From Pirellulales bacterium (GTDB lineage: Bacteria > Planctomycetota > Planctomycetia > Pirellulales > DATAWG01): DNA of 64,000 nucleotides. Below, one piece after another: positions 1 to 64,000 of the stretch; position 1 is the stretch's first letter; every line of letters starts with the position of its first letter. Made by a program: the position numbers and the translations under genes. The stretch spans positions 1 through 64,000 of the forward strand of contig DASZFO010000353.1 in the NCBI GenBank assembly GCA_035939775.1, given 5' to 3'. The notes under the pieces were generated by a model. The model was given only the letters and a program-made list of their open reading frames with translations. It was not told the origin of the DNA and made no database searches.

Positions 1-5
1 CAACG

Positions 6-371
6 TCAAGCCGGTCGATTGATTGAACACGGTCCGCCGACGTTCGTCGTGAGCGTCGTGACCAGCAACTTCTCGTCAATCGCGGCGGACACGTCGTCAA
101 TGTGCATGACGCCGGCATTGTTGATCAGCACGTTGAGCTTCGGGTGCTCCGTGATGAGCCTGCCGGCGACGGCGGAGATGCTGGCGGGGTCTTCAATGTC
201 CAGCTCGACCCACCGCATGCCAGGGTTGGCGCTGGCGACCTCGGTGAGGCGCCCCTTTCGTCGGCCGGCGATGATCACCTGATTGCCGCGTTTGTGGAGG
301 GCTTCGGCCAGGCCGCGGCCGATGCCGGATCCGCCGCCGGTGATGAAGATCGTGTTGCCGGTGAGTTTCAT
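6..371 (-). pseudogene. DltE-like short-chain dehydrogenase, N-terminal fragment
   Basis: The 121 readable residues are the N-terminal half of an NAD(P)-dependent short-chain dehydrogenase. The dinucleotide-binding motif TGGGSGIG is at residues 11-18 and NNAG at 84-87. The wording (MKLTGNTIFITGGG, 'AGRRKGRL', 'LDIEDPASI') is that of DltE-type SDRs. The frame closes at position 6, just after TTNVGGP, where family members go on for about 130 more residues including the catalytic Tyr-xxx-Lys. The tail CSINRPA does not resemble the family, so a frameshift or truncation is likely. It is the last gene of a minus-strand cluster of oxidoreductases. The left window edge hides whatever remains. The start has a plausible ribosome site (AAGGAGCC). 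Confidence 0.6.
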
Positions 372-416
372 GGGTTGGCTCCTTGTTGAAGACTTTGATG
401 AAATGACACTGCCTGT

Positions 417-821
417 TCACGAGATTGGAAACGAGTCGCCGAACATCGGCCTGCCGCTCTTGGATTGTTCCCCTGTCGCCTCGTCCTGAAGAACATCCCA
501 ACGCTCGACAAGAACCCCATCCTCGATCCGAACGATGTCCGCCGCAATCCAATTCGCGGGCCGGCCCATGCCCGAGAATCGCCCGTGGATGATCACGACG
601 TCACCATCGGCCACAATCATCCCCGGTTCATACTTAAGCGTGGGTGGACTACTCTTGATGAGGTTGAAGAGGCCATCGCGGCCCGGCTCGATGTGGGCGC
701 TGTGCTGGATGTATGTGGGCGACCAGTAGCGCTCTGCCGCGACGTAGTCCCGCTTGTTGAACAACGTGTCGAAGGCCTCGAGGACCAGTGCCTTATTCCT
801 CTCCTGTGTCGTCTGACTCAT
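417..821 (-). CDS. SnoaL/NTF2-like family protein
   Basis: This 134-residue protein has the length and pattern of the SnoaL-like branch of the NTF2 superfamily. An N-terminal helix (ALVLEAFDTLFNKRD) is followed by YIQHSAHIEPGRDGL, and then strands containing 'GDVVIIHGRF' and 'DIVRIEDGVLVERWDVLQ'. Members form a cone-shaped fold and include polyketide cyclases, isomerases, dehydratases and many proteins of unknown activity, so the substrate cannot be named. It lies 9 bases downstream of the MDR reductase gene and is probably co-transcribed with it under the divergent TetR regulator at 3620. Cytoplasmic; no signal peptide. Confidence 0.8.
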   Translation of the reverse strand: MSQTTQERNKALVLEAFDTLFNKRDYVAAERYWSPTYIQHSAHIEPGRDGLFNLIKSSPPTLKYEPGMIVADGDVVIIHGRFSGMGRPANWIAADIVRIEDGVLVERWDVLQDEATGEQSKSGRPMFGDSFPIS

Positions 822-830
822 AACGATCTC

Positions 831-1808
831 CTAACCATCGGTTCCCGCTACGTCCAGAAGAATCTTTCCGCCGCGTTGCGCATGCGCGACGGCTTCCTTG
901 ATGGACGAGAGGGCGTAGGTTGCCGCCACGGGAACGTGAACCTGGCCGGACGCTATCATCTCCGCCGCCTGCCCTGCGGCTGGTGCAAGTTTCGCCGCAA
1001 ACTCCGGGTGGCCCATGAAAAAGCCCCGCACCGCGACAGGCTTGAAGATAATGTCCAGCGGGCTGATTGACATCGGATTCAGGCTCATGGCCGCAAAGCT
1101 GACGAGCGTGCCGCGGGGCGAGAGCGTCGCTGCGAGCACCCCTGTCGCCAGGCCGCTGACACCATCAAGCGCCAGGCGGAGTTCAGCATGATCGACAGCC
1201 GCTTTGATCCTTTCTGAAACATCGGGAGAGTCGACGACGACGAGGTCTCCGCCAATCGCCTCAAGCTCGGGCACGAGTTCTTGCCGCCGGACGATGTTGA
1301 CGGTCTTCAGGCCGCGCCGTTTCGCGAAGGCGATCACCCACCGTCCGACACCGGAATTGGCGGCGTTCTGCACTACCCACTCGCCAGGTTTCAGGTTGAC
1401 ATACTCGCTGAGCAGCAGCGCGGCGGTCGGGGGATTGATGGAAAGCATCGCCGATTGCCGCGCGTCCGCATCAGGAGGCAGGGCGAAAAGTCCGTCTGCG
1501 GAAATGACCATTTGCTCCCGCCAGGTGAAGCTGGAGAGCGGCGGCAGAACCCGGTCGCCGACCTTGACGTTCCGCACCCCCGGACCCACATCGAGAATGC
1601 GGCCGACGCCTTCATTGCCGATGACGGTCGGAAGCGCGGGGCGCAACGCATAAATGCCCGTTGCAAGCAACAGATCGCTCGGGTTGATTGGACAAAACTC
1701 GACGCCGATGAGGACCTGGTTCGGGCCGGGACCGTCGGGCGCCGGAATGTCGACCAGTTTAAGTCCCTCGACGGGGTTGCCATAAGCCATAAGTTGAACA
1801 GCGCGCAT
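831..1808 (-). CDS. MDR-family zinc-independent enoyl/quinone reductase
   Basis: A 325-residue medium-chain dehydrogenase/reductase. The N-terminal GroES-like domain carries INPSD (41-45) and GNEGVGR (64-70). The Rossmann half begins at NAANSGVG (148-155), the form seen in 2-enoyl-thioester reductases (MECR/ETR type) and related quinone reductases. The cysteine and histidine ligands of zinc-dependent alcohol dehydrogenases are absent, so the enzyme is expected to use NADPH without metal. Substrate unknown. It sits 12 bases downstream of an SDR gene and 9 bases upstream of the SnoaL-like gene, in a tight same-strand cluster that may handle a reactive carbonyl or enone. Confidence 0.82.
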   Translation of the reverse strand: MRAVQLMAYGNPVEGLKLVDIPAPDGPGPNQVLIGVEFCPINPSDLLLATGIYALRPALPTVIGNEGVGRILDVGPGVRNVKVGDRVLPPLSSFTWREQMVISADGLFALPPDADARQSAMLSINPPTAALLLSEYVNLKPGEWVVQNAANSGVGRWVIAFAKRRGLKTVNIVRRQELVPELEAIGGDLVVVDSPDVSERIKAAVDHAELRLALDGVSGLATGVLAATLSPRGTLVSFAAMSLNPMSISPLDIIFKPVAVRGFFMGHPEFAAKLAPAAGQAAEMIASGQVHVPVAATYALSSIKEAVAHAQRGGKILLDVAGTDG

Positions 1809-1820
1809 ATTGATGCTTCC

Positions 1821-2579
1821 TTATTGAGCCGTAAACCCGCCGTCGACCAGCAAGCTGTGGCCGATGACGAACGAGGACTTGCTGGAGGACAGCCAAATCA
1901 CGGCGTCGGCGATTTCCTCCGGAGTGCCGATTCGGCCGATTGGGTGCATGGCCTCCATCGCGGCCCGAGCTTCGGGCTTCTCCCCGAAAAAACGGCGCGA
2001 CATGTCGGTCTCGATCACCGCGGGCAACACCGCATTGATGCGGATGCCGTGTTTCCCAAATTCCAGGGCGGCCGATTTCGTTAAGCCGATGACGGCATGC
2101 TTGCTAGCCACGTAGATTTCAGCGCCCGGCATGCCGATCACTCCAGCCCCCGAAGACGTATTGACAATGGAGCCGCCGCCGGTCTTGAGCATGGCTGGGA
2201 TTTCGTACTTCATGCTCAGCCAGACCCCTTTCACGTTGATGTCCATGACCTGGTCATAGGTCTCCATTGCTTGCTCCAGAAACGGCGTCGGCGTTTGCTC
2301 GATGCCCGCGTTGTTGAAGGCGAAGTCGAGCCGGCCGAACTGTTCCAGGGTGCGACCGATGAGGTTCTTTACCTGCGCTTCCTGGGCCACATCGCTCGGC
2401 ACGAACATAGCTTCGCGTCCCTGCTCGCGCACGAGTCGAACTGTTTCCTCGCCTTCGGCGGCTCGGCGGCCGGCAACAACCACCTGGGCCCCTTCCCTGG
2501 CATAGGCGATGGCGGCGGCGCGGCCGATTCCTGAGGTCCCGCCGGTCACGAGAGCCACTTTTCCCTGAAATTCGTTCAT
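1821..2579 (-). CDS. SDR family oxidoreductase (glucose/3-oxoacyl type)
   Basis: A full-length classical short-chain dehydrogenase of 252 residues. TGGTSGIG (12-19) binds the dinucleotide, NNAG is at 89-92, the catalytic serine lies in VNTSSGAG and the catalytic pair is in YVASK (156-160). The C terminus GHSLLVDGGFTAQ is typical. Arg residues after the Gly-rich loop (AGRRAAEG) suggest NADP(H). I placed the start at 2579, where MNEFQGKVALVTGG follows an AGAGAG ribosome site; the open frame continues 14 codons upstream without family similarity. It lies between another SDR and an MDR reductase on the same strand. Substrate unknown. Confidence 0.85.
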   Translation of the reverse strand: MNEFQGKVALVTGGTSGIGRAAAIAYAREGAQVVVAGRRAAEGEETVRLVREQGREAMFVPSDVAQEAQVKNLIGRTLEQFGRLDFAFNNAGIEQTPTPFLEQAMETYDQVMDINVKGVWLSMKYEIPAMLKTGGGSIVNTSSGAGVIGMPGAEIYVASKHAVIGLTKSAALEFGKHGIRINAVLPAVIETDMSRRFFGEKPEARAAMEAMHPIGRIGTPEEIADAVIWLSSSKSSFVIGHSLLVDGGFTAQ

Positions 2580-2751
2580 GGTTGATCTCTCTTTCTTGTG
2601 TTGAATGGCTGTGCCCGACAAGTCTGTGCTAGCTCAGAAGAGATGCTGTGTTTCTTTGGCACCTTAGCCATTGGACGCGTTCCTCCAATTAATGCGAATT
2701 GCGCGTTGACCCAGATGTTCGAAACAGCGGGGTGACAATGCCGTCGTGCGG

Positions 2752-3510
2752 TCAGGCATTCATTCCGCCATCCACGGTAAGATTCGCCCCGGTCACGTAC
2801 GAAGACTCTGGACCGGCAACGAACGCCACCATCGCAGCGATTTCATCAACGTGCCCGTAGCGGTCGAGTGCTGTGGCGGCCTTCTGCGGCACCGCCCAAT
2901 CGCCCGTGGCGGGATTCAATTCCGTGTCAATCGGACCCGGCTGCACGTTGTTGACCGTGATGCCCCGGCTCCCGATTTCTCGGGCCAGCGCCTGACTGAA
3001 CATCTTGACGGCCCCCTTCGTGGCCGCGTAGGGGACGAGCCCGGGCGCCGCCACACGCTCACCCACGGCCGAACCGATCATGATGATGCGACTGCCGCTC
3101 TTCATGTGCTTCAGCGCCGCCTGCGTCGCGACGAATACGCCGCGGACGTTGATGTCGATCACGCGATCCATCTCTTCCAGGGTGGCCTCCTCGAACGTTT
3201 TCGGAATGGCCGTCCCGGCATTGTTCACCAGAATGTCGAGCCGGTCGAATGCCATGACCGTCCTTTCGACGGCGTTGCGGACTGCGGCGGCGTCGGTGGC
3301 ATCGGCCTGGATCGCGATCGCCTTTCCGCCTCCGCGTTCAATCACTTTGACGACGGACGCCGCTGCGTCAGCGCCCTTGGAGTAAGTGACGGCGATGCTG
3401 GCGCCGTCCGCGGCCAGGCGCTTTGCGATCGCGGCGCCGATGCCGCGCGAACCGCCGGTGACGAGCGCGACCTTGCCTGCCAGTGGTCTTTCCTGAGTAG
3501 TCCGTGACAT
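2752..3510 (-). CDS. SDR family oxidoreductase, first gene of TetR-linked cluster
   Basis: A 252-residue classical SDR with TGGSRGIG near residues 18-25, NNAG near 97, IIMIGSAVG around the catalytic serine, YAATK as the catalytic Tyr/Lys pair, and the C terminus GANLTVDGGMNA. Glucose or 3-oxoacyl-ACP reductase-like sequences of this kind are often encoded opposite a TetR repressor. The start at 3510 (MSRTTQERPLAGK) is fixed by a strong AAGGAG ribosome site 7 bases upstream. The gene is divergent from the TetR gene at 3620, with a palindromic operator candidate at 3534-3553 immediately upstream of its ribosome site, so repression by that regulator is likely. Confidence 0.87.
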   Translation of the reverse strand: MSRTTQERPLAGKVALVTGGSRGIGAAIAKRLAADGASIAVTYSKGADAAASVVKVIERGGGKAIAIQADATDAAAVRNAVERTVMAFDRLDILVNNAGTAIPKTFEEATLEEMDRVIDINVRGVFVATQAALKHMKSGSRIIMIGSAVGERVAAPGLVPYAATKGAVKMFSQALAREIGSRGITVNNVQPGPIDTELNPATGDWAVPQKAATALDRYGHVDEIAAMVAFVAGPESSYVTGANLTVDGGMNA

Positions 3511-3533
3511 GGCAATCTCCTTACTTGAATTAA

Positions 3534-3553
3534 ATTGTACCATACAGTACAAT
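3534..3553. promoter_or_regulatory. Probable TetR operator palindrome
   Basis: A perfect inverted repeat with 7-base arms, ATTGTAC and GTACAAT, separated by the six bases CATACA. It lies in the 109-base space between the divergent SDR (start 3510) and TetR (start 3620) genes. A further GTGTAC half-site-like sequence lies at 3558-3563. Position, symmetry and length fit a TetR-family dimer site controlling both genes; binding itself is inferred. Confidence 0.6.
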
Positions 3554-3619
3554 GAAAGTGTACAGGGCCAGCGATGCCGGTCAAGGGCCAACAATGTTTA
3601 TTTTTGAGAGGAGGTCGCC

Positions 3620-4207
3620 GTGCCCTCGGGACGCACGCGACAGTTCGACGTGGATGAGGCACTGGACCGGGCACTGGAGGTGTTCTGGGCACGCGGGTAC
3701 GAGGGCGCCACACTCCCGGAACTGACCAGGGCCATGGGGATCAACCGACCAAGCCTCTACGCCGCCTTCGGGAACAAGGAGCAGTTGTTCCGCAAGGCGC
3801 TCAACCGTTACCAAACGGGGCCCATGTCGTTCCTGACCGAGGCCCTGCGCAAGCCGACCGCTCGGGCGGTAGTTGAGGCAATTTTCTCGGGGTTCGTCAG
3901 AATGCAACGCGACCGCGACAAAGCACGCGGGTGCCTGGTCGTGTCCGGGGCACTCGCGTGCGGCGAGGAGGCGGAGACGGTGCGCCGGGAGTTGGCCCGA
4001 TTGAGGCAAGCGATCGTAGCGACGTTACGCAAGCGATTCGAGCGGGCCGTGCAGGACGGCGATCTGCCAGCAAGGACCGATTGCGCGACGCTCGCGCGGT
4101 ACACTGCCACGGTGCTGAACGGCCTGGCAGTTCAGGCGGCCAGCGGGACGACCCAAAAGGAGTTGCGGCTGGTTGCGGCGCTGGCCATGCAAGCATGGCC
4201 ATCTTGA
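3620..4207 (+). CDS. TetR/AcrR family transcriptional regulator
   Basis: A 195-residue one-component repressor. The N-terminal helix-turn-helix is at about 31-50 (TLPELTRAMGINRPSLYAAF), followed by GNKEQLF, the signature start of the ligand-binding helical domain. A conserved Cys lies in ARGCLVVSGAL. It begins with GTG at 3620 behind a very good GAGAGGAGG ribosome site. It is divergent from a minus-strand run of SDR, SDR, MDR, SnoaL-like and SDR genes and most likely represses that run and itself through the palindrome at 3534-3553. The ligand is unknown. It converges with the SGNH gene, whose stop is only 6 bases away. Confidence 0.9.
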   Translation: MPSGRTRQFDVDEALDRALEVFWARGYEGATLPELTRAMGINRPSLYAAFGNKEQLFRKALNRYQTGPMSFLTEALRKPTARAVVEAIFSGFVRMQRDRDKARGCLVVSGALACGEEAETVRRELARLRQAIVATLRKRFERAVQDGDLPARTDCATLARYTATVLNGLAVQAASGTTQKELRLVAALAMQAWPS

Positions 4208-4212
4208 CCGAT

Positions 4213-5241
4213 CTAAAAGGACTTCGGCCGATTTCGAGATGACCAGCTTGGCATAGTTCGGTCGTTGACCATTTCCTGCAATTCGCGGCCAAACAGCCGA
4301 CTTAGCTTTGTCGCGCCGTCCCGGTTTAGGTGATCGCTATTGTAGAAGTCACGAGCATCGAATCGCGCATCATTCGAGAAATCGAAGTAGTGGGCGCCAT
4401 ATCGCGCTTGCAAATGTCGAACGGCGCCTCGAAACCGCGATTCCCGCTGCGGATCGAACTCCGTCGAATAGGAGCGATGAACGGGTGTTGTCACGAGAAC
4501 GACCTGAATCTCGCGACGATGGAGTACGTCGAGCAGCTCGTCGAGAACGGCCAGATTTCGGCCAAGATTGTCCTCACGCATGAGACCATGATGGGCTGCC
4601 AGTCGCGCCGCTCCATCGCTGACCGCGGCATTCGGATCGACGGGCACGGGATTCTCCGCCCATCCGTTGGACTGCACTAAGGCGGAAAAACCGGGGTCAT
4701 TTCCGGTGAGCAATATCTGTCTGGCAAGGTCTGGTCCGTAGAGAAAGAACAAGCTGTAGTTGCGAAGATCGAACTCGTTCACAAGATGTCGATGCGGAAT
4801 CCCAAAGTAGCGGCGATAATAGCATGAGCGCCACTCCTCGCAGGATGCTTCCATATCGTACTCCAACGAAAAGTACGACAATCCCAAAACAACGCATTGC
4901 AGTGAGGGCAGTCGATCGATCTCTCGCAGGACCAGTTGCGAATCGTAATACAGGTCCTGGCTATATCCGGCCAGATTGATCGCCGGAAGACCAAGTTCGT
5001 CCGGATTCAGACCGCCGAGCACGTGCGACGAACCGAGCAGCAAGATCTTGGTGCCTGGCGACGACTCTAGCCGAGCCCTCTTGATGCTATAGGGATTAGG
5101 TATTTGGGCGAGCCGGATCTCCACACCAGCGAACAGGACGAGCTGAATGGCAGAAAAACTCGCCAGCTTCAATGCAAAGCGCGCTCGCCCCCGCGGACCT
5201 GTTTCAATCGCCGATTTGCCTTCGATTGATTCCGTCATCAT
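4213..5241 (-). CDS. SGNH/GDSL-like acyl esterase-transferase partner of MBOAT
   Basis: A protein of about 342 residues with one N-terminal membrane segment (22-42), a block I GSSH motif near 70-73 following a hydrophobic strand (KILLLGSSHV), and a C-terminal SDH motif near 302-304 followed by LNRDG, as expected for the Asp-x-x-His of SGNH hydrolases. It directly follows an MBOAT acyltransferase gene, the arrangement seen for AlgJ/AlgX- or DltD-like partners that transfer acyl groups to extracytoplasmic polysaccharides. The start is taken at MMTES (5241 or 5238). Upstream codons come from a repeat element and should not be counted as protein. The ribosome site is weak. Confidence 0.72.
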   Translation of the reverse strand: MMTESIEGKSAIETGPRGRARFALKLASFSAIQLVLFAGVEIRLAQIPNPYSIKRARLESSPGTKILLLGSSHVLGGLNPDELGLPAINLAGYSQDLYYDSQLVLREIDRLPSLQCVVLGLSYFSLEYDMEASCEEWRSCYYRRYFGIPHRHLVNEFDLRNYSLFFLYGPDLARQILLTGNDPGFSALVQSNGWAENPVPVDPNAAVSDGAARLAAHHGLMREDNLGRNLAVLDELLDVLHRREIQVVLVTTPVHRSYSTEFDPQRESRFRGAVRHLQARYGAHYFDFSNDARFDARDFYNSDHLNRDGATKLSRLFGRELQEMVNDRTMPSWSSRNRPKSF

Positions 5242-5258
5242 CACAGAGCGGCTTAGAT

Positions 5259-5352
5259 CGCCTACCAAATCCGGCTGGGCGAAGGGGACAGTCCCCGTTT
5301 TGCTTCGCGGACTCCGCAAAAGGGGGACAGTCCCCGCCGGATTTGTTAGGCG
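5259..5352. repeat. GGGGACAGTCCCC repeat, copy A
   Basis: A 94-base imperfect palindrome bounded by CGCCTACCAAATCCGGC and GCCGGATTTGTTAGGCG. Inside are two copies of the palindrome GGGGACAGTCCCC separated by a short centre (GCTTCGCGGACTCCGC). It occupies the gap between the SGNH and MBOAT genes. Related copies are at 6881-6940, 33234-33326, 47872-47986, 48790-48846 and 55211-55320. It is open in the minus-strand reading frame and artificially extends the SGNH gene upstream. Confidence 0.85.
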
Positions 5353-5355
5353 CTC

Positions 5356-6834
5356 CTAGAACTGAAAGTAAATAAACTGACGGGATTCGATTGATCCGAA
5401 CATGACAATCACGATGATCGCGGCCTGATACGCGGCCCAGCGGACGGTCCAGGGCCAGCGAGCGAGCCATTCCGAGAAGGTCGCGGTTTGTTGCAACCCT
5501 TCGACGACAATCAGTCCCGCAATCAATCCGAAACAGGCGGCCAATTCGCCGGGCGACGTGAACAAGGCCGATACTCCCGTGTCCAGGCTGTGCCCGCCGT
5601 GCAGAGCTAAACTACGAAGCACCGGCCAAATACCTCCCACAAGTTTGCGGCAGATAAACCATGCTTCCGTGACGTTTCCCGCGCGAAAAAATACCCAACC
5701 AACGCAGACGAGTAAAAAAGTAACAAGGATTTGCCACGCTGCCTGCACTCGCGGCCAGCTTGCGAATCCGCTCCGATCGGCGACGTGTTGCCGGAGCGGC
5801 TTCGTGGCGCGGCCGACGATCAAGAAGATTCCGTGAAGTGCACCCCAAACGACATAGGTCCAGTTGGCGCCGTGCCAGAGGCCACTCAACATGAACACGA
5901 TAAGAATGTTTCTGACCCAGCGCACATGGCCGACGCGACTGCCGCCCAGCGGAAGATACACGTAGTCCCGAAACCACGTCGACAGCGAGATATGCCAACG
6001 TCGCCAAAAGTCGCCGATCGATCTCGCGAAATAGGGTCGATCGAAATTCGACATGAGTCGAAATCCCATCACCTCCGCGGCTCCCAACGCGATGTCGCAA
6101 TAACCAGAAAAATCGCAGTAAATCTGAAATGCGAACAGGATCGCGGCGACGAGGGGAGCCAGCCCTTGGAAGTCGCTCGGATGACTAAAATAGATCCCGA
6201 CCGGCAAGGCCAATCGATCCGCGATGATGATCTTCTTGAATGATCCCCAGAGCATGAGCCGCAAACCGGCCGTCACGCGCCGGTCGTCGAAATAATGTCG
6301 CTCCCGAAACTGCGGCAGCATATTCTGCGGACGTTCGATCGGCCCTGCCACAAGTTGGGGGTAAAACATCACGTACAACGCATAGATGCCGAAATGACGT
6401 TCGGCGCGCTGGGCGCCCCGATACACTTCAATCGTGTAGCTCATGGCCTGAAACGTGTGAAATGAAAGGCCAATCGGCAGCAGGATATCTAGACTTCCGA
6501 CCGGATTATGAAGTCCCATTGAATTCGTTAACCAGCTAACATTGGCATTGACGAAATTGAAGTATTTGAAAAAGAACAAGAAACCGACGTTGCTTAAAAT
6601 ACTGGCCCACAGGATCGACTGCTTATGCCGAGGATAACTTTCCATGAGAATCCCGGCGGAATAATCGACGACGATCGTCGCGCCCAGGATCAGGATGTAT
6701 GCCGGCACGAAGCGGGCATAGAACCAGCAACTGGCTGCAACCAAGAGCGCCCATCGCCAAGAATGCGGCAGCGCAAAATACGCTAGCGTTACCAGCGGAA
6801 AAAAGCAGGCGAACTCCAAGGAGTTAAACAGCAT
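5356..6834 (-). CDS. MBOAT family membrane-bound O-acyltransferase (AlgI-like)
   Basis: A 492-residue polytopic membrane protein of the MBOAT family. The start MLFNSLEFACFFPLV is characteristic, the signature RDYVYLPLGGSR precedes the active-site region, and the invariant histidine lies in SGLWHGANWTYVVWG. Relatives such as AlgI move acetyl groups from a cytoplasmic donor across the membrane for polysaccharide acetylation. The start is set at 6834, preceded by an AAGGAG ribosome site. The open frame runs 65 codons further upstream but crosses repeat copy B, so that part is spurious. The partner SGNH gene follows after repeat copy A. The acceptor polysaccharide is unknown. Confidence 0.87.
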   Translation of the reverse strand: MLFNSLEFACFFPLVTLAYFALPHSWRWALLVAASCWFYARFVPAYILILGATIVVDYSAGILMESYPRHKQSILWASILSNVGFLFFFKYFNFVNANVSWLTNSMGLHNPVGSLDILLPIGLSFHTFQAMSYTIEVYRGAQRAERHFGIYALYVMFYPQLVAGPIERPQNMLPQFRERHYFDDRRVTAGLRLMLWGSFKKIIIADRLALPVGIYFSHPSDFQGLAPLVAAILFAFQIYCDFSGYCDIALGAAEVMGFRLMSNFDRPYFARSIGDFWRRWHISLSTWFRDYVYLPLGGSRVGHVRWVRNILIVFMLSGLWHGANWTYVVWGALHGIFLIVGRATKPLRQHVADRSGFASWPRVQAAWQILVTFLLVCVGWVFFRAGNVTEAWFICRKLVGGIWPVLRSLALHGGHSLDTGVSALFTSPGELAACFGLIAGLIVVEGLQQTATFSEWLARWPWTVRWAAYQAAIIVIVMFGSIESRQFIYFQF

Positions 6835-6880
6835 GCGCTGGCTCCCTCCCGCACCGGCTGGTCGCTCACTGTGCGAGAAC

Positions 6881-6940
6881 CGCCGGGGACTGTCCCCTTT
6901 TGCGCAGTCCGCGTAGCAAAACGGGGACTGTCCCCTTTGC
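6881..6940. repeat. GGGGACAGTCCCC repeat, copy B (core only)
   Basis: A shorter copy holding two GGGGACTGTCCCC cores (the reverse complement of the motif) around GCGCAGTCCGCGTAGC, without the outer ATTTGTTAGG arms. It lies just upstream of the MBOAT gene, so with copy A the repeats flank that gene on both sides. Confidence 0.75.
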
Positions 6941-7056
6941 CCACGCGCGGATAGGCTCTTGGAGAATGACCGAGAATGTCGGACGGTTCCGGCGGGCGGC
7001 ATCGTCGCAAGCGGAGCCATTGCGGTCAAGGTCGATTCGAGTGCTTACGTGGGAGA

Positions 7057-8208
7057 TTACACATCCCCGTCATCGACGAACTCGATTTCGGACTCCGCTT
7101 GCAATTGTTTCGCGCGGGCCGTCAGTTTGTCGTGAACGGCTTGCAGGTCGGCGGGGAGTTTCGAGGGTGGGATTTTCGACAGCACTTTCAGCGCCTTGGC
7201 GGGGCGGCGGTCGGCGTCGATCAGGATTTGCGCGAGTTTGAGCCGCATTCGGGCCGAATTATCGGGAAACTGCCGCAGGTAATCGATCATCGCGGGAACC
7301 GATTCGGACCACAGCTTTTGCTTGTGGAGCGCTTGGATCAAGGCCATCAAGTCGGCCGAATTCAGGTTCCATACGGGATTCGAAGCGCGCTGCTTTTTGT
7401 AGAGTTGCGCTGCGGCGGCCGCATCGCCGCTCTCTAGGCGAGTTCGCAGCGCGGCGGCGAGGAATTCCGCTTGCTGCTCGCCGAGAGACGCCGGCTGAGG
7501 AGGCGACGCGGGCTGAATCGCGCTGGAAGTTTGTTCGACTCGCGTGGGGAGTCTGTCCTTCCACACGGCGAACAAGTCCCAGCCTTCGCAATCGACCCAA
7601 TCGAACTTGAGCAACGCCACGCCGAATACGGCTCCCACGCCCGCGCCGATCAGGTGCAACATCGCGCTCGACATCGAGAAGCCCATCAACCAGGCGACGA
7701 GGCCTTGCCAGATCAAATACGCGGTGGCAAAGAGAGTGATTGGCACCTCGACCAACACAGGTCGAATGAACCACATAAAACAGTTCATGTCATTCTTAGG
7801 CGCCCAAATCAGCGAGATCACCATCAAGCCGAAGACCACTCCCGAGGATCCCAGAGCCGATCCCTCCGAACCAAGCTCGATCGTTTGAACGATGACGCTA
7901 TAGATCGCGCCGATCGTCAGATATAGAGCCAAGAACCTCCACCAGCCGAGCTTCCCTTCCACGACCAAGCCAAAGCCCCACAGGAAAAACATGTTGCCCA
8001 GCAAATGCACGACGTCGGCGTGCAAAAAATTGTTGGTAACCCATTGCCCGGGCTGAAGGCCGTGGCCAAATTGCAGCGCCCAGGGCTCGACGAACTGTGG
8101 CTCGACCTGCGCTGTGACGACGAACACGATCGCGTTGACGGCGATCAGCCCGATCGTGACGAAAGGGAAGTGATATAGCGGCGCGTCGGTATTGTATGGG
8201 ATCAACAT
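7057..8208 (-). CDS. Rhomboid family intramembrane serine protease
   Basis: A 383-residue protein whose first 200 residues form a rhomboid core. HLLGN (68-72) is in TM2, the nucleophile motif GSSG is at 120-123 (Ser122), and the second catalytic His is near 185 in AMLHLIGAGVG. The remaining 180 residues are soluble, begin with a proline-rich linker and contain helical repeat-like segments (ALRTRLESGDAAAAAQLYKKQ and 'AQILIDADRRPAKALKVLSKI') that resemble TPR units. Rhomboids cleave single-span membrane proteins; the substrate is unknown. The catalytic dyad is intact, so activity is expected. It reads away from the MBOAT gene, which follows after about 220 bases. Confidence 0.9.
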   Translation of the reverse strand: MLIPYNTDAPLYHFPFVTIGLIAVNAIVFVVTAQVEPQFVEPWALQFGHGLQPGQWVTNNFLHADVVHLLGNMFFLWGFGLVVEGKLGWWRFLALYLTIGAIYSVIVQTIELGSEGSALGSSGVVFGLMVISLIWAPKNDMNCFMWFIRPVLVEVPITLFATAYLIWQGLVAWLMGFSMSSAMLHLIGAGVGAVFGVALLKFDWVDCEGWDLFAVWKDRLPTRVEQTSSAIQPASPPQPASLGEQQAEFLAAALRTRLESGDAAAAAQLYKKQRASNPVWNLNSADLMALIQALHKQKLWSESVPAMIDYLRQFPDNSARMRLKLAQILIDADRRPAKALKVLSKIPPSKLPADLQAVHDKLTARAKQLQAESEIEFVDDGDV

Positions 8209-8265
8209 GCGGAATCCCTGCCGAGCGGCGCGTCGGTGACTTGCTCCCGTTCATTCACCGGCCCG

Positions 8266-9081
8266 TTAGATCTGCGAATAGGGGGCCGGCTTGAGGGTCA
8301 AGCTTTTGATGTTGGCGATGATTTCGGCGTCGGTGTAACCGGACGTGACACGGAGCTTTTGCCAGTCGGGGTCCTTGCCGAACTCACCCCAGGCCTTGCC
8401 GCGAGCCGCCGCGTCCGGATACGTGAGCATGTAGGTGATGTTGAACATATCCGGGCCGAACAGCATCTCGCCGAAGAACACCGGATTGAGACCAACGCGG
8501 CGGAAGATGGCCAGCTCGCGAGTTTCAAACATCTCGAGCTTCTTGCGGAACGCGGCTTCGCTCGGACTCCGATAGCGGCGCAGCTCGAAGACGCGACTTT
8601 CCTTCTGCATAGGCGCTTCGAGCGCGGGCATGAAACGGGCCGCACGCATCAGCCGCGCTTCGTGGTTCACATACGCCGGGTCCTTCGGCGAGGCAGACAA
8701 AAAAGCCGCGCCGGCCTTCTGATAGTCCGCATCAATTCGGAGTGTCGTGGACAGGGCCGCGGCCGAATCCATTCCGGCGTGCGGTATCAGCACATAGATC
8801 ACGGGAGCGTCGGCCTTGCTGGACTCGACGAACACACCGACCGGTCCGGCGCCCGCACGGCGAAGGGCGGGGATGAGCGCGTGTTGGAAATAATCGTCGG
8901 CCTTCTGGACCATGCCGCCGTCCGTCATCTGGTAGAGCCACAGCTCGTAAACTTGCCGCTTGGCGTCGGCTGGCGGGGCAGCCTCGGCGAGCCGAGAGAC
9001 CGCCGAGATACCGACGACGCCCACAGCGCCGCCGGCAAGAGAGCGAGCCAGGAATTCCCTCCGGGGCACCAACGAACTCAT
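8266..9081 (-). CDS. NIPSNAP family protein with Tat signal
   Basis: A 271-residue protein beginning with a twin-arginine signal (PRREFLARSLAGGAVGVVG) and ending its leader near AEAAPPAD. Two ferredoxin-like repeats follow. The second, VFELRRYRSPSEAAFRKKL with PVFFGEMLFGPDMFNITYML and DPDWQKL, is a clear NIPSNAP domain, and the first (VYELWLYQMTDGGM) is a diverged copy. The start at 9081 has a GGAG ribosome site 7 bases upstream. The biochemical function of bacterial NIPSNAP proteins is largely unknown; Tat export suggests a folded periplasmic protein. No obvious functional link to its neighbours. Confidence 0.83.
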   Translation of the reverse strand: MSSLVPRREFLARSLAGGAVGVVGISAVSRLAEAAPPADAKRQVYELWLYQMTDGGMVQKADDYFQHALIPALRRAGAGPVGVFVESSKADAPVIYVLIPHAGMDSAAALSTTLRIDADYQKAGAAFLSASPKDPAYVNHEARLMRAARFMPALEAPMQKESRVFELRRYRSPSEAAFRKKLEMFETRELAIFRRVGLNPVFFGEMLFGPDMFNITYMLTYPDAAARGKAWGEFGKDPDWQKLRVTSGYTDAEIIANIKSLTLKPAPYSQI

Positions 9082-9183
9082 GGGTTTTCTCCGCAGAATC
9101 GGCCGGTTGCACAATTGCGCCGTGCCGCTAGGAAATCGATCGATTCATTGCGTTCTCCGGCCTGACTTTCCGGAAGCGCAAGA

Positions 9184-10236
9184 CTAGCCGTTAGCGGCAG
9201 CGATTGCAAGCAATGGGTGACGCGATCGTCCAGCGTGTGGGGCGGCGATTGAATTCAGTCCCACGGATCCGGCCTGTACTCGCGTCTCGCGGCGAGCCGA
9301 TTTCTCCTTCTTCGCCAAATACTTGTCGAACCACTCGATCATCTTCGGCAGGTACTCCTTGACCAACTCGCCGTTGTGTTCGCCCCCTTTCTTGATAATC
9401 AATTCCGACGGAACGCCGGCTTCCTTCAGCTTGGCAGCCATGATCTCGGCCTGCTGGAGCGGAACCAGCGCGTCCTTGTCGCCGTGGATGATGAGCGTCG
9501 GCGGGTTGTCTTTGTCCACGTGATTGATGGGCGAGATGTCCCGGCCAATTTCCTCGCGCTTCGTTTCGTCGGTGATCAGCTCAAACGACTTGGTCTTCTG
9601 ATCGAGGTGGTAGAAATCGAAGGCGCCTTTGATCGGGACGATGGGGTGCGTGCCGAGCATGACCTTGCCCTGCTCGCCCCAATTGAGAAAGTCGGTCGGC
9701 GGATAGAAGGAGACGACGGCTTGGACGCGGCTGGATTCGCGGTCGATCGGGTCGGAGGCTTTGGGATCGCCGTCCTTGCCGGCGCAGCCCTGCATCAGCG
9801 ACAGGTGCCCGCCCGCCGATCCGCCCGTGATGCCGAGGCGGTCAGGATCGATGCCGTACTCCTTGGCGTTGTGGCGGATGAAACGGACGGAGCGATGTAG
9901 ATCTTCGAGGATTTCGGGAACCGCGTATTTCGGATTGCTGCCATGGACGACGGCGAAGACCGTATAGCCTTTGTCGAGCAATGGTTGGATGTAGAGGGGA
10001 ATGGCGCCGTTGATTCCGTTATGGTCAGAATACCAACCGCCGCTGACAACGAATATCACGCCGGCGCGATTGGCATCCTTCTTCGGGGAGAAAACGTCCA
10101 TAGTCAGCGCGGTGCCGAACTTGCGCCCGTAGATGACCTCCTGGCGGGAGTAGTTGGGCTCGTCGGCGCGTAGCGCAGCGAACGGTAGGCAGGCGGTGGC
10201 GGTGAAGACGACGGCAAACAGCAGGAAGCGTTTCAT
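9184..10236 (-). CDS. Exported alpha/beta hydrolase (esterase/lipase-like)
   Basis: A 350-residue alpha/beta hydrolase with a Sec signal (MKRFLLFAVVFTATACLPFA, cleavage near ALRADE). The oxyanion region is VVSGGW, the nucleophile elbow is GGSAGG (138-143, Ser140), the catalytic Asp lies in HGDKDALVP and the His in KGGEHNG. The pattern is that of the BD-FAE/hormone-sensitive-lipase-like esterases (COG0657 style), which planctomycetes use on acetylated plant or algal sugars. The final 35 residues after AKKEKSA are low-similarity tail. Monocistronic on the minus strand. The substrate cannot be deduced. Confidence 0.87.
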   Translation of the reverse strand: MKRFLLFAVVFTATACLPFAALRADEPNYSRQEVIYGRKFGTALTMDVFSPKKDANRAGVIFVVSGGWYSDHNGINGAIPLYIQPLLDKGYTVFAVVHGSNPKYAVPEILEDLHRSVRFIRHNAKEYGIDPDRLGITGGSAGGHLSLMQGCAGKDGDPKASDPIDRESSRVQAVVSFYPPTDFLNWGEQGKVMLGTHPIVPIKGAFDFYHLDQKTKSFELITDETKREEIGRDISPINHVDKDNPPTLIIHGDKDALVPLQQAEIMAAKLKEAGVPSELIIKKGGEHNGELVKEYLPKMIEWFDKYLAKKEKSARRETRVQAGSVGLNSIAAPHAGRSRHPLLAIAAANG

Positions 10237-10417
10237 GAAGACTCCCGTGTGAAGATGCGCGGGCTGGAGCGCGAGGCGACCAGCATGTTTGACTGCGTTT
10301 AGACGGTATCATAATCGAAGCCCGGCTCGCCGTCTCGCGCTTTCATCCCCAAACCCCTAGCCCCGAGCCGATTCCCCTGCTATATTTCCCTATCCAGCGG
10401 CTGCTGCCGCAAACCGA

Positions 10418-10491
<74 letters not shown>

Positions 10492-10559
10492 TTTTTTGGA
10501 ATGGCCCGCTGGGCAAATCGCAGTGGCTCTGGGTGTTTTGGGGTCTTTGGAGCGTAGTC

Positions 10560-10808
10560 GTGGATTTGAATTCGATCCGCCATGCGTTGCGGGAAGAACC
10601 ATTCAAGCCCTTTGTGCTCTGCCTGGTCGACGGACGACGGATCCCGGTCAAGCATCCGGAGTTCGTCGCGATGAATCAACGCATTGTGATCGTGACCGAC
10701 GAAGACAGCGAAACAAAAATCCTTGAACCGCTCTTAATCGTATCACTTGAGCCGCTTCTCCATGCAGGCAAGTCCGGCAATGGCTCGCACAAGAAAAGAC
10801 GCCGGTAG
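10560..10808 (+). CDS. Small conserved planctomycete-type protein
   Basis: About 82 residues starting with GTG at 10560 (VDLNSIRHALREEPFKPFVL). The phrase 'PFVLCLVDGRRIPVKHPEFVAM' and the end 'ILEPLLIVSLEPL' match a small family that I recall as common in planctomycetes, annotated hypothetical. It is predicted to be a beta-rich single domain with a basic tail (GSHKKRRR). It begins 68 bases after the initiator tRNA and is followed closely by an aspartic-protease-like gene. Function unknown; the start is uncertain, since an ATG 27 bases upstream is in frame but falls outside the conserved part. Confidence 0.7.
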   Translation: MDLNSIRHALREEPFKPFVLCLVDGRRIPVKHPEFVAMNQRIVIVTDEDSETKILEPLLIVSLEPLLHAGKSGNGSHKKRRR

Positions 10809-10844
10809 CCGTTGCTGATCCTGCGGCGAGTTCGCGAGGGTTCG

Positions 10845-11252
10845 ATGCGAATCGCTCAGGTAACGGTGGCCGTGTGCAATCCGGCGGATACGGAACGGCG
10901 CTGGGAACGCCTATTCGTGATCGATACCGAGGCGCTCGATTGCATCGTCCCGGGCAATCGCCTCCGCGAAATCGGGATTGAGCCCACGCGCGAGCGAGTT
11001 TACGAACGGGCCGATGGCTCGAAGGTGGCGTTGCCAGTCGGCTGCGCTCATTTTGAATTCATGGGCGAATTCGTCCCTGCAAACGTGATCTTCGGCGCGG
11101 ACAACGCCGATCCGGTGCTTGGCATGCTCGCCATACAATCTGTCGGCATCGAATTTGATCCTCTCGGTCAGCGGCTCAAACGACGCCCCGCGGTGAGGCT
11201 AAAAACGATGAAAGAACTCGTCCGGTTGCGAGACGCCCCCGATGGCTCGTAA
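10845..11252 (+). CDS. Clan AA retropepsin-like protein with altered active site
   Basis: About 135 residues from ATG 10845 (GAGGG ribosome site). The pattern is that of bacterial retroviral-type aspartic proteases: LFVIDTEALDCIVP corresponds to the catalytic strand normally written VDTGA..xVP, followed by LREIGIEP, a second strand pair (RADGSKVALPVGCAHFEF), VIFGADNADPVLGMLAIQSVG and EFDPLGQRL. The glycine of the DTG triad is replaced by glutamate, so protease activity is doubtful although the aspartate remains. The last 11 bases overlap the next gene, implying translational coupling to the lipoprotein at 11242. Confidence 0.68.
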   Translation: MRIAQVTVAVCNPADTERRWERLFVIDTEALDCIVPGNRLREIGIEPTRERVYERADGSKVALPVGCAHFEFMGEFVPANVIFGADNADPVLGMLAIQSVGIEFDPLGQRLKRRPAVRLKTMKELVRLRDAPDGS

Positions 11253-12117
11253 GACTGACGACACGAGCAACTCATCAATGTTCATCAATTCCCGAACCCG
11301 TTGTTTCCGCGCCATTGTTTTTCGGTTCGGGTTTCCAAGCCTCCTCGTGATGCTATTCACGTGTGCTTTCGTCGGGTGTGGCCGCGAACTGCCTGGCGAC
11401 AAGGCGGGGCGTGGTGACATGAGTTCGACAATCGACGGCCGTTCTACGAGCGCGACCACCAACTCAACAACTGACTCTCCGCCCGTCCGACACGAGTTTC
11501 GAGGAGCGCGGACGGTACTGCGAGTTGGAAGTCTCACTGTCGACGTAATGGAGATGATGGTTCACCGACGGGCTGTCGAGCTGGGAGATCGCGTGCAAAA
11601 GGCCCTCGGTCAGAATCCGGAGTGGGCGCTCGAGCGCGTCAAGAATCTGAAATCGGGCGAACCATTGCCATACGATCCACGACTCGGCGTCTCTCGCGCC
11701 GAATGGGACGAGTATCTCGCACTGGGCAAGAAGATGTTCATGCGGAAGAAGTCGGAAGCTACGCTGGTGATCGCGAACAAGGACAGTGATGATATCTACA
11801 TTCTGGACGGCGGCAAATCGCTCCCGGATTTCACTGGAATCGAAATCGATTTGAAAAACGATCTGGTCCGCACTCCGCTGGGCGTCGCGAAGAATCGCTC
11901 GGAAATACATGCAGACGAGCAATCCGCGATTGGCGCCTGGAACGGTGCGCAGTGGCAGTCTGACGATGATATCGTGACCGCCTTCACAAAGGGAAGTGTT
12001 AAGCTCGCCATTGGAAGCCTCCAAGCCTCTGGTCGAGGCGTTCTGTACTACGACGCCACGAAGATAGGAATCGGGAATATCTCGCATGTCTTGATTTTCA
12101 ATGTGCCCGGCCAGTGA
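11242..12117 (+). CDS. Putative lipoprotein of unknown function
   Basis: A 291-residue protein not recognised as a known family. A hydrophobic segment FPSLLVMLFTCAFVGC ends in a lipobox-like FVGC (Cys46), followed by a Ser/Thr-rich linker. The body contains the helical region ELGDRVQKALGQNPEWALER and a beta-rich C-terminal part (ATLVIANKDSDDIYILDGG, 'GIGNISHVLIFNVPGQ'). Two ATG codons (11242, 11278) are possible; the first overlaps the preceding gene by 11 bases. The next gene follows after 37 bases from its likely start. Probably outer-membrane or periplasmic; role unknown. Confidence 0.65.
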   Translation: MARKTDDTSNSSMFINSRTRCFRAIVFRFGFPSLLVMLFTCAFVGCGRELPGDKAGRGDMSSTIDGRSTSATTNSTTDSPPVRHEFRGARTVLRVGSLTVDVMEMMVHRRAVELGDRVQKALGQNPEWALERVKNLKSGEPLPYDPRLGVSRAEWDEYLALGKKMFMRKKSEATLVIANKDSDDIYILDGGKSLPDFTGIEIDLKNDLVRTPLGVAKNRSEIHADEQSAIGAWNGAQWQSDDDIVTAFTKGSVKLAIGSLQASGRGVLYYDATKIGIGNISHVLIFNVPGQ

Positions 12118-12154
12118 AGACCCCGCAGACGCGCATGCAAAGATCGCGTGGGAC

Positions 12155-12493
12155 ATGATTATTTCTTCACGAACTCCCGAAGGCTCGCCGAATCGGTGTC
12201 CGATATGTGCGAGCGTCGTGCAGATTGAGCCATCGTCGCCGTTTGGCGATGGGCCTTGCCCGAATTGCGGGACGCTGCTCTTGTTCGTCCAAGTTGGCCG
12301 CCATGCGCTTTTCGTCACGGGAGAGGAGGCGGAGGCGATTCGCGAACGAATTCGCACGTTCTCGCAAGATGACGAAGAGATCCGCGAAGAAACGATCCGC
12401 CAGCTTCAATCCATCCTTGCCAGGCACGACGCCAATTCGCTGGACCTCGTTGAGTTGGTAATGGAGATAGAGGATTTCGATAGCACGTGCTGA
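12155..12493 (+). CDS. Zinc-ribbon protein with acyl-carrier-like C-terminal segment
   Basis: About 112 residues from ATG 12155. It opens with SRTPEGSPNRCPICAS and GDGPCPNCGTLLLF, two CxxC pairs forming a zinc ribbon of a wording I associate with planctomycete proteins. After a helical linker it ends with ANSLDLVELVMEIEDF, which resembles helix II of an acyl carrier protein (consensus DSLD.VELVMELE), with the would-be phosphopantetheine serine in NSLD. The ACP-like part is too short for a full four-helix domain. Function unknown. It lies between the lipoprotein and the MSEYQ-type gene on the same strand. Confidence 0.72.
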   Translation: MIISSRTPEGSPNRCPICASVVQIEPSSPFGDGPCPNCGTLLLFVQVGRHALFVTGEEAEAIRERIRTFSQDDEEIREETIRQLQSILARHDANSLDLVELVMEIEDFDSTC

Positions 12494-12518
12494 GTATGTC
12501 ACGCAAGGAGGATGCCTT

Positions 12519-13526
12519 ATGAGCGAATATCAATTCGTGGCCTTTCGCGCGATCGATGGCCCGGTCAGCGAAAAGAACCTCAAATACATGGAGAAGCAAT
12601 CTACGCGGGCCGAGATCACGCGCTGGTCGTTCGAGAATGAATACCATTTTGGCGATTTCCGCGGCAATGCATTGGAGATGATGCGCCGCGGCTATGACAT
12701 TCACTTGCACTACGCAAACTTTGGGATTCGCAGCCTATTTCTCCGGTTTCCCAAGGGGTTGCCCGATCACGACGCGGCGAAACCCTATCTCGATGGCGAC
12801 TCGCTCCAGTTTAAGAAGGATAAGCGCGGACCGGGTGGAACTCTGGCAATCGAGCCGTTTTACGAACCCGGCGACCTAGAAGAGCTTTGGGATCTCGACG
12901 AAATGGTGGACGACTTAATTCCGATCCGAAAAGAGATCCAAGCTGGCGACACCCGACCGTTGTACTTGGCTCATCTGGCGATTTGCTGCGACTGCAATCA
13001 CGACCCTGATGAACAAATGGAGGGGCCTGTTCCCCCTGGACTTGAAAAACCGACCAATGCACAACTCGCATTGGCCAGTTTCTACTGGATCGGCAAGGCA
13101 CTGATTGCCGCCGCCGCACGTCCGGATCGGTCGTCCGCCGGGGACAATCATCGCCGCACCGTTGCGCAACTTCGATCCGAAGCAAAAGAGATCGAGAACA
13201 AGTCGGCTCGAAGGAAGGCTGCGGCGGACGCCCAGGCCCGGGCGCGACTCTTGGCCAAAATGGCCGAGAACCCGACACCGTTTCTGCTGAAGACGGAACA
13301 ACTGGTCGTTGAACGCTCCACAAATGCCTATGGCAAGGCGAGTTCGCTTCTCGCCGATTTGCGCGAGGCGCTATCCGAAAGCGATAAATCGGATTTGGCA
13401 GAGATGCAGGCGCGGAAACTCCACGATGCTCACCCGCAATTCCGCGGCCTCACTGCGGCTCTTCGACGCGAAGGATTCATTCCGAAGCCGGCGAAACGAA
13501 CGGCGCGGCCGAGAAGTCAGAACTGA
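12519..13526 (+). CDS. Conserved 'MSEYQ' protein of unknown function
   Basis: A 335-residue cytoplasmic protein with a textbook AAGGAGG ribosome site. The start MSEYQFVAFRAIDGPVSEK and the block 'STRAEITRWSFENEYHFGDFRGNALEMM' belong to a conserved bacterial family, in my recollection often encoded near SWIM zinc-finger proteins; no SWIM gene is visible here. The C-terminal third is a charged helical region (QLRSEAKEIENKSARRKAAA) likely to form a coiled coil, ending in a basic tail. A Cys pair (ICCDCNH) is near the middle. It is the last gene of a plus-strand run of small unknown genes, and converges with the GH2 gene. Confidence 0.75.
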   Translation: MSEYQFVAFRAIDGPVSEKNLKYMEKQSTRAEITRWSFENEYHFGDFRGNALEMMRRGYDIHLHYANFGIRSLFLRFPKGLPDHDAAKPYLDGDSLQFKKDKRGPGGTLAIEPFYEPGDLEELWDLDEMVDDLIPIRKEIQAGDTRPLYLAHLAICCDCNHDPDEQMEGPVPPGLEKPTNAQLALASFYWIGKALIAAAARPDRSSAGDNHRRTVAQLRSEAKEIENKSARRKAAADAQARARLLAKMAENPTPFLLKTEQLVVERSTNAYGKASSLLADLREALSESDKSDLAEMQARKLHDAHPQFRGLTAALRREGFIPKPAKRTARPRSQN

Positions 13527-13558
13527 AACGATTGCCCCTAAACTAGCGCCCAGCTTCG

Positions 13559-16138
13559 TCAGCGTGAACTCGTGATTGGCAACAGCCCGCCGGTCAATTT
13601 GACGGGCGCCGAGCGGACTTGAACTGTTGCCGGGGCGAGGCCTTGTCGGGCTGCGGTCAAGGTGATGACGCCGGACGTGAGCGTCGAGCGGATCGCTACG
13701 CGGTTGATTCCGCATTCGGTGTCTAGAAATAGGTTGTTGGTTGAGCCGACCATTCCGCTATTGTATCCGCCGCGCCAGATTCCCGGCCCGTCGATCGTGA
13801 AGTCGATGCGCGCCTGATCGGTCGGACAGCGATGGCCGTCGGCGTCGCAGACTTCGACGTCGAACAATGCCACGTCCTGGCCATTGGCGCGCAGGCCGCC
13901 GGCACCGGTCGTAGCGGTCAGTTTCACGCTCTTGGCAAGTCCGGCGGTCGTTAGCGCGTCGGTGCAAACAATCGCGCCGTGGGCATCATAACCGGTCGCC
14001 TTGATTGTGCCGGGTTCCCACCTCACATCGTGGAAGGTGAACACATATCCGTCCGCCGGTTGATCCGCGCGGCCGAGCGACCGCCCGTTTATGTTTAGCT
14101 CGACTGCCTGACAGTGATTGGCGAACACGTAGATCGTCTTTTTCGTCCCCGCGGGATACGTCCAATGCCCGATGATGTGCAGATCGGGGCGCGGGCTTTG
14201 CATGACGCGGTAGGCGTAGTAGGCCTCTTTTGGCAGCCGGACGGCATCGACCTTGCCACTGACGCGGGCGACTTCGCTCGAGTCCTGCCGCCCGTCGGCG
14301 TTGGAATCCGAGAAGTAGATTGAAGCGTAGCCGGACCACCGCGAACGACGCGGGTCGGGGTCGGCGATGCGGTTCTGCCAATAAGCCGTGTACCGTGCGG
14401 CGGCCGCCAGGCAGAAGGTCTCGCTGTTCCAGTGATAGGTGTCGTTCGGCCCCGGCTTGAAGCCGTAGTCGGGCGGCGAGAAGTCGTCCCAGAACCGCCG
14501 GGCCGCCTCGTCGCGGAAATCCTCGGTCTCGATGATCGGCGCGCGATCGCGCCGCTCGGCGCTGTAGGCACGGAACATGTCGCTCGGGCCTTTGAGCAAG
14601 TCAGTCCGTCGATCCTGACCGATCATCACGCCAAAATACTCGGCTACCGGAGTGGCGGCCGGATCGTTCAGCGTGCGGCAGCCGATGACGCGACCGCCGT
14701 TGGGGTCCCACTCCTTTTTCAGTTCGACCATCTGCTTCATGTGCTCGGCGCCGACCCCGTTGTTGCCGGCCTCCCAGAACAGGATGCTGGGGTTGTTGCG
14801 GAAGTAGATCATCGAGTCGCGCATCACCTCGATCCGCTGCTCCCACTGGCGGCCCTCGACATCTTTCTCCTTGTCGCCCGCCGGACAGACCTCGACGATT
14901 CCGGCACGGTCGCAGGCACAAACGTCAACGCGTTGCGGCGCGATGTGCATCCAGCGCAGGTAATTCGCACGGCTGTCGCGGATCAGCCGGGCTGTCAAAT
15001 CGTGCATCCAATCGGGATAGGCCTGTCCAAGTCCGGCCCATTCGTTGGACGATCGCTGCGAATAGCCGGTGAGGTACGTGAACTTGCCGTTGATAAACAC
15101 GCCGCCCGTCCCAGCGCCACCGCGAAACTCGGTTTTGCGGAAGCCGGTCGTCGTCTTGGCGACATCGATGACGTTCCCCCCAACAGTCAAGATCGTATAA
15201 ACGTCGTACAAACTTGGTTCGTCAGGACTCCAGAGCCGCGCCGCCACGAGATGGCCGGACGCCTTCATCGTTTTTCGACTGCCGCCGGCAAGATCGATTG
15301 TACTGCCGTCACATCGCGCACTGACGTGGCCTTGCCAATCGACAACGACCGCCGATAGTGTGACCGAGGCGCGGACTTTCGACTCGTTTGCAACTTGCGA
15401 CTCGATATTCACGTCGCAGCCGCCATCGGCGACTGCAATGTTCGACGGATAGACATACACGCCACTAGTCTTCAGCCCATCGTAGAGCGGCAGCGTTTGA
15501 TGGATTGGGTCCATTGCATGGAACCAGACGTGGCGATTGATGCCGCCGTAATTCGGGTTGAAGTCCTTCGACTCCCATTGGAACGCGGTGCCAGTCGCCC
15601 GTTCTGCATAGCGGCCGCTGTTATCGACTAGGACCGCGAGCACATTCTCACTATTGCCGAATTTGGCGCCGGCGGTCATGTCCGCTCCGTAAGCAGTCAC
15701 GCCGTTTTCCGAAAGTCCAATCATTTTACCGTTCAAGAAGATCTGTCCGGCCTGGCGCATCCCCTCGAATTCGAGAAACAGCTTGCGCCCTCGCAAGTCG
15801 GCCGGCAACGAAAAATGCTTGCGGTACCAGGCGACTCCCATGTATGCGCCTTGCTGGCCGCCGCTATGAGAGATGATTCGATTGAACGTGTCGATGTCGT
15901 TGTACGTGTGCGGCGTGCTGACGACCGTCCAGCCCGAATCATCAAAGCCAGGCGCCTCGGCCCCCGGCAAATCCTGGCGGATGAACTTCCAGCCGACATC
16001 AAACGAATAGACGGCGTGCGGCGAGGTGGGGGGCGCAAAGGGTGCTTGGCCAACTTGCGCAAAAGCGGCGCCGCTCGTTACGCAATGAAGCACGAGGAAT
16101 AAGCAAGACGCCAATCCTTGTCGCCGTCTCTCAGTCAC
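13559..16138 (-). CDS. Glycoside hydrolase family 2-like exported protein
   Basis: About 859 residues from a GTG at 16138 preceded by GAAGG; an in-frame ATG at 16234 also exists, but the signal peptide (RRRQGLASCLFLVLHCVTSG, cleavage near AFAQ) fits the later start. Domains in order: GH2 sugar-binding fold (FDVGWKFIRQDLPG, GRKLFLEFEGMRQAGQIFLNG), immunoglobulin-like domain, TIM barrel, a DUF4982-like domain and a final beta domain. In the barrel, the segment aligned with the acid/base motif WSLGNE reads LFWEAGNNG, with Asn in place of Glu. The nucleophile region may be PIIETEDF. Probably a beta-galactosidase-like enzyme with a modified mechanism, or a non-catalytic member. Confidence 0.78.
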   Translation of the reverse strand: MTERRRQGLASCLFLVLHCVTSGAAFAQVGQAPFAPPTSPHAVYSFDVGWKFIRQDLPGAEAPGFDDSGWTVVSTPHTYNDIDTFNRIISHSGGQQGAYMGVAWYRKHFSLPADLRGRKLFLEFEGMRQAGQIFLNGKMIGLSENGVTAYGADMTAGAKFGNSENVLAVLVDNSGRYAERATGTAFQWESKDFNPNYGGINRHVWFHAMDPIHQTLPLYDGLKTSGVYVYPSNIAVADGGCDVNIESQVANESKVRASVTLSAVVVDWQGHVSARCDGSTIDLAGGSRKTMKASGHLVAARLWSPDEPSLYDVYTILTVGGNVIDVAKTTTGFRKTEFRGGAGTGGVFINGKFTYLTGYSQRSSNEWAGLGQAYPDWMHDLTARLIRDSRANYLRWMHIAPQRVDVCACDRAGIVEVCPAGDKEKDVEGRQWEQRIEVMRDSMIYFRNNPSILFWEAGNNGVGAEHMKQMVELKKEWDPNGGRVIGCRTLNDPAATPVAEYFGVMIGQDRRTDLLKGPSDMFRAYSAERRDRAPIIETEDFRDEAARRFWDDFSPPDYGFKPGPNDTYHWNSETFCLAAAARYTAYWQNRIADPDPRRSRWSGYASIYFSDSNADGRQDSSEVARVSGKVDAVRLPKEAYYAYRVMQSPRPDLHIIGHWTYPAGTKKTIYVFANHCQAVELNINGRSLGRADQPADGYVFTFHDVRWEPGTIKATGYDAHGAIVCTDALTTAGLAKSVKLTATTGAGGLRANGQDVALFDVEVCDADGHRCPTDQARIDFTIDGPGIWRGGYNSGMVGSTNNLFLDTECGINRVAIRSTLTSGVITLTAARQGLAPATVQVRSAPVKLTGGLLPITSSR

Positions 16139-16297
16139 GAAGCGCCTTCGACTTGCAGTACACGGCCGCCGATGCCAATCGCCACAATTCAGTTCGGAAT
16201 CCATCGACCACCAAGTGCAATCGTTGCGATGCATCGAATTCCTATTTATTGGACGCGAAGTTCCAAGTTGGTCAAGCAGAATTCTGCGAATCGCCGC

Positions 16298-16303
16298 TAT
16301 AAT
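16298..16303 (+). promoter_or_regulatory. -10 box TATAAT before a probable leaderless GTG start
   Basis: A perfect TATAAT lies 6 bases before the GTG at 16310. Transcription starting at the usual distance would begin at or next to the GTG, giving a leaderless mRNA. No good -35 box is present at 17 bases, and there is no Shine-Dalgarno sequence before the GTG. Confidence 0.4.
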
Positions 16304-16309
16304 CTTCGC

Positions 16310-16993
16310 GTGGGAGATTCCGACCTCAGCCGATGCAGACTGTTCGTCATCCTGGCGACGATTGGCATCAATGTCGTTGCCGTATCGCTCTTGGTGTTTG
16401 CGCCGTGGTCGGGTTGGCGGACGGCGTTGGCGCTGAATCTGATCGACAACGCGCTGCTACTGGGCTTCATGCTGCGGTACCGCGACGTCCTCATGGCGCG
16501 GCTCATCGTCTTCGGACTTTCCGCCGGAGTCGTCGAACTCGTTGCCGATGCCTGGCTCGTCGGCATCACGGGCACGCTGGATTATTCGATCGGTGGCGGG
16601 CCGATGCTCTGGCGATCGCCCGTCTGGATGCCCGCGGCTTGGGAAGTCGTATCGGTCCAGTTCGGCTATGTCGGCCTGCGGCTTTGGGAGCGGTTCGGCG
16701 CAAGCGGATTGCTTCTCAACGGAATCCTCGGGGCGATCAACATTCCGTTCTACGAAGAGATGGCCAGACGAACCCACTGGTGGCAATACTCGGGCTGCCG
16801 AATGATCTCAGGCACTCCGTGGTACATTATCCTCGGCGAATTTGCCATCGCCGTGCTGCTCGGTCTGTTGGCGATCTTCGTCAAGCGCGGTGGCTGGCGG
16901 ACTTCGATAGCGGCGGGAGCCGCCGGGGGCGCCGGCATCTTCGTCGCATATGCGGTTGCGTTTACGCTCATTGAGGGCTGGCCACGTCGCTGA
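16310..16993 (+). CDS. Integral membrane protein of unknown function
   Basis: About 227 residues starting with GTG at 16310 (VGDSDLSRCRLFVILATIG). Six or seven hydrophobic segments are visible, including FVILATIGINVVAVSLLVF, RLIVFGLSAGVVELVADAW, GLLLNGILGAINIPFYEEM, IILGEFAIAVLLGLLAIFV and a last helix in AGGAGIFVAYAVAFTL. A conserved-looking polar patch (FYEEMARRTHWWQY) lies between two helices. I do not recognise the family with confidence. The frame is open further upstream but that part overlaps the divergent GH2 gene and lacks protein character. Confidence 0.65.
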   Translation: MGDSDLSRCRLFVILATIGINVVAVSLLVFAPWSGWRTALALNLIDNALLLGFMLRYRDVLMARLIVFGLSAGVVELVADAWLVGITGTLDYSIGGGPMLWRSPVWMPAAWEVVSVQFGYVGLRLWERFGASGLLLNGILGAINIPFYEEMARRTHWWQYSGCRMISGTPWYIILGEFAIAVLLGLLAIFVKRGGWRTSIAAGAAGGAGIFVAYAVAFTLIEGWPRR

Positions 16994-17021
16994 CGATGAG
17001 CGTCGCCGTTTCGTGACTTGG

Positions 17022-18302
17022 TCAGGCTATCTCCGGCAGTTCGTAGCCTTTGCGGCGCGGGCGAGAGACGTAGGTGTTGGCCTCGGCGTCGTCGAGGAAC
17101 TGCTCCTTGTCGGGATCCCAGCGGAGCTTGCGGCCGACTTCGCGGGCGATATTGAGCAGGTGGCAAACGCTGATCGAGCGATGCCCGATCTCGACGTCGG
17201 CGTTCGGCTTCGCTCGGGTCTTGATGCAATCGAGCCAATTCTGAAGGTGCGGCCGGGCGACCCAGCCGCGGTCGGCCAATTCCTCGGCCGTTGGCGGCGG
17301 CGGCGCGTTCTTGATAAGGTCGGGAGGATTGCTGGTGAATTTATTGCGATTGATCTCGATTTTGCCATGCTCACCGGTAAAAATCGCGCCCCCTTCGGGA
17401 CCGCGAGGGCGACTGAGTTCCATCCGCACCTCGACGCCGTTGGCATAGCGCATCGAGACCTTGCCATTCGGTCCGGACGTGACCGGCCAAATCTCAACCG
17501 GTCCTGTCTCGCTCGCGCCGAGAGCCCATTGAATCTGATCGACGCCGTGGGCGCCCCAGTTGGTCATGTCGCCGCCGGAGTAATCGCGCCACTGCATCCA
17601 ACTGAATTGCAGTTGCGAATTGAAGGGTCGCAACTCGGTCGGACCACACCAGGCGTCCCAGTTGTCTCCTTCGGGGACCGCCTCTTCTGGCAAACCGGAG
17701 TAGCGTTTCGGGCCGCCGTAGGCCAGGCCTTGCACGACGATGAGCTTGCCCAAGCCGCCGTTGCGAACGAATTCGCAAGCCACCCGGTTCCGCTCCATCG
17801 TTCTCTGCTGGCTGCCGACCTGAAAAACTCGCTGATCCTTGCGGGCCGCGTTGACGAGTGCACGGCCTTCGGCGATGTAGGCCGTGAGCGGTTTTTCGGC
17901 ATACACGTCCTTGCTGGCCTGGCAAGCATGAATGGCGATTCCGGCGCGCGCGTGGTCGGGCGTGGCGACGACCACCGCGTCGAGCTTCTCCTTGTCGAGC
18001 ATCTCGCGATAATCTTGATACACTTTCCAATCGGCTTTCTTTTCCGCCACGGCTTCGTGAGCCCGCTTGATGTAGCAATCGGCGACCGCGACGATATGCC
18101 CCGGCGGCGGGAGTTGATCGATCAACTGCCTCGCCCGATGTCCAGTTCCGATAAAGCCGACGATCACGCGGTCATTGGCGCTCGGCTTTTCGTCGGCGCC
18201 GAGCGCGGTCGAGGAAATCAGATGGGGCAGAGCGATGGCTCCTGCCGCGCCGACAGCCGAGTATTTGAGGGCTTCGCGTCGCGAAAGTCGGGATGAACTC
18301 AT
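17022..18302 (-). CDS. Gfo/Idh/MocA family oxidoreductase, Tat-exported
   Basis: A 426-residue NAD(P)-dependent sugar dehydrogenase-type protein. It begins with a twin-arginine leader (SRLSRREALKYSAVGAAG) and then the Rossmann motif GFIGTGHRAR, YAEKPL with the conserved lysine of the EKP motif, and the C-terminal alpha/beta domain with WGAHGVDQIQWALG. The start at 18302 is supported by an AAGGAG site. Planctomycetes encode many exported paralogues of this kind; the substrate is usually a sugar, inositol or glycoside, but cannot be named here. It converges with the membrane protein gene at 16310. Confidence 0.9.
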   Translation of the reverse strand: MSSSRLSRREALKYSAVGAAGAIALPHLISSTALGADEKPSANDRVIVGFIGTGHRARQLIDQLPPPGHIVAVADCYIKRAHEAVAEKKADWKVYQDYREMLDKEKLDAVVVATPDHARAGIAIHACQASKDVYAEKPLTAYIAEGRALVNAARKDQRVFQVGSQQRTMERNRVACEFVRNGGLGKLIVVQGLAYGGPKRYSGLPEEAVPEGDNWDAWCGPTELRPFNSQLQFSWMQWRDYSGGDMTNWGAHGVDQIQWALGASETGPVEIWPVTSGPNGKVSMRYANGVEVRMELSRPRGPEGGAIFTGEHGKIEINRNKFTSNPPDLIKNAPPPPTAEELADRGWVARPHLQNWLDCIKTRAKPNADVEIGHRSISVCHLLNIAREVGRKLRWDPDKEQFLDDAEANTYVSRPRRKGYELPEIA

Positions 18303-18420
18303 CGTTGAATCTCCTTGGCTGGGCGGGTGCTGCGGGCGGGTGCGTCGTGGCAGGGATTGTGCTGACACCGCTAACTATCTTCGCCTAAAACGAAACGAGT
18401 TGCAATTGCCGAGACGGGCT

Positions 18421-18855
18421 TCACGAAGCTGCCGCCGGGTTTTCCCAGCGCACGCGAGGGAAGCGCGCGAAATCGCCGTCACACGACGCAAGCGTTGCCC
18501 CGAGCGCGATGGCGATGGACGCGAGATGGGCATCCGTCGTCAGATTGCCCGCCGTGCCGGTCTCTCGAAGCAAGTCGCGCAGAATATGCCATTGCTCGTC
18601 CGTTTCGGTGACCAGTCGCGTATTGGGATGCGCAAGCCACGTTTCGACGCGATCGAGCGCCTCGCCGGAAGTTAGCGGGCTGGGAAACACCCGCGGATTG
18701 GTTGCCAAGCGCAGAAATCCAAGGATAACAACCCACGCGAGACCGATGGGCTCGCCGCTGCCAAGCGCCTCCTCCCACCAGCCTCGCACGCGAGCATGTT
18801 GCGCGGCATCCCGATTCACGGCATACAGCAATACGTTCAGATCGATGAGCTTCAT
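18421..18855 (-). CDS. VapC-type PIN-domain toxin
   Basis: A 144-residue PIN-domain ribonuclease. The acidic residues lie in LIDLNVLLYAVN (Asp5), TTDAHLASIA and CDGDFARF, which form the metal-binding quartet with a mid-protein acid. The block AWVVILGFLRLATNPRVFPSP is typical of this VapC subgroup. Toxins of this type cleave tRNA or rRNA when not bound by antitoxin. The start overlaps the stop of the antitoxin gene at 18852 by four bases (ATGA type), the classical order antitoxin then toxin. Confidence 0.9.
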   Translation of the reverse strand: MKLIDLNVLLYAVNRDAAQHARVRGWWEEALGSGEPIGLAWVVILGFLRLATNPRVFPSPLTSGEALDRVETWLAHPNTRLVTETDEQWHILRDLLRETGTAGNLTTDAHLASIAIALGATLASCDGDFARFPRVRWENPAAAS

Positions 18856-19109
18856 TTGCGGGCCGCCAGTTTACGCACGGCGTGCTCATCTTCATCGGCG
18901 GCGGCCAACGCCAGCGCTTTGTCGAGATTGGCGAATGGCGCGCCCAAGGAAAACACCCGCTCGCGGTAGCGCACATGCCTCACACCGCGGCTGGCCATTC
19001 CCTGGCGGATGGCTTGATTTATCAGCTTGGTGATGGGAACTTTTTCAGCGATGGCCCGGCTCTTGAGTTCGCGAAGCAAATCGTCGTCAATTCGCACAGT
19101 CGTTCTCAT
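18852..19109 (-). CDS. VapB-type ribbon-helix-helix antitoxin
   Basis: An 85-residue antitoxin. The N terminus MRTTVRIDDDLLRELKSRA and ITKLINQAIRQGM form a ribbon-helix-helix DNA-binding domain; the charged C-terminal half (ANLDKALALAAADEDEHAV) would wrap the PIN toxin. The gene is translationally coupled to the downstream VapC gene. Such proteins repress their own operon, so a palindromic operator is expected in the 200 bases upstream; I did not find a convincing one. Confidence 0.87.
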   Translation of the reverse strand: MRTTVRIDDDLLRELKSRAIAEKVPITKLINQAIRQGMASRGVRHVRYRERVFSLGAPFANLDKALALAAADEDEHAVRKLAARK

Positions 19110-19336
19110 AATTGCATCATAGCATCACAATCGTTGATGTCAACGCATCAGTTTGCACCGCCCGATCTCTTCGATTGCTCGCGCGACATTCATTAGATTC
19201 CTGCGGCGGACGCCGAAGTCAGCCATTCCAAATTGCCGATAGCTAAATCTATTGGCAGTTACCCTATCTTTTCTGGCCCGCACGGACATCTTCATGCTCT
19301 CTATCTTCCGTGCCCAGCGAGGAGATTTACCCCGCA

Positions 19337-19636
19337 ATGATGGCGCGAGCCCAGAATATAAAGAACTTGGACAACTTGAGAGATTTCGTTAATAAGACCC
19401 TCTGCTATCAACATCAACTCGTAATCGGTGCGTTTCGGATGACGGAGCGTCTGTTGCTCCGTGGGGATCAACCGTGCGGAATCTTGTTTTGTCTGCACGG
19501 CCCGAGGGCGGTCAAATTCACGGCGGTTTGGGAAACCGAACGCAACACAGTCTTGTTTTACGGGTCGACCGGCGAGCGATTGCAAAAGATCCAGCTCGTC
19601 GAACCGCTCGCGGAAGAGCTTCCAAAGACGTCTTGA
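19337..19636 (+). CDS. Small conserved protein upstream of csrA
   Basis: About 99 residues. The start is taken at the double ATG 19337/19340 with AGGAG upstream (19320-19324); an earlier in-frame start at 19310 lacks a ribosome site. The core NLRDFVNKTLCYQHQLVIG, 'AFRMTERLLLRGDQPCGILFCLHGPRAVKFTAVWE' and RNTVLFYGSTGERL reads as a compact alpha/beta domain, which I recall as recurrent in planctomycetes next to csrA. It ends 59 bases before csrA and may be co-transcribed with it. Function unknown. Confidence 0.72.
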   Translation: MMARAQNIKNLDNLRDFVNKTLCYQHQLVIGAFRMTERLLLRGDQPCGILFCLHGPRAVKFTAVWETERNTVLFYGSTGERLQKIQLVEPLAEELPKTS

Positions 19637-19695
19637 CAGGCGTTCAGGAGTACTATACATAAATATACTATCCTATCGCATACGGAGGTGCCTTC

Positions 19696-19902
19696 ATGTT
19701 GGTTTTGTCCCGCAAGCAGAGTGAGCGAATCAAAGTGGGCGACTCGATCGTCGTGACCGTGGTCCGCGTCTCCGGTGATAAAGTGCGGCTGGGGATCGAA
19801 GCCCCGGCCGATATGATCGTGTTGCGAGAGGAATTGGAAACGCGCGGCGCGCCGGCCGCTGCCTTGCCGGAGTTGAACGGGCCGCCGGCACTCAACGGCT
19901 GA
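19696..19902 (+). CDS. csrA: Carbon storage regulator CsrA
   Basis: A 68-residue CsrA/RsmA protein. MLVLSRKQSERIKVGDSIVV opens the beta sheet, VRLGIEAPADMIVLREEL gives the conserved RNA-binding Arg-Leu-Gly-Ile and the C-terminal helix. The homodimer binds GGA motifs in mRNA leaders, blocking or aiding ribosome binding, and in many bacteria controls flagellin and motility. The ribosome site is GGAGG. No fliW antagonist gene lies nearby, although a flagellar operon is encoded about 33 kb away. The C-terminal tail is Pro/Ala-rich and somewhat extended. Confidence 0.96.
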   Translation: MLVLSRKQSERIKVGDSIVVTVVRVSGDKVRLGIEAPADMIVLREELETRGAPAAALPELNGPPALNG

Positions 19903-19987
19903 GTTCGAACGATGGGTGACGACGGCGACACTCTCGTAGCCCGACGCCGGTAGCCTTGGCCACGTGGCCGACGCTGCCCGGGTCGGG

Positions 19988-20854
19988 CTACCCCGGATCG
20001 TCTTCCGTCTTGAGCTTCGCCGTCATCAAGAGAAACTGGTCGAACGAGTACACCCGCTGCTCCGGGTCGGGAGCCAGGCAGCGTGCGACCACCTCGGCCA
20101 GCCGGCGATTCGTCTGCGGCCTTTCCGACAGCACGTCGATCGTCGGATCGTGTTGCAAGGCCGCCTGTCCGTGCCCGCGTTCCCAGGGCAGCTTGAACGT
20201 GAGCATCTCGTAAGCCATCGCACCGAACGAGAACACATCGATCCGCCAGTCCTTGGCTCGCCGCCGGACCACTTCCGGCGCCATGTAGTTGGCCGTCCCG
20301 GTGCGATTGCCCGGCTGCATGAACTCGGGGGTGGCGGGGATCGTCAGCCCGAAATCGATGAGCTTGATCGTTTCCAGGTCGTGCGAGCAGACGAAATTCC
20401 GCGGGCAGACGTCGTGGTGGATGTAGCCGGTGTCGTGGACCGCCTTGAGCGCCTCGGCTGCCTGCCGCAGCAGCTTGACGCGCCGCCCTTCGAGCCGCCG
20501 ATCTTTGGAGACCAACACCGAGTGCAACCCCGGTCCTTGAATGAATTCGACGACGATGAATTGCAACCCATCGGTGCTCGTGCCGAATTCGAGTGTCTTC
20601 ATGATGTTCGGATGGTGGATCGCCATCCCGATTTCCCCCTCGCCAGGCTTCTTCAATCCCTTGAAGCGGGCCTCGTACGCGATGTGCTTCTCCAAGTCCA
20701 ATATCTTCAGCCCAACGACCTGCCCCGTCTGCCGGTCGCGGGCCATATAAAACGTGGACATCGTGCCCGTGATCGCCTCGCGCAGCAACTCAAACCGCGT
20801 GGTGATATTGGTCTTCGAGCCGAACAGCGATTTGAGGTTTCCCAGCAGGCCCAT
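19988..20854 (-). CDS. Serine/threonine protein kinase
   Basis: A 288-residue Hanks-type kinase domain without a membrane segment. Visible elements: the ATP-binding lysine in VGLKIL (Lys50), the catalytic loop HHDVCPRNF (146-154, HHD instead of HRD with the Asp retained), DFG at 167-169, APE at 192-194 and SFGAMAYEML. The glycine-rich loop is weak (AITGTMSTFYMARD), as in some planctomycete kinases. Target unknown. It is encoded alone, 86 bases past csrA on the opposite strand (convergent). Confidence 0.88.
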   Translation of the reverse strand: MGLLGNLKSLFGSKTNITTRFELLREAITGTMSTFYMARDRQTGQVVGLKILDLEKHIAYEARFKGLKKPGEGEIGMAIHHPNIMKTLEFGTSTDGLQFIVVEFIQGPGLHSVLVSKDRRLEGRRVKLLRQAAEALKAVHDTGYIHHDVCPRNFVCSHDLETIKLIDFGLTIPATPEFMQPGNRTGTANYMAPEVVRRRAKDWRIDVFSFGAMAYEMLTFKLPWERGHGQAALQHDPTIDVLSERPQTNRRLAEVVARCLAPDPEQRVYSFDQFLLMTAKLKTEDDPG

Positions 20855-21090
20855 TCTCGATCGCGGCGCCTTTCTGTGTGTGGTGTATTAACCCGGCTTT
20901 GCTTGGGAATCTACTTTCCGCGAGTCTCGGCCTCGCGACGCGCACGCAATGACGCAATCCGACGACCGCCGGCTAGCGCCATACATGGACGACCAGCCGG
21001 TGGATTCCAAGGCGCAGCATCGGAAAAAAAGCCGCACCGCAGCCAATTCTACTCTAAAGTCACCGCCGGCGAATGGCAACCGACGAAGCG

Positions 21091-21951
21091 TCACATCCCG
21101 CAATAGTCGATCGCCCGAGCGATCTCGCTCTTTAGATCGAAGCGGCGGACGATGCGGTCGATGAAACCGTGCTCGAGCAGGAATTCGCTGGTTTGAAAGC
21201 CCTTGGGCAATTCGATGCGGATCGTGGCTTTGATGGTCCGCGGGCCGGCGAAGCCGATCAGGGCCTTGGGTTCGGCGAACACCAGATCGCCTAAAGAAGC
21301 GAAGCTGGCGGCCACGCCCCCCATCGTCGGATTGGTGAGCACCGAAATGAACAGCCCGCCACTTTCGCTGTAACGGGCCAAGGCAGCGGAGACCTTGGCC
21401 ATTTGCATCAGTGACAGGATGCCTTCGTGCATCCTGGCGCCGCCGCCGGAGCCGCTGACGATGATGAGCGGCAGCCTCTCTTCGGTGGCCCGTTCGGTGA
21501 GCCGGGTGAGTTTTTCGCCGACGACGGAGCCCATGCTTCCCATGATAAAGGCCGAGTCGGTCACGCCGAAAGCCACGCGGCGGGCGCGGATCATCCCGCC
21601 GCCAACGAGCGCCGCGTCGCGCAGGCCGGTCCGCTTCTGTTCGGCCTTGAGCCGCTCGGCATAGGGTTTTTTATCGGCGAAATTGAGCGGATCGGTCGGC
21701 TCCAGATCGGCGGACCACTCCTCAAATGTCCCGTCGTCGAGCACCTGTTGAATGCGATCCTTGGCCGAAACGTACCAATGGAATTCGCATTTGGGGCAGG
21801 TCCCGAGCCGCTTTTCCGCCTCCTTGCGGTAGATCATCTGCTGGCAGCCGGGGCAGAGCTGCCACAGACCCTCCGGCACGCCGCGCTTTTTCCAATGCGG
21901 GCGTTTCATGCTCGATTGCTCGACGGCGGGTTCGATCTTTCCAACGGCCAT
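21091..21951 (-). CDS. accD: Acetyl-CoA carboxylase carboxyltransferase subunit beta
   Basis: About 286 residues. The N-terminal zinc ribbon uses two CxxC pairs (CPGC at 33-36, CPKC at 52-55 from the chosen start), followed by the crotonase-fold carboxyltransferase with [49 protein letters not shown] and GFAGPRTIK. AccD with AccA transfers carboxyl from biotin to acetyl-CoA, the first step of fatty acid synthesis. The start at 21951 follows GGAGG. accA is not in the window. It is followed on the same strand by the kinase gene after about 240 bases. Confidence 0.96.
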
Positions 21952-22091
21952 AACACTCGGCCTCCGGCTTTGATCAGACGACCGCGATGGAGCGGAATCC
22001 GCATGAACTCCATCACCGCCTAAGTCGCTCGGGATCCTTCGCGAAATCACCTGAAGTGTTGCGAATCCAGCTACTGACTACATGGCGAATG

Positions 22092-22748
22092 TCACTTCGG
22101 CTTGGCGGCGATCGCCCCTCCGGCATCGGCCGGCGACGCCTCATCGGTCGCGCGAATCTCGAAGCCAGCCGACTGTGATCGCCGCACTCGCGGCTGAACC
22201 TCAAACACTTCGAGCCGGCTGCAACCGTTGGCGGCCTTCCACAGATCGCCCACTTCGCTCCCCAAGATGCGGCAGCGAATGACGCTGGCCAGCGGCTCGG
22301 GAGCGACCAGAGCGATCGTGCCAAAGCGATGCTTGCGAAGCAGCTTGTCGAGCATCGCGTCGGCTCGTTCGGCCACCACGGCCAGCATTTCGCCCTCCGG
22401 CGGGCAAACGTTTTCCGGATGATCCTGCCACTGCTTGTAGACCTTCGGCTGCTTGCGTTTCACATCGTCGATCAACATCCCCTGCCATAAGCCGTGATCG
22501 AGGTTTTCCAGCCGTTCGAATATTTTGGGCTTGAGCTTGAGCGCCGCGCCGATCAATTCGGCCGTCTCCTGGGCCGCCTGGCAGGCACATGAATATAGCG
22601 CCGTCAGCGATCGGCCCTTCAGGCAGTCGATGGCCGAAAGAGCTTGATTCCGCCCGTCATCGTTGAGTGGAATGTCCAAGTTCCCCTGAATCCGGCCTTG
22701 AACGTCGTAGTCGGTCGAACCGGGACGAATTAGCACGATCTGAACCAT
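22092..22748 (-). CDS. Histidine phosphatase-fold protein lacking catalytic residues
   Basis: About 218 residues from ATG 22748 (MVQIVLIRPGSTD). The fold follows the histidine phosphatase superfamily: GRIQGNLDIPLNDDGRNQA, AAQETAELIGAAL, LENLDHGLWQG and CPPEGEML. The catalytic RHG is RPG, so the phosphate-accepting histidine is proline; the second arginine position reads CACQAAQET; and the distal VSHG region reads VAPEP. At least two essential histidines are therefore missing. It is probably a pseudoenzyme with a binding or scaffold role. It begins about 50 bases after the rpe stop and is likely in the same transcript. Confidence 0.8.
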   Translation of the reverse strand: MVQIVLIRPGSTDYDVQGRIQGNLDIPLNDDGRNQALSAIDCLKGRSLTALYSCACQAAQETAELIGAALKLKPKIFERLENLDHGLWQGMLIDDVKRKQPKVYKQWQDHPENVCPPEGEMLAVVAERADAMLDKLLRKHRFGTIALVAPEPLASVIRCRILGSEVGDLWKAANGCSRLEVFEVQPRVRRSQSAGFEIRATDEASPADAGGAIAAKPK

Positions 22749-22798
22749 AGATTTCTCGTTGTCCACAAAAGTCATCCCAACTTCCAAAGCTGACGTAA

Positions 22799-23629
22799 TC
22801 AACGGACGAGTTCCTCGCGAGCCAAACGGGTCAATTCGGCCAAGGTATGGACGTAGTCCGAATCCGGCGCAAATATCGCCGAGCCCACTGCAAATAGTTG
22901 CGCACCGGCTGCCGCCGCGGCGCCAATCGTCGATTCATGGATGCCGCCGTCGATCCCGAGCAACGGCTGAGAACCTGGACGATTGCTCAATTGTTTGAGC
23001 TTTTCCAGCACTCGCGGATCGAATTTCTGAGCGCCAAAGCCCGGCATGACGCTCATCACAAGAATGCTATCGCAGAGATCGACGACCCCTTCGATCGCCG
23101 AGACGGGCGTTGGGGGATTGATCGCCAATCCGGCAGTGCAGCCCTGGCCATGTATCTGCTCCAAAACTGGCCGCGGATCGGCGACCGCCTCGAAGTGGAT
23201 CGTCAAATGGTCCGCCCCGGCGTCGTGAAACTGGCGAATGTACTCAGTCGGATTGGATATCATCAAATGGGCTTCGATCGGCAGGCTGGTGTATTTCCGC
23301 ACTGCCTCGACAATCATCGGGCCGTAGGTCAAATTCGGCACGAAATGACCGTCCATCACGTCCAGATGAAGTGCGTGGACGCCGGCCGCCTCCAGACGGG
23401 CGATCTCATCGGCCAAATGACCGAAATCGCAGAGCAACAGAGACGGCAAAATCACCGGCGAGGAAGCCCGCAATTCGATGAAGCGCGAGCCTCGAAGCCG
23501 ACAACCATCAACTTGTTCGACCACGTTGGATGCAGTCACAAATAGTAGATGCGATCCCGCCGTCGCCTTCTGCGCTCGAGCGGAGTTGCTGATTTCGAGA
23601 TGCCCGAAATCGAATGGGGGCCGCGGCAC
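22799..23629 (-). CDS. rpe: Ribulose-phosphate 3-epimerase
   Basis: A TIM-barrel enzyme interconverting ribulose-5-phosphate and xylulose-5-phosphate in the pentose phosphate and Calvin pathways. Visible motifs: LPSLLLCDFGHL, the metal-binding HLDVMDGHFVPNLTYGP, IEAHLMISNP, SVMPGFGAQKF and the phosphate-binding GIDGGIHEST and AVGSAIF. The frame is open to 23629 (GTG) without a clear ribosome site. The conserved part begins near 23460, so a later GTG or TTG start (for example the TTG codon in IELRAS) may be the true one. Confidence 0.94.
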   Translation of the reverse strand: MPRPPFDFGHLEISNSARAQKATAGSHLLFVTASNVVEQVDGCRLRGSRFIELRASSPVILPSLLLCDFGHLADEIARLEAAGVHALHLDVMDGHFVPNLTYGPMIVEAVRKYTSLPIEAHLMISNPTEYIRQFHDAGADHLTIHFEAVADPRPVLEQIHGQGCTAGLAINPPTPVSAIEGVVDLCDSILVMSVMPGFGAQKFDPRVLEKLKQLSNRPGSQPLLGIDGGIHESTIGAAAAAGAQLFAVGSAIFAPDSDYVHTLAELTRLAREELVR

Positions 23630-23928
23630 TTTGCCCGGCTATGAACGACGGACAAGCGATTCCACGCCCGTTTAGTCCGCAGTTCACGTGTCTGATTGTA
23701 TCATGGCCCCGATCGCCCGTACATCGGGCTTGATACGATTGACGTAAACAATTGCAGTTGTGAATGTTACGTCATTTGACACCAAACGGACTCTGAGCCG
23801 CTGGGTAGTCGTCGGATGTGTACGTTATCAAACCAAGGAGGCATTCGCGTCGTACCCCGAGGCCGAAATCAGCAAGTTGCCGCGCCCGGTGGTCCGGAAT
23901 TGCCAGCCGGCGATCCTGGCTTGAATGG

Positions 23929-24705
23929 TTATTGTCGATCGAGGTCCAAGCTGCGCGGCAATTCGGCGAGGCCCTGAATGCCGAATAGCTTGAGAAACCG
24001 TTCGGTCGTCAAGTAGCGCGGCGCCCGAGGCCCCTCGTCGGGCCGTTCGATACGGACCAATCGGCGGCGAACCAGTTGGGCTAAGATCGGTCCGCTCGAG
24101 GTGCCTCGCAAGTGATTGACCTCGTCGGCCGACAGTGGCTCGTTATACGCGATCACTGCGAGGACTTCGATGGCGGCGGGAGAAAGCCGGGCCTCTTTGA
24201 TCCGCCCTTGGAGCCTATCGCGAATCGGCTCGAATTCCTCGCGGAGAACCAGCCGATAGCCGGCGCCTTGACTGGCAATTCGATAGGGCCGGCGGTCGCC
24301 AGCATAAGCTTCATTCAATTCCTTGACGAGTTCGTCGATCTCGGTCGGACGCACGCCGCGCATCAACCCTGCGATTTGCTGGGCGGCGAGGGATTGATTG
24401 CCAGGTGTGCCGACGAACATCATCGCTTCGAGGATGGTCCGCGGATTGATTTCGCACGCTGTGTCGCCCGCCGATCGGTCGCGAGACCCCGCCGCTTCCC
24501 GCACCTCGACGGCAATCGCCGTCCGGATTGGGTCGTCATCCGGATCCCTCGGCACGGAATAGGGATCCTCACCGGTTCCCAGCATCGATGCAAATGCCCG
24601 GTTGAGCTTGTCCAACGACAAGCCTTCCTCGAGCGGCTGGCGAAATGAGTCCAGCCCGAGAATCTCGGCGCACGATTCGTCGTTTGATGCGCGGGGTTCA
24701 GTCAC
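23929..24705 (-). CDS. scpB: Segregation and condensation protein B
   Basis: A 258-residue ScpB homologue. After an acidic, low-similarity N-terminal region of about 90 residues come the two winged-helix domains: INPRTILEAMMFVGTPGN, IAGLMRGVRPTEIDELVKEL, GAGYRLVLREEF, LSPAAIEVLAVIAYNEPLS and the block TSSGPILAQLVRRRLVRIE. ScpB dimers bind ScpA and the Smc ATPase in chromosome condensation. The N-terminal extension is longer than in typical ScpB (about 190 residues). scpA is not adjacent. About 300 bases without a gene separate it from the maximal rpe start. Confidence 0.9.
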   Translation of the reverse strand: MTEPRASNDESCAEILGLDSFRQPLEEGLSLDKLNRAFASMLGTGEDPYSVPRDPDDDPIRTAIAVEVREAAGSRDRSAGDTACEINPRTILEAMMFVGTPGNQSLAAQQIAGLMRGVRPTEIDELVKELNEAYAGDRRPYRIASQGAGYRLVLREEFEPIRDRLQGRIKEARLSPAAIEVLAVIAYNEPLSADEVNHLRGTSSGPILAQLVRRRLVRIERPDEGPRAPRYLTTERFLKLFGIQGLAELPRSLDLDRQ

Positions 24706-24776
24706 TACGCGCCACTATAGAACGGCCGGTTGATAACCGACAATACCGAACGGCCTGAGGTGACAACATTGATGTC

Positions 24777-24805
24777 GGGTGCCACTGCTGGCTTGTCCAG
24801 CAGTG
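24777..24805 (+). repeat. REP hairpin, left member of pair around RAYT remnant
   Basis: GGGTGC followed by a perfect 9-base stem CACTGCTGG / CCAGCAGTG with a CTTGT loop. An inverted copy is at 25169-25197 and a second pair at 26791-26819 and 26946-26974. Head GGGTGC plus hairpin is the typical layout of REP sequences mobilised by RAYT transposases. Confidence 0.85.
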
Positions 24806-24866
24806 CCGTCAAACGCCCTTGGCTTGCACGTTGAACAACCAACAAATCCATATTCCCAATTGACGA

Positions 24867-25112
24867 TCAAATGTCGGCGTTCGCCAGAAACTCAGCCGGC
24901 AACGGATCAAGTCTGGGCAATTTCGGATCGGAAATCTCGGCCGAACATTGATCGTGGCGAGCACCCAACCATCGCCAGTCGACGGCTAGGACGCAAAGTA
25001 CATCGTTCGTGAGCAATGGCAGCCGCTTGTAGCAGGAGAAGGTCAATTCGTGACAATCGCTCGGATTGTCGTAGTCTCGCACGGTTTTTCGATGATCCTT
25101 CGGTAGCTGCAT
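24867..25112 (-). pseudogene. REP-associated tyrosine transposase (RAYT) remnant
   Basis: An 81-codon open frame. Its first 40 codons (KDHRKTVRDYDNPSDCHELT followed by FSCYKRLPLLTND) match the N terminus of IS200-like RAYT transposases. The end (DPKLPRLDPLPAEFL) resembles their C terminus. The central part, with the metal-binding HUH histidine motif (usually xPEHVHLL) and the catalytic tyrosine, is missing, so an internal deletion has left a short in-frame relic. It lies inside a pair of inverted REP hairpins (24777-24805 and 25169-25197), the natural setting of such genes. The protein cannot be an active transposase; whether it is expressed is unknown. Confidence 0.72.
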
Positions 25113-25168
25113 AAAGACCCTTTGGATGGATTTGGGAAGACATCATGCAAGCCTTCGTTCAAGTGCTT

Positions 25169-25197
25169 CACTGCTGGATAAGCCAGCAGTGGCACCC
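25169..25197 (-). repeat. REP hairpin, right member of pair around RAYT remnant
   Basis: CACTGCTGG, loop ATAAG, CCAGCAGTG, then GCACCC: the inverted counterpart of 24777-24805. The two copies face each other over about 360 bases. Confidence 0.85.
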
Positions 25198-25227
25198 GCG
25201 CACCACGGGTCGCTCACTAATTCCGGC

Positions 25228-26073
25228 CTACCACCGCTTGGCGACCTCGCGTTTCATGAAGGCCAGGGCGTCGCGGGCGAGTTGGTCTTCGCTCTCGAAC
25301 ATCCGCCGCCAGATTTTCGTCGCCGCGACGAGCGCCGGCAGGGCCACGCCGAAGGCTTCGACCACCAGCCAGCCTTGATAGCCGATCTGCTTGAGCGCGT
25401 CGAACGTCGCGGACCAGGGAATGCCGCCAACGCCCGGCGTACTCCGATCGTTTTCGGAAATATGGACGTGCGTCAGCAATGGAGCGGCCGTGCGGATCGC
25501 GTCGGCGACGTTTTTCTCTTCGATATTGGCGTGGAACGTGTCATACATCATCCGGCAGTTTGGATGATCTACCTCCTTGCAGAAGCGGGCCGTGTCGGCG
25601 GCTGAGTTAAGCAGGTAAATCTCGAAACGGTTGAGGTATTCGACAGCCAGCTTCACGCCGACCTTCCCCGCATGTTCGGCCACGTGCCGCATACTTTCGA
25701 CGCCCCAATTCCGTTCGTCCGCCGTAGGTCCGCTGCCGCTGAATTCGCCGATCGCTGAGTGATACGGCCCGACCAATGTCTGACAACCGGCTGCCTGGCA
25801 GCAGTCGAGCGTGCGCTTGGTGCTGGCTACGCCCGCAGCGCGAACCGTCGCGTCGGGGCTGATTGGATTGTCTGCCGGCCCGCGGACCGTGACCGCTGTG
25901 CGCTCGAGGCCCAGGTCGTCGAACCGCTTACCCCAGGCGGCGTAGTCGAGGCCGAGATCAAACAGCGGAATCTCGACCCCGTCGTAGCCCAATTTCTTGA
26001 TGCGCTCCAGCACCGGCAACATGCCGTCGTGCAGGCGATCGGTCCAGAGCAGAAGGTTCATGCCGAATTTCAT
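25228..26073 (-). CDS. Sugar epimerase/isomerase, D-tagatose 3-epimerase type
   Basis: A 281-residue xylose-isomerase-like TIM barrel. Putative metal ligands are the Glu in AVEYLNRFEIY, Asp and His in YDTFHANIEE, His in THVHISENDR and the Glu in WLVVEAFG, the set used by ketose 3-epimerases. MKFGMNLLLWTDRLHDG is a typical N terminus. It probably epimerises a ketohexose or a related sugar; the exact substrate is not deducible. Its start is 28 bases past the AcpH-like gene on the same strand, so the two are likely co-transcribed. Confidence 0.85.
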   Translation of the reverse strand: MKFGMNLLLWTDRLHDGMLPVLERIKKLGYDGVEIPLFDLGLDYAAWGKRFDDLGLERTAVTVRGPADNPISPDATVRAAGVASTKRTLDCCQAAGCQTLVGPYHSAIGEFSGSGPTADERNWGVESMRHVAEHAGKVGVKLAVEYLNRFEIYLLNSAADTARFCKEVDHPNCRMMYDTFHANIEEKNVADAIRTAAPLLTHVHISENDRSTPGVGGIPWSATFDALKQIGYQGWLVVEAFGVALPALVAATKIWRRMFESEDQLARDALAFMKREVAKRW

Positions 26074-26101
26074 GGCGGGATCTCCAAAAGGCTAAAGCTG
26101 T

Positions 26102-26764
26102 TCATGCAGTCTGTTTGTCGTTTGCCGTCAACAACTCGTCGGCGCGCTCGGCCACTTGTTTGCGGGCGTCTGGCAAGACTTGTTGAAACTCGATCGGCAG
26201 CGGCTGCAGGCCGACTCGATCCATGACCTGATTCAAGCGAAACAGTAGTTTGCCATCCTCGGAATAGTCCCACAAGAACCGCTCGCGACAAAAAAGAGAG
26301 ATGAAATACCCAAGCCGGTCGGTGGGTCGCGGCGAAATGCGGTTCACGACTTGCTCGACCACGGCCGGCTCGACCGACGCCATCGCTCGATAATATCGAT
26401 TCAGTCGAACGGGATCGCGGTGAATAAGCGTGTCGTCCAGCAGCAACTCGACGAGAATATGCCCTAGAAAACTAGGACGCAGGCTGTCGTCGAGGGCCAA
26501 GGCGTCACGCACGGCGGCGGTAAACCGCCAGCAGAGTTCGCCAAAGGCCCGGGTTTCGTGAAACCAAGCGTCATCCCGATGATGCCGCACGATTCCGCGC
26601 GCCACCGCGGCCATGCGCGGATCGGAGTCCTCCATGAGCGGCGCGGCGCGCTGCGACCGCGCCCGCACCTTCCGATCCACCACCGACAGCCAATCGGGCA
26701 CCGCCGTGCCGGCGAGGAAGTAGGGATCGTCAACGTGATCGCGGCCGTGAGCGAAATAGTTCAT
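26102..26764 (-). CDS. Conserved protein, AcpH-like helical
   Basis: About 220 residues from ATG 26764 (MNYFAHGRDHVDDPYFLAG). The start, the phrase TAVPDWLSVVDRKVRAR and the histidine-rich VARGIVRHHRDDAWFHET and LGHILVELLLDDTLIHRD recall the ACP phosphodiesterase (AcpH) family with an HD-type metal site, but similarity is loose. The rest is helical and charged. The open frame upstream runs through two REP hairpins and is spurious. Likely co-transcribed with the epimerase downstream. Enzymatic activity is a guess. Confidence 0.6.
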   Translation of the reverse strand: MNYFAHGRDHVDDPYFLAGTAVPDWLSVVDRKVRARSQRAAPLMEDSDPRMAAVARGIVRHHRDDAWFHETRAFGELCWRFTAAVRDALALDDSLRPSFLGHILVELLLDDTLIHRDPVRLNRYYRAMASVEPAVVEQVVNRISPRPTDRLGYFISLFCRERFLWDYSEDGKLLFRLNQVMDRVGLQPLPIEFQQVLPDARKQVAERADELLTANDKQTA

Positions 26765-26790
26765 AGAACGGACGGTGGACCGCGGCGATC

Positions 26791-26819
26791 GGGTGCCACT
26801 GCCGGCTTGCCCAGCAGTG
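26791..26819 (+). repeat. REP hairpin (left of REPIN)
   Basis: GGGTGC, CACTGCCGG, loop CTTGC, CCAGCAGTG; the stem has one changed position relative to 24777-24805. Paired with an inverted copy at 26946-26974, forming a REP doublet of about 185 bases in the gap between the AcpH-like gene and lptD. Confidence 0.82.
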
Positions 26820-26945
26820 ACACACGTTGTCGAGGGCTTGATCGAGGAAGCTCCGTCAATTCCAACGTTGGAACGATGCTGAGTACGACAACTCCCTTGC
26901 TTGAGTTTGTTGGAATTCGAGACTGCAAGCAAGACCCAGTGAGTC

Positions 26946-26974
26946 AGCACTGCTGGACGAGCCAGCAATGGCAC
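26946..26974 (-). repeat. REP hairpin (right of REPIN)
   Basis: CACTGCTGG, loop ACGAG, CCAGCAATG, GCACCC. Inverted partner of 26791-26819. It ends 6 bases before the lptD stop codon. Confidence 0.82.
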
Positions 26975-26980
26975 CCGAAG

Positions 26981-29900
26981 TCACTCCAGGCCATACACGC
27001 CCGCCGGCGGGATCTCGAGGCCGCGGGCGCGGACGAGCCGTTCTCGGCCGAGCGCCCGCGGTTCGATCATCAGGTTGGCGCCGACCGTGCCCCGGCTGGC
27101 ATCGACCGTCACGCCGACCGTGGTAAGGAACGATTCGCCGATCCGCGTGATCGTGAAGCTTTGGCCGATGTTGACTGCTGGAGAAATGTCGAACGTGGTG
27201 CCGAAGGTGGCCGCCCATTTCGGCGTCATGCGGTAGGTAAAGGCGGTGGCGATCACGTTCGAGCGGATGTCGCCGTTAAGCGAGTAGTAGCCGACGTAGA
27301 TATTGCCGCGCGGCGGGCGGTTGAGATACGCGCCGAACGAGATTTCCTCCTGCCCGCCGCTGAAGAAATCGGCCGCCCCGCTCGAGACGAGCGTCACCCG
27401 ATCGCCGACGTACCAATGAAAGTCGTAATCCACCAGGCCCATCGTCGAGCCGAAATTCTGTTTCGAGTCGGGATAGATTTCCGCCTCGGTGTCGAGCGTG
27501 ATCCAATCGATGATGTGCTGATCGCCGGGTGGGCCGCGTTTTGTCTGCCAGCGCTGATCGGCGTCCAAGCGGACCACGGTCAAGTCGCCGGCGATTTCGG
27601 TCGGTCCCGTGACCCATTCGCCCGAGCCGCGGCGGAGCAAATAGTAGCGCGGATCGTACTTGATCGGGAATTCCGGCATCCCCCCCGGCAGCCCGACTCC
27701 AACCGGGATACCATAGGTGTTGAAAGCGAATCTGCGCTCGAAGTGTTGGATTGATTCGTCCTCGATCTGGTCGTAGAGCGGAAGATTCGAGAGATTGCTG
27801 GTGGCTTGTTGCAGCGAGAAGTCGGCTGACAGGTCGATCTTGTGGGCCACTCCATGCACGTTGAACAGATCGCTCTGGATCGTCGGATCGACGGCCCAAA
27901 ACGGCAAGCTGGCCCGCAGCCCGACAATGCCATACGCGCGGTTGAAGTCGTCGTGTTGCAGGTCCTCGCCCCAGTTGGCCACTTCGCCTAGGGCATAAGG
28001 CACGACCTTGACCGCCCCAAGCTGCACGGGCCAATCCACTTCCTGCCGCGAGGCGAGTCGCTGCCCGTTCAGTCCGGGCGACTCCCAGGGGAGATAGGTG
28101 AATTTGGAGGCGTCGGTCGCGTCGGTCGGCTTGCTCGCTTCGTTTTGATTGGCGTAGCCGATGTTGGTGTGCTCGTACCATGTGAGCACGTCCTCCGCCA
28201 GCGGTTGGCCGAGCCAGAAATGATCGAGCCGCGGGAGCCATTGCGTCTCGGTATAGAACTGGTTGAGGCGAAACGCCCCCGTGAGCGTGAACGATGCGTT
28301 GTCGTAATTGCGGCGCAGCTCGATATCGGTCGTTTGGTCTTTGAGCGTGTCGAATTCGCGGAGATAGTATTCTTCGAGAAAATTGCGATCGCTCTGAAAT
28401 CCGAACTCAGCCGTCACCTGCCAATCGTTCGGCAACTGCTGCCGATGCTGAGCCAGAATCCGCCCACGAACGTTGCCATCCTCGGGAACGATCGCCCGGC
28501 GATCGAGACCCAGATTATCGACTCCGTGATCGTTGATGAACCACGAATCGTAGTAGCCGGTCGTCTTGCCGGGGATACCGAGTAGATGGTCGAGGTTGTA
28601 GTGAAATTCCGATCCGCTGGCAAAGCCGCGCTTGCTGTAATAGTTAAGTTCCGCATCCCAAGTCGTCCCCTTCGGCGGATTGCGAAAGCCGAGGAGTTGA
28701 TACATGTCGAATTCCGAGTCGATCTGCGTGCCGAAGACGGCGTCGGTCTTGATTTCGAGCTTGTTGAGGTAGAAAGAGCCGCGCTCGAGATCGCCCGAAA
28801 AAACGGGCCAATAAAAGACCGGGAAATCCTCGAAGTAAAAGACGTCGTTGTAGGCGGTCAGCCGCTCCTCGTTTTCGATCCGCGGCTCGCCCGTGCGGGG
28901 ATCGACCTCCGGGGCGCCGGTGAACAGGTTGATCTCAGGGTGTTGCGAGTCCTCGAACACGACCTGCCCGGCCCGCATTTCATAAGTCGGGTCGCCGAAG
29001 CGGCTGGTCGTGAAGCTTGCCCCTTCGGCCACGAAGCGGTCTTCGTCAACCTGCCGCAGCACATTGGCCCGCAACCGCACGAGCCCCGGATAGGTCGGGC
29101 TGGGCAGCGGCGTGAGCACCTCGGCGTTGAGCACGACGCCGATCTTTTGGCGCACATCGTAGTACATTGCGGGAGCTTGGATGATCCGATTCCCTTGCCG
29201 AAAGACGACATTGCCTTCCATGTAGATTTCCAGCGGCGTGTCGTCGCTCTGGAGGGTTTCGCCCCCCGCGCCCGGTCGCTGAACGCCGGTGGTCCAGATG
29301 ACGACCCGGTCGGTCGAGACATCGACCGAGCCGAATTCTTTCAGCCCGTCAACAATGATATTGAACCCGGAAGTGCCAATCGCCACGGTCTCGTTACCCG
29401 CGGAACTGGGCGCTGCTTGAATATTCGAGCCGACGTCGCCGCGCGGGAAGATGCGGATTCGGCGCGTGCCGATCGGCATCGCGGCATTTGACGGGGGCGC
29501 GCCGAACTCGTTGAACTGCGTCCGAGTGACGGCGCTGCGGTGCGGAGGATTTCGAGCCGCCACCGCGTTTTGATAGGCGGGCGGCTTGGGATTCAACTCG
29601 GGCCCAGGATTCGGCGCCTGGATGATCGGCAGGCTGGTCGAAGAGAGCCGAGCTAGCCATCGGTCGTTGTCCGGACCGAGCGGCTGCTGACTGGCGTCGA
29701 ATCGGCCCGAGGCATTCAAAGCACCGGCGGTCGGCAGCGATTCGACGGCGACGTTTCCTTCGAGGTAAGCGATCACTCTGTTCGGCGGATAGCCGAGCCG
29801 GCCGCCATGCTCGATCCACAACACGGCCGCAGCGCCGCTGGCGTGCGTTGCACCCTGCGTGATCGAGCAGTTCCCTTCGAGATACCAAACGTCGTAGACG

Positions 29901-30040
29901 CCTTCCGTCCAACGATTGGCGCGATCGGCAGTCACCTTGATCGGCTCATGCGGATCGGCCTGCGGCACGTCTTCTTGGCCGTGCGCCGAGCGAAGCGCGA
30001 AGAAACAAACGGCAATCGCGATTAGCGCAGCGCGAGCCAT
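26981..30040 (-). CDS. lptD: LPS-assembly protein LptD homologue
   Basis: About 1019 residues from ATG 30040 with a signal peptide (MARAALIAIAVCFFALRSAHG, cleavage near GQEDV). The N-terminal third has OstA/LptA-like beta-taco repeats (ADRANRWTEGVYDVWYLEGN, 'YMEGNVVFRQGNRIIQAPAMYYD', LNAEVLTPLPSP). The C-terminal two thirds is a beta barrel with alternating aromatic strands such as YYLREFDTLKDQTTDIELRR and ending in AFTYRMTPKWAATFG. LptD inserts lipopolysaccharide in the outer membrane, fitting the diderm nature of planctomycetes. It is larger than E. coli LptD (784 residues). LptE and other Lpt genes are not nearby. Confidence 0.82.
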   Translation of the reverse strand: MARAALIAIAVCFFALRSAHGQEDVPQADPHEPIKVTADRANRWTEGVYDVWYLEGNCSITQGATHASGAAAVLWIEHGGRLGYPPNRVIAYLEGNVAVESLPTAGALNASGRFDASQQPLGPDNDRWLARLSSTSLPIIQAPNPGPELNPKPPAYQNAVAARNPPHRSAVTRTQFNEFGAPPSNAAMPIGTRRIRIFPRGDVGSNIQAAPSSAGNETVAIGTSGFNIIVDGLKEFGSVDVSTDRVVIWTTGVQRPGAGGETLQSDDTPLEIYMEGNVVFRQGNRIIQAPAMYYDVRQKIGVVLNAEVLTPLPSPTYPGLVRLRANVLRQVDEDRFVAEGASFTTSRFGDPTYEMRAGQVVFEDSQHPEINLFTGAPEVDPRTGEPRIENEERLTAYNDVFYFEDFPVFYWPVFSGDLERGSFYLNKLEIKTDAVFGTQIDSEFDMYQLLGFRNPPKGTTWDAELNYYSKRGFASGSEFHYNLDHLLGIPGKTTGYYDSWFINDHGVDNLGLDRRAIVPEDGNVRGRILAQHRQQLPNDWQVTAEFGFQSDRNFLEEYYLREFDTLKDQTTDIELRRNYDNASFTLTGAFRLNQFYTETQWLPRLDHFWLGQPLAEDVLTWYEHTNIGYANQNEASKPTDATDASKFTYLPWESPGLNGQRLASRQEVDWPVQLGAVKVVPYALGEVANWGEDLQHDDFNRAYGIVGLRASLPFWAVDPTIQSDLFNVHGVAHKIDLSADFSLQQATSNLSNLPLYDQIEDESIQHFERRFAFNTYGIPVGVGLPGGMPEFPIKYDPRYYLLRRGSGEWVTGPTEIAGDLTVVRLDADQRWQTKRGPPGDQHIIDWITLDTEAEIYPDSKQNFGSTMGLVDYDFHWYVGDRVTLVSSGAADFFSGGQEEISFGAYLNRPPRGNIYVGYYSLNGDIRSNVIATAFTYRMTPKWAATFGTTFDISPAVNIGQSFTITRIGESFLTTVGVTVDASRGTVGANLMIEPRALGRERLVRARGLEIPPAGVYGLE

Positions 30041-30434
30041 TCCACAGCGCGGGAGCGCGGTGAAGCGCGTACGACCGATCTCCGCATGATGAACGGAGCG
30101 CAGCGGGAACATCCTTTTCGACGCCTTGAGTTCGGTCAACCGACCTACAGAAGCGTCGCGACGCGAAATGAAGAGACGAAAGCTCTTGCCGTGAACAGAC
30201 TTGGGCCAGAAAAGCGGGCCGGATTATAGGGGCGATCAACGGCTGCGGTCAAGGCAGATTCTAGCGACAGCGAACGGTTTCAAGTTGCTATCTGCAAAGC
30301 GTTTGCGCGGCCATTCTCCGGATCGTGTCGCCAGCGTTGTCATCGCGCATCGCCGTGACGACATTTCCTCACGACGGAGTGTGGGGAGTACATGCGGCAC
30401 ACGGCGGATGGCACGGCGGAGAGTGCCTGCTACT
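30041..30434. other. Intergenic, no gene seen
   Basis: 394 bases between the divergent-facing ends of lptD (start 30040) and the DUF4159 gene (stop 30435). The lptD promoter should lie here. I see no convincing open frame, RNA gene or palindrome, and no strong -35/-10 pair. Confidence 0.5.
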
Positions 30435-32948
30435 CTACTGGTGCAGCGAGTAGAGCAGCACGTTGAGGCCGATGCGTTCGGCGTCGTCGCGGGTGTAGCC
30501 TTCGCATTCGAGTGAGTCGTGTTTTTCGAGAGCGCAGCTCAGGTCGAATTTCGAGAAGATCACGGCCCAGCGGTCGCCGAGTTTGATTCCTTCGAGTTCC
30601 GGCTCGATTTTGCGGATAGTGCCTTCGAGTTTTCCGCTATTGCCGCCGCCGGGCACGCGGAGTGAGACGGTCGAAAGGTTGTAGCCGCCGAAATCCGGGC
30701 TGAAGAGTGGGTCTTTGGATGGGATTGGCGTGAGTGGTTGCGGGGTTCGGTTCGCAAGCGAACCGGCTAACGCGGGTGTGCTGGCGCTGCCAGCCGAACC
30801 GCTGGTGCTGCCAGCCGCATTGCCGGAGCTGCCGGAGGCGGCGGCGTCGGTGTCGCCGGCGAATATGGCCTGCATCTCCCGGCGGAAGGATTCTGTGAAC
30901 TCCGGATTCGCGCAGATCGAATCGGCCATCAGCGTGCCGCCGCGCTTGAGAAAGGTGCGGAGCTTGTCGCGCTCGGCCGGGCTGAAGCTGAAGCTCCGCC
31001 GGCCGTGCATGAAGACCAAGTGGTATTTGAAGAGCGACGGATCGGTGAGGTCGATCAGCCGCTGCTCGGTGCTCACGCGCATCTGCAACTCGCGGTTCGC
31101 CGCTTCCAAGAGGTGCGGCAGGGCGGCCGGGGCCGTGTCGCAGCCGCCCGAATGGCGCAGCTTGGCAATATAGAGCTTGCCGCGGGAGAATTCGTCCTGG
31201 GCATCCTTCGACTTGGTCAAATCGAAGTTCTGCTCCTTGCTCTTCAACTCGCGATTGGTCGCATAGGCGAGCACGTTGACGCCGATCGAATTGGCGGCGG
31301 CGATCTGCGCCGTCACCGACGGACGATACTTCGGCTCGCGCCAGGACGACAACTCCCAATAGCACGACAAGCCATTCGGCGGATCGTTCGGTCCCGGCGG
31401 CGGGCAATAGATCACGCTGGTCCGGCAGCCGTAGTCGATCCCCAGGAGCGTCCGCTGTTTGTCGGGCGGCACCGGCTCTTCCGCGCGCCAGACGGGATGC
31501 TCGGGTGGCAACAGCTTCAGCTTGTATTCCGGCGGGAAAATCTTCTTCACCATTTCGCGGAAGCCGCGATCGAAGCCCTCGCTATTCTGGCAGCAAGCCT
31601 CGGCGAAGATGAAGCCGCCGCGATCGACATATTCACGCAGATTTTGCCCCTGTCGATCGTCGATCTCAGGCGCCTCGCTGCCGTTGATGAAAAGCACCGG
31701 CGATTGCAGCAAATCCTCGACCGAGGCCTTGCTGATATCGACCACCTGCCACGACATGCCGAGCGGGAACTCGCGCTTCCATTTGGTTTCGACGTAGCCC
31801 GTCAGATCGGCGACATCGTTTCGATGATGGTTCCAATCGTTGCCCGGGCCATGTTGCAGCTTGGAGATCAGGATCGGCCGCCGGCCTTTGCCGAGAAATA
31901 AGAGGGCGAAGCTCGTGGCGATGTTTGGATCGTCTTCGCTGTGGGGGGTTCCCTGCCAGCGGCCGTCGATTTGCTGAACGTTCGGGCTGCATAGATAGGC
32001 GGCGCCTTCGCGATACCAGTCGTGATCGCCGATGAACCGTCGCGCTGTGATCCGCCCGACCCGTTCAATGCCATACAGGAAGTAGTAGTGCCATTGCCCG
32101 CTGCCCCGCGGCCCGAACGTGTTGTCACGTTGCGGATTCTGCTGCACGGAGAAGACGCGCCCCAGCCAGCGGAGCGCGCGATTGACGCGCTCGGCCGAGT
32201 CGTCGCCAGCCTGATTACCGCAACACTGCACGCGATCGCCATCGGCCTCGGCATCGCCGGCCGCCGTTCGCCCCGAGGCGATCACGAGCGACGAGATTCC
32301 CGCGGAAGTCATGCTTCCGGTGCCGGGGGCTTCCATGCCGTTTTGGGCTTTGTAGTAGCCGAATGAGCCATCGCTGGCGTTCTGGGCGCTCTTCCAATAA
32401 TTGAGCGTCATCTCCCACGTCCGATCCTGGACATGCACTCCGACCCGTTCCGCCTCATACAGGCCCAAGAGCGCGAATTGGCTGTTGGAATTGTCTCCCC
32501 CGCCGCTTAGACCCGGATAGGCCCAGGAGCCGCGTCGCGGGCCATCCTGAATCTGGGTTTCTTCGAGCCATTTGGCATTGCGCTGGATCGCCAAGAGGTC
32601 CTTCTGTGGCTCGGCCAGACAGAACACCATGGTCTGCAGCGACGTAGCATAGGTGGTGCTCGGCTTGAGGGTGCGCAGATACGTGAGCGAGTGTTGAATT
32701 ACTTCATCCTCGATTGGCACCCCGCAATTGATCAGCGCAAGCGTGCAGAGTGCCGTGACGCCGCCGATCTGGCCGCCGTGGTCGGGCCAGATGCCGTGGT
32801 CCTGGCTTCGTTTGAGATAGGCGACGCCTCGTTCAATCGACTGGCGGACTTGATCGGCGTCGATGTCGTTATCGGCCGAGCGGACCGATTGGAGCGGTGC
32901 AAAAGCCACGCTAGCCAAAATGATGCCTGCAAGCATTGGCCGGCCCAT
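30435..32948 (-). CDS. DUF4159 protein with prenyltransferase-like helical repeats
   Basis: An 837-residue exported protein (signal MGRPMLAGIILASVAFAPL). The N-terminal 350 residues form alpha/alpha repeats of the squalene cyclase/prenyltransferase type (RQSIERGVAYLKRSQ, NSNSQFALLGLYEAERVGV, RVNRALRWLGRVF, ATSFALLFLGKG). Two DUF4159 modules follow, each ending in a Gly-Gly-hydrophobic turn: LREYVDRGGFIFAEACCQN and LRTFLKRGGTLMADSICAN. A Gly/Ser/Ala low-complexity insert lies near 690-720. Its function is unknown, but DUF4159 genes accompany MoxR/BatA clusters, and here moxR begins 430 bases away in the opposite direction. Confidence 0.82.
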   Translation of the reverse strand: MGRPMLAGIILASVAFAPLQSVRSADNDIDADQVRQSIERGVAYLKRSQDHGIWPDHGGQIGGVTALCTLALINCGVPIEDEVIQHSLTYLRTLKPSTTYATSLQTMVFCLAEPQKDLLAIQRNAKWLEETQIQDGPRRGSWAYPGLSGGGDNSNSQFALLGLYEAERVGVHVQDRTWEMTLNYWKSAQNASDGSFGYYKAQNGMEAPGTGSMTSAGISSLVIASGRTAAGDAEADGDRVQCCGNQAGDDSAERVNRALRWLGRVFSVQQNPQRDNTFGPRGSGQWHYYFLYGIERVGRITARRFIGDHDWYREGAAYLCSPNVQQIDGRWQGTPHSEDDPNIATSFALLFLGKGRRPILISKLQHGPGNDWNHHRNDVADLTGYVETKWKREFPLGMSWQVVDISKASVEDLLQSPVLFINGSEAPEIDDRQGQNLREYVDRGGFIFAEACCQNSEGFDRGFREMVKKIFPPEYKLKLLPPEHPVWRAEEPVPPDKQRTLLGIDYGCRTSVIYCPPPGPNDPPNGLSCYWELSSWREPKYRPSVTAQIAAANSIGVNVLAYATNRELKSKEQNFDLTKSKDAQDEFSRGKLYIAKLRHSGGCDTAPAALPHLLEAANRELQMRVSTEQRLIDLTDPSLFKYHLVFMHGRRSFSFSPAERDKLRTFLKRGGTLMADSICANPEFTESFRREMQAIFAGDTDAAASGSSGNAAGSTSGSAGSASTPALAGSLANRTPQPLTPIPSKDPLFSPDFGGYNLSTVSLRVPGGGNSGKLEGTIRKIEPELEGIKLGDRWAVIFSKFDLSCALEKHDSLECEGYTRDDAERIGLNVLLYSLHQ

Positions 32949-33037
32949 GGCGCGACTCCCGGAGTGGGTTTGGAACGGAAACTAGCGCTAGGAAAACGGA
33001 ACGATCCGACGATTCCCATTTTAGTCCGACGTCTGCA

Positions 33038-33066
33038 TAAAATGGGGATAGTCTCAGGCGGATTTG
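33038..33066. repeat. Degenerate GGGGACAGTCCCC-type fragment
   Basis: ATGGGGATAGTCTCAGGCGG followed by ATTTG resembles half of the GGGGACAGTCCCC element (core plus GGCGGATTTG arm) with several substitutions. It is probably a decayed copy between the DUF4159 and moxR genes. Confidence 0.4.
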
Positions 33067-33233
33067 AGATGGCTTCCGGTCTCAACGATTTTAGGGGCCT
33101 GGACTTACGATGGCAACGCGACGGGCCGCAAGTTGCTGGCTCCGGCGCCTACCTATAAGATAGTGTTTTTTGGAGCGATCCGCCCTGCGTCGGGCGCTTT
33201 TCGCGGTTCCGGGCGCGGATTTCAGATTTAGAA

Positions 33234-33326
33234 CGCCTAACAAGTTCGGTGGGGACTGTCCCCCTTTTGCGAAGTCGGCGAAGCAAAACGGGGACTGTCC
33301 CCTTCGCCCAGCCGGATTTGCTAGGC
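33234..33326. repeat. GGGGACAGTCCCC repeat, copy C
   Basis: A 93-base element with outer arms CGCCTAACAAGTTCGG and GCCGGATTTGCTAGGC and two GGGGACTGTCCCC cores around GAAGTCGGCGAAGC. Same short-centre type as copy A. It lies in the divergent gap between the DUF4159 and moxR genes, about 70 bases before moxR. Confidence 0.85.
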
Positions 33327-33393
33327 ATCCTAAGGACCTGAAATCTCGAGCTTGAGCTGAGATTCAATTCCTCTTTCCTTGCAAGGATCCGCG

Positions 33394-34413
33394 TTGGCCA
33401 CGAAGCCCCGTAGTCTCGGAGATGTCCTCCAGGAATTCAGCCAGCATCGACAATTGATGCAGGACGAATTGCAGAAGATCATCATCGGGCAATCCGACGT
33501 GATCGAGCAGTTGTTTGCCGCGATTTTCACCCGGGGCCACTGCCTGCTCGAAGGCGTGCCTGGGCTGGCCAAAACGCTGATGGTCAGCACGTTGGCCCGA
33601 ATCCTCGACATCAGCTTCAAGCGGATTCAGTTCACGCCGGACCTGATGCCCTCCGACATCACGGGGACGAATGTGCTGGAGGAAGACGAGAACGGGCGGC
33701 GGAATTTCCGCTTCGTCGAGGGACCGATCTTTACCAATATCCTGCTGGCCGACGAAATCAACCGCACGCCGCCAAAGACTCAGGCCGCGCTCTTGCAGGC
33801 GATGCAGGAACGCGAGGTTTCGGTCGGGCAGACGACCTATGCGCTCCCTGATCCGTTCTTCACGATCGCCACGCAGAATCCGATCGAGCAGGAAGGAACC
33901 TATCCGCTGCCCGAGGCGCAGTTGGACCGGTTCATGTTCAACATCAAGGTGGATTATCCATCGGCCGCCGAAGAAGAGCAGATTTTGAGCGCCACCACTC
34001 GCAATGAAAAGCCGGACGTCCGGAAAGTGCTCTCCGGCCGCGCGATCGTGAATCTGCAAAAGTTGGTCGGCTCGGTGGCGGTGAGCGAGTACATCGTGAA
34101 GTACGTGGCTCGGCTCGTGCGCGCGACACGTCCCAAGGATGACACGGCGCCGGCCTTCGTTCGCGATCTAGTGGATTGGGGCGCGGGGCCGCGAGCGGGA
34201 CAGTTCCTGATTCAAGGAGGCAAGGCGCTCGCGGCAATGGAAGGGCGGTTCTCAGTCGCCATCGCCGACGTCCAGAAGATCGCCGTCCCCGTGCTCCGCC
34301 ACCGGATCAGCACCAACTTCCAAGCCCAGGCGGAAGGCATGACCAGCGAAGGCGTGATCCGCCGCTTAGTCGCAGAGGTGCCGACGCCGGAAATCCCGAA
34401 ATTCGCACGGTGA
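33394..34413 (+). CDS. MoxR family AAA+ ATPase
   Basis: About 339 residues. Start chosen at TTG 33394, six bases after AAGGA; another TTG lies at 33379. Walker A is GVPGLAKT, Walker B is LLADEINRTPPKTQAALLQA, sensor I lies in IATQNPIEQEGTYPLPEAQL and the lid in DRFMFNIKVDYPS. MoxR ATPases act as chaperones with von Willebrand factor partners. Eight bases separate it from the DUF58 gene, and two VWA-type membrane proteins follow, so the four genes form one operon. Confidence 0.93.
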   Translation: MATKPRSLGDVLQEFSQHRQLMQDELQKIIIGQSDVIEQLFAAIFTRGHCLLEGVPGLAKTLMVSTLARILDISFKRIQFTPDLMPSDITGTNVLEEDENGRRNFRFVEGPIFTNILLADEINRTPPKTQAALLQAMQEREVSVGQTTYALPDPFFTIATQNPIEQEGTYPLPEAQLDRFMFNIKVDYPSAAEEEQILSATTRNEKPDVRKVLSGRAIVNLQKLVGSVAVSEYIVKYVARLVRATRPKDDTAPAFVRDLVDWGAGPRAGQFLIQGGKALAAMEGRFSVAIADVQKIAVPVLRHRISTNFQAQAEGMTSEGVIRRLVAEVPTPEIPKFAR

Positions 34414-34420
34414 ACCGGCC

Positions 34421-35317
34421 ATGTCCACCGTCGAAAAATACTTGCGGCCGGAGGTGATCCGGCAGATTTCGCGGCTGGATTTGCGCGCCCAGTTTATCGT
34501 GAAGGGCTTTTTGCAGGGGTTGCACTCCAGCCCGTTTCAAGGCTTTTCAGTCGAATTCAGCGAGCATCGCAAGTACACCCCCGGCGACGATCCGGCCGAT
34601 ATCGACTGGCTCGTTTATGCGAAGACCGACAAATACTACATCAAGAAATTCGAGGCCGAGACCAATATCACCGGCTACCTGGTGATGGACCTCAGCCGGT
34701 CGATGGGCTACACGTATCGGCAGGAGCTGACCAAGTTCGAGTATGGCATCTGCCTCGCCGCGGCGCTCTGCTACTTGATGGTTCACCAGCAGGACCCGGT
34801 CGGGCTGATCACGTTCGACGAGGCGATCCGCCAAAGCCTGCCGGCCCGCTCGAAACGGACGCAGTTGGGGCAGGTGCTCTCCCTGTTGGCGAACCTCAAG
34901 CCGACCGGCAAGACGGACATCGCCAAGAGCCTGCACCAGATCGCGGCCATGCTCAAGCACCGCAGCCTGGTGATGATCTTCAGCGACCTGTTCGCCGAGC
35001 CGGAGGGAGTGTTGCAATCGCTGCGGCGCTTGCGGCACGGCGGGCACGACGTGATCCTATTCCATATCCTCGACGAGGCGGAGGTCCACTTTCCATTCGA
35101 AGGCGTGATAGAATTCGAGGAGCCGGAGACGAGCGACAAGATCCAGGTCGACGCGAACGACTTTCGCGCCGACTACCAAACGGAGGTCGGAAAGTTTTGC
35201 GACCATTATCGCCGCCAATGTTTCCAAAGCGGCATCGACTACGTCGGTCTCGACACGAGCATGCAGTTCGATAAGGCGCTAACCGAATACTTGTTGAGCC
35301 GGCGAGCGAGATACTGA
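34421..35317 (+). CDS. DUF58 (VWA-like) protein
   Basis: A 298-residue cytoplasmic DUF58 protein: LRPEVIRQISRLDLRAQFIV, then SEHRKYTPGDDPADIDWLVY (the DUF58 signature) and a VWA-like fold starting LVMDLSRSMGYTY, whose DLSRSM corresponds to the MIDAS motif DxSxS. It is the usual partner of MoxR and immediately follows it. The role is probably substrate recognition or metal-dependent insertion in a membrane complex; details unknown. It is followed by a large inverted repeat at 35332-35435 before the batA-like gene. Confidence 0.92.
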   Translation: MSTVEKYLRPEVIRQISRLDLRAQFIVKGFLQGLHSSPFQGFSVEFSEHRKYTPGDDPADIDWLVYAKTDKYYIKKFEAETNITGYLVMDLSRSMGYTYRQELTKFEYGICLAAALCYLMVHQQDPVGLITFDEAIRQSLPARSKRTQLGQVLSLLANLKPTGKTDIAKSLHQIAAMLKHRSLVMIFSDLFAEPEGVLQSLRRLRHGGHDVILFHILDEAEVHFPFEGVIEFEEPETSDKIQVDANDFRADYQTEVGKFCDHYRRQCFQSGIDYVGLDTSMQFDKALTEYLLSRRARY

Positions 35318-35331
35318 GACGAAGACCGGAG

Positions 35332-35435
35332 ATAAACCGCCAAGGCGCCAAGAACGCCAAGAAAACATGGTGATACAGAATCCAAGGGCGGCTTTCTTGC
35401 TGCTTCTTGGCGATCTTGGCCTCTTGGCGGTTTAG
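35332..35435. repeat. Long inverted repeat of CGCCAAG units
   Basis: The left arm has ATAAACCGCCAAGGCGCCAA and further CGCCAAG units; the right arm has CTTGGCGATCTTGGCCTC and TTGGCGGTTTAG. Together they can fold into a long interrupted hairpin filling the gap between the DUF58 and batA-like genes. Repeats of this CGCCAAG type occur in many unrelated bacterial genomes. Confidence 0.75.
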
Positions 35436-35454
35436 CTTTTGGAAGTGAATCGAA

Positions 35455-37743
35455 ATGGGCTTGAGCTTTGTAACGCCGCTGATTCTGACAGGGATCGCGC
35501 TCGTGGCAGTGCCGATCGTATTGCATCTCGTGATGCGGCAGGTGCCCAAGCGGCTGATCTTTCCCGCAGTCCGATTTTTGCAGCAGCGCGAACAGGCCAA
35601 TCGCCGCCAATTGCGGCTGCGGCACCTGCTCTTATTGATTTTGCGCTGCGCGGCAATCGTGCTCTTGGCTGCTGCGCTGGCGAGGCCGAGCGTCAAAATG
35701 GCGGGCGCGCTGGGGAGCCAGGAAGCGCCGGTCGCGGCAGCGCTCATTTTCGACACCTCGCCCCGCATGGACTACCGCGAGGAGAACCGCACGCGCCTTC
35801 AGGCGGCCGAAGATACGGCCCGCTGGCTGCTCACGCAATTGCCGCCCGAAAGCGATGTGGCCGTGCTCACTTCCGAAGAGCCGAGCGGCGAGTTCTCGGT
35901 CGATCTCGGGGCGGCCGAACAGCGCGTCTCGAAACTTAAGTCGGCCGGCAGCGCGACGCCGCTGGCACAGGTCGTCAACCGAGCCATCCTGCTGCTTAAC
36001 AAGAAAGACCGGCAACGAAAGGAGATTTACGTCTTCACCGATCTGGCCGCGGGGGCGTGGCCCGCCGATCCCAATGGGCAACTTAAAAGCGTGCTCGAGA
36101 CGGCGACCGAGATCGGCATTTACGTCGTCGATGTCGGAATTGCCGAGCCGCGCGATTTCGCCCTGGGCGACGTAAAGATCATACCCGAGGTCGTGGCCAA
36201 GAGTGGCCAGATTCAGATTGAGACCGAAGCGATTCGACTTGGACCGGACGAAGACCGCGACGTGGCCCTCTATGTTCTCGACGCGAAAACCAGCCCACCG
36301 ACTCCGCGAGTTCGTGGCCAAAAGACGCTCCATTGGCACGCGGGCCCGCCCGCGCCGATCGACTTTACCTTGGCGAACGAAGGGATCGGCACGCACCAAG
36401 GCTACGTTCGGATCATGGGGGAGGACAATCTCGCGGCCGATGACATTCGTTATTTTACGTTTGAGATTCGGCCGGCGTTTCGCGTGCTGGTCGCTGCGCC
36501 GCCGCCGGCTGAGCGAAACGCGATCATCTTCACCGAGTCGCTCGCGCCGGTCCTGTATCGTCAAACGGGCAGGGCAAGGTTTGAATGCGAAACCATTCCA
36601 TTCGACAAGCTGCTCGACAAGAATTTGGAGACCTACTCAGCCGTCTGCCTTCTCGATCCGACGCCGCTGGACCCGGCGGTGTGGCAGCGGTTGAGATCGT
36701 ATGTCGAGGACGGCGGCGGGCTGGGAATCTGGCTTGGTCACAACGCCCAGCCGCTCGAATCGTTCAACGATCCGGCGGCGCTCGCGCTGTTGCCCGGCAA
36801 GCTAGCGAGGATTGCTCCCTCTGCAGCGCCCGTTTCGGAGGCCGAATGGGATAAGCCAACGCTCTTTCTCTCCCCGCGCAGCGAGGACTTGCAGCACCCG
36901 ATCATGGCCCGCTTTCGCCGCATCGAACGGACGGTGCCCTGGAATCACTATCCGGTCTTGCGGCACTGGGTGTTCAGCGACCTCAGCAAATCCGCGAGCA
37001 CCGTGGTGCATTACAGCAACGGCGACGCGGCGCTGCTGGAATCAGTGGCCGGGAAAGGTCGCGTGTTGACATGGACGACGCCGATGTCGGTTTCAGCCTC
37101 CGATCCGAATGCATGGAACACCTTGGATATCGGATTGCCGTACTTCACGTTATTGAACGATCTGGCGCTGTATCTCGTCGGCAGCGGTGAGGAGCGGCTG
37201 AACTATGCGGCCGGCGACCGAGCCATGTTGCGGCTCGACCAGGACCAAATGCAATCGAGCTTCATCGTGGCCAATCTGGAGCAAGCCGACGAAGGGATCA
37301 AGATCGCCGCCGATCAAAAGAAGGGCGCGCTTTCCGTGCCCGACACCGCCACCGCCACGCCGGGAAACTACTCCGTGCAGTCGGGCGGAACGGTCGGGGG
37401 CGTCCGCCGCGGTTTCAGCGCGAACATTCCCGCCGCCGCGACGAGCCTCGCGCGCATCAAACCCGACGAGTTGACCGCCCTATTGGGCGTTGGCCGATTC
37501 CGATTGGCTCACGGCCGCGAGGAGATTGATCGCAACGTGAGCGCCGGCCGGATCGGGCGGGAATTGTATCCGCTGCTGATTGTCCTTGTCGCGCTGGTTC
37601 TCGGAGCGGAACATCTTCTGGCCAATCGGTTTTACCGCCGGGCGCCGCTGCCGGAATTCCGCCCGAGGCACGTTGACTCGCTGTCGCCCGCCGTCGTACC
37701 GCTCCCGCCTACCCAGATCGAAACGGTGCCCGCGGCAAAATGA
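35455..37743 (+). CDS. BatA-like membrane protein with degenerate VWA domain
   Basis: A 762-residue protein. The N-terminal BatA module (LTGIALVAVPIVLHLVMRQV, then RRQLRLRHLLLLILRCAAI) has two membrane helices and is followed by a VWA-like domain whose MIDAS position reads IFDTSPRMDY rather than DxSxS. Middle beta domains lead to a class I glutamine-amidotransferase-like segment (YVEDGGGLGIWLGHN), with a last membrane helix near 694-714 (LLIVLVALVLGAEHLLANRF). Third gene of the moxR operon. Probably an inner-membrane scaffold facing the periplasm. Substrate unknown. Confidence 0.85.
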   Translation: MGLSFVTPLILTGIALVAVPIVLHLVMRQVPKRLIFPAVRFLQQREQANRRQLRLRHLLLLILRCAAIVLLAAALARPSVKMAGALGSQEAPVAAALIFDTSPRMDYREENRTRLQAAEDTARWLLTQLPPESDVAVLTSEEPSGEFSVDLGAAEQRVSKLKSAGSATPLAQVVNRAILLLNKKDRQRKEIYVFTDLAAGAWPADPNGQLKSVLETATEIGIYVVDVGIAEPRDFALGDVKIIPEVVAKSGQIQIETEAIRLGPDEDRDVALYVLDAKTSPPTPRVRGQKTLHWHAGPPAPIDFTLANEGIGTHQGYVRIMGEDNLAADDIRYFTFEIRPAFRVLVAAPPPAERNAIIFTESLAPVLYRQTGRARFECETIPFDKLLDKNLETYSAVCLLDPTPLDPAVWQRLRSYVEDGGGLGIWLGHNAQPLESFNDPAALALLPGKLARIAPSAAPVSEAEWDKPTLFLSPRSEDLQHPIMARFRRIERTVPWNHYPVLRHWVFSDLSKSASTVVHYSNGDAALLESVAGKGRVLTWTTPMSVSASDPNAWNTLDIGLPYFTLLNDLALYLVGSGEERLNYAAGDRAMLRLDQDQMQSSFIVANLEQADEGIKIAADQKKGALSVPDTATATPGNYSVQSGGTVGGVRRGFSANIPAAATSLARIKPDELTALLGVGRFRLAHGREEIDRNVSAGRIGRELYPLLIVLVALVLGAEHLLANRFYRRAPLPEFRPRHVDSLSPAVVPLPPTQIETVPAAK

Positions 37744-37811
37744 ACGCCTGATTTTGCTAGCCAACTCGTAATGCTTCCCTCGAACTTCCGCATTCAGATC
37801 ACCGCGGCGAA

Positions 37812-40103
37812 ATGAACGGCTGGCACATCAATCCGGTCGGGGGCTACGCGCCGGTCGTCGGCGTCGCGGCTTTGTTCCTCGTGCTGCTGATGCTGGCGAG
37901 TTCCGACCTCCGCAAGCTGACTAGTCGCCGCAGGGCGACGCTCATCGCCCTGCGCGTGGCCATTTTTCTCGCCGTGATCGGCGGCATGTTGCGGCCGACG
38001 TATGTGTTCACCAAGATGAAGCGGCATCGCGCCACTTTGATCGTGCTGGTCGATCGCTCCCGGAGCATGTCGGTCGCGGATGAACTTAATGGCGCGACTC
38101 GCTGGCAACGGCTACGGGATGAAGTGAACAAAGCGCTCCCGGCATTTCGCGACCTGAATGACGACCTCGACGTGAAGTTCTACACTTTCGATTCCGAATT
38201 CGCTCCGCTCGATGTGATGGATCGCCAATTCGACCTAGGCGTCACGGCCGATGGCCCGCAAACGGCTATCGGCGCCGCGATGAACGATGCCCTCCGAAAG
38301 GAGACGGGGCACCGATTGGCCGGCATGGTGCTGCTCAGCGACGGGGGGCAAAACGCGCTCGAGCCCCGCGACGCCGCGCCGCAAACCCCCGCCCGCCAAC
38401 TCGGCGATATGGGCGTTCCGCTGTTCACGATCACATTTGGGCAGGAAACCTCGCAGAACCAGCGCCGCGACGTGGCAGTTACAGCCCTCGATGTCAATCC
38501 GACCGTGTTCGTGAAGAACGAGCTGATTATCGGCGGAACCGTCCGAATCAGCGGTTATCAAGATAAAGACATTCCCGTTCAAGCCCTATACGAAGTCGAG
38601 CCCGGCAAGCCGCTGCAAGTGATCGGCACCAAGGTCGTGAGGGCCGCCAAGGACGGTGAAGAGTTGCCCGTCAAGTTCAGTTACATTCCGCAAACCGTCG
38701 GCGAGCACAAGCTGACGCTCCGCGTCGATCCGCAAGAGAAAGAGCAAGACACGACGAACAACGAGCAGAGCACGATCGTCAAGGTGTTCGAAGGGGGATT
38801 GAATGTGAAGTATATCGAAGGAGAGGCGCGGATCGAGCAGCGGTTTCTCCGTCGTTCGCTCAACGCCTCGCCCGACATCAAAGTGGATTTCGAATTCGTG
38901 GATCATCTTAACCGTAAGAAATGGCCCGCTGATTTCTCTGACGCTTTCAAGCACGGCCGCTATGACGTCTACATGCTTGGCGACATCGACTCCGCCGCGT
39001 TCCGGCCCGAAGACCTGAAAAGCCTGCGCGAAGCGGTCGAACGAGGCGCGGGTCTGATCATGCTCGGCGGTTTTCACAGCTTCTGGGCCGGCGGTTATCA
39101 GAACACGGAACTGCGTGAAGTCCTGCCGGTCGAAGCCGGCGATCTCGACAGATTCGATCGCCAAAACTTCGACGAGCCGATCCGCGAAAAGCTGCACATC
39201 GCGCCGACTGACCGAGAGCACGGCCTGAAAATGGTCCCGAGCCGACAGTTTGGCGACGTTTCGATCATGCAGCTCGACATTCCGGAAAAGAATCGCGAAG
39301 CGTGGCTGAAGCTTCCCGGTTTGGATGGCGCGAACTTATTTCGCGCGCTCAAACCGACGGCCAGGCCGCTGGCAGTGACGTCTCCCGGCGGACAGCCGCT
39401 GTTGGTCGCCGCGGAGGCGGGAGCGGGCCGAGTGTTGGCGTTTGCCGGCGATTCCACCTGGCATTGGTATATGGAGGGCTTCGAGAAGGAGCACAAGAAG
39501 TTCTGGCGGCAAGTGATCTTTTGGCTGGCGAAGAAAGATGAGGCCGAGAAGACCGGCGTCTGGATCAAGCTGGCGCAGCGACAATTCACCCCGCGGCGGC
39601 CGGTGGAATTCACCGTCGGCGCGACTTCGCCGCAAGGCGAGCCCATTCGCGATGCGACCTTGGAGGCCAGCGCCGTCCTGCCCGACGGCACAACTCGCCC
39701 GCTCCATCTGGCCCGCCTGGGCGACCAGATGACTGGCAGCTTCAAGGAAACCCAGTTGCCTGGCGACTACACGATCCTGCTTACGGCAACCCGCGGCGGT
39801 GCAAAGCTGGGCGAGGCCAAAGGCCGGTTCATCGTCTACGATCAAGACCTCGAAATGGAAAACCCCGCTCCGCGACCGAGCTTGATGAGAAGCCTTGCCG
39901 CGTTCACGAAAGCCGCCGGCGGCGCCACCTGGGCGCCGGAAGAACTCACCGACCTCTGCGCCTGGTTCAAGAAGCAGACCAAAGATCTGGAAGTTCCGAC
40001 CGAGATCAAGGAAACGCCTTGGGATAAGCCGTATTACTTCCTATTCGTGGTAGCGCTTTTGAGCGTCGAATGGTATCTTCGCAAGAAATGGGGGCTGGTC
40101 TAA
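37812..40103 (+). CDS. VWA/glutamine-amidotransferase-like membrane protein
   Basis: A 763-residue protein anchored by two N-terminal helices (GVAALFLVLLMLASS, LRVAIFLAVIGGML) and a C-terminal one (YYFLFVVALLSVEWYLRKKW). The VWA domain has an intact MIDAS, VLVDRSRSMSV. A glutamine-amidotransferase-like domain follows (LREAVERGAGLIMLGGFHSF), without a visible catalytic Cys. The paralogous layout with the preceding gene suggests a duplicated pair, one with intact and one with degenerate MIDAS. Last gene of the moxR operon. Its stop is 2 bases before the next start (40106). Confidence 0.87.
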   Translation: MNGWHINPVGGYAPVVGVAALFLVLLMLASSDLRKLTSRRRATLIALRVAIFLAVIGGMLRPTYVFTKMKRHRATLIVLVDRSRSMSVADELNGATRWQRLRDEVNKALPAFRDLNDDLDVKFYTFDSEFAPLDVMDRQFDLGVTADGPQTAIGAAMNDALRKETGHRLAGMVLLSDGGQNALEPRDAAPQTPARQLGDMGVPLFTITFGQETSQNQRRDVAVTALDVNPTVFVKNELIIGGTVRISGYQDKDIPVQALYEVEPGKPLQVIGTKVVRAAKDGEELPVKFSYIPQTVGEHKLTLRVDPQEKEQDTTNNEQSTIVKVFEGGLNVKYIEGEARIEQRFLRRSLNASPDIKVDFEFVDHLNRKKWPADFSDAFKHGRYDVYMLGDIDSAAFRPEDLKSLREAVERGAGLIMLGGFHSFWAGGYQNTELREVLPVEAGDLDRFDRQNFDEPIREKLHIAPTDREHGLKMVPSRQFGDVSIMQLDIPEKNREAWLKLPGLDGANLFRALKPTARPLAVTSPGGQPLLVAAEAGAGRVLAFAGDSTWHWYMEGFEKEHKKFWRQVIFWLAKKDEAEKTGVWIKLAQRQFTPRRPVEFTVGATSPQGEPIRDATLEASAVLPDGTTRPLHLARLGDQMTGSFKETQLPGDYTILLTATRGGAKLGEAKGRFIVYDQDLEMENPAPRPSLMRSLAAFTKAAGGATWAPEELTDLCAWFKKQTKDLEVPTEIKETPWDKPYYFLFVVALLSVEWYLRKKWGLV

Positions 40104-40105
40104 CG

Positions 40106-41074
40106 ATGAAGCGCGCCCTAATCACTGGAATCACCGGCCAGGACGGCTCTTATCTTGCCGAATTACTGCTCGACGAAGGGTACGAGGTGCATGGCCTGGT
40201 GCGGCGGGTGGCGCTCGAGGATCCGGCGCATCGGTTATCTCGGCTCACGCACATCCTCGACCGCATTCATCTGCATTCCGCCAGCCTCGAGAGCTTTGCC
40301 AGCCTCTACACGACCGTCTCGCAGATTCAACCCGACGAGTTATATCATCTGGCCGCCCAGAGCTTCGTTTCGTATTCGTTCGAGGATGCGTTCTCGACGT
40401 TTCGGGCGAATATCGACGGCACGCATTTCATTCTGGAATCGGTCCGCCAGTGCGCGCCGCGGTGCAAAGTCTATTGCGCCGCTTCGAGCGAGATGTTCGG
40501 CAACCCGATGGAGTCACCGCAATCCGAGCGGACGCCGTTTTTCCCTCGCTCGCCCTACGGCATTTCCAAGGTGACCGGCTTTCATCTGGCCCGCAACTAT
40601 CGCGAGGCCTATGGAATGTTCGTCAACTCGGGGATTCTCTTCAATCATGAGTCGCCGCGGCGAGGGTTCGAATTCGTCACCCGCAAGGTGACCTCCCATG
40701 TCGCGCGGATCAAGCTTGGGCTGGCCAAGGAGCTTCCGCTGGGGAACCTCGAAGCCCGCCGCGACTGGGGATACGCCAAGGATTTCGTGCGAGCCATTTA
40801 TCGGATGCTCCAGCGAGAGCAGCCGGGCGACTACGTGATCGCCACGGGGCAAACTCATTCGGTCCGCGACCTATGCAAGCTGGCGTTTGAATGCGTCGGG
40901 ATCGACTATCGAGATTACGTCGTTTCGCGACCGGAGTTTTATCGGCCCGCCGAGGTGAACGATCTGCAAGGCGATGCGAGCAAGGCCCGAGCCGAATTGG
41001 GCTGGTCGCCGATTTGCGATTTCCGGCAGTTGGTGGAGATGATGGTAAAGCACGATATGGAAATCACGCGATGA
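40106..41074 (+). CDS. gmd: GDP-mannose 4,6-dehydratase-like NDP-sugar dehydratase
   Basis: A 322-residue extended SDR. TGITGQDGSYLAELLLDEGY is the Gmd N terminus; HLAAQSFVSYSFEDAF, AASSEMFGN and YGISK (catalytic Tyr and Lys) follow, with NHESPRRGFEFVTRK, a near-invariant Gmd phrase, and DWGYAKDFV. The enzyme makes GDP-4-keto-6-deoxymannose, precursor of fucose, rhamnose and related sugars for surface polysaccharides. Start at ATG 40106, two bases after the preceding stop. Its stop overlaps the next start in ATGA. No fucose synthase partner is present, so the final sugar is unknown. Confidence 0.9.
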   Translation: MKRALITGITGQDGSYLAELLLDEGYEVHGLVRRVALEDPAHRLSRLTHILDRIHLHSASLESFASLYTTVSQIQPDELYHLAAQSFVSYSFEDAFSTFRANIDGTHFILESVRQCAPRCKVYCAASSEMFGNPMESPQSERTPFFPRSPYGISKVTGFHLARNYREAYGMFVNSGILFNHESPRRGFEFVTRKVTSHVARIKLGLAKELPLGNLEARRDWGYAKDFVRAIYRMLQREQPGDYVIATGQTHSVRDLCKLAFECVGIDYRDYVVSRPEFYRPAEVNDLQGDASKARAELGWSPICDFRQLVEMMVKHDMEITR

Positions 41075-42027
41075 AGGTCATCGCATCTCATAATGGCCTT
41101 CGCGCCGCCGTGCGGGCATATGAATTGCTGGCCGCCGGCAGCACGCCGCTCGATGCCTGTGTGGCCGCGGCGACACTTGTCGAAGACGACCCGGAAGAAA
41201 TGTCGGTTGGATATGGCGGGCTGCCGAACGAAGATGGCGTCGTTGAACTCGATGCGGCCGTGATGGATGGTGCGACCCATCGCGGCGCCGGTGTGGCGGC
41301 CCTGCGCGGCATTCGCCATCCGACGCAAGTCGCGCGGCTCTTGATGCGCCAAACCGACCGCGCATTGTTGGTCGGTGAAGGCGCGCTGCGGTTCGCGCTG
41401 GCCAATAGCTTCGTCGAGGAAAACCTGCTGACGGATAAAGCTCGCCGGATGTGGCTGCATTGGCGACGAACGCGCCCGAATTCGGGCGACTGGCTGCCGC
41501 CGCGCCCGGACGAAATCGAGCTTGATGTGCAGACCTGGTTCGACAAACATTTCTACGGCCCCGGCGGCACGGTCCATTTCGCGGCGATCGACCCGCGCGG
41601 CGACATGGCCTGCGCCACGAGCACCAGCGGCCATGCGTTCAAGCTCGCGGGTCGAGTCGGCGATTCGCCGATTCTCGGCGCGGGGCTGTACGTCGATAAT
41701 GCGATCGGCTCGTGCGGAAGCATCGGCTGGGGTGAGGCGAATCTGCAAAACCTGTCGAGCTTCGCCGCCGTTGAACTAATGCGTAGCGGAGTGCCCCCGC
41801 ACGAGGCCGGGCTCGAAATCCTCCGCCGCGTCGCCGCCCACACGCCATCGCATCGCCGCGACGCCGACGGGCGGCCCAACTTTAACGTCCAACTCTATCT
41901 TCTCACCCCCGACGGCCGCCACGCCGGCGCAGCGATGTGGGGACCAAAGCAAATCGCCGTCGCCGACGAGCAGGGTGCTCGGCTCGAACCGTGCGCGGCG
42001 CTTTATGAGCGCGCCGCCAGCGATTGA
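41071..42027 (+). CDS. Ntn-hydrolase N4-(beta-N-acetylglucosaminyl)-L-asparaginase type
   Basis: A 318-residue member of the asparaginase 2/glycosylasparaginase family. An alpha subunit would end at YGPGG and the beta subunit begin with the nucleophile Thr in GTVHFAAIDPRGDMACATST, followed by SGHAFKLAGRVGDSPILGAG and LYVDNAIGSCGSIG. EMSVGYGGLPNEDGVVELDA is in the N-terminal half. It would hydrolyse an asparagine-linked sugar or an isoaspartyl bond after autoproteolysis. Gly, not Asp, precedes the Thr. No signal peptide is seen. The first codon overlaps the gmd stop (ATGA), implying coupling. Confidence 0.85.
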   Translation: MKVIASHNGLRAAVRAYELLAAGSTPLDACVAAATLVEDDPEEMSVGYGGLPNEDGVVELDAAVMDGATHRGAGVAALRGIRHPTQVARLLMRQTDRALLVGEGALRFALANSFVEENLLTDKARRMWLHWRRTRPNSGDWLPPRPDEIELDVQTWFDKHFYGPGGTVHFAAIDPRGDMACATSTSGHAFKLAGRVGDSPILGAGLYVDNAIGSCGSIGWGEANLQNLSSFAAVELMRSGVPPHEAGLEILRRVAAHTPSHRRDADGRPNFNVQLYLLTPDGRHAGAAMWGPKQIAVADEQGARLEPCAALYERAASD

Positions 42028-42118
42028 CGATTTGAGCGCCAGTAAATCCGGAAATCGGGTCTGTCTTGACGGAATGGTTCTGGGCTAAGTAGGCTTAAAT
42101 GGGTGCGGAGGCATTTTG

Positions 42119-42385
42119 ATGAAGGTCATGATCGACATTCCCGATGCGGTGCAACAATCGTTGGAACTGCAATTCGGCGGCGATCTAGCTCATGCCGCGA
42201 AGGAAGCATTGGCGATCGCTTGGTATCAGGCTGAGAGATTAAGCATCGGTCAGGTTGCGGAGGTGCTTGGAATCTCCGTATACGAGGCCGACGGACTGAT
42301 GAAAGCGAGTCACGTCGAAGCTCCCTATTCGCTGGAAGACTACGAACACGATCGAGAAACCCTTGATCGCCTCCTCAACTCGTGA
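42119..42385 (+). CDS. UPF0175 family antitoxin
   Basis: An 88-residue protein with the UPF0175 pattern: VMIDIPDAVQQSLE, AAKEALAIAWYQAERLSIGQ and AEVLGISVYEADGLMKA, a helix-turn-helix-like segment. The ATG at 42119 follows GCGGAGG. It overlaps the next gene by four bases. UPF0175 proteins are frequent partners of DUF3368 PIN toxins, so it is inferred to neutralise that toxin and repress the pair. Confidence 0.85.
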   Translation: MKVMIDIPDAVQQSLELQFGGDLAHAAKEALAIAWYQAERLSIGQVAEVLGISVYEADGLMKASHVEAPYSLEDYEHDRETLDRLLNS

Positions 42386-42870
42386 TCGTTCTGTCCGACA
42401 CATCTCCCATCAATTATCTGGTTTTGATCGGGCAGGTTGATATTCTTCCAGTTCTTTTTGGCGAAGTCGTGATTCCAACGGCTGTGCCAACCGAACGTCA
42501 ACGTCAGGGCGCCCCCGATCCCGTCCGTCGTTGGATCGACCGGCTTCCTGCTTGGCCTGTTGTTCGGTCTCCCATCGCGGTCGATCCGCAACTTCGGCTT
42601 GGAAGGGGAGAGGCCGAAGCGATCAGCTTGGCCGCTGAGTTGCACGCCACCTTGCTACTGATGGACGACCGCCGTGGCCGTCGAATGGCTGAGGCGCTCG
42701 GTTTGTCGGTTGCCGGCACAATCAATGTGCTGGAAGCGGCTGCAAAGCGGCACTTACTCGATCTGCCGACAGCGATCGCTCAACTGCGCCAAACCAATTT
42801 CCATATCTCGGATCGAATTCTCGCCCGAGCGCTCGCGGCCGATGCTGAACGACGGCGGGCTGGGCATTGA
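42382..42870 (+). CDS. DUF3368 PIN-like toxin
   Basis: A 162-residue PIN-like nuclease domain starting with GTG at 42382, overlapping the antitoxin stop (GTGA). The acidic residues lie in MIVLSDTSPINYLVLIG (Asp6), GRGEAEAISLA, LLMDDRRGRRMAEALG and the VAGTINVLEAA block, all diagnostic of DUF3368. Expected to be an RNase toxin. This is the second toxin-antitoxin pair of the window; it is unrelated in sequence to the VapBC pair at 18421-19109. Confidence 0.86.
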   Translation: MIVLSDTSPINYLVLIGQVDILPVLFGEVVIPTAVPTERQRQGAPDPVRRWIDRLPAWPVVRSPIAVDPQLRLGRGEAEAISLAAELHATLLLMDDRRGRRMAEALGLSVAGTINVLEAAAKRHLLDLPTAIAQLRQTNFHISDRILARALAADAERRRAGH

Positions 42871-42986
42871 GCCGCTCGATTCTACGTTTTTCCGTACGAA
42901 ATCTCGTTCGCCGCTCGTTACAAATGCTTTACCCAGCGGCGGCTGATTCGGAAGTAGAATCCAAACGTCGAATGCAGCGGCATTCG

Positions 42987-43011
42987 ATGCGGGATTCCCA
43001 CGATCCCGCAT
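42987..43011. repeat. Perfect stem-loop
   Basis: ATGCGGGAT and ATCCCGCAT, 9-base perfect arms around TCCCACG, in the gap between the DUF3368 toxin and the gene at 43051. No T-run follows, so it is not a simple terminator; it may be a REP-type or mRNA structure. Confidence 0.6.
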
Positions 43012-43050
43012 TCGCCGGCACATCAAGCGTTCTTTGCAAAGGAGATTCCC

Positions 43051-44319
43051 ATGCGACGGGTCGCGATCATCGCCATTCTGGCATCGTCAGGTCTCGCAGT
43101 TTGGTCTTTCGAGCGCTCGGCCAGCGGCTGCGGCGATCCGAAGGAATTGCTCCAAAGTATGGCGACAAACGCCGTCTCCGATGACCCGACGGTTGCGGAG
43201 CCGGCGATTCGGCTGTTGCGAACGCAAGGCCCCGCCGGTTTGCAAGCGTTGCTGACAACGCATGCCGAGATGATTACGAAGCACACCGCGATGCAGGGCC
43301 TCGTGATCGCATCCTCGGCCGCGAAGCATGATCCTGACCCCGACGAACTCGCCTGGCAACGCTTGCGGACAGCCCTCGATCAGGTGAGCGGTCAGCGCGA
43401 TTGCCACGCCTCGCGCCTGTTCTGGTACACCGACTTCGACGAAGCGAAGGCCGCTGCCAAGCGCGAAGGGAAGCCGCTTCTTTCGCTCCGCTTGCTCGGC
43501 AAGCTCACCGACGAATACAGTTGCGCCAACAGCCGCTTCTTCCGCACGACGCTTTACGCCAATGCCGAAATCAGCGAGGCGCTCCGCGATCGCTTCATAC
43601 TGCATTGGAAATCTGTGCGGCCGGTTCCGAAGGTGACGATCGATTTCGGCGACGGTCGGAAGCTCGAGCGGACGCTCACCGGCAACAGCATCCATTACGT
43701 GCTCGATTCCGACGGCCGGATCATCGATGCCCTGCCGGGACTGTATGGACCGAAGGCATTCCTACGTGAGTTAGAGCGGGCTGAAAAGACGGCGAAGCAG
43801 GCGGCCGGCATGTCGGCCGGCGAGCGAGAAAGCTTCTTAGCCAGTTATCATCGCGATCGTGCGGCGGCAATCGAGACGGCTTACCAGCAGGATCTCAAGA
43901 CGCTGGGTGTCGCTCAGGCCACCACCGACGACATTTGGAACCGCATCGCCCAATTGCACGCTGGCGACTCCCAGTTGGACGCCGCCAGCCTGGCCTTGAT
44001 CCGCAGCCAGCATCCGGCTGCCGCCAAAGCCGCGCGTTTGGCGATTTCCAAGATGGTGGTCGAGGACCCGCTGGTGCGGATGGTCCGTAATTTCCAGGGT
44101 TCAATCGGAGTCGATACCGCGCGAAACGAGTACCTGTTCCATCGACAAATCCATCAATGGCTGGCCGCCGGGACAACGGCGGAGATCGACGCTTTCAACG
44201 ATCGCGTCTACGCCGAATTGTTCCTCACCCCGCGCTCCGATCCATGGCTCGGTCTGATGCCGGCCGACACGTACACGGCGCTTGAGAACAATGGCGTAAA
44301 GCAGGCGACGAACGACTGA
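43051..44319 (+). CDS. Exported thioredoxin-fold-like protein without CxxC
   Basis: A 422-residue protein with a signal segment (RRVAIIAILASSGLAVWSF) and an AAAGGAG ribosome site. After an N-terminal helical part with HEAT-like character (AEPAIRLLRTQGPAGLQALL), a thioredoxin-like domain appears: FWYTDFDEAKAAAKREGKPL, then the segment aligned with the active site reads LTDEYSCANSRF, with one Cys and no CxxC, and IHYVLDSDGRIIDALPGLYG. The C-terminal third is helical. It is unlikely to be a dithiol oxidoreductase. I do not know its function. Monocistronic. Confidence 0.68.
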   Translation: MRRVAIIAILASSGLAVWSFERSASGCGDPKELLQSMATNAVSDDPTVAEPAIRLLRTQGPAGLQALLTTHAEMITKHTAMQGLVIASSAAKHDPDPDELAWQRLRTALDQVSGQRDCHASRLFWYTDFDEAKAAAKREGKPLLSLRLLGKLTDEYSCANSRFFRTTLYANAEISEALRDRFILHWKSVRPVPKVTIDFGDGRKLERTLTGNSIHYVLDSDGRIIDALPGLYGPKAFLRELERAEKTAKQAAGMSAGERESFLASYHRDRAAAIETAYQQDLKTLGVAQATTDDIWNRIAQLHAGDSQLDAASLALIRSQHPAAAKAARLAISKMVVEDPLVRMVRNFQGSIGVDTARNEYLFHRQIHQWLAAGTTAEIDAFNDRVYAELFLTPRSDPWLGLMPADTYTALENNGVKQATND

Positions 44320-44392
44320 TCGGCTGCCATCAGTGGCCAGAACCTGACTCCGCACGTTCCGCCGCATTTGATGCTCGCAATGGGCGAGACCA

Positions 44393-46657
44393 TTAATTCG
44401 CTCTGCTGCCCATCCGCCGTCTCCGTTGATGCAATCGCCCGCCGAGCGCAATGCCGCCAATTGCGAGAAGAATCAGGCTGGACGGCTCCGGGACGGCCGC
44501 GAATTGGCTGTTGTGATTCACCACCGCCCAGACCATGTGATGGGCCACGTCGACGCCGTAGCTGCCGAGAAAGTTTCCGACATTGGAATCGGTGATTGAG
44601 TTTGCAGAAGCAAAAGCATCCCAAGAGCTTTGGACATTCTGAAACACATCGCCATGCAGCCCGCTCCCGAAATTTCCAGCCGTCGCGTCCTCCCAGAGCC
44701 CAAACGGCTGATTCTGGCTCGTATCAAGCCAGCCGAGCAGAAGCAATCCCTCGGCCGCCAGCGTGCTCTCATCTCCGGCCAGCGCGCCTGGAATGTACGT
44801 CATCTGCAAGGCAAACGGATCGGTCTGCACATGAGTCCCCGAGATCGGCGACATATGGGTCAGATTCAACACATCACTCGCAACGCTTGATCTATCGCCA
44901 ATGTTAACCGCGCGCCACTGCATCTCGACGCTGCCAAAGCCCGAACTGCTCCGACCGGCGCGCAGATCAGCGCTCGTACCCATCGCAGGCCCAATGGCGG
45001 TTGACCCGATACCTGCGTACGACCCGCGAAGCCCCACACCGCAGATCAACGCCGCGGTTGAGAAATCGGTGCCCGCCGAAATGAAGGTGGTGGCTGAGCC
45101 ATTTTTGGCAAGAGTGCATTCGAGTGTCCCGCGCTCGACGGTTGTCGTTGCGGCGTACGCTCCCGCAATCGATTCGCTCGCTGGACCCGTCTTGACCAGA
45201 GCGATCGTGCCCGCACCTGTCGAATTACTGCCGATAATTCCGCTATAAGAGGCAGTTCCGGGCTCTTCGGTGTCGATTGTCAAGGTGGCCAAAGTGCCAG
45301 GTTTGTTGTTCACGACTGTGATCGAACTCAAGTCACTGGTCATATCTCCAACACCGACCGAGACGCCGTTCAAGTCAAGAATTCCGCTGTTCCTGATATA
45401 GAGTGTTCCTGTTCGGCTGCCTAGAGTTCCAGCCCCATCGAGCTTTACGGTGCCGCCATCGATGGTCGTCCAGCCGCTATACGAATTCGCGCCGCTTAAG
45501 GTCATGACTCCACTTCCGAGCTTTTTTAACCCGCCAAACCCGCTCAACGCGCCGCTGTAGGTTGTGCTGGCGCCGTTGCCGCCTACGTCGAGAGTAATAC
45601 CGACAGTGGTGCCGAAGCCGCCGTCAACATTGAGCGAGATATCACCGGTGCCCGCCAGCGCTCCGATCGTCACATCGCTGCTGGGAATTTGGTTGAATGC
45701 GAGCCCGTCTTCGCTATTGCAAACGACGGTGCTGCTGAAAAGCGGAGACGCGCTAGTGGTCAGGAGCAGCGTGCCTCCAAGGATAGTTGTCTGGCCCGTG
45801 TATGTGTTGGGTGCGCTGAGCGTCAGCGTTCCGGTGCCGACCTTGGTCAGCGAGCCGGCACCGCTCAGCGTTCCACCATACGAAGTATCGGCGTTGTTAT
45901 TGCCAACGCGTAGATTGATCGCCGATCCAAGTTTGTCGGTCAGTGACAAGTTGTATGCGCCCGACAACCCACCCAGCGTAAAGGTGCCGATGGAGCCGCC
46001 GAAGATTAGAGTGTTGCTGTTGACTTGGGAGAGCGTGCTGTTCTGCAAAGCAAGTCCATTACTAAGCTGAAGAAAGCCTCCCTCGACATACGTTGGTCCT
46101 GAAAGCGTGTTGGCTCCGGTGAGCGTCAAAGTGCCAGTACCGCTCGTCGTGAAGAATCCCTCGGAGCCGGCGAGGATCGCACTGATTGTTGCGGTTTGGT
46201 TTTTGACTTGAATTAGCGGGCCGCCTGACGAGGATGCCAGCGTGAGAGTGTTCAGCGGATTCCCGTTATTGTCGAGCGTCCAATTATTTGACGGAGTTGT
46301 GTCGCCAAACCTCAAAAAACCTACCGCTCGTGGAGTGTCAAGGTGGACTGTGTTGTCGACCGTAATGTTGAGAGTGCTAAAGTCCGCTGTGGCGTCTGTC
46401 CCGTCGGCGATGATTCCGCCCGACCAATTCCCAGGTTTTGACCAGAGCCCGCCCGACGTCGTGTCGGTCCAAGTGCCACTCGTGCCGGCGACGCCGCTCG
46501 TCGCGGTGAAGCCGAGAAGAAGAGCGATCAAGAAGGCGCAGTGGCTGCGTCGCGCGGCGAGACGGAACCGCCGGGGCGAATAGAGGCGCGGCGAAACAAA
46601 ACGCCGCTGGCAATCTTCGGGGGTCGTGCGGCGGATTGGAATCTTGATTGGAATCAT
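44393..46657 (-). CDS. Autotransporter-associated beta-strand repeat protein with PEP-CTERM
   Basis: A 754-residue surface protein. A signal peptide region (HCAFLIALLLGFTATSGVAG) is followed by repeats of the autotransporter-associated beta-strand type, marked by GTGTLTLTGANTLSGPTYVE, GTGTLTLSAPNTYTGQTTIL and SGVMTLSGANSYSGWTTIDG, which build a right-handed beta helix. The C terminus is a PEP-CTERM sorting signal: VPEPSSL, a hydrophobic helix (ILLAIGGIALGG) and RRRR. PEP-CTERM proteins are cleaved by an exosortase, not encoded here. The N terminus has about 35 extra residues of uncertain start. Likely exported, perhaps to the cell surface or extracellular matrix. Confidence 0.9.
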   Translation of the reverse strand: MIPIKIPIRRTTPEDCQRRFVSPRLYSPRRFRLAARRSHCAFLIALLLGFTATSGVAGTSGTWTDTTSGGLWSKPGNWSGGIIADGTDATADFSTLNITVDNTVHLDTPRAVGFLRFGDTTPSNNWTLDNNGNPLNTLTLASSSGGPLIQVKNQTATISAILAGSEGFFTTSGTGTLTLTGANTLSGPTYVEGGFLQLSNGLALQNSTLSQVNSNTLIFGGSIGTFTLGGLSGAYNLSLTDKLGSAINLRVGNNNADTSYGGTLSGAGSLTKVGTGTLTLSAPNTYTGQTTILGGTLLLTTSASPLFSSTVVCNSEDGLAFNQIPSSDVTIGALAGTGDISLNVDGGFGTTVGITLDVGGNGASTTYSGALSGFGGLKKLGSGVMTLSGANSYSGWTTIDGGTVKLDGAGTLGSRTGTLYIRNSGILDLNGVSVGVGDMTSDLSSITVVNNKPGTLATLTIDTEEPGTASYSGIIGSNSTGAGTIALVKTGPASESIAGAYAATTTVERGTLECTLAKNGSATTFISAGTDFSTAALICGVGLRGSYAGIGSTAIGPAMGTSADLRAGRSSSGFGSVEMQWRAVNIGDRSSVASDVLNLTHMSPISGTHVQTDPFALQMTYIPGALAGDESTLAAEGLLLLGWLDTSQNQPFGLWEDATAGNFGSGLHGDVFQNVQSSWDAFASANSITDSNVGNFLGSYGVDVAHHMVWAVVNHNSQFAAVPEPSSLILLAIGGIALGGRLHQRRRRMGSRAN

Positions 46658-46949
46658 TAACGACTGTTGCGGGAATTGGTGTCCGGTGACTCACGACGGT
46701 CAATATCCGGTCGTCAGGCAAAAGGCGACGTCCGATCCCCAAAATAGTCATGCTCAACGGCGAATGCAAGCGCGGGCACCACACCGGCACTGTTTTGAGC
46801 GGAGTCTCGCGCTGATGCCGGCACGTGCGACGAATGATCGGCAACTCATCGACCCGGCCCACCGACTTCGGGACAGCCAACAAAAACAATCCCGTGAATC
46901 CCGTCGAGATTTTTCTGACAGGATTTTGAGGATTTGTGCGCGAAAAGAC

Positions 46950-46979
46950 GAGCCGGAGAGACTCGCGTCTCACCGGCTC
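46950..46979 (-). terminator. Probable terminator hairpin after BI-1 gene
   Basis: GAGCCGG and CCGGCTC enclosing GAGAC and GTCTC with one mismatched A on each side and a TCGC loop. On the minus strand it is followed by GTCTTTTCG. It lies about 90 bases past the stop of the minus-strand Bax-inhibitor-like gene (47068), the expected place for its terminator. The remainder of the 410-base gap 46658-47067 shows no gene. Confidence 0.55.
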
Positions 46980-47067
46980 TTCTGATGGCATTCGGATCGG
47001 TTTGGAATCGCCCTCACTCCATTTCGACAAGCTCATGGCAGGCCGGCGATGGAGCAAGGCGGAACGG

Positions 47068-47787
47068 CTAGCGGCGGTTCAATTGCATCAAGAGCCGCAG
47101 CACGTAGTAGAAGAGCAATGCCACAGAGGCGAACAGGGCGAGCGAGGCTGCTACGTGTTGGCCGATCCGATAATGGTGCATTACGTTCGACGTGTCGTAC
47201 AGGATGTATCCGCAGGCGAAGGCGATCATCGCCACGCTGAACGGAATCCCCAGCGCGTGATTGCTGAACACGGCCCAAGCTACAAGCACCAGCGATGCCA
47301 GGCCCATCAGCATCAGGATCGTGCGCAGGTACGAGAAGTCGTGGCCGGTGACGAACACGATCATCGTCAGTCCGCCGAACATCACGGCCGTGATCATCCC
47401 GGCCTGCGGAATCACGCCCGGATAGAAGCGATCGGCAATGAGCAAGATCGGCAAGAAGACGATCGATTCGGCGACGACGTAGAGCCCGAGCCCGGCGTAT
47501 TGCTTTGAGACTGAAGTGGCAGACTGGGCCCAGCTCGACGCCAAGTAACTGATGCCGATGAACAGGGCCATGACGATCAGCCAGCTATAACGCTGGGCGA
47601 GCATCAAATCGACTATTTGCGCGCCGATCGGTAGATTGAGCAAGATTGCTTCGATGCCGATAAAGGCGAGCACGGCTCCGCCGAGGTGCAGATAGGTCTT
47701 GCGGATGAAGTCGGTGCGCTCATCGACCGCCGCGTTGGCCGCGATCGTGCCCCAAGATGACTGGTACGGGTTCTCGGAATAACTCAT
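47068..47787 (-). CDS. Bax inhibitor-1/YccA family membrane protein (copy 1)
   Basis: A 239-residue protein with seven membrane segments. The N terminus NPYQSSWGTIAANAAVDERT precedes FIRKTYLHLGGAVLAFIGIE; IPQAGMITAVMFGGLTMIVF is one helix with the conserved AAxxFGG-like core, and the last part is CGYILYDTSNVMHHY with the conserved Asp used in the di-aspartyl pH sensor of BI-1 homologues. Bacterial members (YccA, BsYetJ) include a calcium leak channel and an FtsH modulator. A paralogue lies upstream at 48023, separated by repeat copy D. Confidence 0.9.
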   Translation of the reverse strand: MSYSENPYQSSWGTIAANAAVDERTDFIRKTYLHLGGAVLAFIGIEAILLNLPIGAQIVDLMLAQRYSWLIVMALFIGISYLASSWAQSATSVSKQYAGLGLYVVAESIVFLPILLIADRFYPGVIPQAGMITAVMFGGLTMIVFVTGHDFSYLRTILMLMGLASLVLVAWAVFSNHALGIPFSVAMIAFACGYILYDTSNVMHHYRIGQHVAASLALFASVALLFYYVLRLLMQLNRR

Positions 47788-47871
47788 GGCCTTGGGCCTC
47801 CCAATAATTTGATCGTTGCTGACGGTCTTACAATATCATACCTCAAACTGGCTGCCAAGAAGGGCTTGTGA

Positions 47872-47986
47872 GCACCTAACAAATCCGGCTGGGAGAAGGG
47901 GACAGTCCCGGTTTTGCTGCCGACCGTTGCGGCGATGGTGCCCGCTCCGCAAAAAGGGGACAGTCCCCGCCGGATTCGTTAGGCGC
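47872..47986. repeat. GGGGACAGTCCCC repeat, copy D (long-centre type)
   Basis: About 115 bases: arms CACCTAACAAATCCGGC and GCCGGATTCGTTAGGCG, GGGGACAGTCCC cores, and a longer centre containing GCGGCGATGGTGCCCGC shared with copy F. It lies between the two tandem Bax-inhibitor genes. Confidence 0.85.
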
Positions 47987-48022
47987 TCTGAATAGCGACA
48001 GCGGGTGCCCCGTCCCGCATTT

Positions 48023-48739
48023 TCATCGGCGACTCAAGCGGAATTGGAGCAAGTCCCAAAGTAGCAGCGCGACCGAGGCGAGCAGGGCCAGCGAGGCTGC
48101 CGTATATTGCCAGAGGTGAAACTCGTACATGACTCTCGACGTTGTGTACAGCATGTAAGCGCCGGCCAGGCCGATGATCGCCACGACGACGGGAATTGCG
48201 AGCGGATGACTCGTCGAAGCGCCCCAGGCGATAATCAAGAGCCCAGCCAGCCCGCCGAACAACTGGAGAAGTCGCCGTAGGATGAAACTCTGGGCCGTCA
48301 CGAGCACGATCGACGTCAGCCCGCCGAACATCACGGCCGCGATCATTCCAATCTGCGGAAGCACGCGATCCGGACCGATCCGCTCGACGACCAGCAGCAA
48401 CGGCATAAAAACGACGGCCTGCGCGACGATGTAAAATGCCAGCCCGGCGTATTGCATCGGGACCGTCTTGGCCGATTCCGCCCAATAGTCTCCGAAATGG
48501 CCAACCGCGACGAACAGCACGATCACGACAAGCCAACAATAAGGGGCGGCGAGCATCAGGTCCGCCAACGACGGCCCGAACGGAACTTGCAACAGGATCG
48601 CCTCAACGCCAATCAAGGCAAACACGCCGCCGCAGATGTGCAGGTAGCACTTACGAACGAAGCCGGCCCGCTCGTCGGCCGTCGCATAGGCCGCCGAAAT
48701 TGCCCCAGCCAATGGATCCGGATTCTCGGAAAAGCTCAT
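48023..48739 (-). CDS. Bax inhibitor-1/YccA family membrane protein (copy 2)
   Basis: A 238-residue paralogue of the protein at 47068, similar over its length: NPDPLAGAISAAYATADERA, FVRKCYLHICGGVFALIGVE, IGMIAAVMFGGLTSIVLVTA and AGAYMLYTTSRVMYEFHLWQ. In the C-terminal motif the Asp of LYDTSNVM in the first copy is Thr (LYTTSRVM), so the pH-sensing aspartate is lost here. The tandem arrangement indicates duplication followed by divergence; copy D of the repeat lies between the two genes. Confidence 0.9.
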   Translation of the reverse strand: MSFSENPDPLAGAISAAYATADERAGFVRKCYLHICGGVFALIGVEAILLQVPFGPSLADLMLAAPYCWLVVIVLFVAVGHFGDYWAESAKTVPMQYAGLAFYIVAQAVVFMPLLLVVERIGPDRVLPQIGMIAAVMFGGLTSIVLVTAQSFILRRLLQLFGGLAGLLIIAWGASTSHPLAIPVVVAIIGLAGAYMLYTTSRVMYEFHLWQYTAASLALLASVALLLWDLLQFRLSRR

Positions 48740-48789
48740 GCGGTCGATTCGCGAACTTGGTTCAATGTTATTGCATCATAACATGAGTG

Positions 48790-48846
48790 TGCCTGACAAG
48801 TCTGGCGGGGGAGAGGGGGACAGTCCCCGGCGGATTTGTAAGGCGG
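48790..48846. repeat. GGGGACAGTCCCC repeat, copy E (half)
   Basis: A short copy with a single core (GGGGGACAGTCCCC) flanked by GCCTGACAAGTCTGGC and GGCGGATTTGTAAGGCG. It lies upstream of the second Bax-inhibitor gene, so that gene is bracketed by copies D and E. Confidence 0.7.
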
Positions 48847-48953
48847 TCTTCGAAACGGGTTTCGCGGCAACCGCCGCCCGCATAGAATCAGGAGTTCGCC
48901 GTCCGGAGATTCGGCACGAGGGTTCTGCCCGTTCTCATCCAAAAAGGCGGCGA

Positions 48954-49026
<73 letters not shown>

Positions 49027-49339
49027 ATGCCCTAGGAATCACTCCTGGCCGCTTTTTGCTCAGCACCACCGACCTTGCGCATCCCTTGATCGGTCGTGTT
49101 GCCGAGAATCTTATCCAGGCCAATCGAAATCATTTTCCTACCGCGGATTCCAGTAACCCACTGGAGTCCTTCGTCTTAGACTTGACTGCGGGCGAGCCGA
49201 ATCAGGCACGGAACGCGGTGCAGCAAGTTATGGAACGCGATATGCGGCGCCGTGATTGGCGGCAAAGCAGGTAGCCATTGCGTATTTACCGAGCTACCTC
49301 TCGCTTGATGCCGTAAGAACGAGAAGAAGGAGAACCATC
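49027..49339. other. Intergenic, no gene seen
   Basis: 313 bases between tRNA-Lys and the PDZ gene. A 90-codon frame starting inside the tRNA is not credible as a gene. No palindrome or promoter stands out; the PDZ gene promoter is expected here. Confidence 0.5.
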
Positions 49340-50383
49340 ATGAGAGAGTTTCTATCCGTCGGTCGAGCGTTGATTGTGGCAGCGGTTGGTATGGCTCTAC
49401 TCCTGGGGCGCGTGAGCGCCGCCGATCCGCCGGCAAATCCGCCCAAGGACGTCCCGCCAAAGGGCGCCGCGCCAAAAGATGTCGCGCCCAAGAACGCGGC
49501 TCCCAAGGAGGCTAATCCGCAACCCAGCAACAAGGATTCAAAGGACGCCGCACCGCGCGAGCCCGCGAAGAACCCGCGCGATGTGACTCCGGCCCCGCGG
49601 GAGACCAACCCGGCGCTTCGTGAAAAAGCGCAGAATCCTAAGGACACGGCTCCGCGCGAGACGACGCCAGCCCCGCGCGAGACGAGCCCTACTTCTCGCG
49701 ATCGCGAAGCGATACCCGCTCCGGGCAGCACCGATCGGCGCAACGCCGACCAACGATCGACCGCTCGAGACGTGCACCGGCAAGCTCACCGATCCGATCG
49801 TGATTTGGGGATCACATTCGGTCGCGTCACCGAGCGCGGGCTGGCCGTTTCCGATTTGGCGAAGACCAGTATGCTTTTTAAAGCAGGCCTGCGCCCTGGA
49901 GATTTCATCATTTCAGTGAACGGCCATCGACTTGCGCGGCCGGATGATTTCGATCAGTTTGTTTATGGCATGAACAACGATGAGCGAATCACGGTGGTCG
50001 TCTGGCGAGACGGGCGCGAGGAGGTCGTTTACCTGGAACCAAGCATTTTCTACGTCGATGAGGTGTATGACGACGATTTCGCCTACTTCGGCGTGGTGTT
50101 CGACGACCGCTATCCCGATCGGCTGATTGTCCGCCGTGTCTATCCCGACACGCCGGCATTTCTGGCGGGGTTGCGGGAAGGAGACGTGATCACCACCTGG
50201 CACGGAGAGCGGATCACCAATCTGGCCGACTTCGGGCGAATCCTGCACCGCATCGAGCCGGGAACCGTGGACTTTGAATATATGCGCGAATCCAAGCCGA
50301 TGCGGGCCGACGCCAAATTGGGCCGCCGCGAGGGGGTGAGCAGCGCGACCCGCCCCGAGCCGCCGGCTCGTGCACCGCGCTAG
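49340..50383 (+). CDS. Exported protein with two PDZ domains
   Basis: A 347-residue protein. Signal peptide MREFLSVGRALIVAAVGMAL (cleavage near VSAADPP), then about 110 residues of Pro/Ala/Lys-rich low-complexity sequence with repeated KDVAPKNAAPKEANP- and PRETTPAPRE-like units. Two PDZ domains follow: the first has AGLRPGDFIISVNGHRL, the second AGLREGDVITTWHGERI. No protease domain is present, unlike DegP/HtrA, so it is probably an adaptor or scaffold in the periplasm. Start at ATG 49340 with AAGGAG. Monocistronic. Confidence 0.8.
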   Translation: MREFLSVGRALIVAAVGMALLLGRVSAADPPANPPKDVPPKGAAPKDVAPKNAAPKEANPQPSNKDSKDAAPREPAKNPRDVTPAPRETNPALREKAQNPKDTAPRETTPAPRETSPTSRDREAIPAPGSTDRRNADQRSTARDVHRQAHRSDRDLGITFGRVTERGLAVSDLAKTSMLFKAGLRPGDFIISVNGHRLARPDDFDQFVYGMNNDERITVVVWRDGREEVVYLEPSIFYVDEVYDDDFAYFGVVFDDRYPDRLIVRRVYPDTPAFLAGLREGDVITTWHGERITNLADFGRILHRIEPGTVDFEYMRESKPMRADAKLGRREGVSSATRPEPPARAPR

Positions 50384-50413
50384 TAGAGCATCAATGCTGA
50401 ATTGACGGGTACC

Positions 50414-50512
50414 ATGGCCACTGCCCTGAGTGGCCATGCCTCGTTACGTCTCATACCCACGCCGAGCCGTGGGCATGGGTGCCCAAGAGGGGACGCTGCA
50501 TCGCGTCCCCTC
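50414..50512. repeat. Cluster of three perfect palindromes
   Basis: Three hairpins in a row within 99 bases: ATGGCCACT/AGTGGCCAT (50414-50437, loop GCCCTG), CCCACG/CGTGGG (50456-50473, loop CCGAGC) and GAGGGGACGC/GCGTCCCCTC (50487-50512, loop TGCATC). They fill the gap between the PDZ gene and the next exported-protein gene and look like a composite REP/BIME-type element. Confidence 0.75.
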
Positions 50513-50688
50513 TCCATAAGACCGGCCGAGCAAGGGCCGAAGCCGGCGATCTCTCGCGTCTCTCGCGACCAATTCGTGCAATCCGTCCCGGCGACCGTTA
50601 TAATGGTCTTGGGATCAGGGCAATTCAAGATTCATGGCTCACTCGCCATTCTTTTCGCCGGATTTCTGGCATCAAGAGGAGGAGTCAC

Positions 50689-51861
50689 GTGAGACTCGCG
50701 ACGCGTTCTTTGCTCATTGGCTTGCTGCTGACCTGGCTGGTCGTGCCCGCGAGGCTGGCTTCCGCTGACGACAAAAAGCCCGACAACCAAAAGCCCGTCG
50801 ACCAGATCGCAACCGAAACGAACCGCGCGGATCCTGCGAAGCCCGCCGCGAAGCCGAGCCCGGCGACGGCTGATGCGTCGAGGCTGGGCGGCGATGCGCC
50901 GCTCGACGCCGCCGATCCCGAGTCGCTCCGCATGCATTTGATGGATGGCTCGGTGATCACCGGCCGGCTGTCGCTCAAAGACCTGTCGATCGAAACGAAG
51001 TTTGGGATGCTTAACGTTCCCGTGGCGAAGATTCTCAGCTTCACCCCCGGGCTCGCCAGCCATCCGACGCTGGCCAAGCAAATCGCCGGCTGGATCGAAG
51101 ACCTCGGCTCGGGCACGTTTAACGATCGCGAGGCCGCCCAGCAGGCGCTCATGAAATTGGGACCCCCGGTGCGGGCGGAACTCGAACGCCGCCGCGACGA
51201 TTCCGACGCCGAGCGCCGCACCCGAGTGCGAGCAATACTTAGCGAATTCGAGCAGGCGCAAGATGACGCCGACGATTCGCCGAACGACAAGCCAAACTCC
51301 GGCGCCGCCGCCTATATCCCAGACGACACGGTCGTGACCACGGAGTTTACAATCGTCGGCCGGATCGTGCCGCAATCGTTCGCGATCAGCAGCTTATACG
51401 GGCCACTGACAATCAAGCTGGCCGATGTTCGCCACATCGACCGCGATGTGGCAAAGAAAGAGGAGCTGCCGGTTAATTTCACCGTCAATAGCTCTCACAT
51501 GGTGCACAACGGCACGCTGAACACGAACATTCGCCTCGAACGCGGCGACACGGTGACCGTGTCCGCCACGGGATCGATTGCCATGACTCCCTGGGGCGCT
51601 CAGGCGATGAGCACGCCCGACGGGGGAACTGCCGGGGCGAACTTCGGCATATTTGCAAGCCCCAAGGCGCAGATTCCGGTCGGAGCGTTGATCGGAAAGA
51701 TCGGCAACGGCGAAGACTATTTCAAGATCGGCAGCCACCTCACATTCACGGCGGAAAAAACCGGTCAATTCCATTTGGCCATCGCGATGCGCCCAGAGCA
51801 GGCCGGCAGCGATTTTCCCGGCCAATACCGGGTGAAGGTTCACGTGCAGCGAAAGCAATAG
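50689..51861 (+). CDS. Exported protein of unknown function
   Basis: A 390-residue protein from GTG 50689 with an AGAGGAGG ribosome site. The signal peptide is RLATRSLLIGLLLTWLVVPA, followed by a Lys/Pro/Ala-rich linker. The middle has RMHLMDGSVITGRLSLKDLS and EFTIVGRIVPQSFAISSLYG, which look like two copies of a small beta module, separated by a helical region (TFNDREAAQQALMKLGPPVR). The C-terminal 110 residues form a beta domain with HMVHNGTLNTNIRLERGDTV and QIPVGALIGKIGNG, resembling lectin-like PA-IL/LecA-type modules. Function unknown; probably a secreted or periplasmic binding protein. Confidence 0.72.
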   Translation: MRLATRSLLIGLLLTWLVVPARLASADDKKPDNQKPVDQIATETNRADPAKPAAKPSPATADASRLGGDAPLDAADPESLRMHLMDGSVITGRLSLKDLSIETKFGMLNVPVAKILSFTPGLASHPTLAKQIAGWIEDLGSGTFNDREAAQQALMKLGPPVRAELERRRDDSDAERRTRVRAILSEFEQAQDDADDSPNDKPNSGAAAYIPDDTVVTTEFTIVGRIVPQSFAISSLYGPLTIKLADVRHIDRDVAKKEELPVNFTVNSSHMVHNGTLNTNIRLERGDTVTVSATGSIAMTPWGAQAMSTPDGGTAGANFGIFASPKAQIPVGALIGKIGNGEDYFKIGSHLTFTAEKTGQFHLAIAMRPEQAGSDFPGQYRVKVHVQRKQ

Positions 51862-51889
51862 TAAGCACGAAGTACGAAGTACGAACGGG
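51862..51889. repeat. AGTACGAA direct repeats
   Basis: CACGAAGTACGAAGTACGAA lies just after the stop of the gene ending at 51861. The same motif occurs at 62060-62092 inside the flagellar operon. Low-complexity direct repeats, function unknown. Confidence 0.6.
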
Positions 51890-51892
51890 AAA

Positions 51893-51981
51893 CCCACTCC
51901 CCTTGGGAGAGGGCGGGGTGAGGGTTGAGCGTCCTTGGCAATTTCCCTCACCCCAGCCCTCTCCCATAGGGAGAGGGAGCG
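51893..51981. repeat. GAGAGGG/CCCTCTC inverted repeat
   Basis: Complementary blocks (GGGAGAGGGCGGGGTGAGGG and CCCTCACCCCAGCCCTCTCC) plus a further CCCATAGGGAGAGGGAG form an interrupted hairpin of about 89 bases. This 'CCCTCACCCC..CCCTCTCCC' repeat type is widespread in bacterial genomes. It lies between two exported-protein genes. Confidence 0.75.
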
Positions 51982-52084
51982 ATGCGGCGGCGATTTGACC
52001 TGTTCTGAAATGCGACCTAGGCTTGCGAGGACGCTGTAATTGGCGTCCTCTTTCTTTTTTTTGATCGCACTTCGGGTGATTCGC

Positions 52085-52837
52085 ATGATAACGCATTTGC
52101 TGGCCGTCGTGATTGCCGCGGGTTTGGCGGTTGGGAACTCCGATTCCCCATCGCCGCAGGAAGAGCAGCTTGAAAAGGCCGCTCGTGCCTATCGCATTCA
52201 GGTCTATGACACATTCCACCTCGACCGTGCCGAGTACGATCGGCGCCGGGCCGAATGGACGCGATTGGAGGCCGCTTGGCAAACCGCCGGCAAGCCGGAT
52301 CGTGAATTGCCGGCGATCGTGAGTTGGTTAGCGACGGCGACGGCTCAATCGCAACCGGAGTCGATCGGTCCGCTGCCCGACGCGCCAATCGTCACCGCCG
52401 ATCCCCAGACCCAGCCGAAGAACGCGAACGCGCGGCAGGTGGTCGTGCCCAAAAATAGTGACGACGCGCGGGCTGTCGGAGGATCTGAACCAAAACCAGA
52501 ACAACCAACGAAGCCCAGCGCCGCGGAGAAAGCTCCTGTCGCGAATGTAGATCCCGCTACATCGGCGCCAATCGAACAACCAAGCTCGAACAACGCTGCA
52601 ACGCCTGTCGGCGCGACCACCGCGGTCGAGCAACCCGCGCCGGATGAGAAGCCCGCGGAAAAGGAGACCGCCGCGCCCGAGTCGTCTGCCCCGACGCCGA
52701 GTCCGCCCACGACCGGCGACGGCGCCGATCAAGGGCGCCCCGCCACCACCGGTTGGCTGCATTCTCTCGGGGAAGAACTCGGGCAAGACCTGAACAGCCT
52801 GGGCGTGACGCTCGCCTGGAAGCGCGAGTCGAAATAA
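52085..52837 (+). CDS. Small exported Pro/Ala-rich protein of unknown function
   Basis: About 250 residues from ATG 52085 with a signal peptide (MITHLLAVVIAAGLAVGNSD). A helical region (EEQLEKAARAYRIQVYDTFH, RRRAEWTRLEAAWQTAGKPD) is followed by about 130 residues of Pro/Ala/Glu-rich low-complexity sequence and a short C-terminal amphipathic segment (GWLHSLGEELGQDLNSLGVT). No family recognised. It converges with flgL, whose stop is about 50 bases away. Confidence 0.6.
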   Translation: MITHLLAVVIAAGLAVGNSDSPSPQEEQLEKAARAYRIQVYDTFHLDRAEYDRRRAEWTRLEAAWQTAGKPDRELPAIVSWLATATAQSQPESIGPLPDAPIVTADPQTQPKNANARQVVVPKNSDDARAVGGSEPKPEQPTKPSAAEKAPVANVDPATSAPIEQPSSNNAATPVGATTAVEQPAPDEKPAEKETAAPESSAPTPSPPTTGDGADQGRPATTGWLHSLGEELGQDLNSLGVTLAWKRESK

Positions 52838-52887
52838 AGTGTACCCCTCACCTTCCGCGTGAGAGGTACACTATCGCAAATCGCCGC

Positions 52888-55197
52888 TCACAGGTAATTC
52901 AGCAGGGTCAGTTTCGAGATTTGGGCCGTCATCTGCAGCGTAGCGGTGAAGGAAGTCTGAAGCGCCGTCAGGTTCGTGATCGCGCTGGCCATATCGACAT
53001 CGACCGTGTTCGACAGGCTCGATTGCAGGTTGTCCTGCTCCGTGGCCAAGGAAGTGCTCACCGTGTTTAGCGTTTGTTCTCGGGCACCGAGGTCGGCGCG
53101 TGTCAAATCGAGTTGACTCGACGCGCCGTCGAGCAGCCCGATCGCGCGATTGATCCCGTTCGTGTCGTTGTTTTCCAGCGCCGATTTGAGGCGGATCAGC
53201 GCGTTGAAGGCGCTATCCGTTTCCTGCGGGTTGACGTCGGCGCCGGCGATCGTTGTTGTTCCGCCGGACGCGGTCGCCGGATTGCTTTGCGTTTGACCGG
53301 CGGGGACTAATCCAAGGTCTTGGGCCGCGGTGCTGCCATTCTGCTCGATCACGGCCAATGGGGAAACCGTCGAAGGGTCGGTCGTGGTGAGGACGATGCC
53401 GTTGCCTGTCGATGCAAGCTGGGCAGTGACTTTGTTGGCCGCGACCTGATTGTTCGGGTCGTTGTTAATCAGGTTGATGACGTCTTGAATCGTCTTGGCG
53501 GAGCCAACCGTGACCTTGAGTTGGTATCCATCCGGGCGCTGGACGATGAAATCCGTGCCGCTCGTCGCCGTATGGATGCCGATGCCGTAATTCAATTGCG
53601 TCAATAATGTCGAACCGTTGAACGTGCGCACGCCGAGCTGGGCGGCCGTCGAGCCGCCGTTCTCGCCGATCGAAAAATCGGACCCCGAAAGCCGCGAGCG
53701 AATGTTAATGCCATTGCCCGACGAATTGATCTCCGCCGACAGCGAAGCGGGCGAGCCGTTGAGCGTGTTGAGCAAATCCTCGACGGTGTGATCGCCGCTG
53801 GTGTCGATCGTATAGGTCTGGCCGCCGTTGGCGATTTGCAGGCCTGAGCCGCTGTCGAAGTTCACTCCGCTGCCGCCGGCGGTCGTGGCGGTTGGGGTTG
53901 TGTCGAGCGTGCCGCTGCCATCGTTTTTGAGTTCGGCCGGGTCCAGAGCGGCTGTGAAGTCGGCCGAAAACGCGGCGTTGTTGTTGAGGGCATGCACCAC
54001 GTCCTTAGCGGTGCTCAGGCCGCTGGCGATGTCGATCGTGATCGTTTTTCCGACCGCATCGTAGTTCACCTTTTCGGAGCCGACGGTGACCGTGTGATCG
54101 TCGATCAGGTGAACGGCAAAGCCGTTGTAGGCAGCGCCGTGGTTGTTAGCTTGGATGACGATGTCTTTATCGCTGCCGGATGAAATCAGGTTGGCCTGGG
54201 CTTGCGAACCGAGGATGTCCGATAGCGACGTGGTGAGTGTGAGCTGGGGATTGAGCGGCTTGCCAACGACCGCCGTGCCGACGTTGTTCGGGCTCAAGAT
54301 GCCAAGTTGTGCGGCGGTGGTCGTGTTGCCGACTTCCGTGATCGTTAGATTGCCCCCGCCGGCGGCGTCGAGCGAGACATTCAGCCCGGTGGATGTGATA
54401 TCGACGCGGAGCGTTCTTCCGAGCGGCGGATGCGACTCGATCAGATTGGCCACGTCGCCGAGCGTGACCGCGTTGCTCAGATCGACGACGCTGGAATGTG
54501 CGCCGTCGGAGATCGTGATGCTCCCCTTATTTACGCCTTGGCCGCCATCGAGATCGGAGAGCCTGGTGTCGGCCGTGACGTTGGGCGTGAGATTGGCGGC
54601 GCCGCTCACTCCGGTCGAGAGCGCGCCAAACGCATCCGCGCCGCTCACGTTGGTTTGGAAGAGTTGGCTGATGTCGGACAAGCTGGTGAGTTGCTCGGCA
54701 TTGCCGACATATTTGACATACGAACCGTCGGTTTGAAACGGCGACGTTCCGGCCTGCGAACCGGCGAACAGATAGCGGCCGTTGAAGCTCTGATTGCCGA
54801 TGTCGGTCAATTGCTGGATGGCGCTGGCGACCACTTGGGCCGCGGTTTGGCGCTGGGAGCTGTCGGCCACTGTGCCGGCTACGGAAAGGGCCGTCGAGCG
54901 AGCGTTGGACAACAGGTTCGCCACATTTCCCAGCGCGGTGTCGGTTTCCGTCAAATACGATTGGTTGGTATCGAGATTGTTCTTGATTTGGGTCTTCTGT
55001 TGAATCAACCGGTTCAAATTAATGGCTTGGGCCGCCGCCGTCGGATCATCGCTCGGCAGGGTCAGCCGCTGTCCCGTGGACACCTGGCTCTCGAGCTGCT
55101 GCAAGCCGATCTCATCGGCCTGCAACTGCGCGTTGAGCCGCTGGGTGGTCAGCAGATCGCTGACTCGCGTGGCAGGAATGGGAGCGATGGCGGTCAT
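52888..55197 (-). CDS. flgL: Flagellar hook-associated protein 3, FlgL (oversized)
   Basis: A 769-residue FlgL, more than twice the usual length of about 300. The flagellin-like N-terminal helices (RVSDLLTTQRLNAQLQADEI, LESQVSTGQRLTLPSDDPTA) and C-terminal helices (TALQTSFTATLQMTAQISKL, ending TLLNYL) are intact, and the Phe-rich junction NGRYLFAGSQAGTSPFQ is typical. The insertion of about 450 residues contains beta modules of the flagellin hook/IN type (DLIESHPPLGRTLRVDITST, LLNTLNGSPASLSAEINSSG, LINNDPNNQVAANKVTAQLA). FlgL joins FlgK to the filament. It follows flgK after repeat copy F. Confidence 0.92.
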   Translation of the reverse strand: MTAIAPIPATRVSDLLTTQRLNAQLQADEIGLQQLESQVSTGQRLTLPSDDPTAAAQAINLNRLIQQKTQIKNNLDTNQSYLTETDTALGNVANLLSNARSTALSVAGTVADSSQRQTAAQVVASAIQQLTDIGNQSFNGRYLFAGSQAGTSPFQTDGSYVKYVGNAEQLTSLSDISQLFQTNVSGADAFGALSTGVSGAANLTPNVTADTRLSDLDGGQGVNKGSITISDGAHSSVVDLSNAVTLGDVANLIESHPPLGRTLRVDITSTGLNVSLDAAGGGNLTITEVGNTTTAAQLGILSPNNVGTAVVGKPLNPQLTLTTSLSDILGSQAQANLISSGSDKDIVIQANNHGAAYNGFAVHLIDDHTVTVGSEKVNYDAVGKTITIDIASGLSTAKDVVHALNNNAAFSADFTAALDPAELKNDGSGTLDTTPTATTAGGSGVNFDSGSGLQIANGGQTYTIDTSGDHTVEDLLNTLNGSPASLSAEINSSGNGINIRSRLSGSDFSIGENGGSTAAQLGVRTFNGSTLLTQLNYGIGIHTATSGTDFIVQRPDGYQLKVTVGSAKTIQDVINLINNDPNNQVAANKVTAQLASTGNGIVLTTTDPSTVSPLAVIEQNGSTAAQDLGLVPAGQTQSNPATASGGTTTIAGADVNPQETDSAFNALIRLKSALENNDTNGINRAIGLLDGASSQLDLTRADLGAREQTLNTVSTSLATEQDNLQSSLSNTVDVDMASAITNLTALQTSFTATLQMTAQISKLTLLNYL

Positions 55198-55210
55198 GAG
55201 TTTTTAGAAT

Positions 55211-55320
55211 GCCTAACAAATCCGGCTGGGAGAAGGGGACAGTCCCCGTTTTGCTCCGCCGACCATCGCGGCGATGGTGCCCGCGCAAACGCGGGACAGT
55301 CCCCGCCGGATTTGTCAGGC
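55211..55320. repeat. GGGGACAGTCCCC repeat, copy F (long-centre type)
   Basis: About 110 bases with GCCTAACAAATCCGGC, two GGGACAGTCCCC cores, the centre GCGGCGATGGTGCCCGC (as in copy D) and the closing arm GCCGGATTTGTCAGGC. It is inserted between flgK and flgL, within the flagellar operon. Confidence 0.85.
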
Positions 55321-55324
55321 ATCC

Positions 55325-57022
55325 TTATAGCTGGACTAAATCGTTCAACAATTGGCTGAGCGTCGCTATGTATTTCGCCGAAGCCTGAAAGTTGCGCTGA
55401 TATTGCAGCATGTTCACCGTTTCTTCGTCGATGTTGACGCCGCTGATGGATTGCTGTTGGCCCTCGAGCGAGGCGGCGAACGTCGCGGCGCTATCGCTGA
55501 CGCTCTTGGCGACGCTCGATCCCTGGGTGACGCTCGAAGCGATCTGATCGTACAGGTTCGACATCGTCGCGCCGTTTTGCGAGGCCAGCGGCAAGTCCTG
55601 GAATTGGGCGAGTTGCTGCGCCACATTCGTATCGACCCCCACGCCGCCGCTGCTCGCAGCGAAGGTCGACGGGTCTTGGACGACGGCGCTGTTCACCGCG
55701 ATTCCCCGCGCATCGGATCCCGTGAAAAACGTGTTGATTCCCAGTGCCGCCAACGTCCCGCTTGTGTCTCCGGCGAAGGCCACCTGTTGGTCGGCCGAAG
55801 TGGTGCTGATCGTGAGTTTGCCTTCGGGCGTCGTTGCCGCGGACAGTCCGCTGATCGAGTTCAATTGTGATGCGAGATTGGAGAGCGAGGTATCGCCGGC
55901 GAGGCCGTTTTCGGTAACCTGCACGTTGGTCGTCTGCGTCAGCCCGGTGGCCTTGTTATAGACCAGCACTTGAAACGTGCCGCTCGACGGCGAGTTTTTG
56001 AGCCCCGTGGCATCGAGCGCCGTGTTCACATCGTCCACCGGCGTGGTGCTCGTCACTTGGCTATAGCCGTTCAATCCTTGACCGGTTGAATAGATCTTGT
56101 TGAACTCATGAGCCAACGTGCCGGCGAATGAATCGAGCTGATCGAGGAACCCGCCGAGGATCTGATCGCGAGAGTTGATCAGCCCTCCCACTTCGCCGGA
56201 ATTGATGGCTAGCTTCGAATCGGTCGCGGCCAGACGAATGTTCGCGGCCGACAGCCCGCGATCCGAGGTCGTATCAACTTTGACCTGCCGGACCTGTCCC
56301 TCGGAAATGAGATAGTCGCCGCCGCTGTAGACATTCACCGTTCCGTCGGGCTGGACCGTCGTCGTGATGTTGATCAGCTTCGACAAGTCGGAAAGCGCTT
56401 GGTCGCGCTGGTCGCGGAGACCGACCGCCTGGCTCGAAGTGGTATTGCCCCCTTCGGCGTCGGCGATTTGAACGTTGAGCTTGCCCACTTGGTTGAGCAG
56501 GCTATTGATGTTGCCGGCGTCTTGAATCACTTGGTCGTTCAAGTGCGAGCGAAGTTGGCTGGCTTGCGACGCCAAGTTATTGAGAGTGCTGGCCACCGTC
56601 TGCCCCTTGAGCACCGCGAGATTGCGAGTGGGAACATCCTGCGGCGAATTGAGCACTTGCGCAATGCTCGAAGTGAAATCGGTCAGTGACGTGCCGAGAT
56701 TCGAGCTGTTCAATTCACCGAACAGGCTCTCGAGCTGCTGGTAGGTTTGCGTGCTCAGGGCAGTGCTCGTTTGATCGCTGGCCGCGCCGCGAACGCGTTG
56801 GTTGAGGAACTGATCGACTTCCTGTTGAATCGCATGGATTTGAACGCCAGTGCCCAATAGCAATCCGCCGACTTGCTGCGAGGGACCAGCGGCGAGATCC
56901 ACCACCTCGCGGCTGTAACCGGGGGTGCTGGCGTTGGAGATATTCTGGCCGGCGACCTGCAATCCAATTTGTTGGATTTGCAGAGTATTGCTGGCCATCT
57001 GAATGGAGCTGAACAGCGACAT
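55325..57022 (-). CDS. flgK: Flagellar hook-associated protein 1, FlgK
   Basis: A 565-residue FlgK. The N terminus MSLFSSIQMASNTLQIQQIG followed by AGQNISNASTPGYSREVVDL is the rod/hook-family signature; the middle has LGGFLDQLDSFAGTLAHEFN and the C terminus SGVNIDEETVNMLQYQRNFQ, ASAKYIATLSQLLNDLV. FlgK forms the hook-filament junction with FlgL. Its size is normal. It is preceded by the flgN chaperone gene (34 bases away), which fits its need for that chaperone. flgL follows after repeat copy F. Confidence 0.96.
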   Translation of the reverse strand: MSLFSSIQMASNTLQIQQIGLQVAGQNISNASTPGYSREVVDLAAGPSQQVGGLLLGTGVQIHAIQQEVDQFLNQRVRGAASDQTSTALSTQTYQQLESLFGELNSSNLGTSLTDFTSSIAQVLNSPQDVPTRNLAVLKGQTVASTLNNLASQASQLRSHLNDQVIQDAGNINSLLNQVGKLNVQIADAEGGNTTSSQAVGLRDQRDQALSDLSKLINITTTVQPDGTVNVYSGGDYLISEGQVRQVKVDTTSDRGLSAANIRLAATDSKLAINSGEVGGLINSRDQILGGFLDQLDSFAGTLAHEFNKIYSTGQGLNGYSQVTSTTPVDDVNTALDATGLKNSPSSGTFQVLVYNKATGLTQTTNVQVTENGLAGDTSLSNLASQLNSISGLSAATTPEGKLTISTTSADQQVAFAGDTSGTLAALGINTFFTGSDARGIAVNSAVVQDPSTFAASSGGVGVDTNVAQQLAQFQDLPLASQNGATMSNLYDQIASSVTQGSSVAKSVSDSAATFAASLEGQQQSISGVNIDEETVNMLQYQRNFQASAKYIATLSQLLNDLVQL

Positions 57023-57056
57023 CGCGCTCGATCCCGGTGGAAATTGGCCAGAATGG

Positions 57057-57551
57057 CTAGGCCGCCCGGTCTACCAGGAATCCGCCGGACCTGGCGGAAT
57101 CGTCCTTTTCATATGTCGGCTGTAGTCGGCCGCCAGTAGCGATAATCTCCAGCACTTGAGAAAGATGAATCAGCGTCCGCTGCACGAGTACCCAATTTGT
57201 CAGGCTGTGGTGCTGCAAGAGCCGCATACGAGCAGTCGCTTCGCGAAGCTTTGGGCTCAAGTTTTTGCGCTGGGACAGCGGCAGCGCCGCCGCCAGGCTC
57301 TTCAAATCGTTCGCTGGCAATCCTTCGGCCGCCGCCTGTGCTAGCAACTCGAGGCGTCGCTCCTGGCAGGCTTGCAGCCGGCCGATTAGTTCTTCTTCCC
57401 GGCTGCGCAGGGCTTCCATCGCTAGCGTGTCGGAGGTGAGCAGTCGATGACGCTTATCGGAGAGCACGCTGAGCAATTCGGTTTGAATATCCGATAGCTC
57501 GGCCAATAGGCCGGCCAGTTCTGACTCCCAGGCGATTATCTGCGTTGGCAT
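57057..57551 (-). CDS. flgN: FlgN-like flagellar export chaperone
   Basis: A 164-residue all-helical protein with the FlgN pattern: an N-terminal helix (WESELAGLLAELSDIQTELL), KRHRLLTSDTLAMEALRSRE followed by EELIGRLQACQERRLELLAQ, and a C-terminal helix (HHSLTNWVLVQRTLIHLSQV). FlgN binds FlgK and FlgL C termini and delivers them to the export gate. Sequence similarity among FlgN proteins is low, but position directly upstream of flgK supports the call. Confidence 0.82.
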   Translation of the reverse strand: MPTQIIAWESELAGLLAELSDIQTELLSVLSDKRHRLLTSDTLAMEALRSREEELIGRLQACQERRLELLAQAAAEGLPANDLKSLAAALPLSQRKNLSPKLREATARMRLLQHHSLTNWVLVQRTLIHLSQVLEIIATGGRLQPTYEKDDSARSGGFLVDRAA

Positions 57552-57570
57552 GAAATGCTCGAAGTGGAAA

Positions 57571-57659
57571 GGTTCGGGGTTCGGGACTCGAGACTGGGGA
57601 GGCGGGGTTCCGGGGAAATCGCGGCTTAGGGCCGCGCGCTACGAATCCCGAATCCCGCG
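57571..57659. repeat. TTCGGG/CCCGAA inverted repeats
   Basis: GGTTCGGGGTTCGGGACTCG at the left and CGAATCCCGAATCCCGCG at the right are imperfect inverted arms; the 114-base gap between flgJ and flgN is almost filled by them. Confidence 0.55.
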
Positions 57660-57665
57660 TTGTTA

Positions 57666-58061
57666 TCAGCGATTGCCGGCTTGCATCTGCGCATTGAACA
57701 GTTCGAACATCTGGCCGGTGAATTGGCTAGCGTTGGCTTGCGACATTTTCTCGGAGAGCACCTGATCCAATTGCCCTTGGAAGGCTTCTTCCGCCCGGCC
57801 GCCGTTGAAATAGGCCGTCTTGCCGACGGTCTTGTGCATTTCGTGCAGCAGTTGGCCGTAGAACGATTGGCCGACGAAGGCGTCGAACTTTTCGCGCACC
57901 TGGCTCTGATCGGCCAATTGCGCGCCGGTGCCGGGCGCGCCGGTCGGCGGCTGCATCGAGAGATACTGATTGGCCAATCGTTGCGTTGCCGCCAGCGAGT
58001 GATTGGCATGTGACTCCGCCAAGCTGGCCGCGCTCATCGACGAGATGCTTCCAATGCTCAT
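57666..58061 (-). CDS. flgJ: Rod-binding protein (FlgJ N-terminal type)
   Basis: A 131-residue protein corresponding to the rod-binding half of FlgJ: REKFDAFVGQSFYGQLLHEM, HKTVGKTAYFNGGRAEEAFQ, then GQLDQVLSEKMSQANASQFT. The C-terminal muramidase domain found in enterobacterial FlgJ is absent, as in many other phyla. It caps the growing rod in the periplasm. It lies between flgI and flgN. Confidence 0.88.
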   Translation of the reverse strand: MSIGSISSMSAASLAESHANHSLAATQRLANQYLSMQPPTGAPGTGAQLADQSQVREKFDAFVGQSFYGQLLHEMHKTVGKTAYFNGGRAEEAFQGQLDQVLSEKMSQANASQFTGQMFELFNAQMQAGNR

Positions 58062-58160
58062 GAAATGTTCCGATGGATTGGCCTCGAAGCGCGCTCCCCT
58101 TCGCTGCGCTTCGGGTCGCGGCTAAACGGTCCGATGCTGTGCTTCGTGCTTCGTTGGCGA

Positions 58161-59309
58161 CTATTCTATAATCAATTGCCCATGGAGTTTGCCGTCGCGA
58201 TCGAGACCTTTGACGATGTCGATCACGTCTTCCGGCGGGACCTTGAGCGTGTTGAGCGTATCGACGAGCGCCTTGAGTTTCGGTGTTGGCGTTGAACTGG
58301 TCTCAATCGGCACGAACCGACTGGCCGGCGGGGCCGTCGATTGGCCGGGCCCGGCAATCTCGATCACCATGTTTTTGTGCGTAATCACGACCGCGCCGAT
58401 TTCGACGTCGCCGCCGAACACGACCGTTCCCGACCGCTGATTGATCACGACTCGCGCTTCGGTTTGCGGCTCGAGCATCGGGAGGCTCAAGACCTGCGAG
58501 ACGAACGAGACCGGCTTGTCCTTGTATTGCGGCGGGATTTGCACGACGACGTTTTCTTGGTTCACCGCCTGAGCCAGTTCGCCGGAATGCGACTGAAAGC
58601 CGAGTTGGCCGTTGATCAACTCCGCCACATCCTCGGCCACCTGAAACTCGGCATGATTGCGGTCGAGCACGATCGTAATCTTGCCGTCCTTGACGAACGG
58701 ATTGAAAAAATCCTCTTCCAGCCGGCAGCCTTTGAACACTTTACCGGTCGTCGGCGACTTCGGATCGTCGAGATGAATCGATCCCTGGGCGAAAGCATAG
58801 ACGCGTTCGCTTTCGATCTGCGGGCCTTGTAGGGCGGTGATGAAGAGTTGCCCGCCGGCCAGGCTCTTCGCGCCGCCGATTGAGCTGACTGTGCAATCGA
58901 TCGTATCTCCCTGTCGCGCGCCGGCAGGCGGCACCGTGGCCGTCACGATCACCAGGCCGACGTTCTTTACGTCTTCCTTGAGTTCGAGCGGCCCGCGTTT
59001 CCCCGTCGGGGTGCCCATCAACTGGATCGCTCGGGCGAGGCTGCGCACGGTCGGCAGCGAATTGGCGTTGTCGCCGGTCCCCTTCAGGCCGACGACGATC
59101 CCTAAACCTTGGAGCGTGTTCTCCTCTTGCCCCTTGACGTGACAAATGTTCTTTAGCAGCGTGCGAGCGTTGGCTTGCTTGCCGGTAAATAGCAGCGCCA
59201 TTGTCGCGAGCAACGCGAAAAACAACGGCGACGAGGGAAAGTCGAGGCAGCGACGATCGCTCGCCGGGCGCCTTTGACCACCATAGTGCATCGCACGTCG
59301 CTCAATCAT
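58161..59309 (-). CDS. flgI: Flagellar P-ring protein FlgI
   Basis: A 382-residue FlgI. After a leader of about 48 residues (LDFPSSPLFFALLATMALLF, cleavage near ANARTLL) comes ICHVKGQEENTLQGLGIVVG, followed by LKGTGDN, and later GARQGDTIDCTVSSIGGAKS, LAGGQLFITALQGPQ, EARVVINQRSGTVVFGGDVE and the end LNTLKVPPEDVIDIVKGLDR. FlgI builds the periplasmic P ring in the peptidoglycan layer. The start at 59309 has AGGTGAAAAA upstream. Confidence 0.96.
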   Translation of the reverse strand: MIERRAMHYGGQRRPASDRRCLDFPSSPLFFALLATMALLFTGKQANARTLLKNICHVKGQEENTLQGLGIVVGLKGTGDNANSLPTVRSLARAIQLMGTPTGKRGPLELKEDVKNVGLVIVTATVPPAGARQGDTIDCTVSSIGGAKSLAGGQLFITALQGPQIESERVYAFAQGSIHLDDPKSPTTGKVFKGCRLEEDFFNPFVKDGKITIVLDRNHAEFQVAEDVAELINGQLGFQSHSGELAQAVNQENVVVQIPPQYKDKPVSFVSQVLSLPMLEPQTEARVVINQRSGTVVFGGDVEIGAVVITHKNMVIEIAGPGQSTAPPASRFVPIETSSTPTPKLKALVDTLNTLKVPPEDVIDIVKGLDRDGKLHGQLIIE

Positions 59310-59347
59310 TTTTTCACCTAAAGTCCTGACTTCCGCTTGCGCGTCCT

Positions 59348-59378
59348 CTAGTCCCTAGCCCGGAGTCCCTAGTCCCTA
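59348..59378. repeat. AGTCCCTA direct repeats
   Basis: CTAGTCCCTAG, then CCCGG, then AGTCCCTAGTCCCTA: three to four near-tandem copies in the short gap between flgH and flgI. Confidence 0.6.
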
Positions 59379-60128
59379 AAAAATCGAGAGTCGATCATAA
59401 AGCCGCGTGAGCCAGCCGCGGCGGTAGCCGTCGCGTACGTTGCCCACTTCCTTCTTCTCGATCATCAACTCGGCGATGTTCTGGCTAAGGACCGAATTAT
59501 TCGGAAGCACGTCTTCGCGACGAATCACGCCGGAGAGCGACGCCACCCAGATGTCTTCATTGACTTGAATCTTGTGGTGAGCTTCGATGATCAGGTTGCC
59601 GTTCGGCCGAATGTCGACGATCTCGGCGGATATTTTGAACGTCAGAGCGTCCTTGGTTTGCAATTCGGCGTCGGCCTGATATTGGCTGTCGAGCGTGCCG
59701 TTGGCCTCGGGCTGGCCATTGCTCATCGGCGACGGCTTGATCGACCAGCCGTCGAGATGAATCCAGTTCTTCAACTGGGCGTCGTATTTCCCGGTTTTTC
59801 GGCGGTCGAGTTGTCCCGAGCTGGTCACGGCGGATTTCTCGTCGACGTAGATCGTGATCAAGTCGTGCAGCCGCACCTGCGCCGGCGGGTCCGACTTTTG
59901 AAACAGCCAGGAACTCGACGACAGCCGCAATGCGTCTTGGTCGTTCGCCGGCAGATCGTGATGAAACAAGCTCGAATTCTGCCCCGGCGCTCGCGCGGCG
60001 CAGAAAATCGCCGCCGCCACGATGACCAGCTTGATCGCCAAGCTAACAACCAGCCACACGCGCAACCCGCGGCGCAGGGCGGCGCTCGTTTGCGATTTCG
60101 TTCGGCCGATTGAAATGATCGAGTTCAA
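59376..60128 (-). CDS. flgH: Flagellar L-ring protein FlgH
   Basis: A 250-residue FlgH starting with TTG at 60128, with GGAG upstream. A hydrophobic leader (VWLVVSLAIKLVIVAAAIFC) precedes the mature part: SLFHHDLPANDQDALRLSSS, VRLHDLITIYVDEKSAVTSS, LTFKISAEIVDIRPNGNLII followed by EAHHKIQVNED and SLSGVIRREDVLPNNSVLSQ. FlgH makes the outer-membrane L ring. Enterobacterial FlgH is a lipoprotein; here the leader ends AIFCAARAPG with no Leu-x-Gly/Ala-Cys lipobox, so lipidation is unlikely. It is 2 bases from the flgA stop. Confidence 0.94.
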   Translation of the reverse strand: MNSIISIGRTKSQTSAALRRGLRVWLVVSLAIKLVIVAAAIFCAARAPGQNSSLFHHDLPANDQDALRLSSSSWLFQKSDPPAQVRLHDLITIYVDEKSAVTSSGQLDRRKTGKYDAQLKNWIHLDGWSIKPSPMSNGQPEANGTLDSQYQADAELQTKDALTFKISAEIVDIRPNGNLIIEAHHKIQVNEDIWVASLSGVIRREDVLPNNSVLSQNIAELMIEKKEVGNVRDGYRRGWLTRLYDRLSIF

Positions 60129-60130
60129 GG

Positions 60131-61198
60131 TTATTCGCTCCGCGTGGTTTTATTCTCGCGATCGGCCGTGAACGCCGCGGGCGAAGTCGTCGCCGCGCCG
60201 CCGAACACTTCGACTTCGTCCAGCCCGCAGACGCGCGCCAAAAAAGACTTCCGATCGAGCATGGATTCCACGTTGACCAACTCTCCATGCGCGCCGTTTT
60301 CATGCGCTCGGGCCGGCATTCGGACGACGATCCCCGCGTTGCGGCCGTATACGGTGACCACCTCGCCGCTATGCACCAGCACCTGCGGGCGAACATAATT
60401 GGCGTCGAGCGTTTGGCCTGGCGCGATGGCTTTCACTGCTTCCTTGCCGACCACTTCCTCTGCCGTTTGAAAGGCGCCCGTGACCGATGTGTTCGAGGAA
60501 AGCCGCTGAAGTTCAATATCGCTGGCTCGCACGATCTCGCCGCGCGGCACGGCGTGGGTCGCCACAACGATCGTCGGCGGAAGCGCCACTTGGGCGATGA
60601 CGCTGATCTGCCCCGTTCCATCGGTTGCGTTGACGGTCAGTTGAAACGGCTGCCGCCCGACCCACGGGCGCTGGCCGCCAACGGCCGTGAGGGGCTCCGG
60701 TGTGGCGGCGATGGCTTGCGTCTGCTCGTCATTGAGTTCGACGGTGACCTGCCATGCCTCGTCCGCCACTTTTTCCCGCAGATATCGAACGATTGCGTTG
60801 CTCGCCATTCGCTGGGCCTGCAAGATCAGCACCTTGTTCGGCCGCCGAGCGATGAGTTTGCTCGCCGCATCGTTCGTGCGAACGACGCTAACTTGGCCCG
60901 CGCCCGAAAACTGGTGTTGCGCGAGATTGATGCCGCGGAGATCGAGCAAATCTTGAACGTCGCGCAGCCGCACGAGCATCCGATTGCCGGCCGCCGGGGC
61001 GGGCATCAACTCGATGGCCGCCAATTTGCTCGCCTCTTGTGAATCGGCCGCATAGATTTCGGCCAGGTCGCCGAGCAGCAGCAAGCTCTTCGACGTGCGC
61101 ACCTCGTCGCGGAGTTTGATCTCGGCCGCACGAATGGCGGTTGCAAATAGGGCGAGAAGACCAATGGCGATGGTCGCAGGTTTCATACGTTTAAGCAT
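60131..61198 (-). CDS. flgA: Flagellar P-ring assembly chaperone FlgA
   Basis: A 355-residue protein with a signal peptide (MKPATIAIGLLALFATAIRA). The C-terminal SAF/FlgA region contains HAVPRGEIVRASDIELQRLS, EEVVGKEAVKAIAPGQTLDA, and VRPQVLVHSGEVVTVYGRNA, the block typical of FlgA. The N-terminal half has two more beta modules (RTSKSLLLLGDLAEIYAADS), making it longer than E. coli FlgA (219). It assists P-ring assembly in the periplasm. It lies between flgG and flgH. Confidence 0.92.
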   Translation of the reverse strand: MLKRMKPATIAIGLLALFATAIRAAEIKLRDEVRTSKSLLLLGDLAEIYAADSQEASKLAAIELMPAPAAGNRMLVRLRDVQDLLDLRGINLAQHQFSGAGQVSVVRTNDAASKLIARRPNKVLILQAQRMASNAIVRYLREKVADEAWQVTVELNDEQTQAIAATPEPLTAVGGQRPWVGRQPFQLTVNATDGTGQISVIAQVALPPTIVVATHAVPRGEIVRASDIELQRLSSNTSVTGAFQTAEEVVGKEAVKAIAPGQTLDANYVRPQVLVHSGEVVTVYGRNAGIVVRMPARAHENGAHGELVNVESMLDRKSFLARVCGLDEVEVFGGAATTSPAAFTADRENKTTRSE

Positions 61199-61236
61199 TG
61201 ACAGAGATCTTTTGATTTGTTGAAAACGGTTCGCAA

Positions 61237-62043
61237 CTATTGCCGGCGTAAATTGGCGATGTCTTGCAAGATCTGGTCGCCGGCGTTGATTGCTTGCGAG
61301 TTCAACTCGAACGACCGCTGAGTGGTTATCAAGTCGATCAACTGCTGCACCGGCTGTACGTTCGACGCTTCGAGCACATTTTGCTGCAGCGTTCCCATGC
61401 CGGTTGTTCCGGGAAGCGCTTGCTGGGCCGTGCCCGAGGCCTCAGTCGCTTGATATAGGTTATCGCCGAGTTTGAGCAGCCCTTGCGGATTGATGAACCG
61501 CGCAAGCTGGATCGTGCCGACCTGCTGCATCGCCGTGCTATTTGCTTGCTGCACCGACACTTGTCCTTGCGAGCTGATCGAGATTTGCGTCGTGTCCTGC
61601 GGAATGGTGATCGCCGGTTCCAGCAGCCGGCCGACGGTGGCCGAACCAAGGACCAATTGCCCGTTCGCGTTGACCGAGAAATTCCCGGCCCGCGTATAAA
61701 CAGTGCTGCTCGTGACTGGATCGGTCACCTGGAAGAACCCATTGCCTTCGATCGCCACGTCGAGTTGGTTCCCCGTTTGCTGGAATGATCCCTGGCGATA
61801 GTCGGTCTGGGTGCTTTCGACCCGAGCACCAGTGCCGAAAGCGATCCCAGTCGGCGTCAGTTGTCCCGCGCTGTCCTGCAAGCCGGGCAAGACCTCGTTG
61901 CGGTAGAACAGGTCTTCGAAGTTCGCCCGATCCTGCTTGAAAGCCGTCGTATTGACGTTCGCCAGGTTATTGGCGATTACGTCCAACTTCGACTGGAGCG
62001 ATTCCATGCCAGTCGCGGCGGTATATAGCGCTTGAATGCTCAT
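61237..62043 (-). CDS. flgG: Flagellar basal-body rod protein FlgG
   Basis: A 268-residue distal rod protein. MSIQALYTAATGMESLQSKL and DVIANNLANVNTTAFKQDRA are signature FlgG; QGSFQQTGNQLDVAIEGNGF, YTRAGNFSVNANGQLV and the C-terminal LEASNVQPVQQLIDLITTQR with SFELNSQAINAGDQILQ complete the protein. It forms the distal rod after FlgF in assembly. The upstream gap to flgF carries repeats (62044-62148). Confidence 0.97.
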   Translation of the reverse strand: MSIQALYTAATGMESLQSKLDVIANNLANVNTTAFKQDRANFEDLFYRNEVLPGLQDSAGQLTPTGIAFGTGARVESTQTDYRQGSFQQTGNQLDVAIEGNGFFQVTDPVTSSTVYTRAGNFSVNANGQLVLGSATVGRLLEPAITIPQDTTQISISSQGQVSVQQANSTAMQQVGTIQLARFINPQGLLKLGDNLYQATEASGTAQQALPGTTGMGTLQQNVLEASNVQPVQQLIDLITTQRSFELNSQAINAGDQILQDIANLRRQ

Positions 62044-62048
62044 GGTTA

Positions 62049-62148
62049 TTTACGTGCGATGTACGAAGTACGAAATGCAAAGTACGAAGTACGGAAAATG
62101 TCAAATATCCGTGTTCATCTGTGGCTCATTGGCTTCGTCCGTGGCTCA
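62049..62148. repeat. AGTACGAA and GTGGCTCAT repeats in flgF-flgG gap
   Basis: Positions 62052-62092 hold GATGTACGAAGTACGAAATG, AAAGTACGAAGTACG, four copies of GTACGAA-like units shared with 51862-51889. Positions 62105-62148 hold GTGTTCATCTGTGGCTCATT and a second GTCCGTGGCTCAT. No gene lies here. Confidence 0.6.
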
Positions 62149-62907
62149 TCAACTCGGCGTCAGCAGCAGGCGCTCGGTTAGGGCGGAGGCCATCGCATCG
62201 TGGTTCTTGATCATGCTGATGTTCGCCTCGAATGCCCGCGAGGCCTCGATCAATTCCATCATCTCGGCGGTCGGCTTGACATCGGATTGTTCGAGCGTGC
62301 CGCCGAGAACGCTCCGCTGCTCGTCGGCGAGCGGCTGCGGCGGGGCGAGCGGCTTGAAGAGGTTTTCGCCTACCTTGGCTAAATCCCCCAGCGATCGCGG
62401 CTGCACCAGCGCAACGTTCTGCTGGTTTCCCTCTTGCACGATCCCGCCAGTGGACGTGAGCTGCCAATCGCCGGCGTCGGGATCGATTTCGATCGGTGCG
62501 CCGGAATCGCTTAGCACCGGATAGTTGTCTTGCGTAACGAGCCGGCCGGCCGAAGTCATCATGAAGTTGCCGGCCCGGGTCAGAAAGTCGCCGTCGGGCC
62601 GGCGAACCATGAAGAACCCGTCGCCGCCGACCGCCATGTCGGTCGGGTTGCCGGTCCGCTTCATGGTGCCCGGGCTGAAATCCGTCTTGGTCTCGCGCAC
62701 CGTGACTCCGCCTCCCAAATCATTGACCGATCCGGAGCCGGGCGAATCGGTTCCGCGCTGAATCTCCTCGGAATAGCGGGCCTGAAAGATGGCCAGATCG
62801 CGCTTGAAGCCCGTAGTGTCGGCATTCGCTAAATTATTGGCGAGCGCCTCAAGGCGCTTGGTCTGCGCGTAGGCCCCCTCGGCGGAGATGTATAGCCCGT
62901 ATGGCAT
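62149..62907 (-). CDS. flgF: Flagellar basal-body rod protein FlgF
   Basis: A 252-residue rod protein of the FlgF/FlgG type. MPYGLYISAEGAYAQTKRLE, ALANNLANADTTGFKRDLAI give the N-terminal rod signature; VGGDGFFMVRRPDGDFLTRA, GNFMMTSAGRLV, and LEQSDVKPTAEMMELIEASR, AFEANISMIKNHD complete it. The start at 62907 is chosen because upstream codons lack similarity. First gene of the operon flgF-G-A-H-I-J-N-K-L in this window; the 300 bases upstream should hold the promoter. Confidence 0.9.
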   Translation of the reverse strand: MPYGLYISAEGAYAQTKRLEALANNLANADTTGFKRDLAIFQARYSEEIQRGTDSPGSGSVNDLGGGVTVRETKTDFSPGTMKRTGNPTDMAVGGDGFFMVRRPDGDFLTRAGNFMMTSAGRLVTQDNYPVLSDSGAPIEIDPDAGDWQLTSTGGIVQEGNQQNVALVQPRSLGDLAKVGENLFKPLAPPQPLADEQRSVLGGTLEQSDVKPTAEMMELIEASRAFEANISMIKNHDAMASALTERLLLTPS

Positions 62908-63210
62908 GGCCGCGAGAGAAATCGCACGGTGCATGCCCCCCTGAAGTCCGCGGCCTGGAAGAGCAACCGGTGTGCCGAAGTAGGAATGCGGTCGCGGCAT
63001 AGACCGCAACCAATCCGCAATCCGCCTATCCAGTTGGATTTAAGATCGAATCGATTCGCGACTGCGGCGATTGTCGGACAACGCACCAATCCGCCGCGAA
63101 ACGCGAATCCTGCCGATCACGGCGCAGATTCGGCCGGTTGATCATCCGCGCATTGATTTGGCCCCGACCATTCCGTCCGCGGTCGCCGACGCCAATGCGA
63201 CCGGCCCGCT
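62908..63210. other. Intergenic upstream of the flagellar operon
   Basis: 303 bases between flgF and the next minus-strand gene. No repeat or open frame stands out. A loose sigma-28-like arrangement on the minus strand (TAAATCC with GCGGATTG) has a spacer about two bases too short to accept. Confidence 0.4.
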
Positions 63211-64000
63211 TCAGCGGCCACTCCGCGATTTGGCTGGCGGCGTGGTCGTATCGCCCGCACCATTCCCAGGAGATCCTTTCGCGGTCGGCGCTCGGCCGTC
63301 GGGCCCTGGCGCGAAGAGGCCGATGCCATTGGCGGGCACCGGTTTCTTATTGCGCTCGCCGGTCGTGGGGGGCTGGATTGTGCCCGCGACCAGTTCGGGA
63401 ATGTCCTGCAGCTTGGCGTCGCCGATTTTGCACTTGTCCCAGGCGTCCTCCGAAGCGCGCCAGCCGAGAACCACATCGCAGCCTTTCGCATCGTAGACCC
63501 ATAGTTCGAAGATGCCGGGCATGACTTCGTCCGCCAGATTGCTATTGCGCTCAACCTCGAAGGATTGTGGGGCTTTGAAATGAATCCGCTTCCAATTTCG
63601 AGTCTGCCCTTCAGGCCCATCGGGAGTCTTCGCCGCCACGTCAGTCCAATCGGATTCGGGAGGCCCCAGGATCGCTGCTAACGTGTTTCGCACGATTTCC
63701 AGTCCGTCCTTCGGCCGCGGCGCGTCGTGCATCCAGATATATAGATAATACGGCGTCTTCACTTGAGAAATGTCGAGATAGGTCCCTTCGAATGATTCGC
63801 GAAAGCCGACTCCGTTCAGTAGAAATGGTGGAAGCACGCGGGCGCGGCTGACATGCTTGCTGGCGTCGACCGTGTCGGCCGAGTGGAGCGTGAAGGCATG
63901 CGTCAACGTGTCCGGCAAGCGGAAATTGACCGGCATGTCTTCCGTCAAGCGATTGAGCGGAGCGAAGGCCGACTCGCGTTGCAATTCGACCAGCCGGGCA
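63211..64000 (-). CDS. Protein of unknown function, 5' end outside window
   Basis: At least 262 residues; the frame is open to the right edge of the window, so the true start is probably beyond it (a TTG at 63984 is the nearest start-type codon). The visible part has PVNFRLPDTLTHAFTLHSAD, HVSRARVLPPFLLNGVGFRE, DISQVKTPYYLYIWMHDAPR and MPGIFELWVYDAKGCDVVLG, and ends in a Pro/Gly-rich tail. No family recognised. It lies upstream of the flagellar operon on the same strand, 300 bases away. Confidence 0.65.
   Translation of the reverse strand, partial: ARLVELQRESAFAPLNRLTEDMPVNFRLPDTLTHAFTLHSADTVDASKHVSRARVLPPFLLNGVGFRESFEGTYLDISQVKTPYYLYIWMHDAPRPKDGLEIVRNTLAAILGPPESDWTDVAAKTPDGPEGQTRNWKRIHFKAPQSFEVERNSNLADEVMPGIFELWVYDAKGCDVVLGWRASEDAWDKCKIGDAKLQDIPELVAGTIQPPTTGERNKKPVPANGIGLFAPGPDGRAPTAKGSPGNGAGDTTTPPAKSRSGR

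Follow-up and report, generated by a model that had tools for sequence, protein, structure and literature searches.

An inverted REP pair encloses the probable relic of a RAYT gene in a Pirellulales genome

An 81-codon open frame enclosed by two REP hairpins raises the question of whether a RAYT (REP-associated tyrosine transposase) unit is decaying at this site or whether a short protein has been retained after a deletion, the two alternatives offered by the original prediction. The frame lies in a stretch of 64,000 nucleotides from a Pirellulales bacterium (henceforth the window, i.e. the whole stretch of DNA analysed). The features of the locus, and a second REP pair close to it, are as follows.

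24776..25198, no strand: entire unit including both REPs, 423 bp, flanked by scpB and a sugar-isomerase-like gene
24776..24805, plus strand: REP on the 3' side of the relic gene, foot CGGGTGC followed by CACTGCTGG-cttgt-CCAGCAGTG
24867..25112, minus strand: RAYT relic, 81 codons, open, both ends aligning to RAYTs
25169..25198, minus strand: REP on the 5' side of the relic gene, inverted, with a single loop change (cttat vs cttgt) from the commonest form
26790..26977, no strand: another inverted pair of REPs, of the same family, hairpins at 26797-26819 and 26948-26970 with a 128-nt spacer, an ordinary REPIN

Both hairpins predicted to face each other around the frame are present, as parts of the arms of a 30-nt inverted repeat (24776-24805 / 25169-25198) that are 97% complementary. 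Each arm contains a perfect hairpin with a 9-bp stem (CACTGCTGG, a 5-nt loop, CCAGCAGTG), and the hairpins CACTGCTGGcttgtCCAGCAGTG (24783-24805) and CACTGCTGGataagCCAGCAGTG (25169-25191) form the inner parts of the arms. The copy at 24776..24805 has exactly the sequence that is most frequent among the REPs of the genome. Searching the window with the hairpin pattern (up to 3 mismatches) gave 4 matches against 0.02 expected from shuffles, and the own genome holds about 20 exact copies of the CACTGCTGG REP against none for a reversed control pattern. The gene is bounded, as in a REPtron, by inverted REPs of which further copies exist in the genome, and, as in a REPIN, two REPs in inverted orientation form a hairpin: as single-stranded DNA, the ends of the 423-nt unit pair over 30 bp and the whole is 7 sd more stable than shuffles.

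Residues 1-38 of the relic correspond to a RAYT N-terminus (HELTFSCYKRLPLLTND) and residues 39-81 to a RAYT C-terminus (LCVLAVDWRW...LPAEFL). The only other relative found by searching the own genome was on contig C83, where relic residues 7-43 match the N-terminal part (59%, E=1.4e-10) and residues 38-77 the C-terminal part (53%, E=1.1e-6) of a single 242-residue open frame. Both ends also align to 46 RAYTs, following the family to LLTNDV and, after one clean gap, resuming at LC..AVDWRW and continuing to LPAEFL. About 120 residues are absent between relic residues 38 and 39, where the joint TNDV|LC is in frame; the breakpoint is placed approximately, since identity to the nearest full-length relative reaches only about 55-60% at the ends. 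These C83 matches and the alignment with its one gap bear out the claim of RAYT-like ends joined by an in-frame deletion of the catalytic middle. The HMM search suggested as a check had a divided outcome: full-length relatives match NF047646 (E=1.5e-20) and Y1_Tnp (E=1.2e-7), and the 81 residues themselves match no Pfam or NCBIfam profile, because the catalytic core that those models describe is the part deleted. The HUH, WQ and tyrosine motifs, which are those given for RAYT enzymes in PMC6006769, all fall within the missing segment, and judged by its sequence the relic is RAYT-derived and not a working RAYT.

On a tree of the two-end columns, the relic pairs with the C83 gene (support 91/88).

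L004:2305-2898 (contig C83): C83 RAYT, 197 residues from its ATG, the closest relative of the relic on the two-end tree

This gene scores below the curated cut-off of NF047646, the model for REP-associated tyrosine transposases, albeit at E=1.5e-20, and gives a weak match to Y1_Tnp. It carries EHVHLL (HUH), FWQEG (WQ) and YIHENPV (tyrosine motif) and, unlike the relic, is full length, with HVH, WQ and YIHENP in place. Its REPs are of another type (GGGTGGCACTGGCC..., foot GTGG), whereas those of the relic are of the CACTGCTGG type with foot GTGC, so that the two closest RAYT relatives in this genome differ in both REP type and foot, a possible instance of REP specificity changing within one genome. 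A search with NF047646 found six RAYT-like genes in the own genome, none of them flanked by CACTGCTGG REPs. Another RAYT-like gene there (G000:C89:40607-41008, L060) has an internal TGA and, on its upstream side, a palindrome with 22-bp arms (AACTCCAACTGTTGGAGTT core).

Most CACTGCTGG REPs of the own genome occur as inverted pairs with spacers of 26-128 nt, i.e. as ordinary REPINs, and the pair around the relic, with 363 nt, has the longest spacer among them. By eye and by DNA search, the inner spacers of these REPINs share no RAYT sequence, and a DNA search for a second copy of the 423-bp unit in the same genome gave REP-length matches only. The relic is the sole RAYT sequence tied to the CACTGCTGG REP family in the assembly (384 contigs, 96% complete), from which an intact cognate RAYT could be missing. 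No intact RAYT bearing this REP is present there, and the other CACTGCTGG REPs are therefore orphaned in the assembly. The prediction's suggested search for a full-length RAYT with the same REP type thus came up empty in the own genome and succeeded in others (see below). The hairpins of the REPIN at 26790-26977, 1.6 kb from the relic, are slightly decayed. The listed start of the minus-strand gene at 26102-26974 falls within a REP, where GTGCCACTGCTGG reads M-P-L-L; the true start probably lies further in, and gene calls can acquire spurious N-termini (MPLLA...) from REPs of the CACTGCTGG type.

RAYT matches were found in 32 of 98 relatives of the order, and most of the intact RAYTs that could be inspected sit between two inverted hairpins with outer foot GGGTGC. 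The stems around them include CACTGG, CACTGCTGG and CATGCCCACG; six of those inspected (L021, L022, L023, L025, L028 and L042) are full-length RAYTs with the CACTGCTGG stem. G014 and G047 are examples of genomes with an intact RAYT of the CACTGCTGG type. At the relic and in most RAYT-flanking repeats inspected in the order, the foot adjoining the stem is GTGC. The GTAG REP superfamily has GT[AG]G at the 5' foot of the palindrome, as the C83 type does with GTGG, and the relic repeats are not assigned to it because of their GTGC. Three RAYT matches lie within about 7 kb at G024:C1:858856-866058, one of them short (a 133-residue frame) and located between GGGTGCCATGCCCACG-type hairpins. Another genome, G301, holds 126 exact CACTGCTGG REPs and dozens of CACTGGCTG-type REP matches at E<1e-5.

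The neighbours of the unit are scpB (PF04079) and a xylose-isomerase-like TIM-barrel gene (PF01261), and the unit takes up 423 of the 522 nt between them. In two relatives (G014 and G010) both genes are adjacent, with about 66 and 44 nt and neither REPs nor such hairpins between them, which shows that this gene order exists without the unit and does not date the insertion. A member of the same family, G001, was rejected as an empty site, since no scpB was detected next to the isomerase-like gene there; this genome has CACTGCTGG-type REPs and no RAYT match.

Five further genomes of the order contain RAYTs that lie between REPs and have lost their central part, with different breakpoints in each. 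The query consisted of the two relic ends only, so the search favours such copies and yields no rate.

G384, C1:76601-76786 (L078): deleted RAYT between REPs, in frame, about 65 residues open, junction different from that of the relic
G162: deleted RAYT with CACTGCTGG REPs, as at the relic; deletion, with stops
G036: deleted RAYT with a frameshift
G094: deleted RAYT with a frameshift
G301, C57:3258-3577, C57:6310-6631 and C321:2202-2660 (L079, L080): deleted RAYT units, RAYT ends with inverted REPs

The G301 units comprise two 322-bp copies on C57 and one 459-bp copy on C321, all with REPs of the CACTGGCTG type. The deletion in the C321 copy is the smaller one; both C57 copies have the same two deletions relative to it and are 88% identical. 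No similarity was seen between the 400-nt flanks of the two, nor between these and the flanks of the C321 copy, and the similarity among the copies ends at GGGTGCC...GGCACCC. On the simplest reading of this comparison, the deletions came first and the shortened unit, ending in its REPs, was then copied to a second site; gutted RAYT units can apparently move. A deleted unit at several sites, as in MITEs, is thus seen in G301, while the unit of the window is a single copy in its own genome.

We consider it very probable that a single in-frame deletion gutted the RAYT/REP unit of the window, and that what remains is a dead relic. This explanation builds on the homology of the ends, the missing core, the bounding REPs, the lack of an intact cognate RAYT in the assembly and the unit-free gene order in relatives. 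In the ancestral unit the RAYT gene would have been complete and flanked on either side by an inverted REP, as is usual for RAYTs of the order. A single internal deletion, which we infer to have occurred in place, would have taken about 120 codons in frame, from after the TND motif to before LC..DWRW, removing the HUH and WQ motifs together with the region of the catalytic tyrosine and sparing both gene ends and both REPs. The remnant could not cut DNA; its product would be without function, and it would be by chance that the relic is still without a stop. The remnant is most likely dead.

A retained small protein, e.g. a REP-binding regulator or a RAYT inhibitor, would fit a frame that is still open with its strongly conserved N-terminal HELTFSCYKRLPLLTND segment intact, and the G384 copy is a second shortened RAYT open in frame. 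Set against this, the relic junction is absent, its own genome excepted, from 98 relatives, 397 genomes of the order and 392 of the phylum (overlapping sets), and a GTDB contig scan with the 81 residues, including the junction-adjacent peptide, returned ordinary RAYTs only, matched at the ends alone. Deletion breakpoints vary among genomes, and 2 of about 8 deleted copies are open in frame, near the chance value of one in three. The nearest relatives being too diverged for dN/dS, we used a leave-one-out count of losses at columns conserved to at least 95%: the relic has lost 3 of 15 (H13D, S49L, S50G), and intact RAYTs of the subfamily at most 2 each (n=31). S49 and S50 are invariant in the aligned RAYTs and appear, by sequence, to match the conserved serine pair described in the C-terminal extension of RAYTs (PMC6006769). 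At 0.62 (81 codons being a small sample), GC3 of the relic lies below the 0.70-0.79 of the C83 RAYT and both neighbouring genes, and structure prediction for the relic chain alone, weak evidence as it used a single sequence and no alignment, gave a mean pLDDT of 45. Together, the absence of the junction, the residue losses, GC3 and the prediction favour a relic that has not yet acquired a stop. Of the two alternatives in the original prediction, the decaying RAYT/REP unit is accordingly preferred, in view of the unique junction, the loss of two invariant residues and the independent deletions elsewhere; a short protein kept after deletion is very improbable, with its junction in no other genome searched and the invariant serines lost.

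Intergenic inverted hairpins can also be terminators, and with no profile match in the 81 residues one might take the frame for an unrelated one that resembles a RAYT by chance. The own-genome RAYT matches (E=1e-10 and 1e-6), the presence of the same hairpins around intact RAYTs and the 20 exact REP copies against none for the reversed control refute this reading, to which we give practically no credence. A live, non-autonomous MITE-like element, in which the deleted gene is cargo and the REPs are recognised in trans by a RAYT, would share its origin with the preferred explanation and differ in that the unit is not dead and can move, or has moved, as a block. Both REPs of the window unit are intact, and G301 offers REP-bounded 322-bp copies with the same deletions at two sites with unrelated flanks, and a third copy elsewhere. 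On the other side, the unit of the window stands as a single copy, with REP-length matches only elsewhere in its genome, and no intact cognate RAYT was found there; we regard a live element as unlikely, though considerably less so than a retained protein.

RAYTs are usually described as single-copy genes that are incapable of self-mobilisation and serve REPINs, whose origin is open (PMC3116915), a question on which the MITE-like behaviour of the G301 units bears. If REPINs originate from RAYT units by internal deletion, the expected intermediates are gutted units that retain both REPs, and such units are found independently in several planctomycete genomes and have been duplicated in one of them; the question thereby becomes testable by comparing strains within one species. 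More tentatively, and still on the doubtful side, whole REP-bounded RAYT units, and not REPINs alone, might be mobile in planctomycetes, with RAYT-deleted ones spreading and further shortening leading to REPINs, in which case the copies in the window and in G301 would be stages of one process.

Among known systems, the unit resembles the REPtron (PMC3733652; PMC6006769) in its gene ends, in the inverted REP on each side and in the dispersal of these REPs in the genome, and departs from it in the deleted catalytic core and in a stem-adjacent foot that is GTGC and not GT[AG]G. With the REPIN of Bertels and Rainey (PMC3116915) it shares a single long hairpin formed by the pairing of two inverted REPs, and other REPs of the same type form ordinary pairs in the genome with spacers of 26-128 nt; its own 363-nt spacer, however, is RAYT-derived and not a short unique sequence. 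As in a MITE derived from an internally deleted autonomous transposon, there is an internal deletion and both termini are kept, but the window copy is single, and multiplication after deletion is seen in G301 only. The unit of the window may thus be placed between REPtron and REPIN, as a possible intermediate.
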